38,363 bases of DNA, taken from contig BPTM01000115.1 in assembly GCA_023705945.1 (NCBI GenBank), positions 1 through 38,363 of the forward strand. Reading direction: 5' to 3'. Positions 1-38,363 of the stretch are shown here, one piece after another. Each line of letters begins with the position of its first letter. Within the stretch, counting starts at the first letter, position 1. The notes beneath the pieces were generated by a model. It was not told the origin of the DNA. It made no database searches and saw only the letters and a program-made list of their open reading frames with translations. The position numbers were made by a program, and so were the translations under genes. The stretch comes from Candidatus Heimdallarchaeota archaeon. Lineage in GTDB: Archaea > Asgardarchaeota > Heimdallarchaeia > Heimdallarchaeales > Heimdallarchaeaceae.

Positions 1-536
1 GCATCGAGAAAATAGGTTTCATGATAGAATTCCTCATAGTCAGTTAAACCATCATCATCGCTATCAGAATCATAAGGATCAGTACCGTCTGCAATCTCCT
101 GCTTGTCTAGTAAACCATCGTTGTCTGTGTCTGGGTCAAGGTAATCAGTGTTATAGACACTTGTTTCGTCCCCATTTCCTATTCCATCCCCATCAGTATC
201 AATTGCACCATCTGCAGGATCTAGCGGATCATAGCCATGTGCTACTTCCCAGCCATCAGTTAATCCGTCATAATCTGTATCTGGTCTGCGGGGGTTCGTT
301 CCATAGGTGTTTACTTCTTCTCCATCATTAATGCCATCATCATCCGTATCGCTCTTAACAGGATTTGTTCTGCTTTGAAACTCTTCAAGATTAGTTAAGC
401 CATCGTTATCGGGGTCATTAGCAGCGTCATTAATATGTGGATCGAGGTAAAAACCTCTCGTGAAGTGTGCAAATTCCCATCCATCTGGCATTCCATCACC
501 ATCAGAATCAGGGTCACCAGAGTATAGTTTATACAC
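1..536 (-). CDS. Thrombospondin type-3 repeat (calcium-binding) protein, partial; C-terminus runs off the window, N-terminus unclear
   Basis: Reverse-strand translation by hand: ...YSGDPDSDGDGMPDGWEFAHF...NDPDNDGLTNLEEFQ...SDTDDDGINDGEEV...DTDYDGLTDGWEV...DTDGDGIGNGDE...DPDTDNDGLLDKQE...DSDSDDDGLTDYEEF. Repeated DxDxDG loops. Frame stays open upstream to about 677 with no ATG; 536 is a possible GTG start. Confidence 0.75.
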   Translation of the reverse strand, partial: MYKLYSGDPDSDGDGMPDGWEFAHFTRGFYLDPHINDAANDPDNDGLTNLEEFQSRTNPVKSDTDDDGINDGEEVNTYGTNPRRPDTDYDGLTDGWEVAHGYDPLDPADGAIDTDGDGIGNGDETSVYNTDYLDPDTDNDGLLDKQEIADGTDPYDSDSDDDGLTDYEEFYHETYFLD

Positions 537-600
537 TTTTTCTTTTATCTTTTCTATAAGATTATGTTTTTTATTCAATAACGATTTTTCTTGTAAATGC

Positions 601-669
601 TTCCTAGTTTGGTAGGATGCGTGCTTGGGGTGCACGTGGTCGCGAGTTCGAATCTTGTCTCGGTCACCA
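601..669 (+). tRNA. tRNA-Pro(GGG), 3' portion with encoded CCA; 5' acceptor strand not found (truncated, split or att-site copy)
   Basis: D-arm TCC-TAGTTTGGTA-GGA; anticodon arm CGTGC-TTGGGGT-GCACG (anticodon GGG at 627-629); T-arm GCGAG-TTCGAAT-CTTGT; 3' acceptor CTCGGTC then ACCA. No GACCGAG-like 5' strand directly upstream. Confidence 0.6.
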
Positions 670-2028
670 TCTTCTTTTTACCACTACTTTTTTTCTCAAA
701 ACCTTGTTTACTAATACTATCATTATTAATGTTACAGAAATTATAACAGGATAAGAAGCACTTGTTGATGCAGTATAAATCTCTCGTTGATTCTCTATTA
801 CACTCCAGTTCTTGCTCGCAAGAGCTACTAAACCATATAAGCAGGATTGACAAGTGATGTCTTCCTCACCAACTTTCTCAATAAAACCTTTATTCATCGA
901 AAAGCTTTCTGTAATTTTATTTTGCACTTCAATACCTACATTTCCAAGATTCATCAAATAAGAAACCAAAGTAAAAAGAGCTTGGTTTTTGATATAAACT
1001 TCCTCGTCAGAAGCATTAATGGCATGAACAAACCATTCATCATCCACAAAATCGTTTATTATTTGTTGATGAACATTGTAGCTACTTTTCTCAAAATTGG
1101 TGTATAATCTTTCTGCTTTGGATAAAGCAACTGTAAAAAATATTAGATCTTCAACTTCCGCATAATTTCTGCTTTCGTTTATTGAGTGATCATATTCTTG
1201 ATAAAGGATATTAGTTGTAGAATTAAAGAAAAGTTCTGATACGGAGTCTAATAAGCCTTGGATTAAGCTTTCAAAATGATATCCAGATACCCAGATATTC
1301 CCTGTTAGTAGTTTGTAAGTGGCAAGTACCCAGATTGCCATTGCTTGATCTATTAAGTAGCTCGAGTTACTAAATGGTTGAATAATTAGCCATTTTTCAT
1401 TGAACAAATAGGAATCAAGAGTTTTTAAAAGAACATTCTGTATCATAGCAGAACTAATGATATCTGAACTTGCTTCTAGAATAAACTTGCTTTGAAGTAA
1501 TGCATAGAGCCCAAAAAATTGATAGAAAATTGGCAATGGTTCACTTCGATTTTCATAAGTAATAAACGTATCATTCTCCAATGTATTAATAATTTGAGAA
1601 ATTTTGGTTTGAAAATCTTCTTGATCATGCTCAAATCCTGCTTGAGCAATTAAAGCATATGTTAGAGAGGAGAGGATGAGTAGCTCAGATGATGAGGTTT
1701 GCATGGTTTCATTAATAATTGGTAATCCAGTATTGTCGGTAAAATTAGTGAGTATCAGATTGATTGTTGTATCAACATGTTCTTGCATAGGATCTCTAAT
1801 TATCGGGTCAGGTCTGAGGAAGACAACAGGTAGAACTATAGATAATATGAGCATAAGTGATATGATAATCACTAGAAACATATTTTCTTTCAACAGAAAA
1901 CGGAACTTTCTTTTTACTCCTTTACCACTCTTTAATCTTGCTAGATTTTTCTGAGATTCTTTTAAGTACTCCCGTGCTTTTTTAATCTCAGTTGAAGAGT
2001 CATCAATTTCTTGTTTTTTCATTTTCAA
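664..2028 (-). CDS. Membrane-anchored protein with N-terminal coiled coil/TM, extracellular helical domain and C-terminal TM
   Basis: 454-aa ORF; TM segments NMFLVIIISLMLILSIVLPVVF and SYPVIISVTLIMIVLVNKVL; many Asn glycosylation-like sites between. Stop codon overlaps the tRNA 3' end. Confidence 0.75.
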   Translation of the reverse strand: MKMKKQEIDDSSTEIKKAREYLKESQKNLARLKSGKGVKRKFRFLLKENMFLVIIISLMLILSIVLPVVFLRPDPIIRDPMQEHVDTTINLILTNFTDNTGLPIINETMQTSSSELLILSSLTYALIAQAGFEHDQEDFQTKISQIINTLENDTFITYENRSEPLPIFYQFFGLYALLQSKFILEASSDIISSAMIQNVLLKTLDSYLFNEKWLIIQPFSNSSYLIDQAMAIWVLATYKLLTGNIWVSGYHFESLIQGLLDSVSELFFNSTTNILYQEYDHSINESRNYAEVEDLIFFTVALSKAERLYTNFEKSSYNVHQQIINDFVDDEWFVHAINASDEEVYIKNQALFTLVSYLMNLGNVGIEVQNKITESFSMNKGFIEKVGEEDITCQSCLYGLVALASKNWSVIENQREIYTASTSASYPVIISVTLIMIVLVNKVLRKKVVVKRRW

Positions 2029-2031
2029 CCT

Positions 2032-2802
2032 TCATTCTATTAGTTCTATTATATCTTTAAGCGAATTTAGGAACTCTTCTTGTGGTTGTTCTTCAAATGC
2101 ATGAATTCTTTCACTTAATATATTAAAGTAAGGTACTTCAACTACTTCACTAAATTTGTCTTTACCTATCTTTTTTAATTTTGCAAGATTTTCTTCAAAG
2201 ATTTCTTTGTCGGCTTCAACACCTTCTTCTTCTATCTTATTTATTATGAGAATCATTTTAGTTTCTTCTTGTAGCACATTGTAAATATTACTGCATAATT
2301 CTGCTATACCGAGAACATTTGAGGTACTAGGAGTAGCAATAAGTAATATCACATCAGAAATCATCATTGCATCTATTGAGCGGTAAAAGAATCCTGGAAT
2401 TGTATCAATGAGCATAAAATCATAATTCGTCTCAATATTTTTCTGCAAATTGAACATTTTTGCTAAATATTTTGCATCATCACGAGACAATTTATCTCGT
2501 TGTTTTGAGTGTTGTTTCAAGAATTCCATAGATGAGAATATCAAATCTAGATTAGCTTTTTCATCTATCTTACATGGAAAGATTATCTCTCCCAAAGTTT
2601 TTTCTTCAAGCAGATACTGAGATAAGAAGGATTGTTTTGTCATTTTGAAATATGACTGAAATGATGGAGCTCTAAGATCATAATCCAATGCTAAAACTTT
2701 TTTTTCTTGTTTTGCTAATATGCCTGCAATGTTCAATAGAAATGTGGTTTTACCAGTTCCCCCCTTATAACTATGTACACATACTGTTCTCATTCTAAGC
2801 AC
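2032..2802 (-). CDS. MinD/ParA-family ATPase
   Basis: Deviant Walker A 'YKGGTGKTTFLLNIAG', 'VLALDYDLRAPS', 'FMLIDTIPGF'. Confidence 0.92.
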   Translation of the reverse strand: MLRMRTVCVHSYKGGTGKTTFLLNIAGILAKQEKKVLALDYDLRAPSFQSYFKMTKQSFLSQYLLEEKTLGEIIFPCKIDEKANLDLIFSSMEFLKQHSKQRDKLSRDDAKYLAKMFNLQKNIETNYDFMLIDTIPGFFYRSIDAMMISDVILLIATPSTSNVLGIAELCSNIYNVLQEETKMILIINKIEEEGVEADKEIFEENLAKLKKIGKDKFSEVVEVPYFNILSERIHAFEEQPQEEFLNSLKDIIELIE

Positions 2803-3145
2803 TTTCTCCTAAGAAGTATTTAACTTCTGTTCCTTTCCATTCATCTTCAGAATTAGAGACTGGAACTCTTTTGCTTTGTAAAACACCGATATCTTTCAAT
2901 CTCCTAAGATATCGCGATTCTAAATTATGAGATCTTCCTGTAACTTCAGCAATCTCTGAACAAGTAGCTTCTTCAAGTGATTGAACTGTAAAATAGGTTT
3001 GTAAATGAGATTTAGGTATTTTCATTAGCAGATCTAGAGATGACATTGGTGCTGTTTCAATAGACAATTTTGCTTCTATACTCATTAGTCGGTTGTTCAT
3101 TTTTTCTAGTAATTCAACCATTTTTTTCAAGTATTTTTCTTCCAT
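2795..3145 (-). CDS. Winged-helix/HTH domain protein with N-terminal coiled coil
   Basis: 116-aa ORF; 'EEATCSEIAEVTGRSHNLESRYLRRLKDIGVLQSKRV' has wHTH character; overlaps the MinD-like ORF start. Confidence 0.7.
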   Translation of the reverse strand: MEEKYLKKMVELLEKMNNRLMSIEAKLSIETAPMSSLDLLMKIPKSHLQTYFTVQSLEEATCSEIAEVTGRSHNLESRYLRRLKDIGVLQSKRVPVSNSEDEWKGTEVKYFLGESA

Positions 3146-3165
3146 TAATTATGCATATAACTTAC

Positions 3166-3273
3166 TGCAATATAAATATTTCTACATATTGTGACATATT
3201 GATATATAATAAGTATACAAATTTAAAACGAAAAGTTTAAATAGTTTGCAATATAATGATATATTGATATAAT
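3166..3273. promoter_or_regulatory. Divergent intergenic region with repeated candidate operator motifs and TATA-like element
   Basis: TGCAATATA at 3166-3174 and 3247-3255; ACATATTG at 3184; ACATATTGATATATA at 3194-3208; ATATATTGATATAATA near 3258-3274; TTTAAATA TATA-like box at about 3236. Confidence 0.45.
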
Positions 3274-5391
3274 ATGAAGATGAATAGAAAAAACATTGTG
3301 ATTTTAGTTTTGGTGCTTGGTAGTTTATTATTTTCAAGCATTCAAGTTAATGGAATACAGGAGTCTGCGAACGTTGTTATTCAGACCTCTGAAGAAGAAA
3401 CAAACATTTTACATAGTGTAACAGTTGAGATGGTAACTGACCTGCCCTCACATAGAGAAGACAAGATTCCTAGCATTTTACCTGATGGAATGTTTATAGC
3501 TCAGTTCAATGTGACAAACTTATCAAATATCAATTTGAATTCTCTTGAGCTTTCTATTTCTACTAATGAGTATGGATTCATCATGAACCCAATTATTTCT
3601 GCAACCGGTAGTTTAGCTCGGAACGAATCTTGGTTATCTGAAGGATACATTATCGATCTCATATCGCCCAGTACAGTTGTGTCAAAACCACTAGATTTAG
3701 CGATAATACTCGATCAATCGGGTTCAATGGGAGATGAAATTTCTGTACTTACTGACGATTTAGTTGGAGTTATAAATCAAATTAGTGCTAATGTTCCTGA
3801 TTTACAAACTGGTTTAATACTCTTTGGAGGTTCTTCTTCCAATCCGTATAATGATGAATCACTTGTAACTCCTCTAACTGAGGATATATCCACCATAGTA
3901 GAAGTTCTCAGTAATACAGAAGCTGGTGGCAGTCATGAGCCTTGGGGAGACGCTCTATGGGTTGCTCAGAACAGATTAGATTGGAGAGAAGATTCAGTCA
4001 AATTAATAGTTCTTATTACTGATGAGCCTTGTGATGGAGGAAATGTTATTGGTTATGGTGGAACAGAGGACTATGATGGGGAGCTTCTTTACGAATTATT
4101 TGCGAGTTTGAAATCTCAAGGATTTATCTTATGTACAGTTGCTGCAAGTGGTGCAGATGCATTAACACTTAAACAATTAGAAATTGCAGCGGAAACAACA
4201 GCTGGAACCTATATAGTTCTTGGTGGAGACGGTCCTCAAACTAGTGATCTCCCAGACATTATTGGAGAATTAGTCGTTAAATATGCTGTAGAGTTAAACC
4301 TTAGGATTGATGTATCTCTAAGCCATCTTAATCACGATTACATTAGAGAGTATAGAGAATTAACTTTTGTCGTACTGATAGATGATCTACCTCCAGAAAT
4401 TGATACTTGGGAATATTTCAGTGAGGATTTCTTCAATGATGATAAGATTGTTAATGTTTTATTTGAAATTAAAGATGTAACCGGAGTACCATTTGTCGAG
4501 ATATATTACCAATTCAATAATGTTAGTTTCTGGACAACCACTAGTGCGACTCACATAGACGAGGGTTCATATCTATTATCTTTAGTTTTTACAGAATCTG
4601 AAGACTATCTATATTACCAAGTTTATACAGAGGATTGGTTGGGTAATGATGTTCTCTCGGAAGTTTATACCATTGATTTACGACTTGCAGAAGAGAATTC
4701 AAGGTTATATGTGGGTAAGAAGAGAGAGCTTGTATTAGTACCATACCAACAGATCACCTTTAAGCTAATAGGAGCAGAAGAGGAAGGAGTAAAGGGTCCT
4801 GAAGAAAATTCCACAGCAATAATTTTCTCTGAAACTAACGTGGGATTCGATATTATTGCAGCAGATATAGATGAATCAACCATTATAGTTGATCAGGACA
4901 ATTGTACAATTGCAAGTTTCAATATTGAACCTGAACATACAGTAAAAGTGTCATTTATCTCATCGGAATTCGTTGAAATTCATGTAGTAAATGTACTCAG
5001 GGAGACCTTAGAATTTGCACAAGAAATAAACAAATATCTCGGAGTTGAAGATGTTTTTCTATATGAATTAGACAATAGAATGCATGAAACTAGAGAACGG
5101 AGTATAGTTGCAGATTCTCAGCTAGTTCAGACAAGTATTCTAGTTTTTGATGCTGAGACATGGGAACTTCTTATCAAAGGTAGCTCAGAGGTCGTTTTAC
5201 CAAATATCACATGTTACGTATTAATCTTTGCAACTTATCACACAGGAGATGTCTTTATCACCTTTACATATGATGACCTCTATGACCCTTGGGGGCATTA
5301 TTATTCAGGGGTCGCTGCATATTGGCCATTCTTTGCAGCAATACTAGGAATTGCCAGTATAGTCATTCTAAGAAAAAAACAGAAAAAGTGA
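3274..5391 (+). CDS. Secreted/membrane-anchored von Willebrand factor A (VWA) domain protein
   Basis: N-terminal signal-like helix; MIDAS 'DLAIILDQSGSMGDE', 'LIVLITDEPCDGG'; C-terminal TM 'YWPFFAAILGIASIVILRKKQKK'. Confidence 0.9.
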   Translation: MKMNRKNIVILVLVLGSLLFSSIQVNGIQESANVVIQTSEEETNILHSVTVEMVTDLPSHREDKIPSILPDGMFIAQFNVTNLSNINLNSLELSISTNEYGFIMNPIISATGSLARNESWLSEGYIIDLISPSTVVSKPLDLAIILDQSGSMGDEISVLTDDLVGVINQISANVPDLQTGLILFGGSSSNPYNDESLVTPLTEDISTIVEVLSNTEAGGSHEPWGDALWVAQNRLDWREDSVKLIVLITDEPCDGGNVIGYGGTEDYDGELLYELFASLKSQGFILCTVAASGADALTLKQLEIAAETTAGTYIVLGGDGPQTSDLPDIIGELVVKYAVELNLRIDVSLSHLNHDYIREYRELTFVVLIDDLPPEIDTWEYFSEDFFNDDKIVNVLFEIKDVTGVPFVEIYYQFNNVSFWTTTSATHIDEGSYLLSLVFTESEDYLYYQVYTEDWLGNDVLSEVYTIDLRLAEENSRLYVGKKRELVLVPYQQITFKLIGAEEEGVKGPEENSTAIIFSETNVGFDIIAADIDESTIIVDQDNCTIASFNIEPEHTVKVSFISSEFVEIHVVNVLRETLEFAQEINKYLGVEDVFLYELDNRMHETRERSIVADSQLVQTSILVFDAETWELLIKGSSEVVLPNITCYVLIFATYHTGDVFITFTYDDLYDPWGHYYSGVAAYWPFFAAILGIASIVILRKKQKK

Positions 5392-5395
5392 TAAA

Positions 5396-6709
5396 ATGAA
5401 ACCATCAAAATTTTTCTCCTTCTTTTTTTTAGTGGCACTATTATTAGTGGTATTCATTAACGTTCATACATTAGAAGCTAATGACCAAATTAATGAAATT
5501 ACAGGAGAGCTTTTTTACAAAAGAGTTGATTATGAACACAATAACTCTTTAGTTTATGTTTTTGTTGATGGAGAAGAATTGAATTTGAATATTCAATGCG
5601 ATACATGGTATAACACAGTAGGATCAGGATATCAAGGATTGCTAATTGAAATCAAAGATGACATTACAGAAGAGATTGTAAAAAGTTGGTTAATATTGTA
5701 TGGTGATAAAGTAGATCATCACTTCACGACGGAACTGGCTCTTGTAGGAGTTTATAAGATTGTATTCTCAGCACTCAATATTGACACCGTTGACTTTCGT
5801 TGGCAAATCGAAAATAACATTCCAATATGGACTTACGACATATCAATAAACAATCTAGAAAGTATCTATTTTGGAATTGAGCGCTTTGCAGAATACTATA
5901 CTAGCATTGAAAAGATGGTCATACAATTAACCACTCAAGAGTGGACAGATATTAAGTTCTCTGTTTCATTTGAAACTGTTGATAATCAAACAGTTGGAAA
6001 TTTTGTAGGAAATTTTAGTTTAGAAAGAAATATTGTAGAAACATTGAACTTTGAAGAAGGGTTAAGACCACATCAATGGTATAAGATTAGTTTTTATTGC
6101 CCAATTGATAGAAATGATAGTTTAGTAACCTTCAAGCTTTTCTATGATCATCAGCAACTAGAGAATACAGCTAGAATCTTTCTTTCTATAGGAGATATTG
6201 CATTAGATGAAATCCCTCTGGACACACTGCATGCTCATCCAAATTTTCTCTGGAAAAAACAAGAAATAATCATCCCGGATCCAAAACCACCTATGCTCCC
6301 GTATAATCCCATCGATACAATCAAGTATGTCCTCATCGCAATTTATCTAGTTCTATTTAACGGTACAATTCTTTGGGGACTCATTAGATTTGGGAAAGAA
6401 AAGAAGAAGAAGGATAATAAAATTGATGTGGCGTCTGAAAAATATAGCGCTATTGAAAATAACACTGTATCATATTCACCTGAAACCTATTATCCTGTAA
6501 ATTTTAAATCTGAAACACCAGAATATAATCTTGTTACAGATTCTGATATTAAGATAATTTGTTCAATTTGTCTCCAGATAATACAAAAACCAAAGGACAT
6601 CATCCGTTGTCCATCTTGCGATATTGCTTATCACAAACATCATTTGTATGAATGGTTGAAAATGAACAGAAATTGTCCAACATGTAAAGTAAAATTACGA
6701 ATAACTTAG
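5396..6709 (+). CDS. Single-pass membrane protein with extracellular beta-rich domain and C-terminal RING-like zinc domain
   Basis: Signal-like N-terminus; TM 'IKYVLIAIYLVLFNGTILWGLI'; C-terminus 'CSICLQIIQKPKDIIRCPSCDIAYHKHHLYEWLKMNRNCPTC'. Starts 4 nt after the VWA stop. Confidence 0.85.
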   Translation: MKPSKFFSFFFLVALLLVVFINVHTLEANDQINEITGELFYKRVDYEHNNSLVYVFVDGEELNLNIQCDTWYNTVGSGYQGLLIEIKDDITEEIVKSWLILYGDKVDHHFTTELALVGVYKIVFSALNIDTVDFRWQIENNIPIWTYDISINNLESIYFGIERFAEYYTSIEKMVIQLTTQEWTDIKFSVSFETVDNQTVGNFVGNFSLERNIVETLNFEEGLRPHQWYKISFYCPIDRNDSLVTFKLFYDHQQLENTARIFLSIGDIALDEIPLDTLHAHPNFLWKKQEIIIPDPKPPMLPYNPIDTIKYVLIAIYLVLFNGTILWGLIRFGKEKKKKDNKIDVASEKYSAIENNTVSYSPETYYPVNFKSETPEYNLVTDSDIKIICSICLQIIQKPKDIIRCPSCDIAYHKHHLYEWLKMNRNCPTCKVKLRIT

Positions 6710-6837
6710 AGTTATTCCTCCTTTTACTTAAAGATTTACTGTATTGATAGATATTATTGTTCGGTGTTTTAAAAGAGATGTGATGTAATAATAGGTTTTT
6801 TAAACTCATTATTTGAAGAGACATTGATTAAATCGGA

Positions 6838-7080
6838 GTGATTACAATGACACAAGCTGCTTACATCTTGCTAAATGTTCAACAGGGAATGCTAGAAGCC
6901 GTTCAAGATGGTTTACATGAAATGAAAGAAGTTAAAGAAGTATATGCTGTATACGGCATCTATGATCTTATTGTTAAAATTGAATTTGAATCTATGGATG
7001 AATTGAAGAACCAAGTTTTGAACAATAATATCATTATCGAGGGAGTTAAGAATTCAATGACAATGATTTGTGTTAATTAG
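6838..7080 (+). CDS. Stand-alone Lrp/AsnC C-terminal (RAM) domain protein
   Basis: 80 aa 'AAYILLNVQQGMLEAVQDGLHEMKEVKEVYAVYGIYDLIVKIEFESMDELKNQV' without HTH. Confidence 0.85.
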   Translation: MITMTQAAYILLNVQQGMLEAVQDGLHEMKEVKEVYAVYGIYDLIVKIEFESMDELKNQVLNNNIIIEGVKNSMTMICVN

Positions 7081-8282
7081 CTCTTGTAAGAATCTTTAGA
7101 TTTAGTTAAGATATTATGTATTCTTTCTACTAGTACCGTCGCAGGAATATCAAAGGTAGTAATTTTTGCCCTCCTTCCTCGTTTACCCTCTTGTATAGGT
7201 CCGACGGTTTTTCCAATAATTCCTACTTTGTGCAGAGTTTCCACAGCACTTCTAAAAGTGGATTTACCTCTTACTTCTTCGTTGTATTCTTCACAACAAA
7301 GGACATAACTATCGTAGCTATCATCAACTGTAGTCGATGTAATCCCTTTTGTAGAAAGTTTTCGAGCAACACCTAAAGCTGCAAGTAGTTCATGTTGTCT
7401 TAAATCTTTTAACACATCTCTGCGTAATTCTGGATAAATATCAGCTCTTGCTGCACGTATATATTCTGGATTGATAAATGATTCATGTTTAAGATCCGCG
7501 AGTTTACCTGAACGATAAAGAATTTCTAAACCATGTCTTGCATTTTGAGAAGCTGCACAGATATCTGCTATTAAATTAAGGGTTTCATCAGAATAGGAGG
7601 TGGGATATAATGCTGTTTGAGCTCTGTACTCTAAGATTTGAAGTAGTTTATCTCTATCATATCCAGATAAATCAATCTGATCATGGATATGTCCCGACAA
7701 TGGTACGTTCAGTAAAGAACGCCACTCAATTGGTCTTGAAATCACAATTGTTGAAATCATAGATTTTTCAGAACCAAAATATTCTCCTGCATGAAAGATG
7801 CTCAATATATCTTCTGAGTTTAACATATTAGCTTCATCAATTGCAATTATCAATCGAATTTTCTCTATTGTTAATCGTTTAACCAGCATGTCGAGAATTT
7901 CTTCGTCACTAAACCCACGGGATTGAATATGGAAATGTTCTGAAAGGATATTTCTTAGGATAGCTGTTTTACTTCGAAATGAATGGCAATTATAATAAAG
8001 AAATTTCACATTGATGTTTCTATTATTAGCTGTTTCTTCGAATTTTTTCATTGTGTATTTACACAAAGCAGTTTTTCCCATTCCTGCGTCTCCTACTATG
8101 GCAACATTTACAGAGAAAGATCCTTCTTGCCCTAGCAAGGATCTGAAATTTCTTACTAATCTCTCAATTTCTTCTTCTCTAGTAGGTAATTCTATAGGTA
8201 CATACTCAGGATAAAGAGTAGATTCACTTTTAAAAATAGATTTTCCAAACATTGCGTTCTCGACATTACCAAATCCAGACAT
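7077..8282 (-). CDS. cdc6: Orc1/Cdc6-family replication initiator ATPase
   Basis: 'LPTREEEIERL', Walker A 'GDAGMGKTALCKY', 'LIIAIDEANML', 'NARHGLEILYRSGKLA', C-terminal winged-helix region. Confidence 0.9.
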   Translation of the reverse strand: MSGFGNVENAMFGKSIFKSESTLYPEYVPIELPTREEEIERLVRNFRSLLGQEGSFSVNVAIVGDAGMGKTALCKYTMKKFEETANNRNINVKFLYYNCHSFRSKTAILRNILSEHFHIQSRGFSDEEILDMLVKRLTIEKIRLIIAIDEANMLNSEDILSIFHAGEYFGSEKSMISTIVISRPIEWRSLLNVPLSGHIHDQIDLSGYDRDKLLQILEYRAQTALYPTSYSDETLNLIADICAASQNARHGLEILYRSGKLADLKHESFINPEYIRAARADIYPELRRDVLKDLRQHELLAALGVARKLSTKGITSTTVDDSYDSYVLCCEEYNEEVRGKSTFRSAVETLHKVGIIGKTVGPIQEGKRGRRAKITTFDIPATVLVERIHNILTKSKDSYKS

Positions 8283-8353
8283 AGAAATCCCTTTAACAAA
8301 AATAAATGATGCTGTTAATAAAAAATCTTCCGCTTGATTTAAACTTACATTTG

Positions 8354-8420
8354 CATTGGATTACTAATATTTGGACAATAACAAATTTTTTTAAAACCAA
8401 ATTCCAATGATAAACAAACC
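8354..8420. promoter_or_regulatory. Candidate origin-recognition-box-like inverted motif pair upstream of cdc6
   Basis: CATTGGA at 8354-8360 and TTCCAATGATAAACAAACC at 8402-8420 in inverted orientation, separated by A/T-rich DNA; the second resembles archaeal mini-ORB TTCCAGTGGAAACAAA. Confidence 0.3.
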
Positions 8421-8876
8421 ATGGACAACGATGAAATGAAAAACGATGAAATAAAAGTCCATCTAATTGACTTTGATGATGTCCCAGCGCATGCTTTTCC
8501 ATTTTTCACATCTTATCGAATGTTCTTTGATGAAGAAATCAAATGTTATGGTTTCTTTCAGAATGAGGAAATAGTTGCAGTTTCAGCTGTAATTCCTGAC
8601 GACCCAAATTCAGAGAGTATCTTTATGTCAGTAGGATGTCCTATAATTTACGTATTTGAGGTTCGCGAAGATATGAGAAGAAAAGGGATTGGACAAATAA
8701 GTGCTGAAATCCTAGTTCGAGACATAATTAATAACGATACAGTTCAACTATGTTGTTCTCCCTTTGTTACTCCTTTCTGGCAAAAAATTGGTTTTAATAT
8801 TTCATTTTTTGATCAAAGTCTTTATATGCATAGAATGGTTTTGAAAAAGGAGAAAAAAGAAGATTCAGAGGATTGA
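8421..8876 (+). CDS. GNAT-family N-acetyltransferase
   Basis: 'VFEVREDMRRKGIGQISAEILVRDI' matches GNAT motif A; C-terminal 'CSPFVTPFWQKIGF'. Confidence 0.85.
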   Translation: MDNDEMKNDEIKVHLIDFDDVPAHAFPFFTSYRMFFDEEIKCYGFFQNEEIVAVSAVIPDDPNSESIFMSVGCPIIYVFEVREDMRRKGIGQISAEILVRDIINNDTVQLCCSPFVTPFWQKIGFNISFFDQSLYMHRMVLKKEKKEDSED

Positions 8877-8878
8877 AT

Positions 8879-10402
8879 CTATACTTTGGGTCCTGAAGAT
8901 ATTCTCTTCAAAATCATACCTTCTAATACATAGGGAGACAAGTTTGTTGCAAGGTTTAATGCTTCAGTAAGTCTTCCTTCACTATCAGAATATATAGTCA
9001 TTAATTTATCATCCTTCTTGCAGAAATCTCCACCTTTTTTATGAAGATAGGCACCAGCTTTTTTATGGCTTGGAGTTCCCGCAGCATAAGCAACTTTCTT
9101 AACAGCAACATTGGATAGTCTTACAATATAACCATCTTTAGGAGCTAGAACGTCTACGGTGTATTCCCCAACTTCAACTTCTTCTGGTTTAATATTGGGG
9201 TTTCCTCCTTGAACTCCTAGTATTTCTTCCATTTTTGCTTTTGCTTTACCTTTTTTAATGAAGTCAGCAGCTAAGGATGCTCCTTGACCTGCGGTAGCTA
9301 AACCAGCCATTTCGAAAAGAATTCCGGAAAGTTCATTACTTTTCTCGAGTACACTTGTAGGTCCTTTACCAAGTAGAACATTTAATGCTTCTCTTGCTTC
9401 TAAAGCGGGACCTACTGCTTTTCCAAGTGGCTGTTCTCCATAACTCAAAGCAGCTTCTATATGTATTCCGAGTCTTCTTCCTAATTCAGTAGATTCTTGT
9501 GCATATTGAATAGCTTCCTCTCTTGTTGGCATTTTTGATCCTGTTCCAGTAGGAATGTCTAATACAAGGTGATCAACCCCAGTAGATACTTTCTTACTAA
9601 AGATACTTGCTAACATCTGACTGTGTGGATCAATACCGAGAGGTTGTTCAATTTTATGAATTACAATTTCATCTAGAGGTGACAAATCTAAAGTACCTCC
9701 CCAGACAAGCATTCCCCGTACTTTAGGAGCTATTTCTAATATCTCATCGGATGAAAAATTCACATCACATAGAACTTCCATTGTATCAGCTGTTCCGCTT
9801 GGAGATGTGATTGCTCTGGAACTAGTTTTTGGTATCAATAGTCCTGCAGCTGCAATGGTTGGAACAATTATCAGTGAAACTTTGTTTCCAGGAATTCCCC
9901 CAATTGAGTGTTTGTCATACACTGGTTCGTCAAAATCTATAGTTGTTCCAAATTCGGCCATAGATTGGGTCAAAAATTGGATTTCATTCATATCGAGTCC
10001 CTTATAATATTGAGCAAGTGTAAACATGGAGAGCTCTAAATCTGTATATTGACCAACACAGATATCACTAACGATCGATCGAATTTGGCTTTCAGTCCAA
10101 ATTTTCCCAGTTTGCTTATTTTTAACATATTCAAGTGAGTGTGGTCTTTTTCTAGCAAAAACATTTACTTTCTTATTTTCTTTACTCAGTAATTTTGTGA
10201 TTAGTTCCTCAGAGAGACCTATAAAGCCTGGTTCAACAAGAGTCTCTGTAGAAATTACTTCACTCATAACTTCAGAATTTTCGCTCTTAATTTTAACATT
10301 TGCAGAATGTTGAATTTTAAATTTATCTAGCGTCTTTGCATTAACAAATGCTAAAGAACGTTCTATATTAGCATCAATTTTTTGGATTTTTAAATTAGGC
10401 AT
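8879..10402 (-). CDS. deoA: AMP phosphorylase (archaeal thymidine phosphorylase family)
   Basis: 507 aa; 'DKHSIGGIPGNKVSLIIVPTIAAAGL', 'KTSSRAITSPSGTADTMEVL', 'DIPTGTGSKM'; long archaeal N-terminal domain. Confidence 0.93.
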   Translation of the reverse strand: MPNLKIQKIDANIERSLAFVNAKTLDKFKIQHSANVKIKSENSEVMSEVISTETLVEPGFIGLSEELITKLLSKENKKVNVFARKRPHSLEYVKNKQTGKIWTESQIRSIVSDICVGQYTDLELSMFTLAQYYKGLDMNEIQFLTQSMAEFGTTIDFDEPVYDKHSIGGIPGNKVSLIIVPTIAAAGLLIPKTSSRAITSPSGTADTMEVLCDVNFSSDEILEIAPKVRGMLVWGGTLDLSPLDEIVIHKIEQPLGIDPHSQMLASIFSKKVSTGVDHLVLDIPTGTGSKMPTREEAIQYAQESTELGRRLGIHIEAALSYGEQPLGKAVGPALEAREALNVLLGKGPTSVLEKSNELSGILFEMAGLATAGQGASLAADFIKKGKAKAKMEEILGVQGGNPNIKPEEVEVGEYTVDVLAPKDGYIVRLSNVAVKKVAYAAGTPSHKKAGAYLHKKGGDFCKKDDKLMTIYSDSEGRLTEALNLATNLSPYVLEGMILKRISSGPKV

Positions 10403-10568
10403 AATTATCCCTTTCCAATAAAAACTAATTAAAGTAGTTTATAATGTAATTTTCTTTTGGAATAAAAAAAATGTTTTTTTTACTTTTAATGTTTTCGTTT
10501 TTGTTGAAATATTAAAGAAATGGATAAAGCAATGGCATAAAAAATAGAATAAAGAGGAAAGAGAGAGC

Positions 10569-11441
10569 TTATTCTTCTCTTCTAACAATTTTTCTTGCTT
10601 CTAAATATAGTTTAAATCTTTGGAATAAGTGTAATCGTATAGCAACAATTAACGCAACAACCATAAGAAGCAATGGAATCCAGATAACTAAGGTGCTTAT
10701 ATTATATGCTAATCCCCAACCATGCAATCTAGTTAAGGTAAAGTTTACTCCAGCAAAGTATCCTGTTCCATTCACGAAACTTGCTGAATAGAACAATTGA
10801 TCCATTAAACCAGATTCCCTGTCAAAAACAATAGTAATATCAGTCACGTTATTTACTTCAGTTCTGAGTGTATGATTGTAAGTCACTTTCTTATCTTCAA
10901 ATGTCCAGTAAGATTGGTTTACTGCCGTAGAAGTTTCAAGGTAAAAGAAATAACTTTCTTCAGTATAATTAACACCATTTTCATAGAAATCCAAGGATAT
11001 TGGTAGAAAATACTTAAAGACAGCTAAAATCTGAAGACTGGTAGGATCATAACGAGCCATTACATCATTTACATATATCTGACACCAAGATTCAACATTC
11101 GGAAGTTGTAAATAGGGGTCTGTACCAATTTCAAGAATTATAGTATCCCCAGATTTTAGGTTTTTGTCTCCTTCTGCTATATTGAAATTATCAGTTTTTT
11201 CATAGTCTTGTACTTTCCATTTAAGTTTAGCATCTTTTTTTATGCTTGGATCATATGTAACATTGTTAAGGAATACCATATTGAGAGTTTCAGGTGGAAA
11301 AAGTGCTTCATAAATATTCTCTGTTGTTTTTGAGACATTTGAGGTTTGTTGATACATTGCACTTCCTATTGAAGCATTATTAAATACCAGAATCGTGAAA
11401 GTTAAAATAGATAATATTCCGAACACTTTAGCTTTTTTCAT
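10569..11441 (-). CDS. Secreted protein with C-terminal TM anchor, unknown function
   Basis: Signal-like N-terminus 'VFGILSILTFTILVFNNASIGSA'; C-terminal TM 'LVIWIPLLLMVVALIVAIRLHLF'. Confidence 0.75.
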   Translation of the reverse strand: MKKAKVFGILSILTFTILVFNNASIGSAMYQQTSNVSKTTENIYEALFPPETLNMVFLNNVTYDPSIKKDAKLKWKVQDYEKTDNFNIAEGDKNLKSGDTIILEIGTDPYLQLPNVESWCQIYVNDVMARYDPTSLQILAVFKYFLPISLDFYENGVNYTEESYFFYLETSTAVNQSYWTFEDKKVTYNHTLRTEVNNVTDITIVFDRESGLMDQLFYSASFVNGTGYFAGVNFTLTRLHGWGLAYNISTLVIWIPLLLMVVALIVAIRLHLFQRFKLYLEARKIVRREE

Positions 11442-11534
11442 ATATATCCCAATTTCCTTTTTATATTCTCGTTTTATCGTTCATTAACACACATTTTAAA
11501 AGATTGTGGTTAATCCTCTTTCTATTCTGGATTT

Positions 11535-12254
11535 TCACGGTTTTACAGTGAAATATAACCTCTTATTATTCTTTCCTCTATTTTCTGATTTAATTGAAAC
11601 AAACTCACCGACTTCATTTGTATTAGCTACATGTACTCCTCCGTCTGCTTGCATATCCACTCCTTTTATCTCAACAATTCTGAGTGTTTTGACACTCTCT
11701 GGAATCAAATTCACTTTCGTTCTAATTAAATCAGGAATTTTCAGAGCTTCTTCACGTTTCATATAGGTAACAGAAACAGGGTGATCTCCAGCTAGAATTT
11801 TATTAATTTCTGTCACGATTTTCTCGACTCTTTCTTGTCTTAAATGATCAATTTCAAAATCCACTCTACTTTTTTCTGGAGAAATATTCCCACCAGTGAC
11901 CATAGAACCATATTTTTTGAATAATATTCCAGATAAAGCATGAAGAGCAGTATGCATCCTCATTTGTCTATATCGTGTCTCCCAATTTAATGAACAAGAA
12001 ACTTTCTGGTATAACAAACTCTTCTGCGGGGTTGGTGAGAGTTTATGTAACACCTTACCTCCTTTAAAATATGCTTCTATCATATCATATTTCTCGCCTG
12101 AAGTTGTTTCTAGACGGCCTGTATCGCTCTGTAAGCCACCTCCACGGTAAGCAAAAGCAGTTTGGTTTAGAACAACAGTGTCATCAACAATTTCTTCGAT
12201 TTTTGCATCAAATTTCTTAATGTAAGAATCATCTTGAAAGAGTAATTTTGTCAT
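11535..12254 (-). CDS. alaX: AlaX-type alanyl-tRNA editing protein
   Basis: 'FAYRGGGLQSDTGRL', 'HTALHALSGIL', 'GVDMQADGGVHVANTNEVG'. Confidence 0.93.
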   Translation of the reverse strand: MTKLLFQDDSYIKKFDAKIEEIVDDTVVLNQTAFAYRGGGLQSDTGRLETTSGEKYDMIEAYFKGGKVLHKLSPTPQKSLLYQKVSCSLNWETRYRQMRMHTALHALSGILFKKYGSMVTGGNISPEKSRVDFEIDHLRQERVEKIVTEINKILAGDHPVSVTYMKREEALKIPDLIRTKVNLIPESVKTLRIVEIKGVDMQADGGVHVANTNEVGEFVSIKSENRGKNNKRLYFTVKP

Positions 12255-12330
12255 AATAAACTTCTAGACAAATGAAATAAAAAATTTTGTGGAAAGAGGA
12301 GTTAGATTTTCGTAAATTAAATTTTTCTGA

Positions 12331-14109
12331 TTACTCAACTATTACATCAATTATATCCAATTTATCAACATCAACTAATCCTTGATCTGTAAGTTTCAAG
12401 TGTGGTATAACAGGTAGTGCAATAAAAGCTAAAGCCATGAAAGGATCAGATATTTTAGGGGTCAATTTTTCTAAAGCCTCTTCTAAACGTTTGAAATCGG
12501 CTATAACTTCTTCATATTTCTTAACACTCATAATTCCAGCAAATTCTAGTGGTAATACTGTATTCTCTTCTTCTGTGACAACAACTAATCCACCACTTGA
12601 GTCTTTTAGTTCCCAAATTGCTTCAATCATCATATTGTAATCTGTACCAACACATATTAGCTGATGGCAATCATGAGCAACCGTACTGGCAATTGCTCCA
12701 TTTTTTATCCCTAAACCCTTTACAAATCCTTTTCCAATATATTGCTCATTCGTATGCCGATTCATTACTATAACTGGTAGAACATCATTATCCAAATCTG
12801 GAACAATAAACTTTTCCATGACTTTTAATTCTGAAACCAAACTTACAGTAATTAGGGAATGCTCATTTACACCTATCGTTCGCACTTTCACCTTCTCTTC
12901 TTCTGGAACCATAAACATAATGTCTGTTAGCTGAGGGATTTCTAAATTGAACATAGTATTGATTACAAATTTGGGATACTTCTCATCTCTAAACTTCACT
13001 TTAAGTTCTCCTTCCTCGAAATAAATCTGACCATTAATTATGGTAGTGATTAAGTTGAAATCTTTCAAATTATCTACAATAATCAAATCAGCTACTTTAC
13101 CTGGGGCAATAGAACCAATTTCATTATCCAATCCTAAATGAGTAGCAGGATTAATGGTGAGCATTTGAAGAACTGTCATAGGGTCCATACCAGAGTTGAC
13201 AGATAATCTAAAAGAATAATCAAGATGACCTTTATCAAATAAATCAACAGGATTCCGGTCATCTGATGCAATCATTATGTTTCTAGTGTCAATTTCCATT
13301 TCTTTTAATTCATGAACTACATTCGATAAATCCTTAGCAAATGAACCTTCTCTCAGTTGTATTTTCATTCCTAAACGTAATTTTTCAAGAACTTCTTCTC
13401 CGCTAGATGCTTCATGATCAGAAGATATTCCAGCAGCAATGTAAGCTTGCAATTCTTTTCCTCTTAGTAAAGGAGCATGTCCTTCAATTAACTTCCCAGC
13501 ACTTTTTGCAGCATCAATTTTTGCTAAGACTTCTTTATCGGTAAACAAAACACCGGGATAGTTCATCATCTCTGCTAATGCAAAAATATCTTCTCGTTCC
13601 ATTAATTTTGCAATAGCTGCTGAATTCAGTTCTGCCCCAGAAGTTTCAAATCCTGGCAAAGACGGAACACATGAAGGAGCTTCAACTAGAAATCGAATAG
13701 GTGACTTTTTAGCTTGCTTTAGGAAAACTTCCAGTCCTTGAACTCCAGCTACATTGACAAGCTCATGGGGATCAATAACACAAGTAGTTGTTCCATGAGG
13801 AATAACAGCCCTTGAAAATTGTGTTATAGATAACATAGAAGATTCTACATGAATATGAGATTCAATCAAACCAGGGCATACTATTTTCCCTTCTAAATTG
13901 ATTATTCTAGTCTTTTTGCCTTCAAAATTAGATGTGTCTTTTCCTACATGACTAATATAACCTGCTGTTATAGCAACATCAGATTCAAGTATCTCCTTGG
14001 TTAAAACATTGGCTACTAACCCACCCCTAAGTATCATATCAGCTTTAGTTTTTCCTAAGGCAATCTCGATTTTTGCTTTCGTATTCATCGAAGAAACCAA
14101 TAACAACAA
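12331..14109 (-). CDS. ade: Adenine deaminase
   Basis: 'VCPGLIESHIHVESSMLSITQFSRAVIPHGTTTCVIDPHELVNV', 'LIEGHAPLLRGKELQAYIAAGISSDHE', 'IASDDRNPVDLFDKGHLDY'. Confidence 0.95.
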   Translation of the reverse strand: MLLLVSSMNTKAKIEIALGKTKADMILRGGLVANVLTKEILESDVAITAGYISHVGKDTSNFEGKKTRIINLEGKIVCPGLIESHIHVESSMLSITQFSRAVIPHGTTTCVIDPHELVNVAGVQGLEVFLKQAKKSPIRFLVEAPSCVPSLPGFETSGAELNSAAIAKLMEREDIFALAEMMNYPGVLFTDKEVLAKIDAAKSAGKLIEGHAPLLRGKELQAYIAAGISSDHEASSGEEVLEKLRLGMKIQLREGSFAKDLSNVVHELKEMEIDTRNIMIASDDRNPVDLFDKGHLDYSFRLSVNSGMDPMTVLQMLTINPATHLGLDNEIGSIAPGKVADLIIVDNLKDFNLITTIINGQIYFEEGELKVKFRDEKYPKFVINTMFNLEIPQLTDIMFMVPEEEKVKVRTIGVNEHSLITVSLVSELKVMEKFIVPDLDNDVLPVIVMNRHTNEQYIGKGFVKGLGIKNGAIASTVAHDCHQLICVGTDYNMMIEAIWELKDSSGGLVVVTEEENTVLPLEFAGIMSVKKYEEVIADFKRLEEALEKLTPKISDPFMALAFIALPVIPHLKLTDQGLVDVDKLDIIDVIVE

Positions 14110-14188
14110 ATCAAAGACACAATATAAACTTTAAGCATCTATTATTAATCAACTTTATAAATGATAACTCTGTTTTAAAATTGTCCAA

Positions 14189-15016
14189 ATGAAAATTGGT
14201 GTCATAACAGATTCAGCTGCAGACTTACCAGAAGAATTAGTGGAGAAGCACAATATTGCTATAATACCACATGTTGTTTATTTTGACAACAAATATTGGA
14301 AGCTTGGTGTTGACATTTCAGTAGATGATTATTATAGTTTAATAAGGAACAGAGATTTAATTCCCCCAACTACAAATCCTGAACCAAACGACTTTGCTGA
14401 AAAATTAAAAGAAGGCTTTGAGCAACACGGTTATGAGCATATTTTCTCTGTTTCTGTTTCAAGTGAACTAAGTGGATCAACCTTTAATGCACATAGAATA
14501 GCTGCTAAAAAATTCACAGGGAAAGTCACAGTCATTGATACACAATCGGCTTCAGGAGTACAAGGGTTAATAATTTTAAAAATATTCGAGCTAAGCGCTA
14601 AAGGCGTAAAAATTGAAGAGATTGAAAAATATGTTAATGATATAAAGAAGAATTATTTCTTAGATGTTGGTTTTCATACATTGGACAACGTCTATAAATC
14701 GGGAAGATTGAAGTCAAAATTTGTTTTGAATTTAACGAAATCAATCAAAATAAAACCAGTAGCTGTAATGGAAAAACCAGGAATTTTGCAATCTACATTA
14801 CCGGGCTTTTTTACAAACAAATCAATGGCTAAACGTCTAATTAGTCTTGCAATAAAGAACGTTAATAAATCTCTTTCATATGATTTGGTAATCTCTCATG
14901 TTGAAAACCAAGAAGGTGTAGATATAATAATTAAGAAACTTTGTAAAAAACTAAAGATTAACAGATATTTTGTTACTCCAGCATCGCCAATAATTGGCAC
15001 ATCAACAGGTATATGA
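14189..15016 (+). CDS. DegV-family (FakB-like, lipid-binding) protein
   Basis: 'ITDSAADLPEELVEKHNIAIIPHVVYF', 'SVSSELSGSTFNAHRIAA', 'VTVIDTQSASGVQGL'. Confidence 0.93.
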   Translation: MKIGVITDSAADLPEELVEKHNIAIIPHVVYFDNKYWKLGVDISVDDYYSLIRNRDLIPPTTNPEPNDFAEKLKEGFEQHGYEHIFSVSVSSELSGSTFNAHRIAAKKFTGKVTVIDTQSASGVQGLIILKIFELSAKGVKIEEIEKYVNDIKKNYFLDVGFHTLDNVYKSGRLKSKFVLNLTKSIKIKPVAVMEKPGILQSTLPGFFTNKSMAKRLISLAIKNVNKSLSYDLVISHVENQEGVDIIIKKLCKKLKINRYFVTPASPIIGTSTGI

Positions 15017-15055
15017 ACTATTATAGTATCTCTTCTTCCTTCTGAATAGAAGCAA

Positions 15056-15898
15056 TCACATTTTTATTTTGTTTAAGTATTTGTTCACTTCTTCAGCTAT
15101 TAATTTCTCTTTTCCTTCTAGTATTCGATGCATCGAAACATCAAGTTGGATGATTTCAGAATCAAGATGATGTGTAAACTCCTTGGATTTTTCTGGATCC
15201 ACGAAGTAATCTTTTTTAGCTACAAAGATGAGCATGGGGATATCGATTTCTTTCTGTCTTCCTATAATGTCATATGAAATAATAAACTCCAAAACATACC
15301 GTCGAAGGCTCCAAGCGTCATTTTTCTTCAAACGTTCCTCTGCCCATGTAACATTTTCTGATTCTTTTTTATTTCGTATTTTTACGTAGAACCTATAGAA
15401 TACAATAATTAATTTTTGTATAAAACTCATAAAAAATGTAGGAATCCAACCTAGGATTGGTAGCCAAAAAGGGGTTCTATAATGGTCTTGGGGGCTGAAA
15501 ACCACCAAAGCGCTTGGTTTCTTACCAGTGCCATCTAACACATAACTAAAAACCATAGCAGCACCAGAACAACTACCTAATAAAATGAAATCTTTGTTTT
15601 TAAGTTTCAGATGATCTATCACTATTTTGAGTTCTTCATTATACTCTTCAACGGTAAAAAGACCTTTCTTGTGTGGTGTAAGAGATTCTCCAAATCCTCG
15701 AGGTTCGTAAATAAAGACGTTGCCATAAGCTCGTGATTCTTTAGCAGCTGTGCTAACACTATCGATAGCATTTAACCATCCTGGGACGAAAATGATATTT
15801 TTTTTTGAATATTCTTCATTTGTACATGGAAACTTTGCGACTCTGATTTTCACATCGGGATCAGTGTGTGTATTTACAATATCTATAGTTTCATTCAT
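15056..15898 (-). CDS. Alpha/beta hydrolase
   Basis: 'IIFVPGWLNAIDS', 'VFIYEPRGFGES', nucleophile elbow-like 'LLGSCSGAAMVFSY', 'MLIFVAKKDYFVDPE', terminal 'MHRIL'. Confidence 0.8.
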   Translation of the reverse strand: MNETIDIVNTHTDPDVKIRVAKFPCTNEEYSKKNIIFVPGWLNAIDSVSTAAKESRAYGNVFIYEPRGFGESLTPHKKGLFTVEEYNEELKIVIDHLKLKNKDFILLGSCSGAAMVFSYVLDGTGKKPSALVVFSPQDHYRTPFWLPILGWIPTFFMSFIQKLIIVFYRFYVKIRNKKESENVTWAEERLKKNDAWSLRRYVLEFIISYDIIGRQKEIDIPMLIFVAKKDYFVDPEKSKEFTHHLDSEIIQLDVSMHRILEGKEKLIAEEVNKYLNKIKM

Positions 15899-15955
15899 TA
15901 ACAGTAAAAAAGCATTCTATAATTTAATTCTTTCTAAAAAAAGAAAAAAAAGAGA

Positions 15956-16639
15956 TTATTTATCAGGATTTTCTTTGTGACAGAGCCACCAATCTAAGCA
16001 TTCTATGGTTTCATCTGCAAGTCTTTCTTTTGCTTTTTCTACGGTTCCTGCTGGGGGAACAATAACGTGATCGCCGAATAGTTCATTTTCTGGCCAATTT
16101 GCTGGCATGGCTACTTCATGTTTGTCAGCTATTTTTAAAGCATTGACTATTCTTAGAATTTCTTTCATATTTCTTCCAATTTCAGCAGGATAGTAGAGTA
16201 TTGTTCTGACGATTCCCTTAGGATCCAAGATGAAAACAGCTCTTACGGTATTGGAAGCTTTAGCATGTAACATACCTAGTTGTCTAGCAACCTCACCATG
16301 GTCTGCAATGATTGGGAATTTTATCTCAACGTCTAAATTTTCTTTAATCCAGTCAACCCATTTAATATGACTAAAAACTTGATCAATGCTTAAACCAATT
16401 AATTCTACATTCAAAGCAGTAAATTCGTCAAAATGTTTCTGAAAGGAAACAAATTCAGTTGTACAAACAGGAGTAAAATCAGCAGGATGGCTAAACAAAA
16501 TCAACCATTTTCCTTTGTAATCATGAGGTAATCTTTTCAGTCCATGAGTTGTATTCACAGCCATCTTTGGAAACATTGTTCCAATTAGAGGTATTTTTCC
16601 AGTTTCTTCATATTCTTTTAGTGACATTTTATTCACCAT
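15956..16639 (-). CDS. Peroxiredoxin (Prx6-like thioredoxin peroxidase)
   Basis: '[22 protein letters not shown]'; C-terminal '[17 protein letters not shown]' with two extra Cys as in archaeal Prx6-type enzymes. Confidence 0.95.
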
Positions 16640-16737
16640 TTTGACAAAAAGAATATATTTATATAAGTCTTTTCGAATTTCAAAACATGGTGGTTTGAAT
16701 TTCGAACAATGTTATCAGTAAAAATAAAACCTCTAAT

Positions 16738-17142
16738 ATGGCTGTAATTAAAGAATTATTGAGGAATGGGAGAAAATCTTTCGTTGACATCGCTGTTGAA
16801 TTAAATGTTACTGAAACTGCTATTCGTAAAAGAGTCAAGAAGATGGAGAAAGAGGGAATTATTATAAGATATTCCGTTGAGATAAATCCTCGAGAATTAG
16901 GTTTTGGTGTAAAAGCTTTAATTGGTCTCGATACTACTCCTCAAAAATATTTAGCTGTAATTCAGAACCTTAAGAAAAATGACCAGATATTGAGTTTATA
17001 CTCTTCTAGTGGGGATCATATGATAATGATGGAGTGCTGGTTTGAAGATGATGAGAAACTTTATGATTTTCTGGAACAGCTTGAAAAAATAAATGGTATT
17101 ATTGATGTCTGCCCTACAATCATCACTGAGTTGATAAAATAA
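16738..17142 (+). CDS. Lrp/AsnC-family transcriptional regulator
   Basis: HTH 'SFVDIAVELNVTETAIRKRVKKMEKEGIIIRYSVEINPRELGF' plus RAM domain. Confidence 0.93.
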   Translation: MAVIKELLRNGRKSFVDIAVELNVTETAIRKRVKKMEKEGIIIRYSVEINPRELGFGVKALIGLDTTPQKYLAVIQNLKKNDQILSLYSSSGDHMIMMECWFEDDEKLYDFLEQLEKINGIIDVCPTIITELIK

Positions 17143-17154
17143 TTAGACAAGAGA

Positions 17155-17754
17155 TTAATCATACATTATTTCTTCTTTTTTCTTATCTTGTTCTGAAGAA
17201 GATTTCACACGTATGGTTTTTATTACCCCCCATATAACATTGAAACGTGGTACTTTACTAGCATAAACTCTGTAAGGGTAACCATATTTTTTTGACAAAT
17301 AACTATCCTTTTCATAAGATGCCAGAAAGAAAAGTGCAACTGCAATAACGGCAAATATATTCGAAAGGATAGAATTTGCTAGAAATATTAGAGCTAAAGC
17401 TAAAATAACTGTACCCAGTACTATTGGATGCCTTATATATGCAAAAACCAACATATTGCTAAAACTATTCAAATCCTTTGTGCCTTTTCTGTTTACCCAT
17501 CTTCTTTTGGAAGACAGTAATCCTAATAGTATCAGAAGAATACCTAATAGTGTTAAACTGCTTGCAACATGTTGGTAATAAGGGATTGGAGGGTACTGAC
17601 CTAGCGCAAATGACATTCCAAATATCAAGAAGATATATCCAAAAGATAAAATTGCTTCAAATTTGATTCTCCGGTATATTGCAAAAATCAACCATATTAC
17701 CAAGAGTATGGAAAGAAAGCCGGTTACAATCCAAAACCAAGTCGCATTAATCAC
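17155..17754 (-). CDS. ICMT/phospholipid-methyltransferase-like membrane protein
   Basis: C-terminal signature 'YIRHPIVLGTVILALALIF...YEKDSYLSKKYGYPYRVYASKVPRF' and multiple TM helices. Confidence 0.8.
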   Translation of the reverse strand: MINATWFWIVTGFLSILLVIWLIFAIYRRIKFEAILSFGYIFLIFGMSFALGQYPPIPYYQHVASSLTLLGILLILLGLLSSKRRWVNRKGTKDLNSFSNMLVFAYIRHPIVLGTVILALALIFLANSILSNIFAVIAVALFFLASYEKDSYLSKKYGYPYRVYASKVPRFNVIWGVIKTIRVKSSSEQDKKKEEIMYD

Positions 17755-17838
17755 AGAGAAGAATATGCAAATAGTATTATTGAGTGTTTCTATGCGAGGA
17801 AAGAGACAATTTATTAATAGAATAGAAAAAGATAATCA

Positions 17839-18585
17839 ATGATTTCATCAGAAACCTCGATCAAAGCAAAAAATACTGCTTTTTTATTAATACATGGTTT
17901 TACGGGAACACATTATGAAATGGTTCCATTAGAAGAATTCTTAGTTAGCAAAGGATATTATGTTAGCAATATTACGCTACCAGGGCATGAAACTACAATT
18001 GAAGATATGACTAAGACAAAATGGGGAGAGTGGGTGAAGTATGCTCAGAATCAACTAAAAGATCTTTGTAAATATTACGAAAATGTCCTCATATGTGGTT
18101 TATCAATGGGAGGTGCGATTACTCTGTATTTAGGAGCAAACAATCCAGGCATTGCAGGAATTATTACGATAGCTGCCCCATACAAACCAGTAGATTGGCG
18201 AATGTTATTAGTAAGGATTTTGCCTATTCACATTTTCCTTAAAAACAAGAAATATATTGAAACCGGCTGGGAAGATCTAGATTCTTTAGAGAGTCATAAA
18301 TCCTATGGAAAATATCCTTTAAGAAGTATAGCTGAATTACATAAGTTATTAGTAAGAGTGAAAAAACTTGTTCCTAGAATTTCTGTCCCAATTTTGGTGA
18401 TTCAAAGTGAAAATGATCCCAGTATTCCCACAAAATTTCCAAGTTGGATTTATGATAATGTTTCGTCTTCTGACAAGGAATTAGAGTGGATTGAGAAAGG
18501 AGGACATGTGGTAACAAAAGATGCTGGAAGATTCCAATTATTTGGAATAATAGAGAAGTGGTTAGGAAACAAAAAAAGAAACTAA
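17839..18585 (+). CDS. Alpha/beta hydrolase, carboxylesterase/monoacylglycerol lipase-like
   Basis: 'LLIHGFTGTHYEM', 'NITLPGHETTIEDM', 'LICGLSMGGAITLYLG', 'VIQSENDPSIPTKF', 'KGGHVVTKDAG'. Confidence 0.92.
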   Translation: MISSETSIKAKNTAFLLIHGFTGTHYEMVPLEEFLVSKGYYVSNITLPGHETTIEDMTKTKWGEWVKYAQNQLKDLCKYYENVLICGLSMGGAITLYLGANNPGIAGIITIAAPYKPVDWRMLLVRILPIHIFLKNKKYIETGWEDLDSLESHKSYGKYPLRSIAELHKLLVRVKKLVPRISVPILVIQSENDPSIPTKFPSWIYDNVSSSDKELEWIEKGGHVVTKDAGRFQLFGIIEKWLGNKKRN

Positions 18586-18614
18586 GTGCAATAGAAACCC
18601 CGTAACCATACTTT

Positions 18615-19682
18615 TCAGATATTTGTTGAAAGAAGTATATTTCTTAATTCTAATACATCATTGAGTATCAAATATATCGCATTATCCAATGTTCGAAACA
18701 AATCTCCAACCGTTATCATTAACTGAACATTCTTCCTACGTTCTGTTTCAGCAAAAAGAGCTTTTTTGACTTTTAAATCTATATTCTCTGCTTTCTCAAA
18801 TGTTACTAAGAAGATTTTTGATTTAGGATCACGTTTTTTCAATTCATCAATATTTCTTATATGTCTAGTTGCTGATGTAATATCCTCACATGAAGCCAAA
18901 TAGATATAATAATCCATTTCTCTGAAATACTCTTTTCCAGCTATTGTTTCTAAGTCAAACAGAAGTGTAAGCACAATTCTCATAAAGTAAGTATCAATTC
19001 TGGAAACAAACTCATTTCTACTAAATTCATAGATAAAATCTATATTTTGATAATGGAATAGAGACTGAATTATCAGATTGTAGGAAAGCGAGTCAGAAGT
19101 AATTATCCCTATTTTGGTTCTTCGATTGAGGAGGTTAGAAATTTGTTGAATTGTATTAAAACGAGAAGATATATCACGTACTATATTCTCTAGACCCTTT
19201 GATTTTATCTGCTCATCTAGCAAGATGTTTTCGATAAGAGACTCACTTAAGGAAATCAAGTTGTTATCAGAGATTTGGATGATGTCTGTATATTGCTGTA
19301 AGAAAGATTCAACCGTATCATAGATTTTACTATGTCCAAACTTTACTTTCTGGTCGCATTGTTTGTCATAGATAATTAATAATTGACAGAATGACATATT
19401 GTTTGAAGCTTTTGATCTCATCACTCTATTTTCAGAATCCGCTTTACGAAAAGATACAATAAGTAAATGATATTTCCCAAAATGTGGAATGGGTAATGGT
19501 CCATATATCTCTAAATTGGGTGACGATGCAGATATAACGGGACTGTAGAAATTTCCCATTCCCATTATTTCTTCTTTTGAGATATCTGGGTTGGGTATAG
19601 AACTCCTTAAAGTCATTCCCATCTCATCTAAAACTAATAAGGAAACATAGGGGATGAATAAGGTATCTGTCATCACAATCAA
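18615..19682 (-). CDS. Longin/roadblock-like N-terminal domain fused to degenerate Ras-like (pseudo-GTPase) domain
   Basis: N-terminal 'YVSLLVLDEMGMTL...KYHLLIVSFRK...FCQLLIIYDK'; C-terminal Ras-fold pattern 'TKIGIITSDSLSYNLIIQSLF...IVLTLLFDLETIAGKEYFREMDYYIYLASCEDITSATRHIRNIDELKKRDPKSKIFLVTFEKAEN' lacking the P-loop Lys and NKxD. Confidence 0.55.
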   Translation of the reverse strand: MIVMTDTLFIPYVSLLVLDEMGMTLRSSIPNPDISKEEIMGMGNFYSPVISASSPNLEIYGPLPIPHFGKYHLLIVSFRKADSENRVMRSKASNNMSFCQLLIIYDKQCDQKVKFGHSKIYDTVESFLQQYTDIIQISDNNLISLSESLIENILLDEQIKSKGLENIVRDISSRFNTIQQISNLLNRRTKIGIITSDSLSYNLIIQSLFHYQNIDFIYEFSRNEFVSRIDTYFMRIVLTLLFDLETIAGKEYFREMDYYIYLASCEDITSATRHIRNIDELKKRDPKSKIFLVTFEKAENIDLKVKKALFAETERRKNVQLMITVGDLFRTLDNAIYLILNDVLELRNILLSTNI

Positions 19683-19716
19683 ATTGAGGGTTTTATTAAA
19701 GTAAGGTCTACTTCAA

Positions 19717-20247
19717 TTACAAACTGTTTTCCTTCTTCTTATCCTTTGTGAAAGAATCTTCATACAATTTTTCAATATGTATTCTACCTTTCATAGGATC
19801 TTTCTCAATAAGAGCTTCGAGAATACCGAAAAGTAATATGATACGACACAAACGAATCAAATGGTAACCTATTCCAATACTATTTCGTACTACAGTACTA
19901 GCAGGAACCAGAAAGATGATACTTTCAGTCCAGAAAGTATTTGCAGATAAATGGTAATTTACAGATAGTTCCATAGCATAAGACATACCTATAGCGATAG
20001 CGATAAGCAAAAGTCTCACAATTCTACTATTTGAACTTTTTAGGAATTTAATTCCATAAAGTAATTCAACATCTTGTAATCCAACAAGCAGTGTTGCTGC
20101 AAGTAGAAACCAGAGAGGAGGAGATTCATGTAAGTCAATCCAGTTAATAGCAAATCCCTCAGAATCATACATAGCTGGAGTTAAAACGCTTACAAATGCT
20201 AAAGTAAAAACCAGCAATGATAACGAGGAAGATAATCTCATCGACAA
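19717..20247 (-). CDS. Multi-TM membrane protein, unknown function
   Basis: 176 aa with about 4 hydrophobic segments; charged C-terminal tail. Confidence 0.75.
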   Translation of the reverse strand: MSMRLSSSLSLLVFTLAFVSVLTPAMYDSEGFAINWIDLHESPPLWFLLAATLLVGLQDVELLYGIKFLKSSNSRIVRLLLIAIAIGMSYAMELSVNYHLSANTFWTESIIFLVPASTVVRNSIGIGYHLIRLCRIILLFGILEALIEKDPMKGRIHIEKLYEDSFTKDKKKENSL

Positions 20248-20345
20248 AAAGAGACAAAGCGTACTTATATACTTTACCTTTTAATTTCAATTTAAATCAC
20301 GCATAAACACAATAGTACATATGAATTTGCTCATAATTGTGCATA

Positions 20346-20353
20346 TTTAAATA
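20346..20353 (+). promoter_or_regulatory. TATA box for the 20377 gene
   Basis: TTTAAATA about 24 nt before the ATG; spacing consistent with a leaderless archaeal transcript. Confidence 0.55.
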
Positions 20354-20376
20354 TGAGTCATTCAAGATAAAAGTAG

Positions 20377-21399
20377 ATGTCAGAAGAAATTAAACCACAA
20401 TTTATGGATGATGATATCGCAGTAGCAGAAGTTGTTGATTCTGGGAACAAGATATCTCACAGAACAAGAAAGATCATAACATGGTCTGCACTAATCGTCG
20501 TATTTGTAAAAGTTATTGAAATGTTCATCGGACCATTTATTCAAAGTGTAAGCTTATTTTTATCGATCTCATTATTTATCGTCGGTGATTTAGTACTAAT
20601 AGGCTTAGCTACTGGTTTCTACCTCTTCTATAAAGAGGAGAAAAACAGCTATTTGTTGTATTCTTCAATTTTAGTACTAATAGGAGGAATAATCAACATA
20701 CCAAGTTATATTATCATTGGTTTAAAAGAAGCTCAAATAATTCTCACATCAGAAACTGATACACTTGTTATAAACATACTATCTATTATCTCACTTGTTT
20801 CTTTACTCGCAGCTTTTGTATTAATGAAACAGACTTTAGATGGATTTAGAAAGGAAAAGAGAAATATTCTCAAAGGTCAGGTATCCCTTCCACTTGGATA
20901 TCTACTGAAACTAGTGTATGTTGTAATGTACATGATAATACCCCTTAAAGATATACAATACATTGACTCTGAAGGAAATCTTGCTATCCTAGAAGAATTT
21001 CGAACATTCAATAATGTTGCATATTATATCGGTCTGGCGGCTGTTGTTATGGTTCTTTGGGGGTTCTGGTACTTACGTCGAGCCTATTCAATTCTAGATA
21101 AACTTCCGGAAGGATTCTTTGAAAAACAAGAAGCTCGGCAAGCTGCAATTACTCAACAGAGAGCTCAGAGATCTCAGAAATCTCAGAGAACTGCTCAATC
21201 TAAGTTAGGTTTAGGGAGACAAAGACCCATCCCTCCTTCACAAAGAAAAGAAGATGAAATTGATTACAAAACCACAATAATCCCTCCTGAAGAATTCAAA
21301 GGTAAAAAAATGTTCTGTGTCAAATGTGGTCTAGAACTTGAACATGATGCAATTTTCTGTTCGAATTGTGGTGAAACAAACCCTTACATTAACAGGTGA
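20377..21399 (+). CDS. Multi-TM membrane protein with C-terminal zinc ribbon
   Basis: About 6 TM helices; C-terminal 'MFCVKCGLELEHDAIFCSNCGE' (CxxC...CxxC). Confidence 0.85.
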   Translation: MSEEIKPQFMDDDIAVAEVVDSGNKISHRTRKIITWSALIVVFVKVIEMFIGPFIQSVSLFLSISLFIVGDLVLIGLATGFYLFYKEEKNSYLLYSSILVLIGGIINIPSYIIIGLKEAQIILTSETDTLVINILSIISLVSLLAAFVLMKQTLDGFRKEKRNILKGQVSLPLGYLLKLVYVVMYMIIPLKDIQYIDSEGNLAILEEFRTFNNVAYYIGLAAVVMVLWGFWYLRRAYSILDKLPEGFFEKQEARQAAITQQRAQRSQKSQRTAQSKLGLGRQRPIPPSQRKEDEIDYKTTIIPPEEFKGKKMFCVKCGLELEHDAIFCSNCGETNPYINR

Positions 21400-21403
21400 A
21401 AAA

Positions 21404-22126
21404 ATGGATACGTCCAAGGATATTGTAAAACATCTTTTTTATTCAACTTGGACTATGGTTTTGATTCAATCCATAATTACCGTAAGCAGTACTATGCTTG
21501 CAGAAAGATATAAGAATTTACCTTTGATTCTATCAATAGTATTTGATTGTGTAATTATACTTTTTGCAATAGGAATCATACGAGCAGGAAGAGAAAATCG
21601 AGAACTTAAATTTTGGTTACCAACGAGTATAATATTTTTAGTTAGTGCAATATCTGACATTGGTGTTGTAATTCTTTATTACATTCTGGGTAGAGAGCAA
21701 ATATGGGATTCATCTCCTGTTATCTTTGTAAGATTAGCCTTACGAATTGTATTTTTCGTATCATTAGTAGTTGCATTTATGCTGAATAAATACTTCTTTG
21801 ATGACTTGCTAGATAAAAATGATACTAGCAGAAAGTCAGATTTGCTTCTTCCTATAGGGTTTCTAGTTTTATTTATTCCAAGTGTATTGAGTTGGTACAA
21901 AGTTTATATCTTTCCTCAACCATTACCTAGATGGTTAGAAATAACGGCATTCGTCTTATTCCTTTTAGCTCAATTTATTGTAATCCTTGGTTTTTTCCAA
22001 TTAACAAGTACACTAAACTTACTAAGGAGGAAAGATATTCAGCGACAGGAAGAATCTTTTGCATTAGAAGAAGAAGAAGGAAAAAATTTGGTTGAAATGA
22101 AAGATAAGAAAGAGGCGGGGAAATGA
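21404..22126 (+). CDS. Multi-TM membrane protein, unknown function
   Basis: Likely start ATG at 21404 (MDTSKDIVKHLF), 4 nt after the previous stop, rather than the track start at 21338 inside the upstream gene; about 6 TM. Confidence 0.8.
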   Translation: MDTSKDIVKHLFYSTWTMVLIQSIITVSSTMLAERYKNLPLILSIVFDCVIILFAIGIIRAGRENRELKFWLPTSIIFLVSAISDIGVVILYYILGREQIWDSSPVIFVRLALRIVFFVSLVVAFMLNKYFFDDLLDKNDTSRKSDLLLPIGFLVLFIPSVLSWYKVYIFPQPLPRWLEITAFVLFLLAQFIVILGFFQLTSTLNLLRRKDIQRQEESFALEEEEGKNLVEMKDKKEAGK

Positions 22127-22782
22127 GTCTCTACAGAAATGCTAAATTTTTTACTAGTGGGAGCATACTTGTCATTTTCTTCTACATAATATTAGGTATT
22201 TTTTCTTATGGTTTTACATTTTCTGTAGTCGGTAAATGGGATCCCATACAGATATTATATGCTCCAATTATCCTTGGTTTAGCTGGAATGGGTAAAGCTG
22301 CATTGAATTTAAGCAAAGAAAAAGAATTTGCATGGGAACATGGAAAACAGATTGCTTTATTTATTTTTGTAGGTTCAGGATTATTACTACTCGGATTACT
22401 TCTACTAATCATAACAACTTGGATTGAATCTGAAATTCTTGTTTATCTTGGTGATATAGGTCTTATTTTATCTTGCTTTGCATATGCTATAGGATTTTTC
22501 TTCTTTCAGAGGCAATTATCATCTCTTTACCTCAAAAGAGTGATTGTCAAGTATCCCAAACACTTTATATCTATAGGTTTTGGAGTTCAGTCCCTAGCCT
22601 ATACAATATTATTCATAAATTGGTTTGTTTCAGACGTAACAATAACAGCTACAATAGTAATTGTTGGGATAGTAATAGCAGCTATATCGATTTTGCTTCT
22701 AATCGTAGGATTTATCCAAATAAACATTGCATTTCGAGCTTATCCACATTTAATAGAAAATGAAGAAATTAGACCTGGGTAA
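22123..22782 (+). CDS. Multi-TM membrane protein, unknown function
   Basis: 219 aa, about 6 TM; ATGA overlap with the previous gene. Confidence 0.8.
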   Translation: MSLYRNAKFFTSGSILVIFFYIILGIFSYGFTFSVVGKWDPIQILYAPIILGLAGMGKAALNLSKEKEFAWEHGKQIALFIFVGSGLLLLGLLLLIITTWIESEILVYLGDIGLILSCFAYAIGFFFFQRQLSSLYLKRVIVKYPKHFISIGFGVQSLAYTILFINWFVSDVTITATIVIVGIVIAAISILLLIVGFIQINIAFRAYPHLIENEEIRPG

Positions 22783-22784
22783 TC

Positions 22785-23654
22785 TCAATCTTTGTTAACT
22801 AACAGTTGAGATGTTTGTAATAGGTCGTTTATTTTTCTCTTTATTTGATACTCATCTGACAGAATTGCAAAAGATACTTTGAATTGATGAATATTTTCGA
22901 GCTTACCAACCAGATTTGATAAAACTGAAGCTATTTCATTGATTGATTCATGGCCTTCTTCTTTTGTGATTATGCCTAGAAAAGTAACAAATAAATCAAA
23001 TCTTCTTTTCTGAGAGAGAAGATTTATCATATTGGTTGCTTTCACTACTTGCATTTTGTCCAAGGGATTAAAAATAAATAAGAAACCCTCTGATAATTCG
23101 AAGAGAAGATTGGCAAGAGAAGTTATTTCACGTCTATAATTAATCACACAGAATTGACATTCTACACTCTCATTACCTATACTTATTTCTTCATTTATCG
23201 GTTCGTATCCACCCTCATAATTATATGTAACTTGAAGATTTCCTTTGGTTAAGTATTTGTCAATAACTCCTTGTACCAGAAAGTTTTCTCCATAAACAGT
23301 AATCTTTACCTTTGCTTTTTTTTCCAATCGTAAATTTCTAGCAAAGTCTTCCTGTATTATTTCCTTTGATAGTAAAGAAGACGGTGAGTATGCCCTAGGT
23401 CCTGTACTCTGGTACCAAGAAACAAAGTTTTCTTTGATTTCATCAGTAACATCACGTACAAGTTCAGGTGTAATAAATATTTTTTTGCCAGAAACTGCTA
23501 ATCCGAAGGCCATAGGTAGCTTATTGATGAAATCAGCGAGATCTTGAGAATTTATACTAATTATTGATGAGAGTATTTCTAATTCCCAGACATTCTTCTT
23601 ATCGATTAGAGAAAGAAGTTGCTCAGCAATAGCATTTTCCTTTTCTGAACTCAT
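22785..23654 (-). CDS. N-terminal helical/winged-helix-like region fused to degenerate Ras-like (pseudo-GTPase) domain
   Basis: 'KVKITVYGENFLVQGVIDKYLTKGN...VECQFCVINYRREITSLANLLFELSEGFLFIFNPLDKMQVVKATNMINLLSQKRRFDLFVTFLGIITKEEG...FKVSFAILSDEYQIKRKINDLL' follows the Ras-like strand/helix order without GxxxxGKS/T. Confidence 0.6.
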   Translation of the reverse strand: MSSEKENAIAEQLLSLIDKKNVWELEILSSIISINSQDLADFINKLPMAFGLAVSGKKIFITPELVRDVTDEIKENFVSWYQSTGPRAYSPSSLLSKEIIQEDFARNLRLEKKAKVKITVYGENFLVQGVIDKYLTKGNLQVTYNYEGGYEPINEEISIGNESVECQFCVINYRREITSLANLLFELSEGFLFIFNPLDKMQVVKATNMINLLSQKRRFDLFVTFLGIITKEEGHESINEIASVLSNLVGKLENIHQFKVSFAILSDEYQIKRKINDLLQTSQLLVNKD

Positions 23655-23757
23655 AGGAGGGTACTAATTCGAACTACTTTAAAATAATTTCTACGTGTAG
23701 AATTTTGGTTAAGCATTAAAGTTTTAAATACCACGCTTTTTTATCATTTGTTAATAT

Positions 23758-24750
23758 TTGGTGTATCTAATGGAAATATTTGTTGGATTTGAATGGTGGC
23801 ATTACCTTCTCTTGTTTGGTGCCGGATTAATTTCTGGAGCAGTTTCTCCTACTTTTGGTATTGGAGGAGGTTTGCTAAATGTTCCTATACTATTGCTTGG
23901 GTTTCCATCTCTTCTGGAAATTTTTGTCTCTGCTACAGGTGCTGTAAATTTAACAGTTGGTGATGTAGCAACAGTTACATCTTTAGGAGTTATTATTGTA
24001 ACAGCTTTAAGTGGATCTATTTCCTATATTAGAGAAAAACGTATTGATTTCAGAGTAGCTATAACATTTATGATTTTTGCAATTCCAGGAGCTGTTTCTG
24101 GAGCATTATTCTCAAATTTGTTCATCAAGAAACAGAATGTTGAGATTGATCTTTATCAAATCATTTTTGCTATTACAATGCTTTTGATTGCGGGATATAA
24201 AATTACAACGATTCTCATTAGCTGGAGTAAGAAAAGACGAGGGATTCCAGTAAAAGAAAAAATAATCAACAAAGTTGAAATTAAGGAAAGTCAGAAGGAT
24301 AAACCATGGTGGTTACACACTGTTCTCTATAGAGAACTTGAAGACAAAAGAGGAACCAAATTCGAGTACAAAGCAAAGTTGTTACCAGGAGTACTAATAG
24401 CAACTGGTGGTGGATTTATCGGTTCTCTCCTAGGTTTAGGGGGAGGAGTTATCTATGTACCAATACTGACAATGGGATTAGGGCTTCCTGCAGCAGTTGC
24501 AACAGCTACATCAACATTCACAATCCTATTTGCGACTCCCTTTGGTTTAGGTCTTCGTTTAATTCTTGGATCGTATATTCATTGGGGGATAGTTATTTGT
24601 ATGGCAGCAGGAACTTTAATTACTGCAAACATAGTTCCAAGATTCTTACACAAAATAAAATCAGAAGCAATCTTAACAGGATTTTGGCTGATCGCTATAT
24701 TTGCAGCTGTTAGGGTACTAATAAAAGTACTTACGGATATTAGTATTTAA
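23758..24750 (+). CDS. TauE/SafE-family sulfite/anion exporter
   Basis: Two repeat halves with 'SGAVSPTFGIGGGLLNVPILLLG' and 'GSLLGLGGGVIYVPILTMGLGLPAAVATATSTF'. Confidence 0.92.
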   Translation: MVYLMEIFVGFEWWHYLLLFGAGLISGAVSPTFGIGGGLLNVPILLLGFPSLLEIFVSATGAVNLTVGDVATVTSLGVIIVTALSGSISYIREKRIDFRVAITFMIFAIPGAVSGALFSNLFIKKQNVEIDLYQIIFAITMLLIAGYKITTILISWSKKRRGIPVKEKIINKVEIKESQKDKPWWLHTVLYRELEDKRGTKFEYKAKLLPGVLIATGGGFIGSLLGLGGGVIYVPILTMGLGLPAAVATATSTFTILFATPFGLGLRLILGSYIHWGIVICMAAGTLITANIVPRFLHKIKSEAILTGFWLIAIFAAVRVLIKVLTDISI

Positions 24751-24752
24751 TT

Positions 24753-26069
24753 TTAAAGGGATAATCTTACCCTGTATCCTTTTTCTAATTTTTCCGGCAT
24801 TGGTAAAGGTTCTCCATCCATACCATAAACCATTGTTACAGTACATCCATACAATTCTTCTAAAGACGCTGTTTTTATCGGTAATTGAATATCTATCAGA
24901 TAAAATGACTTTGATCCGAACTTGTAAGATTCTGGAGGTTGAAAAATCACATTTTTAAGTTTTCCTTCAATAATATCTAATATCCTTCCGCTACTAAAAC
25001 CATCACCGTATGGATTTGTAAATTCTTTCATTTTCTTCATTGTGTCTTTATCTGATAAAACGAGTTCAATTGTTTGAAGAATTTCAAGAGCTTTGGGTCG
25101 TACAAGAAAGTTAACTCCTCCTTCAACTGTTTCTGGTCTCTCAGTATTTGGTCTGATTGTGATGCATGGGATTTTCAATATGGACGCTTCTTCAACTATA
25201 CCTCCTGAATCAGTGATAATGAGGTGACACTTCTCATCTGTTAGTAGTTTTAGCATTGACAAATAATTTACAGACTTGTAAATATACAGCCCTTCTATCT
25301 GTTTGAATTTGTCGAATAATTTATACTCGTGTAATCTCTTTTCTGTTCTAGGATGTAATAAAAAGATTTTCAGATATCCTCTGAAAGATTCTAAGGCTTG
25401 GATAATTTCTAACAGGTTCTCTTTGTCATCAACATTAGATATTCTGTGGATTGTACAAATAGAATATTCTCCTTTTACATCTTGAAGAATCTTGTTAGCC
25501 TGGGAAGTCTTCGTTTTAGATAATTTTGAGGAGTAGATACGAATTGCATCTACGATAGTATTTCCTGTATTGAACACTCTTTTGGGTTCAATTCCTTCAT
25601 TAAGGAGATTCAAGACAGCTCTGTCTGAAGGTGCGAAATGAAGTGTTGCAATGCTATCTGCAATTTTACGATTAATTTCTTCGGGCATTGTACTATCATA
25701 AGATCTCAAACCTGCTTCAATATGACCAAAGGGGATATTATTTTGATTACTAGCTAAAGCAGCTGCTAGCACACTTATTGTATCACCTACTGCTAACACG
25801 ATATCAGGTTTATTCTTCTTATAATAATTCCCAAGTTTTGTTATCATCTTTCCCAGTTGAATATGGAGAGTTGGGGATTTTACATCTAGATTGATATCAG
25901 GAGAAGGTATGTTTAAGGATTCCAAGAATTGCTCTGACATTTCAACATCGTAATGTTGACCTGTATGGATTATATTGAAGGAAATCTCTCTTTTCTCAGC
26001 TTCATGGATTATTGGAGCTAATTTTATTATTTCAGGTCTTGTTCCTAGAACAAATGAAATAGAAACCAT
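24753..26069 (-). CDS. wecB: UDP-N-acetylglucosamine 2-epimerase with C-terminal extension
   Basis: 'VLGTRPEIIKLAPII', 'IHTGQHYDVEMSEQF', 'FGHIEAGLRSYDSTMPEEINRKIAD', 'TDSGGIVEEASILKIPCITIRPNTERPETVE'. Confidence 0.93.
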   Translation of the reverse strand: MVSISFVLGTRPEIIKLAPIIHEAEKREISFNIIHTGQHYDVEMSEQFLESLNIPSPDINLDVKSPTLHIQLGKMITKLGNYYKKNKPDIVLAVGDTISVLAAALASNQNNIPFGHIEAGLRSYDSTMPEEINRKIADSIATLHFAPSDRAVLNLLNEGIEPKRVFNTGNTIVDAIRIYSSKLSKTKTSQANKILQDVKGEYSICTIHRISNVDDKENLLEIIQALESFRGYLKIFLLHPRTEKRLHEYKLFDKFKQIEGLYIYKSVNYLSMLKLLTDEKCHLIITDSGGIVEEASILKIPCITIRPNTERPETVEGGVNFLVRPKALEILQTIELVLSDKDTMKKMKEFTNPYGDGFSSGRILDIIEGKLKNVIFQPPESYKFGSKSFYLIDIQLPIKTASLEELYGCTVTMVYGMDGEPLPMPEKLEKGYRVRLSL

Positions 26070-26121
26070 TAGTAATATTAATTCTTTGAAAAATATAAGT
26101 TTTTAGTGAAATTGAGCAAGA

Positions 26122-27219
26122 TTAAGCCATAAGAGTAAAATTTTCCTCTAATAGTGTTTGTACATGTTCAATTTGCTCCTCTGTTAGCATTTCATTTGCT
26201 TTGAAATCCATGAGATAACTATCCAACTCTTTCATAACCAGTTTTGTGGCTTTAGCTAATACTTTGCTTGAAATCTTCGTTTGTATTATAATGAAGATTT
26301 TTTCTCCTACATAGAATGACATGGTAGAGGAACTAGTTTTCAATTCTCTGAATTGCTCTTCCTCGGTTGTAGCTACATATTCACGAACAAAGTGAAAAAG
26401 TCCAGCAAGATATCCTGAAGCTGCTATTATTTTTTCTTCAAAAGATATCCTTCTACCTCGTAGAGGAGAATAACCTATCAGAGGGTTACCTTCTCTATCT
26501 ACAACTAAAATCGCCTCAATACCATGAGATAGTGATTGGCTTTGATAGAATGAAACTATTAAGACAACAACGAAAGTATATGCGAGATCTGCTATATTAA
26601 AAGCTAGAATATCTTCTTCAAGCATCTTCCTTCGTAAAGTTACTAGAACTGCAAAACCAATTAATAGTATAATAAGAAGTAAGGTTATGTCCAGTTTTAC
26701 CTTTAATCGCTTATTTTTTGATGAGGATGCTAGTTTGAAGTATCGTATATAGACACCTAGTAAGAGGAAGGAACTTACTAAAATTAAAGAACCATAAATG
26801 AATCCATAAATATCTGTCAAAATAACATCATAAATTGATATAGTTAAAAGTTTGAAACTCTCTATTGATCCATCTAGTGGTATAACTATGAAATAAAGTG
26901 CTAAAGTAGATAGACTGATTGCAAGAATTCTACTAGCTCTGGACGTTATAATCATAGATTGTTCTAAACAAGCTGCAAAAAGGATAATTAAGGCAACTGC
27001 TTGAACAACCTGTAAAGCACGATATAGAATTAATAATGTTGGATTCTGGTTTTCTAATACCTCAATTATTTCAAATATTCCATAAGATACGAGAAATGCT
27101 ACCCATAGTTTATAGAACGGATTTTGTCTTTTAATTCCCCAGTACGTTGCAATAGCTCCGCCCAATATTAACGCTACGGCTACAACATATTTGAAGATAA
27201 TATACGTTTGGTCAAACAT
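26122..27219 (-). CDS. 7TM membrane protein with C-terminal roadblock/longin-like domain
   Basis: About seven hydrophobic segments over 230 aa, then 'GIEAILVVDREGNPLIGYSPLRGRRISFEEKIIAASGYLAGLFHFVREYV...FYVGEKIFIIIQTKISSKVLAKATKLVMKELDSYL'. Confidence 0.65.
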   Translation of the reverse strand: MFDQTYIIFKYVVAVALILGGAIATYWGIKRQNPFYKLWVAFLVSYGIFEIIEVLENQNPTLLILYRALQVVQAVALIILFAACLEQSMIITSRASRILAISLSTLALYFIVIPLDGSIESFKLLTISIYDVILTDIYGFIYGSLILVSSFLLLGVYIRYFKLASSSKNKRLKVKLDITLLLIILLIGFAVLVTLRRKMLEEDILAFNIADLAYTFVVVLIVSFYQSQSLSHGIEAILVVDREGNPLIGYSPLRGRRISFEEKIIAASGYLAGLFHFVREYVATTEEEQFRELKTSSSTMSFYVGEKIFIIIQTKISSKVLAKATKLVMKELDSYLMDFKANEMLTEEQIEHVQTLLEENFTLMA

Positions 27220-27318
27220 TTGAACCCCAACTGTTTACCTATAACTATACGAATAGAGCTTGGACTATAAAACATTTGTTAGAGGTAGGAAAGAGGATCT
27301 AAGGGTATTGAAAATTTT

Positions 27319-28962
27319 CTAGTTACCCTTATTACTATCTTCAGGTCCCCACATCTTGCTTAAATTTTTAGATTTCCTTATGTAGAAGAAGAGGTAGACA
27401 ACTGCTAGGGTGCCAAAAATACCTGCAAGAATATAGAAAGCAAAGGGAGATGGAGGCTTTACATTTCGAACGTTTAACCTAATTTCACTTATATCAGATA
27501 TCCAATCCTTCCCATCATATACAGCGACTTTCAGATAGTATGAACCTGGATATACAGAAGTTACATTCCAGAAGAAGGATGTTTGATCTATAAGATTTGT
27601 CCCCAAAACATCCCAGTTCCAACCATTATCTGATACTAAAACAGTGCAATTTAGCTCGTCTCCGTCCAAGTCGGCCATTGTCCAAGTTATGGTATAATTA
27701 TCAAATACCTGATTAACTGTTGAAGGATTATTTACCATTATGCTAGGGAGGTTATTGGAATAAGTTAATCTTGGCTCTTCAGCTAAATAGACCATTGCTG
27801 GATAAACATATTCACAATTGGATAGAATCTGACTTCCAGGAGGATTGAAATTATCAAAGTATGATCCTGTCCAAATATCTATATAAGTTTCTAAGGTAAA
27901 ACAGATAATATCATGAGCTGCATAACAGTAGTCCTCCCAGGCACCATTTGCGTTATATCCTGCTGATTCATTCCATAGTGGCCAATGGAGTATGTCTTGC
28001 AAGTCAACTAATAATGCATTAAATTCATCTTCATCTGCCAAAGGCAAGGTGCCATTGTGAGCCCAAGGTGTTAGTATTGCTTTTACTCCACTATGAAGAC
28101 TTATAGCAAAATTGAAAGCATGTTCCCGCATGAAATCTCTCATAATTTGAGTTTCTTTCTCACTAAAAGGATAAGCTCCACGATAAGTTTCATCCTTTTT
28201 TACAGTTGAAGACCATGTACCTTCCCAGTTAGTGCCATAATTTCGATTAAGGTCAACTCCTCCAGGTAGATCTTCAGCTGTTGATCCATCACCATCTAAA
28301 TCTAATTCTCGGATTTCAGAAGTATTTGCAACAGAATTCCAGTAATATGTACGTTCTAGCTCATCGTCGAGTAAACCATCCCCATCATCGTCAATGGGAT
28401 GTAGATTTTTGCGTTGTTCAGGGAACCAATGAAGAATCGAAATGCTATCCGGGTTCAACATGGGAATAATATATAATTCCCTGCTTGATAATAGATCTTC
28501 ATAAAGACCAAAAATTGAGTCATATACAATTTTATCTATGAAATATAGTGCGTTTTCAACAGAGATTATTTCTCTTGCATGATGTTCAGCTACAATATAG
28601 TATTCTGTTTTGGAGCTTGTTACTGTTTCATTCGTTAGTTTTACACACCAAACATCATTATTATGCCAAGTTTTTCCTATTGAAAATACGTCAACTATTT
28701 CAGGAAAAGTACTATTTAGTAGTACAAGCTTTTCTGTCAATTCCGTGTAATTGTGATAGGGACCCAAATTTTCTCCCCAATAAACTACATCTTCTCCACT
28801 AATTGGTCCGGGAGCATTTGAAAGCTCTTCCCAAAACCATCTATAGGGTTCAAGTGTCTCTTGGTTTTTAATATTAAATATCGCTGAAGAATTTACAACA
28901 ACATTGAGAAATTGAAAGTTGACAAATAAAACAATGAGTAATAAAGCTTGAGTCTTTCTCAT
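27319..28962 (-). CDS. Secreted M14-family zinc carboxypeptidase with C-terminal TM anchor
   Basis: 'AEHHAREIISVENALYFI', 'GVDLNRNYGTNWEG', 'FAISLHSGVKAIL', 'CFTLETY'; C-terminal TM 'FAFYILAGIFGTLAVVYLFFYIRKSK'. Confidence 0.93.
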   Translation of the reverse strand: MRKTQALLLIVLFVNFQFLNVVVNSSAIFNIKNQETLEPYRWFWEELSNAPGPISGEDVVYWGENLGPYHNYTELTEKLVLLNSTFPEIVDVFSIGKTWHNNDVWCVKLTNETVTSSKTEYYIVAEHHAREIISVENALYFIDKIVYDSIFGLYEDLLSSRELYIIPMLNPDSISILHWFPEQRKNLHPIDDDGDGLLDDELERTYYWNSVANTSEIRELDLDGDGSTAEDLPGGVDLNRNYGTNWEGTWSSTVKKDETYRGAYPFSEKETQIMRDFMREHAFNFAISLHSGVKAILTPWAHNGTLPLADEDEFNALLVDLQDILHWPLWNESAGYNANGAWEDYCYAAHDIICFTLETYIDIWTGSYFDNFNPPGSQILSNCEYVYPAMVYLAEEPRLTYSNNLPSIMVNNPSTVNQVFDNYTITWTMADLDGDELNCTVLVSDNGWNWDVLGTNLIDQTSFFWNVTSVYPGSYYLKVAVYDGKDWISDISEIRLNVRNVKPPSPFAFYILAGIFGTLAVVYLFFYIRKSKNLSKMWGPEDSNKGN

Positions 28963-29120
28963 TGAAATAATTGAACATTTAACATTAATAAATATCTTTC
29001 TTTCAATTAGCTTATTGAAATTTTACATGAATGCTACTTTAGAGATATATGTTTTTAGACGTAAGAAAAGGCTTAAATAACGGTTGTGCAGAGATGTTCC
29101 ATAAGCGAAAAATGCAGTGA

Positions 29121-29366
29121 ATGTTTATGACAGATTATAACATAGCTATTGAAATTGATGCTAGGGGAAGTTTTTGCCCTGGACCAATGATGGAATTAAT
29201 TAAAGCTATTCGTCAAGCTGAAGTTGGAGAATTTCTCTCACTTCTAAGCGAAGATGAGGGGACAAGAAATGATGTTCCAGCTTGGATCAACAAAGCGAAA
29301 CATGAACTTGTTGAGCTTATTAATGAAGATGGATACGATCGTTACATCGTCAAGAAGCTACACTAG
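29121..29366 (+). CDS. TusA-family sulfur carrier
   Basis: 'IEIDARGSFCPGPMMELIKAIRQAEVGEFLSLLSEDEGTRNDVPAWINK'; CPxP motif. Confidence 0.92.
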   Translation: MFMTDYNIAIEIDARGSFCPGPMMELIKAIRQAEVGEFLSLLSEDEGTRNDVPAWINKAKHELVELINEDGYDRYIVKKLH

Positions 29367-29377
29367 AGGGAATATTT

Positions 29378-30520
29378 ATGCAACGAATTGTTATAGTTGG
29401 TGGGGGTTTTAGTGGAATAAATGTTGCTAACAAAATTTCCAAGAAAACCAAACGAAAAAATGTTAGTATTGTTCTCATTGAACCAAGGGAAGACAATGTA
29501 TATGAACCATTTTATCTATATTGGAGTTTCAGAAAGGATCCTTTGAAAAAATTTCACATCCCAATCAGAAAAGTCTTGAGAAAAAGAGTTCAACACATTC
29601 CTGCTTTAGCGACTAAAATTGATACAAAAAATAAGTCTGTAGATTTATCAAACGGTGAAACAATACGTTATGATTATTTAGTTTTAGCTACTGGAGCTCG
29701 TATGGCTGAAGAGAAGGTTGGTGCTTATGAAAAGGACAATGTTCATCATTTCTACCTTACGAAAGCAACAACAGAACTTCGAGAAGCTTTGAAAAACTTT
29801 AATGGAGGAACAATTGTAATTTCTCCATCTACGGTGCCATATAAATGCCCACCAGCACCAATGGAATTCGCGTTTATGGTTGATAGATATCTACGAAAAC
29901 GAAAAATTAGAGATAAATCTACAATCAAGTTCCTCTACCCTCTTTTGAGACCTTACCCAGAACGTAGAGTTGCAGCAAAAATACAAGAACTCTACGATAA
30001 GAGAGGAATAGAATTTGTAGAATTCTTCAATTTTGAAAGAGTTGATAAGGAAAATAATAAAATTGTATCTCTTGAAGGAGATGAAATAGAATACGATTTA
30101 CTTGTTCTAATTCCCCCTCATGAAGGTCACAAAGTAATTATAGAAGCAGAATTAGGAGATAGAGAAGGTTTTGTTCCTACAGATAGATTTACTCTAAAAG
30201 TCAAAGATCATGACCACATATACGCTATTGGTGACTGTACAAACTTACCTGTTTCAAAATCAGGGGCAGTATCTCACTTCTCATCACCAATAGTTGCAAA
30301 AAACATTCTTCTTGAGATAGAGGGCAAAGAACCTACAAAGAAATACAATGGTTTTACCATTTGCTTTGTTGTTACATCTCCAAGACGTTCTCTGTTACTC
30401 TTCTTTAGTTATGCATACCCACCAAAGAAGTTTGGTTTACACAATCTCTTTATTTATGGTTTAGTAAAAAAAGCATTCAAAATTGCTTACTTCAAAGCTA
30501 TACTTAAGGGATATTTATAA
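29378..30520 (+). CDS. FAD-dependent oxidoreductase, sulfide:quinone oxidoreductase-like
   Basis: 'IVIVGGGFSGINVANKISKK', 'LVLATGARMAEEKVG', 'KCPPAPMEFAFMVDRYL', 'IYAIGDCTNLPVSKSGAVSHF'. Confidence 0.88.
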   Translation: MQRIVIVGGGFSGINVANKISKKTKRKNVSIVLIEPREDNVYEPFYLYWSFRKDPLKKFHIPIRKVLRKRVQHIPALATKIDTKNKSVDLSNGETIRYDYLVLATGARMAEEKVGAYEKDNVHHFYLTKATTELREALKNFNGGTIVISPSTVPYKCPPAPMEFAFMVDRYLRKRKIRDKSTIKFLYPLLRPYPERRVAAKIQELYDKRGIEFVEFFNFERVDKENNKIVSLEGDEIEYDLLVLIPPHEGHKVIIEAELGDREGFVPTDRFTLKVKDHDHIYAIGDCTNLPVSKSGAVSHFSSPIVAKNILLEIEGKEPTKKYNGFTICFVVTSPRRSLLLFFSYAYPPKKFGLHNLFIYGLVKKAFKIAYFKAILKGYL

Positions 30521-30521
30521 G

Positions 30522-30770
30522 ATGAAAATTATGTCAGACATAAAAATATCAACAACACTTGATGCACGAAACATGAGTTGTCCACTTCCTATTCTAAAAA
30601 CTAAGAAAGCTATTATGGGAATAGAAATTGGTGAATACTTGGAAATCCTAGCCACTGATCCAGGATCAGAAGCTGATTTTCAAGCATGGACAAGATCTAC
30701 AGGAAATGACTTAGTTGAACATTCTGTAGATGGTAGCGTTTATCGCTATGTGATTAAAAGAAATAAATGA
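30522..30770 (+). CDS. TusA-family sulfur carrier
   Basis: 'STTLDARNMSCPLPILKTKKAIMGIEIGEYLEILATDPGSEADFQAW'; likely start ATG 30522, in frame with the track ORF from 30483. Confidence 0.92.
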   Translation: MKIMSDIKISTTLDARNMSCPLPILKTKKAIMGIEIGEYLEILATDPGSEADFQAWTRSTGNDLVEHSVDGSVYRYVIKRNK

Positions 30771-30779
30771 GGAATTTAA

Positions 30780-31253
30780 ATGGCAGAAAAAAAGAAAAGA
30801 TTAATGCTCATTGCTTCTAAAGGAGACATACCAGGGGCTTATACACCTTTAATATTAGGGTCCACAGCAGCAGCAATGGATTATGAAGTAAGTATTTTCT
30901 TCACATTCTTTGGACTAAATATGCTGAAGAAGAATAACTTGAAAAAAATAAAAATCACTCCAGCTGGAGAAACTGCAATGCCTATGCCCATCCCACAAAT
31001 TGTTGGTATGTTACCAGGAATGACAGGAATGGCTACAATGATGATGAAGAGCTGGATGAAGAAAGCAAATGTCGCAACTTTACAGGAACTAATGGATCTC
31101 TCAATAGAAGCTGGAGTTAATCTAATAGCATGTCAAATGACTATGGATGTTATGGGCTTTAAGAGAGAAGATCTTATCGATGAGTGCGTTGTCGGTGGAG
31201 CTGCAACAATGTTAGAATTTGCTGCTGAAGCGGATATAACGCTCTATATTTAG
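30780..31253 (+). CDS. DsrE/DsrF-like (DsrE2-type) protein
   Basis: 'LMLIASKGDIPGAYTPLILGSTAAAMDYEVSIFFTFFGLNML', 'GVNLIACQMTMDVMGFKREDLID' with candidate active Cys. Confidence 0.9.
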   Translation: MAEKKKRLMLIASKGDIPGAYTPLILGSTAAAMDYEVSIFFTFFGLNMLKKNNLKKIKITPAGETAMPMPIPQIVGMLPGMTGMATMMMKSWMKKANVATLQELMDLSIEAGVNLIACQMTMDVMGFKREDLIDECVVGGAATMLEFAAEADITLYI

Positions 31254-31631
31254 GTGAAACAAATGGGACAAAAAATTCTTATCATGGTAACTTTCGGTGA
31301 AAACTACCCTGATAGACTAGAGCCACCTCTACACTTAGCAGGTTTAGGTGCTGCTCTTGACACTGAAGTAAGTATGGTTTATACTATGTCTGGTGGATTG
31401 CTTTTGAAAAAAGGTAATGCTGAACGTATTGTTCCCATGGCTGGTAAGAAAACATATTTAGAATCAGTTCAAGAAGTAAAAGAATATGGAGTAAAGATAT
31501 ACGTTTGCAGTCCTACACTCGAAAGATATGGTTTGACCAGAGAAGACTTCATCGATGAAGTTGACGATATAGTTGGTGGAATGTGGGCTGTAACTGAAGC
31601 GTTAGACTCAGATTTAACGCTTACTTTCTGA
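31254..31631 (+). CDS. DsrE-like protein (GTG start)
   Basis: 'ILIMVTFGENYPDRLEPPLHLAGLGAALDTEVSMVYTMSGGLLL', 'YGVKIYVCSPTLERYGLTREDFID'; immediately follows the previous TAG. Confidence 0.85.
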   Translation: MKQMGQKILIMVTFGENYPDRLEPPLHLAGLGAALDTEVSMVYTMSGGLLLKKGNAERIVPMAGKKTYLESVQEVKEYGVKIYVCSPTLERYGLTREDFIDEVDDIVGGMWAVTEALDSDLTLTF

Positions 31632-31632
31632 G

Positions 31633-32049
31633 GTGAATAAGATGTCTTTTTCCCTTTCTTCTTTTGATTCAGACGACATAACCTGTTTTGATATAATCAA
31701 AGCTTTTCATGCACTAACTGATAATGAGCTTGAGGTGCTCTCATGTGTTCATCAAAGTCAACCAGTGGACATTAAAGGAATAACAAATGTGATTCCAAAA
31801 GATAGAGCAACTATCTCGAGATCAATTAAAAAATTACTTGCGATTGGTTTTGTAAGGAGTGATAAAATAACCCTTGAACGAGGGGGTTACAAATTCGCGT
31901 ACTCCAGTTTATCTATGATGGAAATCAGAGAAAAACTCAAACAAAGCATAGAACAGATTAGTAAACGAATGATAGAAGCTGTTTCAAACTTAACAGAAGC
32001 GAAATGTGCAGCAATGTACAAAAATGTACTTTTAAAATACAATACTTAG
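31633..32049 (+). CDS. HTH transcriptional regulator (MarR/TrmB-like)
   Basis: 'LTDNELEVLSCVHQSQPVDIKGITNVIPKDRATISRSIKKLLAIGFVRSDKI' wHTH followed by helical tail. Confidence 0.82.
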   Translation: MNKMSFSLSSFDSDDITCFDIIKAFHALTDNELEVLSCVHQSQPVDIKGITNVIPKDRATISRSIKKLLAIGFVRSDKITLERGGYKFAYSSLSMMEIREKLKQSIEQISKRMIEAVSNLTEAKCAAMYKNVLLKYNT

Positions 32050-32274
32050 AGAGGACCTAAATATTCTTCTGCTTCAGGTATGTTTTCGAGTCCATCAACA
32101 AAACCAGAGTAGAAAAACTGTCCTTTAACTAAAAACAAAACGCAATCCAACCATTATTGAAGTTTGGTTTATGCGGATGATTCAGTCAAGTATATTCATA
32201 GTCATAGATTTTAGATACTACTTAGTTAAGTATTTTTCAGCACATATTTTGCATATTAAATGAAATCAAAACGA

Positions 32275-33174
32275 TTAATAAAAATGAGAAAGTGATTCTA
32301 CCAAACGTGCATGAAATTTATTCCTAAGCGAGAAAGGCATGTCAAGCTGATAACGTTTAGTAAAACCCTTTTGTAATTCTTTATGATCATTATGATGCAT
32401 TCCAATAACCCATTTTGCATGTTCTTCTAGAATTCTTTCATAGTTCTCTTCGATAATCAGCTCTATGTAATCATCAAGATAGTCCTTTTCTTCTTTAGCT
32501 ATTTTCTCAATCCTTGGTTTTCTATTTTTGATTATTATTTTGTCATCAATTTTTTCATTTTTGTCAAAAAGATAGATGATATTATGTATTAAATGTTGGT
32601 TGCAGCTTTTGTCTGAATATGTTATTAAAGAAAAGTTATATGATGCTTCAAATGGGATTGCTTTATCTAATAGACTTGCTAATTCTATTAGTCCTCGCGG
32701 TTCTAGATTGGGTTGTAATATGACTTTTGGATCAGTCATAGCTGCAACTATTAGCTCTCGAATATCCTTCAAGTTTAATACTTCAAGAATACTATTTCTT
32801 GATTTTCTGAAATAGCTACTATCTAGAAATTGTGGCTCGTCAAATGTCTCATCAAAATGATTTGTATCAATTAAAGGCGATGAATAAAATAATAGGGAAT
32901 TGAGATTATATTCTTCTGAAGGGATAACTAATGCATGGGAGTGAGCCTTTGGTCTTCCGAATGGATCATTACCATCACTTCTTACTAGTTTGATAATGAT
33001 ATCTCCTGTCTTATGAGTATATTTAGAAACATATTTCACATGAGGTAGGTGTTTTGTGGATAACTCGGGCATAAAAACAATTGAATCTTCAGTAAGCTTA
33101 CTTGGTATATCTGACATGTGAATCTGATAACCGATTTTATCATCCCGTTGAGTTATAACTTGAAACATCCGCAT
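32275..33174 (-). CDS. Protein resembling GTPase-associated GAP1-N domains
   Basis: 'FQVITQRDDKIGYQIHMSDIPSKLTED...YVSKYTHKTGDIIIKLVRSDGNDPFGRPKAHSHALVIP'; resembles the Q..G.....S..L / GR..H.H pattern of that family. Confidence 0.4.
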   Translation of the reverse strand: MRMFQVITQRDDKIGYQIHMSDIPSKLTEDSIVFMPELSTKHLPHVKYVSKYTHKTGDIIIKLVRSDGNDPFGRPKAHSHALVIPSEEYNLNSLLFYSSPLIDTNHFDETFDEPQFLDSSYFRKSRNSILEVLNLKDIRELIVAAMTDPKVILQPNLEPRGLIELASLLDKAIPFEASYNFSLITYSDKSCNQHLIHNIIYLFDKNEKIDDKIIIKNRKPRIEKIAKEEKDYLDDYIELIIEENYERILEEHAKWVIGMHHNDHKELQKGFTKRYQLDMPFSLRNKFHARLVESLSHFY

Positions 33175-33274
33175 TATTAAATACGGTTTTGAAATTTAAA
33201 AGTCCTTTCTTAGTTTAAAATCTATATGGGGGAATACGCAATATTCATAAGTGACGTTCATCGATTGATAATAG

Positions 33275-34309
33275 ATGGCAGACGACATTCATCTCATAGA
33301 TATTATTGAGAGAACTAAAGAATTAATCGGTGAAGAAAGTCTCGAGGATGCAATTAGTTTTCTAGAAAGACAGTTGCCTGACTTCGAAAACACGCCGAGA
33401 TTTCTGAATTATCTGGGTCAACTTTATCTGAAAAAAGACGATCCAAATTCAGCACTAAACTATCTTAATCGCTCTTTGGAAATTAAAAGCGAAAATTCAG
33501 AAACCCTTGACAACATTGGTGATGCTTTTTATTATCTGAAGAACTGGGAACAAGCCATCATTTCATGGAAAAAAGCTTGTGAGTTGGATGAAAAGAGGTT
33601 TGAGATTTGGGAAAAGGTTGGAAACTTATATTATGACATTGGTGAGTATCCTAAAGCCATCCAAGCTTTCTTAAAATATCTAGATTATGATGAAAAACTA
33701 GAGATTTTCAGTATAGTTGCAACAATATATAGTAAAATGGGTAATGACATTGAGAGCTGGAATAATCTGATGAAAGCTGAGAAAATTGATCCTGACAACG
33801 AACAAGTACTTCAACAAATCGGTCAAACCTACTTGGAACTAGATAATTTTGACAGAGCTATTTACTATTTTAGGAAAGTTACTAAGGTCAATACAGAAAA
33901 TCTTTCTGGATGGTTTCAACTGGGATTTACCTATGAAATGAATCAAGAGTATGTACAATCCCTAGAAGCTTTCACGAAAGTTGTTGAAATAGATCCAGAT
34001 AATGTACTAGGGTATCACCATTTAGCTAGTATATACGCTTCAATTGCGAATATTGAAGAAGCTATGAAGAACTATGAAGAGTGCTTAACCATTGATCCTT
34101 CATTCGTTGAAGCTTCTATTTCTCTAGCATCTCTACGCTGGGCATCGAAGGAATATGATATGGCTTTGACTCTGTTAGAGGATGCTAAACGTTTCAATAG
34201 TCTAGATAGTAGAATTTTTCAGCTAATGGGAGATGTTCAAGAAGATATGGGTGATCTAGACAAAGCTGAGGAAAATTGGAAAAAGGCCTCTGAACTAGAA
34301 GAGGGATAA
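33275..34309 (+). CDS. Tetratricopeptide repeat protein
   Basis: Successive 34-aa repeats such as 'PNSALNYLNRSLEIKSENSETLDNIGDAFYYLKNWEQAIISWKKACELDEKRFEIWEKVGNLYYDIGEYPKAIQAF'. Confidence 0.95.
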   Translation: MADDIHLIDIIERTKELIGEESLEDAISFLERQLPDFENTPRFLNYLGQLYLKKDDPNSALNYLNRSLEIKSENSETLDNIGDAFYYLKNWEQAIISWKKACELDEKRFEIWEKVGNLYYDIGEYPKAIQAFLKYLDYDEKLEIFSIVATIYSKMGNDIESWNNLMKAEKIDPDNEQVLQQIGQTYLELDNFDRAIYYFRKVTKVNTENLSGWFQLGFTYEMNQEYVQSLEAFTKVVEIDPDNVLGYHHLASIYASIANIEEAMKNYEECLTIDPSFVEASISLASLRWASKEYDMALTLLEDAKRFNSLDSRIFQLMGDVQEDMGDLDKAEENWKKASELEEG

Positions 34310-34347
34310 TTATTCTCACTGAGTCTGTTATTAATTTCACACATGGT

Positions 34348-34710
34348 TTGAAAGGATCTTATCTTCTTTACATAAAAATCATAAAATCAGTTGAAATTAC
34401 AATAAGGGGAAAATCATCCCTACTAAATACAGGTTATTACATTTATATTGGTAGTGCTTTTGGTGCCGGTGGTTTGTCTTCTAGATTACATCGACACCTC
34501 AGAAAAATTAAGAAAAAACATTGGCATATTGATCAAATTACAACAAGCAAATTTTCAGAAATAATTGGAATAGGAGTGTTACTCAAACAGAGTGTAGAGT
34601 GTGAGTTATCCAAAATAATCGGTGACATAGGAAAAGTGGTTCCAATAACAGGATTTGGTAATAGTGATTGTGAGAATAAATGTATAAGCCATTTCTTCAG
34701 AGTCAGTTAA
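34348..34710 (+). CDS. DUF123/GIY-YIG-like nuclease domain protein (TTG start)
   Basis: 'GSYLLYIKI', 'NTGYYIYIGSAFGAGGLSSRLHRHLRKIKKKHWHIDQIT'. Confidence 0.88.
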   Translation: MKGSYLLYIKIIKSVEITIRGKSSLLNTGYYIYIGSAFGAGGLSSRLHRHLRKIKKKHWHIDQITTSKFSEIIGIGVLLKQSVECELSKIIGDIGKVVPITGFGNSDCENKCISHFFRVS

Positions 34711-35843
34711 AACAGTAAATGTCTGTTGCCTATATTCACATTTTTCAGGTATTTTGATGCAACTTTGTAGCATTTTTCAGCCAAATCTAAGGAAGTAAGA
34801 GGGAGGTCAGAAAACTCAAACTGTGGATAGAAACCAAGTAATGAATAAGGAATATTTTCATTAATTGAGGAAATGAAAGAAGCTATATTTTCTACTTCTA
34901 CTTCATCTACATAACCGGGAACTAGAAGAGTTGTTGCATTCAAGATTGGTAAATCTGGTCTTAGATCAAAGAACTTCCTTCCTACATATCCAAAATTTTC
35001 CAATACGACTTCATTCTTCACTCCTGTTAAGGCTTGATGAATGTTTGAATCCCATGCTTTTAAATCAAATTTAATATTTCCACCCGACTTCAAGGAAATT
35101 GCAGCAGCTTTTTTGACATATTGCCTATTCCCAAAACCATTCCATTCCCAACAGATTCTAGCTATTCTATTTTCAGTTTCAGCAATTTCAAGTATTTGTT
35201 CAGAAACGTTTATTGCATAGGGAAACTGAGGTTCTGGCGATCCACCAAAGAAACAGATGCAATTAATTCTGGGATTGTTTTGAAATTGCTGAACTAGTTG
35301 GGATGCTGATACTTTAGTACCATCAGTAATTCTCTTATGATTATGATTCTGGCAAAAAAGACAATCAAAAGAACATCCATAGAAGAATATAGATAGATTG
35401 TAAAAACCTAGTTCTTTAGTTTGGCTGGAAGCATATTCAGGATAGCCAGCCCCAGTACCAGCAGGACAAAACCAAGCTGCACAACAATTACAAGGAAGTG
35501 GATCAAGATAATAGTGAAGCAACCCAATTTCTTTTGTAGAATATGCAGAAATCTTAGCATCATTATTTCTAAATCTCAAACCACAATAACTTGTTTCATT
35601 CTCATCTAATCCACAATTATGATTGCATAAAGAACAACTTATTTTATCACTATCAGGAGCAGTTAAAGGAAGATTATAGTGGGATCTAGCCTTTTTATGT
35701 GCATTTATTATTAGCTCTGCAACTTTCGTAGACCCTTCCCTCAAACAATCTTTACAAACAGATAAAATACTGGCTACTAATTTCTCTTCATTGCAAATAA
35801 AACACTTCTTCACAGATTCTTCTTGAGATGGAATGAAAATCAT
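34707..35843 (-). CDS. Radical SAM protein, PflA/AmmeMemoRadiSam-like
   Basis: 'FYGCSFDCLFCQNHNHK' CxxxCxxC; N-terminal CxxC pairs 'CFICNEEK...CKDC' and 'CSLCNHNC...YCGLR'. Confidence 0.9.
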   Translation of the reverse strand: MIFIPSQEESVKKCFICNEEKLVASILSVCKDCLREGSTKVAELIINAHKKARSHYNLPLTAPDSDKISCSLCNHNCGLDENETSYCGLRFRNNDAKISAYSTKEIGLLHYYLDPLPCNCCAAWFCPAGTGAGYPEYASSQTKELGFYNLSIFFYGCSFDCLFCQNHNHKRITDGTKVSASQLVQQFQNNPRINCICFFGGSPEPQFPYAINVSEQILEIAETENRIARICWEWNGFGNRQYVKKAAAISLKSGGNIKFDLKAWDSNIHQALTGVKNEVVLENFGYVGRKFFDLRPDLPILNATTLLVPGYVDEVEVENIASFISSINENIPYSLLGFYPQFEFSDLPLTSLDLAEKCYKVASKYLKNVNIGNRHLLF

Positions 35844-35946
35844 TATTATAACATAAGTATTCTATCTTGTTAATGTTGTGCTTAACTTTTTTCTTATTTC
35901 TTGCTCTTCCTCTGAAATAAAGTTTATTTACTAAATAGTTTAATCA

Positions 35947-36369
35947 ATGAACATGGCACTTGAAGAACCAATTAGAACTATAGTTGTTATAGCTATCAAC
36001 TTTGTTCTTTTTTACATAGCTTCTGCAATATTATGTGGGATTATGTTTAGAAGAGATTCAAAACGATGGACTTGGTTGAATATCATTATGGCGGCTCTTA
36101 TATCAGTTGCATGGGTATTTGGTTGGGGCTATCTTGCAGGACTTGGATCAGCCACAGTTATTACATTTGGACTTATTATTTTCTTCCTATGTTGGATAGT
36201 ATGGGTAACCATAGGAGGAGTTGGTGATAAAAGCGCAGTTTATGCAACCCTAGGAACCTTAATCTTATGGTTCTTACTATGTTGGGTTTTCATGGTGATA
36301 ATGAATCTAACAAACGTTACAGAATTCAATGTTACAGATTTTCCAACTTTGCTAGACTGGCTTCCATAA
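35947..36369 (+). CDS. Small four-TM membrane protein
   Basis: 140 aa, about four hydrophobic helices. Confidence 0.75.
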   Translation: MNMALEEPIRTIVVIAINFVLFYIASAILCGIMFRRDSKRWTWLNIIMAALISVAWVFGWGYLAGLGSATVITFGLIIFFLCWIVWVTIGGVGDKSAVYATLGTLILWFLLCWVFMVIMNLTNVTEFNVTDFPTLLDWLP

Positions 36370-37734
36370 TCAAATCATTTCAAATAATTGTGCAAAGCTA
36401 TCAAAATTCAAATTATAGTTTAATCTATACTTTTTCTTCTTTTTTTCAATATAGCGTTTCAATAATCCTGGATATATCTTTGTTAATCGAAGTACAAGAA
36501 AACTAGCTGCTTTGAAAAACACAAAGTTTACTGAACATTCATAAGAAATTGCAAGGTTTCTAATACTTAATTTTTCCTTATTAATCCAATCCAGACATGG
36601 TCCCCCACAATAATAGCGTATTGAGCATTTAGAACATTTTTCAATTGAATTAACAGAAAATTGTAACTTATCTGATACTGCAAAGGAGTCATTAAGAAAT
36701 TCAAGTTCATATTCGTCATATCCAATTAAACCTGAACATGGATAATACCTCTGTTTATTATCAATAGCGAGAGCTGTTCTTGAAGCTGGGCACCTGATTG
36801 TCTTTTTTTCTCGCATTATGATTCTGTCAAAATATCTGAGGAAATAATCAGAAGGCCCTATCGATGGTAGAAAGTCAAGAATTTCTTCTTCGGTTAAACA
36901 AAGTATATTTTCAGTAAATTTCTCAAGCTCTTGGGTAAACCTTGTTAAATTTCTTTTTTTCCATGAAAACAATGCTTCTTTTTGAACTCTTACTGGTCTT
37001 AAAGATACTTCATTGAATAGTTTAAGGTGATTTCTGTAAATGTTAAATAAGTCCTTATTTAAAGCGTGAATTGGGATAATGCAATGTTTAATTACTGTAT
37101 TTTTGAATAAAGTGATGTTCTTTTTTACAAGTTCAATCTGGTTCATGTTTGATAGGTCTATAGAAACGTTAAGATAGCCATAGTCATTAACAAAATCCAC
37201 AAGTTCTTGAGGAGGATCAACAAGATTTGTTGAAGGCATAAAAAGATGTATCGGAAATTTGTATTTGTTTCTATTTTGCTCCACCATTCTATGAATTCGA
37301 AGAAACTCATTAAAATAGAGTGATATTTCACCGGTATAATAAAATGAGAAGTTAATCGGAAGGATTGAACCATTCTTTCTTTTTGTTTCAAGAAAAGTGT
37401 TCATTATATTTGAAACAACTTCTGTAGATAGAACCTCCTGCTCAATTTCCCTCTTTTGTTTGGAATAACAATACCAACAAGAAAGATTGCATTTTGATGA
37501 AGGATTAATTACAATATAATTGATCTCGAAAATTTCTTTAGTTTTTGTCTTTATTTCTTCTTCATTTTTTGATGTAAAAAAACCTCGAACTTTCAATTTC
37601 TGGATTTGCTTCATAATTTTATTTTTGTTTTTGTAATCTATATTCCAAAGCATTTGGTGATAAGAATCTAATAAAAAGTAGGAACCATTAAAACTAAAAA
37701 AATATTCGCCATGCATTGAATCAGACATTGTCAT
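36370..37734 (-). CDS. Radical SAM/SPASM peptide-maturase-like enzyme
   Basis: 'INPSSKCNLSCWYCYSKQKR' CxxxCxxC; C-terminal SPASM-type Cys set 'CPAS...YYPCSG...CSKCSIRYYCGGPC...C'. ATG at 37734 overlaps the upstream TGA (TGATG); the track begins at an alternative TTG, 37740. Confidence 0.85.
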   Translation of the reverse strand: MTMSDSMHGEYFFSFNGSYFLLDSYHQMLWNIDYKNKNKIMKQIQKLKVRGFFTSKNEEEIKTKTKEIFEINYIVINPSSKCNLSCWYCYSKQKREIEQEVLSTEVVSNIMNTFLETKRKNGSILPINFSFYYTGEISLYFNEFLRIHRMVEQNRNKYKFPIHLFMPSTNLVDPPQELVDFVNDYGYLNVSIDLSNMNQIELVKKNITLFKNTVIKHCIIPIHALNKDLFNIYRNHLKLFNEVSLRPVRVQKEALFSWKKRNLTRFTQELEKFTENILCLTEEEILDFLPSIGPSDYFLRYFDRIIMREKKTIRCPASRTALAIDNKQRYYPCSGLIGYDEYELEFLNDSFAVSDKLQFSVNSIEKCSKCSIRYYCGGPCLDWINKEKLSIRNLAISYECSVNFVFFKAASFLVLRLTKIYPGLLKRYIEKKKKKYRLNYNLNFDSFAQLFEMI

Positions 37735-37976
37735 CAACAAACTGATTCAGTTTCTACTCTTCCTTCTTCGTCTTGAAGGAAAACAGCTACCTTATCTAAT
37801 GCAGCATCTTTTGAGATAAATTTTCCGATAATTTTGTTTTTCCTTGTATTTTTAACTACCCACCAATCATTTTCAAGATATATCTCGTAATCACCACATT
37901 TTTCTGCATTACTCATACTGCTCAAATTAGATGAAATTGCAGTGTTTAAATTATTTTTCCTTACACTCATTTTCAA
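37734..37976 (-). CDS. 80-aa small protein, candidate RiPP precursor or radical SAM partner
   Basis: '...SMSNAEKCGDYEIYLENDWWVVKNTRKNKIIGKFISKDAALDKVAVFLQDEEGRVETESVC'; terminal Cys; stop overlaps radical SAM start. Confidence 0.7.
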   Translation of the reverse strand: MKMSVRKNNLNTAISSNLSSMSNAEKCGDYEIYLENDWWVVKNTRKNKIIGKFISKDAALDKVAVFLQDEEGRVETESVC

Positions 37977-38035
37977 AGTATCGCTAGCAGAATAAAAACT
38001 CTTTAAAACTTTGAAAGGACAAAGAAATCATAATT

Positions 38036-38363
38036 ATGTCTCAAAGAAGCTTCAAAGTATCATTATGTGGGGAACCAGGAGTAGGAAAAACTTCCATAGC
38101 TCTTCGTCAAGCGCAAAACTCTTTTCCTATTACTCATCAACCTACTTTAGGAGCTAATTTTCTTATATGGAATACAACTATTGAAGGCGAAGAAATCAGA
38201 CTCATTATTGGTGATTCTGGTTCTCAAGAACGTTTTTACTCTGTTCTCCCAACGTATTTTCAAGGATCAGCAGCTGCAGTATTGATTTTTGACATTACAA
38301 ATAAGGAGAGCTTTGAGAAACTTACTTTTTGGTTAGAAAAACTTGAGGAAGGTGTCGGTAAAA
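38036..38363 (+). CDS. Ras/Rab-like small GTPase, partial (3' end outside window)
   Basis: Hand translation: 'MSQRSFKVSLCGEPGVGKTSIALRQAQNSFPITHQPTLGANFLIWNTTIEGEEIRLIIGDSGSQERFYSVLPTYFQGSAAAVLIFDITNKESFEKLTFWLEKLEEGVGK'. Confidence 0.93.
   Translation, partial: MSQRSFKVSLCGEPGVGKTSIALRQAQNSFPITHQPTLGANFLIWNTTIEGEEIRLIIGDSGSQERFYSVLPTYFQGSAAAVLIFDITNKESFEKLTFWLEKLEEGVGK

Follow-up and report, generated by a model that had tools for sequence, protein, structure and literature searches.

The window analysed here, a stretch of 38,363 nucleotides from a Candidatus Heimdallarchaeota archaeon, contains a gene for a predicted soluble protein of two domains, in which a longin fold is connected by a long helix to a Ras-like fold without nucleotide-binding motifs. 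We lean, if only slightly, towards this protein being the adaptor or regulator half of a membrane-bound small-GTPase switch with a client of the Arf family; binding data are lacking. Its probable role is that of a regulatory partner in a GTPase switch, since relatives of the same layout are encoded in one operon together with an intact Arf-type GTPase. The window's own family (f1) has no neighbouring Arf gene, and the identity of the client is thus carried over from these relatives.

The open reading frame named in the original prediction (18615-19682, minus strand) is present in the window and real, with its start in all likelihood shifted to an internal ATG:
18615..19673, minus strand: coding sequence of the longin and pseudo-GTPase protein, 352 aa (open reading frame, conserved start, dN/dS about 0.05-0.07).

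Judging from the alignment, the true start is almost certainly the ATG at 19673 (M4 of the longer translation), which is the start equivalent in 18/18 aligned full-length homologs and hence yields a protein of 352 aa. The listed TTG start at 19682 showed no conservation among the homologs. Within the genus and in genus g2, other genomes encode orthologs with 57-94% identity, a further ortholog in genome G009 has 36% identity, and the homologs L039 and L040 from family f7 share 17-18% over the whole length. The proposed search for the same fusion in other Asgard genomes was successful for full-length homologs, with the reservation that the C-terminal similarity to f7 is marginal. Pfam and NCBIfam scans of the whole protein and its homologs gave no match. 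Profiles of the full protein, the N-terminal module, the C-terminal domain and the 297-aa operon partner described below, when searched against PDB sequences, returned spurious matches only. Designed trefoil-knot proteins (E 0.002 in a PDB-sequence profile search) were judged to be chance matches.

The full protein was modelled with AlphaFold2 from a 41-sequence alignment, with residues numbered from the ATG at 19673. The model (mean pLDDT 86.6, pTM 0.58) begins with a longin fold, continues through a long helix and ends in a succession of elements in Ras-like order; because of the pTM of 0.58, the placing of the two domains relative to each other is uncertain. A Foldseek search of the whole model against the PDB returned 86 matches below 0.001, of which the best 50 were small GTPases nearly throughout with one longin, the third-ranked longin domain of a Lokiarchaeal protein. 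Structure prediction and Foldseek were the check suggested originally, and they located a Ras-like fold at residues ~185-349 and a longin fold at 1-130, so that neither half of the refuting condition named there came true. The predicted parts are:
19272..19673, minus strand: longin-fold module at the N-terminus (residues 1-134) with the signature GPLPxP ... D.R (AlphaFold2, Foldseek).
19485..19502, minus strand: GPLPIP signature, residues 58-63, where conservation within the module is highest (alignments).
19131..19268, minus strand: long linker helix, residues 136-181 (46 residues; AlphaFold2).
18618..19121, minus strand: C-terminal Ras-like pseudo-GTPase domain, residues 185-352 (AlphaFold2 order, Foldseek).

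Folded alone with 45 sequences, the N-terminal domain reached a pTM of 0.83 in AlphaFold2. Its elements (E9-16, E19-25, H33-48, E55-61, E68-78, E93-103 and H104-126) follow the order b-b-a-b-b-b-a(-a) around a five-stranded sheet and meet the criterion for a longin; G58, P59 and P61 are near-invariant across 41-45 sequences. The top Foldseek match was the Lokiarchaeal Roadblock-Longin protein (PDB: 8yqg; E 1.4e-5, TM 0.54, 14% identity), the nearest solved structure, which is dimeric and differs in that the partner domain of its longin is a roadblock and not a pseudo-GTPase. The N-terminal half had been described as longin/roadblock-like. The order of strands and helices together with the structural matches assigns it to the longins and not to the roadblocks: its first element is a strand with no preceding helix, and its extra helices are C-terminal, as in longins. 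Compared with longin family models, it had no sequence match in Pfam or the PDB and represents a new sequence family.

Weaker Foldseek matches of the N-terminal domain (E 0.003-0.05) were the longins of Lst4, the SEA complex, SMCR8-C9orf72, FLCN, Ykt6 and sedlin. Lst4 (4zy8), the SEA complex (8adl), SMCR8-C9orf72 (6v4u, 7mge) and FLCN (8dhb) are proteins that we take to be DENN-related. With DENN-related longins as the next neighbours after the Lokiarchaeal longin, and with an Arf GTPase in related operons, the protein could be an archaeal representative of the DENN module, or its precursor, serving as GEF or GAP for an Arf/Rag/Rab-like GTPase. We regard this as doubtful, since the DENN-type matches are weak at the E-values given, convergence is easy, the hairpin of the second and third strands in the C-terminal domain is Ras-like, Pfam gave no DENN match, and no DENN protein spanning both domains appeared among the best 50 matches of the whole model. 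Of the elements that define a DENN module, the N-terminal longin is present and the all-helical C-terminal d-DENN is missing, the chain ending after the last Ras-like helix. At the place of the central DENN domain there is a P-loop-like alpha/beta domain without motifs, yet with no DENN protein among the best 50 whole-model matches. As the whole-model search favours GTPases and a d-DENN is lacking, the protein was not classed as DENN.

The C-terminal domain (E186-192, H195-205, E223-228/E231-237, E255-260, H265-281, E286-294, H300-312, E316-321 and H325-349) was modelled as a Ras-like succession that includes the hairpin of the second and third strands and has mostly lost the second helix of Ras. 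TKIGIIT forms the strand 186-192 and SYNLIIQSLF the first helix, whereas LLFDLETIAGKEYFREM is located between the third G-strand (231-237) and the strand 255-260, the position of switch II. DYYIYLA..TSATRHIRNIDELKKR..KIFLVTFEK comprises the strand 255-260, the helix 265-281 and the strand 286-294. The small-GTPase layout postulated from about residue 185 is thereby borne out by the predicted structure and its PDB matches, not by motif, and the segment likened to beta4-alpha3-beta5 of GTPases falls into place in the model. The stretch compared with IWDTAGQERF does occupy the switch II position, but its resemblance is not significant: DTAGQERF-like letters alone did no better than chance, and the 'AG' of the DTAGQ-like motif is missing in the 36%-identical ortholog (L038). 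The positions of the GTPase motifs in the model are occupied as follows:
19086..19097, minus strand: P-loop equivalent, degenerate SDSL, residues 193-196, no GxxxxGK[ST] (alignment, model).
18912..18962, minus strand: switch II equivalent LFDLETIAGKEYFREMD, residues 238-254 (model; motif resemblance not significant).
18783..18818, minus strand: G4 (NKxD) equivalent, degenerate KIFLVTFEKAEN, residues 286-297 (model, alignment).

The best 50 Foldseek matches of the whole model include, for the C-terminal domain, microsporidian Sar1 (6vs4, 3.1e-6), Asgard HodArfR1 (8oul, 3.5e-5), Arl5, Arf1, Rab and Rheb. Profile-profile comparison with Ras and Arf proteins of the same genome gave scores of 17-20, no better than the scores of up to 23.7 obtained with unrelated control families. 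We consequently claim no homology to GTPases at the sequence level, and the relationship rests on structure. A generic Rossmann-like domain, for example a receiver-like one, whose match to GTPases reflects fold convergence, would account for the absent profile-level similarity to Ras/Arf and for the loss of all G motifs. It is nevertheless a very improbable explanation, as nearly all of these 50 matches are Ras-superfamily GTPases with TM-scores to the target of up to 0.63, receivers and flavodoxins are absent from them, and the strand hairpin as well as the succession of strands and helices in the model are Ras-like.

The domain is predicted to be a Ras-like one that has lost its motifs. An active GTPase would require G1, GxxxxGK[S/T], and [N/T]KxD at the G4 position; both were absent in 18/18 homologs, in agreement with the reported lack of the P-loop Lys, and the single NKID, in L040, is located in the hairpin region and not at the G4 position. 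The definition of a pseudo-GTPase, the loss of at least one G motif (PMC5593906), is met in 18/18 homologs. By its sequence the C-terminal domain would thus be a class (i) pseudo-GTPase, for which non-binding of nucleotide is inferred. Purifying selection on the dead domain is strong: its dN/dS against the two nearest relatives is 0.051 and 0.071, about equal to that of the longin domain (0.058 and 0.050). Conservation peaks in the first strand, the first helix, the second and third strands and the last helix, and is lowest near the lost guanine pocket, in the third helix, the fifth strand and the fourth helix.

Two neighbours of the gene are conserved in family f1:
19717..20247, minus strand: small multi-TM protein (TM176), 176 aa, 43 bp upstream of the focal gene (synteny, ~4 hydrophobic segments).
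22785..23654, minus strand: wHTH-like and second degenerate GTPase-like protein, syntenic neighbour (synteny).

In each of the 20 f1 genomes examined, the window included, TM176 immediately precedes the focal gene on the same strand, and it is the probable operon partner and membrane anchor of the focal protein. The second neighbour, probably the first pseudo-GTPase of the original prediction, was present in the loci with contigs reaching far enough and adjoins the focal gene in G009. Its N-terminus appears wHTH/DDRGK-like and its C-terminus degenerate GTPase-like; a wHTH-GTPase-like protein with a P-loop lysine is encoded elsewhere (G000:C140, L172). The syntenic block also holds three multi-TM genes, two of them alike by BLAST (E 7e-4), and keeps a TauE-type transporter. 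In more distant relatives within the genus the focal protein retains ~70% identity vs ~30-50% for the membrane proteins of the block. An intact GTPase gene, Arf included, was not found beside the focal gene in any of the 20 f1 genomes examined, and the source genome contains over 30 Ras-superfamily loci.

Four other reading frames of the window deserve mention. The protein at 26122-27219 (minus strand), in family-wide synteny with the focal gene, has seven hydrophobic segments followed by ~120 aa of a possible longin/roadblock-like domain (EAILVVDREGNPLIGYSP...). A membrane protein at 17155-17754 (minus strand), syntenic with the block, matches the isoprenylcysteine carboxyl methyltransferase family (PF04140) at a sub-threshold E of 4e-4; in eukaryotes this enzyme modifies prenylated GTPases. 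At 38054-38350 (plus strand) a Ras-family GTPase begins and is truncated where the contig stops, and the secreted/TM protein at 5396-6709 (plus strand), which has a RING finger at its C-terminus (PF13639, E 8e-7), adjoins a VWA protein.

The live GTPase is found in family f7. Three genomes (G062, G061 and G063) share the gene order multi-TM protein, 297-298 aa protein, Arf-like GTPase, and longin plus dead domain, with gaps of 7, 16 and 4 bp, respectively, between the last two genes; in G063 the last gene is cut by the contig end. The f7 GTPase has intact motifs (PF00025, E 2.4e-23). The N-terminal domains of f1 and f7 are clearly the same (E 5e-25 and 5e-26). The similarity of the C-terminal domains is marginal: the best sequence, L040 (E 0.0012), scored above all shuffles, L039 and L075 did not, and the f7 model was not significant on the f1 sequences. 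G009 has two copies: one of the f1 type, accompanied by its TM partner, and a second, degraded one of the f7 type with an Arf-like remnant upstream. In G060 an Arf-like GTPase (PF00025, 1e-37) and a multi-TM protein are encoded at a distance of two genes from a protein with the N-terminal module, L080. This protein was considered as a longin plus dead-domain protein on the basis of a full-profile match; its C-terminal part failed the shuffle test, being not demonstrably the same domain, and L080 hence counts for the N-terminal module only.

The 297-aa operon partner had no database match. In each of G030, G031, G032 and G037 a relative is encoded beside an Arf-like GTPase and multi-TM genes. 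As a family of 297-320 aa (L189:3678-4571, L195:301-1197; L223, L226, L227 and L230) it occurs beside Arf-like GTPases and multi-TM proteins in several families of Heimdallarchaeia. The second half of these proteins (KxxVIGExxxxIxFFxxxxxxIP) looks DENN-like by eye only, a resemblance that no tool result supports or contradicts.

The longin module is more widespread than the fusion. A 45-sequence profile detected it in 74/231 Asgard genomes and, within the class of the window (families f1-f7), in 59/60 genomes with 3-15 copies each. Pfam recognised the module in none of the proteins scanned, and NCBIfam in none of four. Many of the proteins lack the focal C-terminal domain; in some the module precedes small uncharacterised domains, while in others it is fused to PAS (L088, L104, L108, L083 and L099), to a receiver (L101, L110 and L113), to TPR arrays (L081, L095 and L043) or to an extracellular beta-helix plus TM segments (L078, L090, L100 and L105). 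A quick tree showed a supported division (SH-aLRT 94), with the longin-first proteins mostly on one side and the majority of longin-last sensor fusions on the other. Longin-last proteins of ~300 aa were rejected as GTPase-longin fusions since Pfam gave PAS or receiver domains. The combination of a response-regulator receiver with a longin-like module (L101, L110, L112 and L113) may connect two-component signalling with small GTPases.

Such fusions leave room for a sensor or adaptor without any GTPase client, in which the module is a general signalling or dimerisation domain and the Ras-like domain a protein-binding scaffold for membrane partners. The f1 gene, always accompanied by TM176 and other membrane genes and never beside an intact GTPase, fits this as well. 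We hold it to be unlikely, though not negligible, as the direct operon partner in f7 is an Arf GTPase, and longin platforms typically bind small GTPases, for which dimers of longin or roadblock domains serve as platforms (PMC10933270).

In the favoured GTPase-switch reading, the longin domain would dimerise, with itself or with another longin/roadblock protein, into a platform that binds a small GTPase, presumably of the Arf family as in the f7 operon. The dead domain, unable to switch, would offer a fixed docking surface through its conserved part (the first three strands, the first helix and the last helix), and may replace the second GTPase of a Rag-like pair, while the TM partner would keep the complex at the membrane. 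Whether the protein acts as GEF, GAP or effector/scaffold is undecided; we favour a GEF/GAP-type scaffold.

A longin followed by a GTPase domain is also found in the SRP receptor, where SRalpha, with its SRX longin, pairs with the Arf-related and membrane-anchored SRbeta. The C-terminal GTPase of SRalpha is an active SRP-type NG domain, unlike the focal dead domain, and SRX (2fh5) matched the N-terminal domain only weakly (Foldseek, E 0.52). Among class (i) pseudoGTPases such as p190RhoGAP pG1/pG2, CENP-M and fungal dynein LIC, none is known to have a longin domain. Eukaryotes have pseudo-GTPases that bind no nucleotide (PMC5593906), and these three share with the focal protein a Ras-like fold, degraded G motifs and an expected adaptor or regulatory role; the focal protein differs in being archaeal. 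The fusion of a regulator fold with a dead GTPase had been called unusual. Longin/roadblock-GTPase fusions as such are common in Asgard archaea, accounting for 26/74 small-GTPase-related sequences of strain MK-D1; the study of that strain states that its GTPase genes do not, as a rule, share operons with genes for longin, roadblock or TRAPPC3 proteins (PMC10933270). These Rag-like fusions likewise combine a longin or roadblock with a Ras-like fold in one chain, but are described as GTPases. What remains unusual about the focal protein is the dead GTPase part without any nucleotide motif, the order with the longin first and the unnamed module family, and its relatives share an operon with a separate Arf GTPase. 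The longin-GTPase fusion was thus already known in Asgards, the pairing of a dead one with a live Arf is new, and the regulator function is inferred.

The layout also resembles the eukaryotic DENN module (FLCN, FNIP/Lst4, SMCR8-C9orf72, Npr2/Npr3 and DENND), in which an N-terminal longin is followed by a three-layer alpha/beta domain of P-loop-like topology without nucleotide-binding residues (PMC3521125); homology is untested, and the focal protein differs in its whole-model matches to GTPases and in having neither a d-DENN nor a Pfam match. It is a conjecture to which we give little credence that the family represents an archaeal stage of the DENN module, the dead GTPase of a longin-GTPase fusion having become the central DENN domain. 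Heimdallarchaeia would then run it with Arf client, membrane receptor and partner protein in one operon, and through the wider longin module the small-GTPase network of Asgards would be linked to extracellular sensors and to those with PAS or receiver domains.

Asgard genomes encode dozens of small GTPases whose regulators are hard to match. The gene pair described here, longin plus dead domain with an Arf-like GTPase, names a regulator and its client directly, so that GEF or GAP activity becomes testable in the closest archaeal relatives of eukaryotes. The finding further points to archaeal pseudo-GTPases and to a link, by way of the longin module, between sensory domains and the GTPase machinery, and the layout may bear on the origin of the DENN module.

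Follow-up and report, generated by a model that had tools for sequence, protein, structure and literature searches.

A contig of the Asgard family Heimdallarchaeaceae carries two abutting genes on its minus strand at 36370-37916, a small open reading frame (ORF) and, after it, an ORF encoding a radical SAM/SPASM enzyme. The window, that is the whole stretch of DNA analysed, is this entire contig (G000:C115, 38,363 nucleotides), from a genome of 3.0 Mb that is 79% complete. A mechanical ORF listing gave the small ORF as 37734-37976 (80 codons, with TTG as the first) and placed the radical SAM/SPASM ORF at 36370-37740. Comparison with relatives shortens both at their N-termini, and the features of the locus become:

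37734..37916, minus strand: small substrate-like protein of 60 aa, MSNAEKCGDYEIYLENDWWVVKNTRKNKIIGKFISKDAALDKVAVFLQDEEGRVETESVC (starts and stops in relatives, purifying selection, predicted fold)
36370..37728, minus strand: radical SAM/SPASM maturase of 452 aa, with its ATG 5 nt past the stop of the small gene (Pfam and NCBIfam matches, alignment, model)
37917..37976, minus strand: stretch earlier taken as the N-terminus of the small protein, probably promoter or 5' region (stops in relatives; DNA conserved)

The first-pass annotation had described an 80-aa small protein. N-termini were compared among five close relatives, window included, and in two of the five the first 18-20 codons of the long ORF contain in-frame stops (TAA in L027, TAG in L030). 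These codons were rejected as coding, which leaves a protein of 60 aa starting at the methionine at 37916; the DNA ahead of it is conserved even though its frame is broken by stops, as a promoter or 5' region probably would be. In 20 of 21 genomes the maturase starts with ATG (once GTG) exactly 5 nt past the small stop; only in L013/L084 do the readings overlap instead. A TGATG overlap at the junction had been taken to imply translational coupling. The motif is present and coupling is likely, judging from the sequence, but it would operate through the fixed 5-nt gap: the overlap itself is unused because its ATG runs straight into a stop codon in L065 and L069 (TGATGTA(G/A)ATG), and as a maturase start this ATG is not conserved. 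Selenocysteine insertion or read-through at the TGA after Cys60 was also discarded, since L084 has a TAG and the codons beyond are not conserved. The L084 copy, from Ca. Heimdallarchaeum endolithica (L084:6001-6207), has in addition a longer acidic linker and the tail ETGSVC.

Distribution and gene order

The pair is adjacent and complete in 21 of the 23 family genomes and occurs once per genome; counted separately, 21 genomes have the enzyme and 22 the small protein. The G003 contig breaks off within the small gene, beside its GTPase neighbour. In G014, a search with the adjacent GTPase at E ≤ 1e-30 came back empty, and one with the neighbourhood's second radical SAM enzyme gave only paralogues of 26-37% identity; as the flanking genes likewise lack close orthologues there, we treat the absence of the pair as missing data. 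No assembled Heimdallarchaeaceae locus lacks either gene. The conservation of the small ORF beside the maturase, proposed at first pass as a check, was thus borne out in every family genome that has the locus. The relatives that bear a name are Candidatus Heimdallarchaeota, among them Ca. Heimdallarchaeum endolithica PR6. Neither gene was found in 205 other Asgard genomes, and with a more relaxed threshold two related families gave nothing or SPASM-only matches.

Selection on the two genes was estimated from pairs with usable divergence, as close pairs differ at too few sites for a reliable value. Between near relatives dN/dS is mostly ~0.05-0.22 for the small ORF and ~0.19-0.27 for the maturase. 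The pairing is not due to chance, because the two genes co-occur in 21-22 of 23 family genomes and the small ORF is under such purifying selection. The small protein is 50-90% identical where the maturase is 31-47% identical; at the level of sequence, the putative substrate is more conserved and changes more slowly than its enzyme.

Gene order around the pair is also conserved, from an enolase-like gene through a TPR gene. On one side, a Ras-like small GTPase (38036-38362 in the window) is divergent from the small gene, adjoins it in most genomes and was not seen beside it in L084. On the other, a 140-aa membrane protein with no Pfam match (35947-36369) lies tail-to-tail with the maturase and was not seen intact in L072, L076 and L081; it is followed by a syntenic second radical SAM enzyme (34707-35843) with an extra Cys-rich N-terminal part and a weak likeness, at best 2.2e-13 and below cut-off, to AmmeMemoRadiSam and glycyl-radical activases. 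That unrelated genes keep their order as well might mean that the small gene and the maturase are two independent neighbours, held together by general synteny between the enolase-like and the TPR gene. We consider this very improbable, given the spacing fixed in 20 of 21 genomes and the fact that, among the immediate neighbours, only these two genes are co-directional and abutting. The pair moreover persists in L084 without the adjacent GTPase, and it does so in L072 and L081 beside a reduced or missing membrane gene and second radical SAM gene on the downstream side. A viral or mobile origin was rejected on the basis of the conserved chromosomal synteny, a search for viral relatives of the small protein that found none, and a phage-record match to the enzyme at only 21% identity. 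Pfam searches of the ~12-kb conserved neighbourhood found no peptidase or transporter; these could be encoded elsewhere, and the tail may be either released or kept attached.

In the window, DNA identity to L065, L066 and L068 falls from ~90% to ~57% right at the small stop codon and recovers near 35940, past the membrane gene, which delimits a further feature:

35940..37736, no strand assigned: replaced tract of ~1.8 kb, comprising the maturase and the convergent membrane gene (drop in DNA identity to L065, L066 and L068)

Within the tract, identity to these three loci is ~57% over the maturase and ~73% over the membrane gene, compared to ~90% on both sides. The window maturase is 45-47% identical to theirs, with saturated synonymous sites, and falls outside L065-L069 in the tree; the GTPase, the second radical SAM enzyme, the TPR protein, a 299-aa protein and the small protein are 83-94% identical. 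We read this as a replacement of the maturase and its neighbour, which would have occurred by recombination with a diverged lineage and left the small gene in place. An assembly chimera is still conceivable instead, yet both flanks belong to the same species cluster. L069 (positions 1-3970) may carry a second such replacement. Identity to L065/L066/L068 and the window is 88-90% for its second radical SAM enzyme, 72-80% for its small protein, 67-72% for its membrane protein and 43-59% for its maturase (56-59% when compared to L065/L066/L068).

The small protein and its tail

AF2 predicts four strands in the small protein (residues 4-7, 10-15, 18-23 and 28-33) followed by one helix (36-49), while residues 52-60 are disordered (pLDDT 44 over residues 51-60). 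No PDB match was obtained for this fold at E ≤ 0.001 with Foldseek, and profile searches gave no match to Nif11 or other leaders. A small DUF2188-type fold had been suggested: with a threshold of E ≤ 5 the Pfam model matched five of the 21 members, the best with E 0.0049, and left the window member without a match, so that the likeness is faint, and the predicted topology is beta-beta-beta-beta-alpha with a disordered tail. The C-terminal Cys and the ENDWWVVKN stretch noticed earlier are both read in the translation. Residues C7, G8, Y13, W19, GKF31-33, A39, A44, Q48, E55, S58 and C60 are invariant, and the last three of them lie in one short element:

37737..37754, minus strand: C-terminal hexapeptide E-[ST]-E-S-[VT]-C, codons 55-60 (best-conserved stretch, predicted disordered; proposed modification site)

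Conservation per residue was calculated over 16 non-redundant sequences. Mean pair identity is 0.86 in the tail (55-60), 0.62 in the fold and 0.47 in the acidic linker, and the hexapeptide is the best six-residue window of the protein. The first-pass annotation had envisaged a conserved leader and a variable core; alignment of the C-termini gave the reverse, the C-terminal hexapeptide being the most conserved part. A disordered tail that outconserves the fold is what is expected of a tail that reacts or is bound, and the opposite of a variable core. A diversifying natural-product precursor was rejected for the same invariance of the tail.

The tail offers an invariant Cys beside an invariant Glu and an invariant Ser. 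However, the small protein has only two Cys, C7 and C60, and does not show the regular Cys-rich C-X(n)-D/E/T spacing of ranthipeptides. A CX3[DE] motif is seen at C7 (CGDYE), not strictly (CGDYI and CGDYV in L082 and L083), and is absent at C60. That one of two Cys is the very last residue, unlike in Cys-rich ranthipeptide precursors, counts at the sequence level against the explanation that we prefer below.

The maturase and the proposed modification

The enzyme shows the following elements, of which the two cluster-binding regions had already been noted at first pass:

37468..37491, minus strand: CNLSCWYC radical SAM [4Fe-4S] motif, residues 80-87 (alignment; Pfam Radical_SAM)
36535..36792, minus strand: SPASM region C313-C398, with seven invariant Cys and a CX2CX5CX3C core (alignment; TIGR04085)
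37588..37707, minus strand: N-terminal beta-beta-beta-alpha domain, residues 8-47, at the place of the RRE of CteB/QhpD (AF2 model)

A 19-row alignment upheld both regions, as C80, C84 and C87 of the CxxxCxxC motif and the seven SPASM cysteines (C313, C331, C365, C368, C374, C378 and C398) are invariant. All 19 maturases match Pfam PF04055 (E to 1.6e-8), and the window member scores 31.9 bits with TIGR04085 (cut-off 27). All 19 also match the SCIFF, Nif11-peptide, PapB, QhpD and CbpB maturase models, with best E values of 2.6e-27 for SCIFF, 2.9e-26 for Nif11, 1.4e-25 for PapB and 7.8e-22 for QhpD, and a profile match to CteB was found at 7e-24. The window maturase nevertheless lies under every NCBIfam subfamily cut-off (SCIFF 51.8/425, PapB 59.7/340, QhpD 41.6/453 and Nif11 68.8/518.7 bits), and since all subfamily scores are far below the equivalog cut-offs, the reaction cannot be read off the family. 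In the AF2 model (pLDDT 80, pTM 0.84), Foldseek placed CteB first (E 1.3e-13, TM 0.69/0.70), followed by TigE, anSME and ChlB. Grouping with the anaerobic sulfatase maturases, which would have spoken against a peptide maturase, was not observed: peptide maturases match best (2.6e-27 compared to 1.8e-7), and assignment as a sulfatase maturase was rejected from 24 bits with TIGR03942 (cut-off 349) and a fold E of 4.3e-9 compared to 1.3e-13 for CteB.

The N-terminus of the model consists of strands 8-13, 16-21 and 26-30 and helix 35-47. Its position and topology fit an RRE; there is no PqqD sequence match, and the longer N-terminus of L072 has no PDB match. Maturases of the L072-L080 type have ~24 extra residues between strand 3 and the last helix, which would fit a full RRE in that type and a trimmed one in the clade of the window. 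This domain bears on whether the small protein could be a partner or chaperone, i.e. a stand-alone protein for recognition or scaffolding through which the enzyme receives another substrate or an electron donor. Such a role would suit a folded domain, a single copy, very strong conservation over the whole length and weak DUF2188-like matches. We find it quite improbable, because the enzyme has its own domain in the RRE position, the predicted fold of the small protein is not a winged helix and an invariant disordered Cys tail is typical of a reacting or binding tail and not of a scaffold; neither was another conserved small Cys ORF found among the listed neighbouring ORFs (at least 58 aa). Taking all substrate explanations together, co-conservation, spacing, enzyme class and the tail make it very probable, at the level of sequence, that the small protein is the substrate.

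The explanation towards which we lean, as slightly on the probable side, is a Heimdallarchaeaceae-specific operon in which a 60-aa substrate and its maturase make a Cys60 thioether in the tail, giving a fixed, non-diversifying product. The small gene and then the maturase would be translated in turn by re-initiation over the fixed 5-nt gap. The domain of four strands and one helix would serve as a folded, leader-like recognition part bound, in a putative contact, by the N-terminal domain and the core of the enzyme, and the flexible acidic tail would thereby be presented to the maturase active site. The maturase would abstract a hydrogen from a carbon, in the side chain or the backbone, of E55, E57 or S58, which are invariant or nearly so, and the Cys60 thiol would be joined there as a thioether, as in SCIFF, PapB and QhpD. 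The enzymes of these systems form S-C-beta or S-C-gamma links between Cys and Asp, Glu or Thr (PMC8326336). If the small protein is a substrate, a site in the tail is likely and, by analogy with these enzymes, a thioether would be fairly likely as well. The product would be a fixed cellular functional group or peptide (cofactor-, signal- or QhpC-like) and not a diversifying antimicrobial, given a tail that is invariant throughout the family and a substrate that changes more slowly than its enzyme.

The chemistry could also be different: the C-terminal Cys might be oxidised or decarboxylated (mycofactocin-like), Trp or Tyr might receive a C-C bond, or the change might be of the formylglycine type. 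An invariant Cys as last residue is unusual for a cross-link donor, W19 and Y13 are invariant, and weak matches to cyclophane and sulfatase maturases were seen; W19 and Y13 nevertheless look like fold-core residues, and the nearest families by both score and fold are thioether makers, which makes this alternative improbable. We also think it unlikely that the small protein is modified in its folded domain, with Cys7 linked to D9, E11 or an adjacent strand, and persists in one piece as a mature protein or subunit, like QhpC in quinohemoprotein amine dehydrogenase, the tail being a docking or sorting signal. C7-G8 is invariant and D9 and E11 are nearly so, giving C-X1-D and C-X3-E spacings, of which the second is also that of PapB substrates; QhpD belongs to the nearest families, and no peptidase lies nearby. 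However, E11 is replaced by I or V in L082 and L083 and D9 by N or E in L079 and L076, and a tail more conserved than the fold is hard to square with a mere signal. Beyond the preferred Cys60 thioether, a wider and rather doubtful conjecture is a protein-derived cofactor or signal of a new kind, shared throughout Heimdallarchaeaceae: a folded carrier of ~50 residues would present the fixed E-x-E-S-V-C tail, a SPASM enzyme would convert the terminal Cys, and lineages could exchange the enzyme gene without any change in the carrier.

Significance and comparison with known systems

Before a study of 2025, the only functionally characterised archaeal RiPPs were two haloarchaeal lanthipeptides, and Asgard clusters are so far predictions only (PMC12144867). 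Among archaea, Asgard included, genome mining has found clusters of the ranthipeptide and sactipeptide types (PMC12144867), and biosynthetic clusters have been reported from cold-seep Asgardarchaeota (PMC12016038). No description of the present pair was found in the literature searched. Its presence in every assembled family member, together with a substrate more constrained than the enzyme, argues for a cellular role and not for warfare, as proposed for SCIFF, and points to an uncharacterised, functionally constrained peptide modification. The host family lies near the eukaryote lineage and belongs to the Asgard archaea, the group from which eukaryotes are thought to have come. With a substrate of 60 residues, a hexapeptide as candidate site and short genes, product and site are directly testable by co-expression and mass spectrometry.

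Among known systems, the anaerobic sulfatase maturase (anSME, TIGR03942, PDB 4k37) shares the radical SAM and SPASM fold (E 4.3e-9) but matches the window enzyme much more weakly, at 24 bits. PapB (NF047865), a ranthipeptide maturase which we take to be that of freyrasin, is similar over the radical SAM/SPASM residues 77-380, and its Cys-acidic side-chain logic may apply here; unlike in that system, the single Cys of the tail follows the acids and there is no repeated CX3D, and the enzyme reaches 59.7 of 340 bits. Maturases of Nif11-like peptides act on substrates made up of a leader domain and a C-terminal core. Their model (TIGR04064) is the best NCBIfam match of the window enzyme (3.6e-19) and their substrate layout resembles that of the small protein, but the score is 68.8 compared to 518.7 bits and no Nif11 or other leader is matched.

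The closest fold is that of the SCIFF maturase CteB (PDB 5wgg, 5why; TIGR03974; TM 0.70), which has an N-terminal domain in the RRE position, a radical SAM domain and a two-cluster SPASM. As with CteB and its precursor CteA, a small gene lies beside the maturase and the pair is near-universal in one lineage; the near-universality of SCIFF in Clostridia has been taken as an argument against an antimicrobial role (PMC8326336). Unlike SCIFF, the window enzyme scores 52 compared to 425 bits, and where CteA has 6 Cys, the putative precursor has 2, a folded domain and an invariant C-terminal Cys. QhpD, of quinohemoprotein amine dehydrogenase maturation (TIGR03906), differs in its score (41.6 compared to 453 bits) and in its amine dehydrogenase subunits, which are absent from the window neighbourhood. 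All 19 members match it, however, and its protein substrate with Cys-Asp/Glu thioethers comes closest to the idea of a non-diversifying product.
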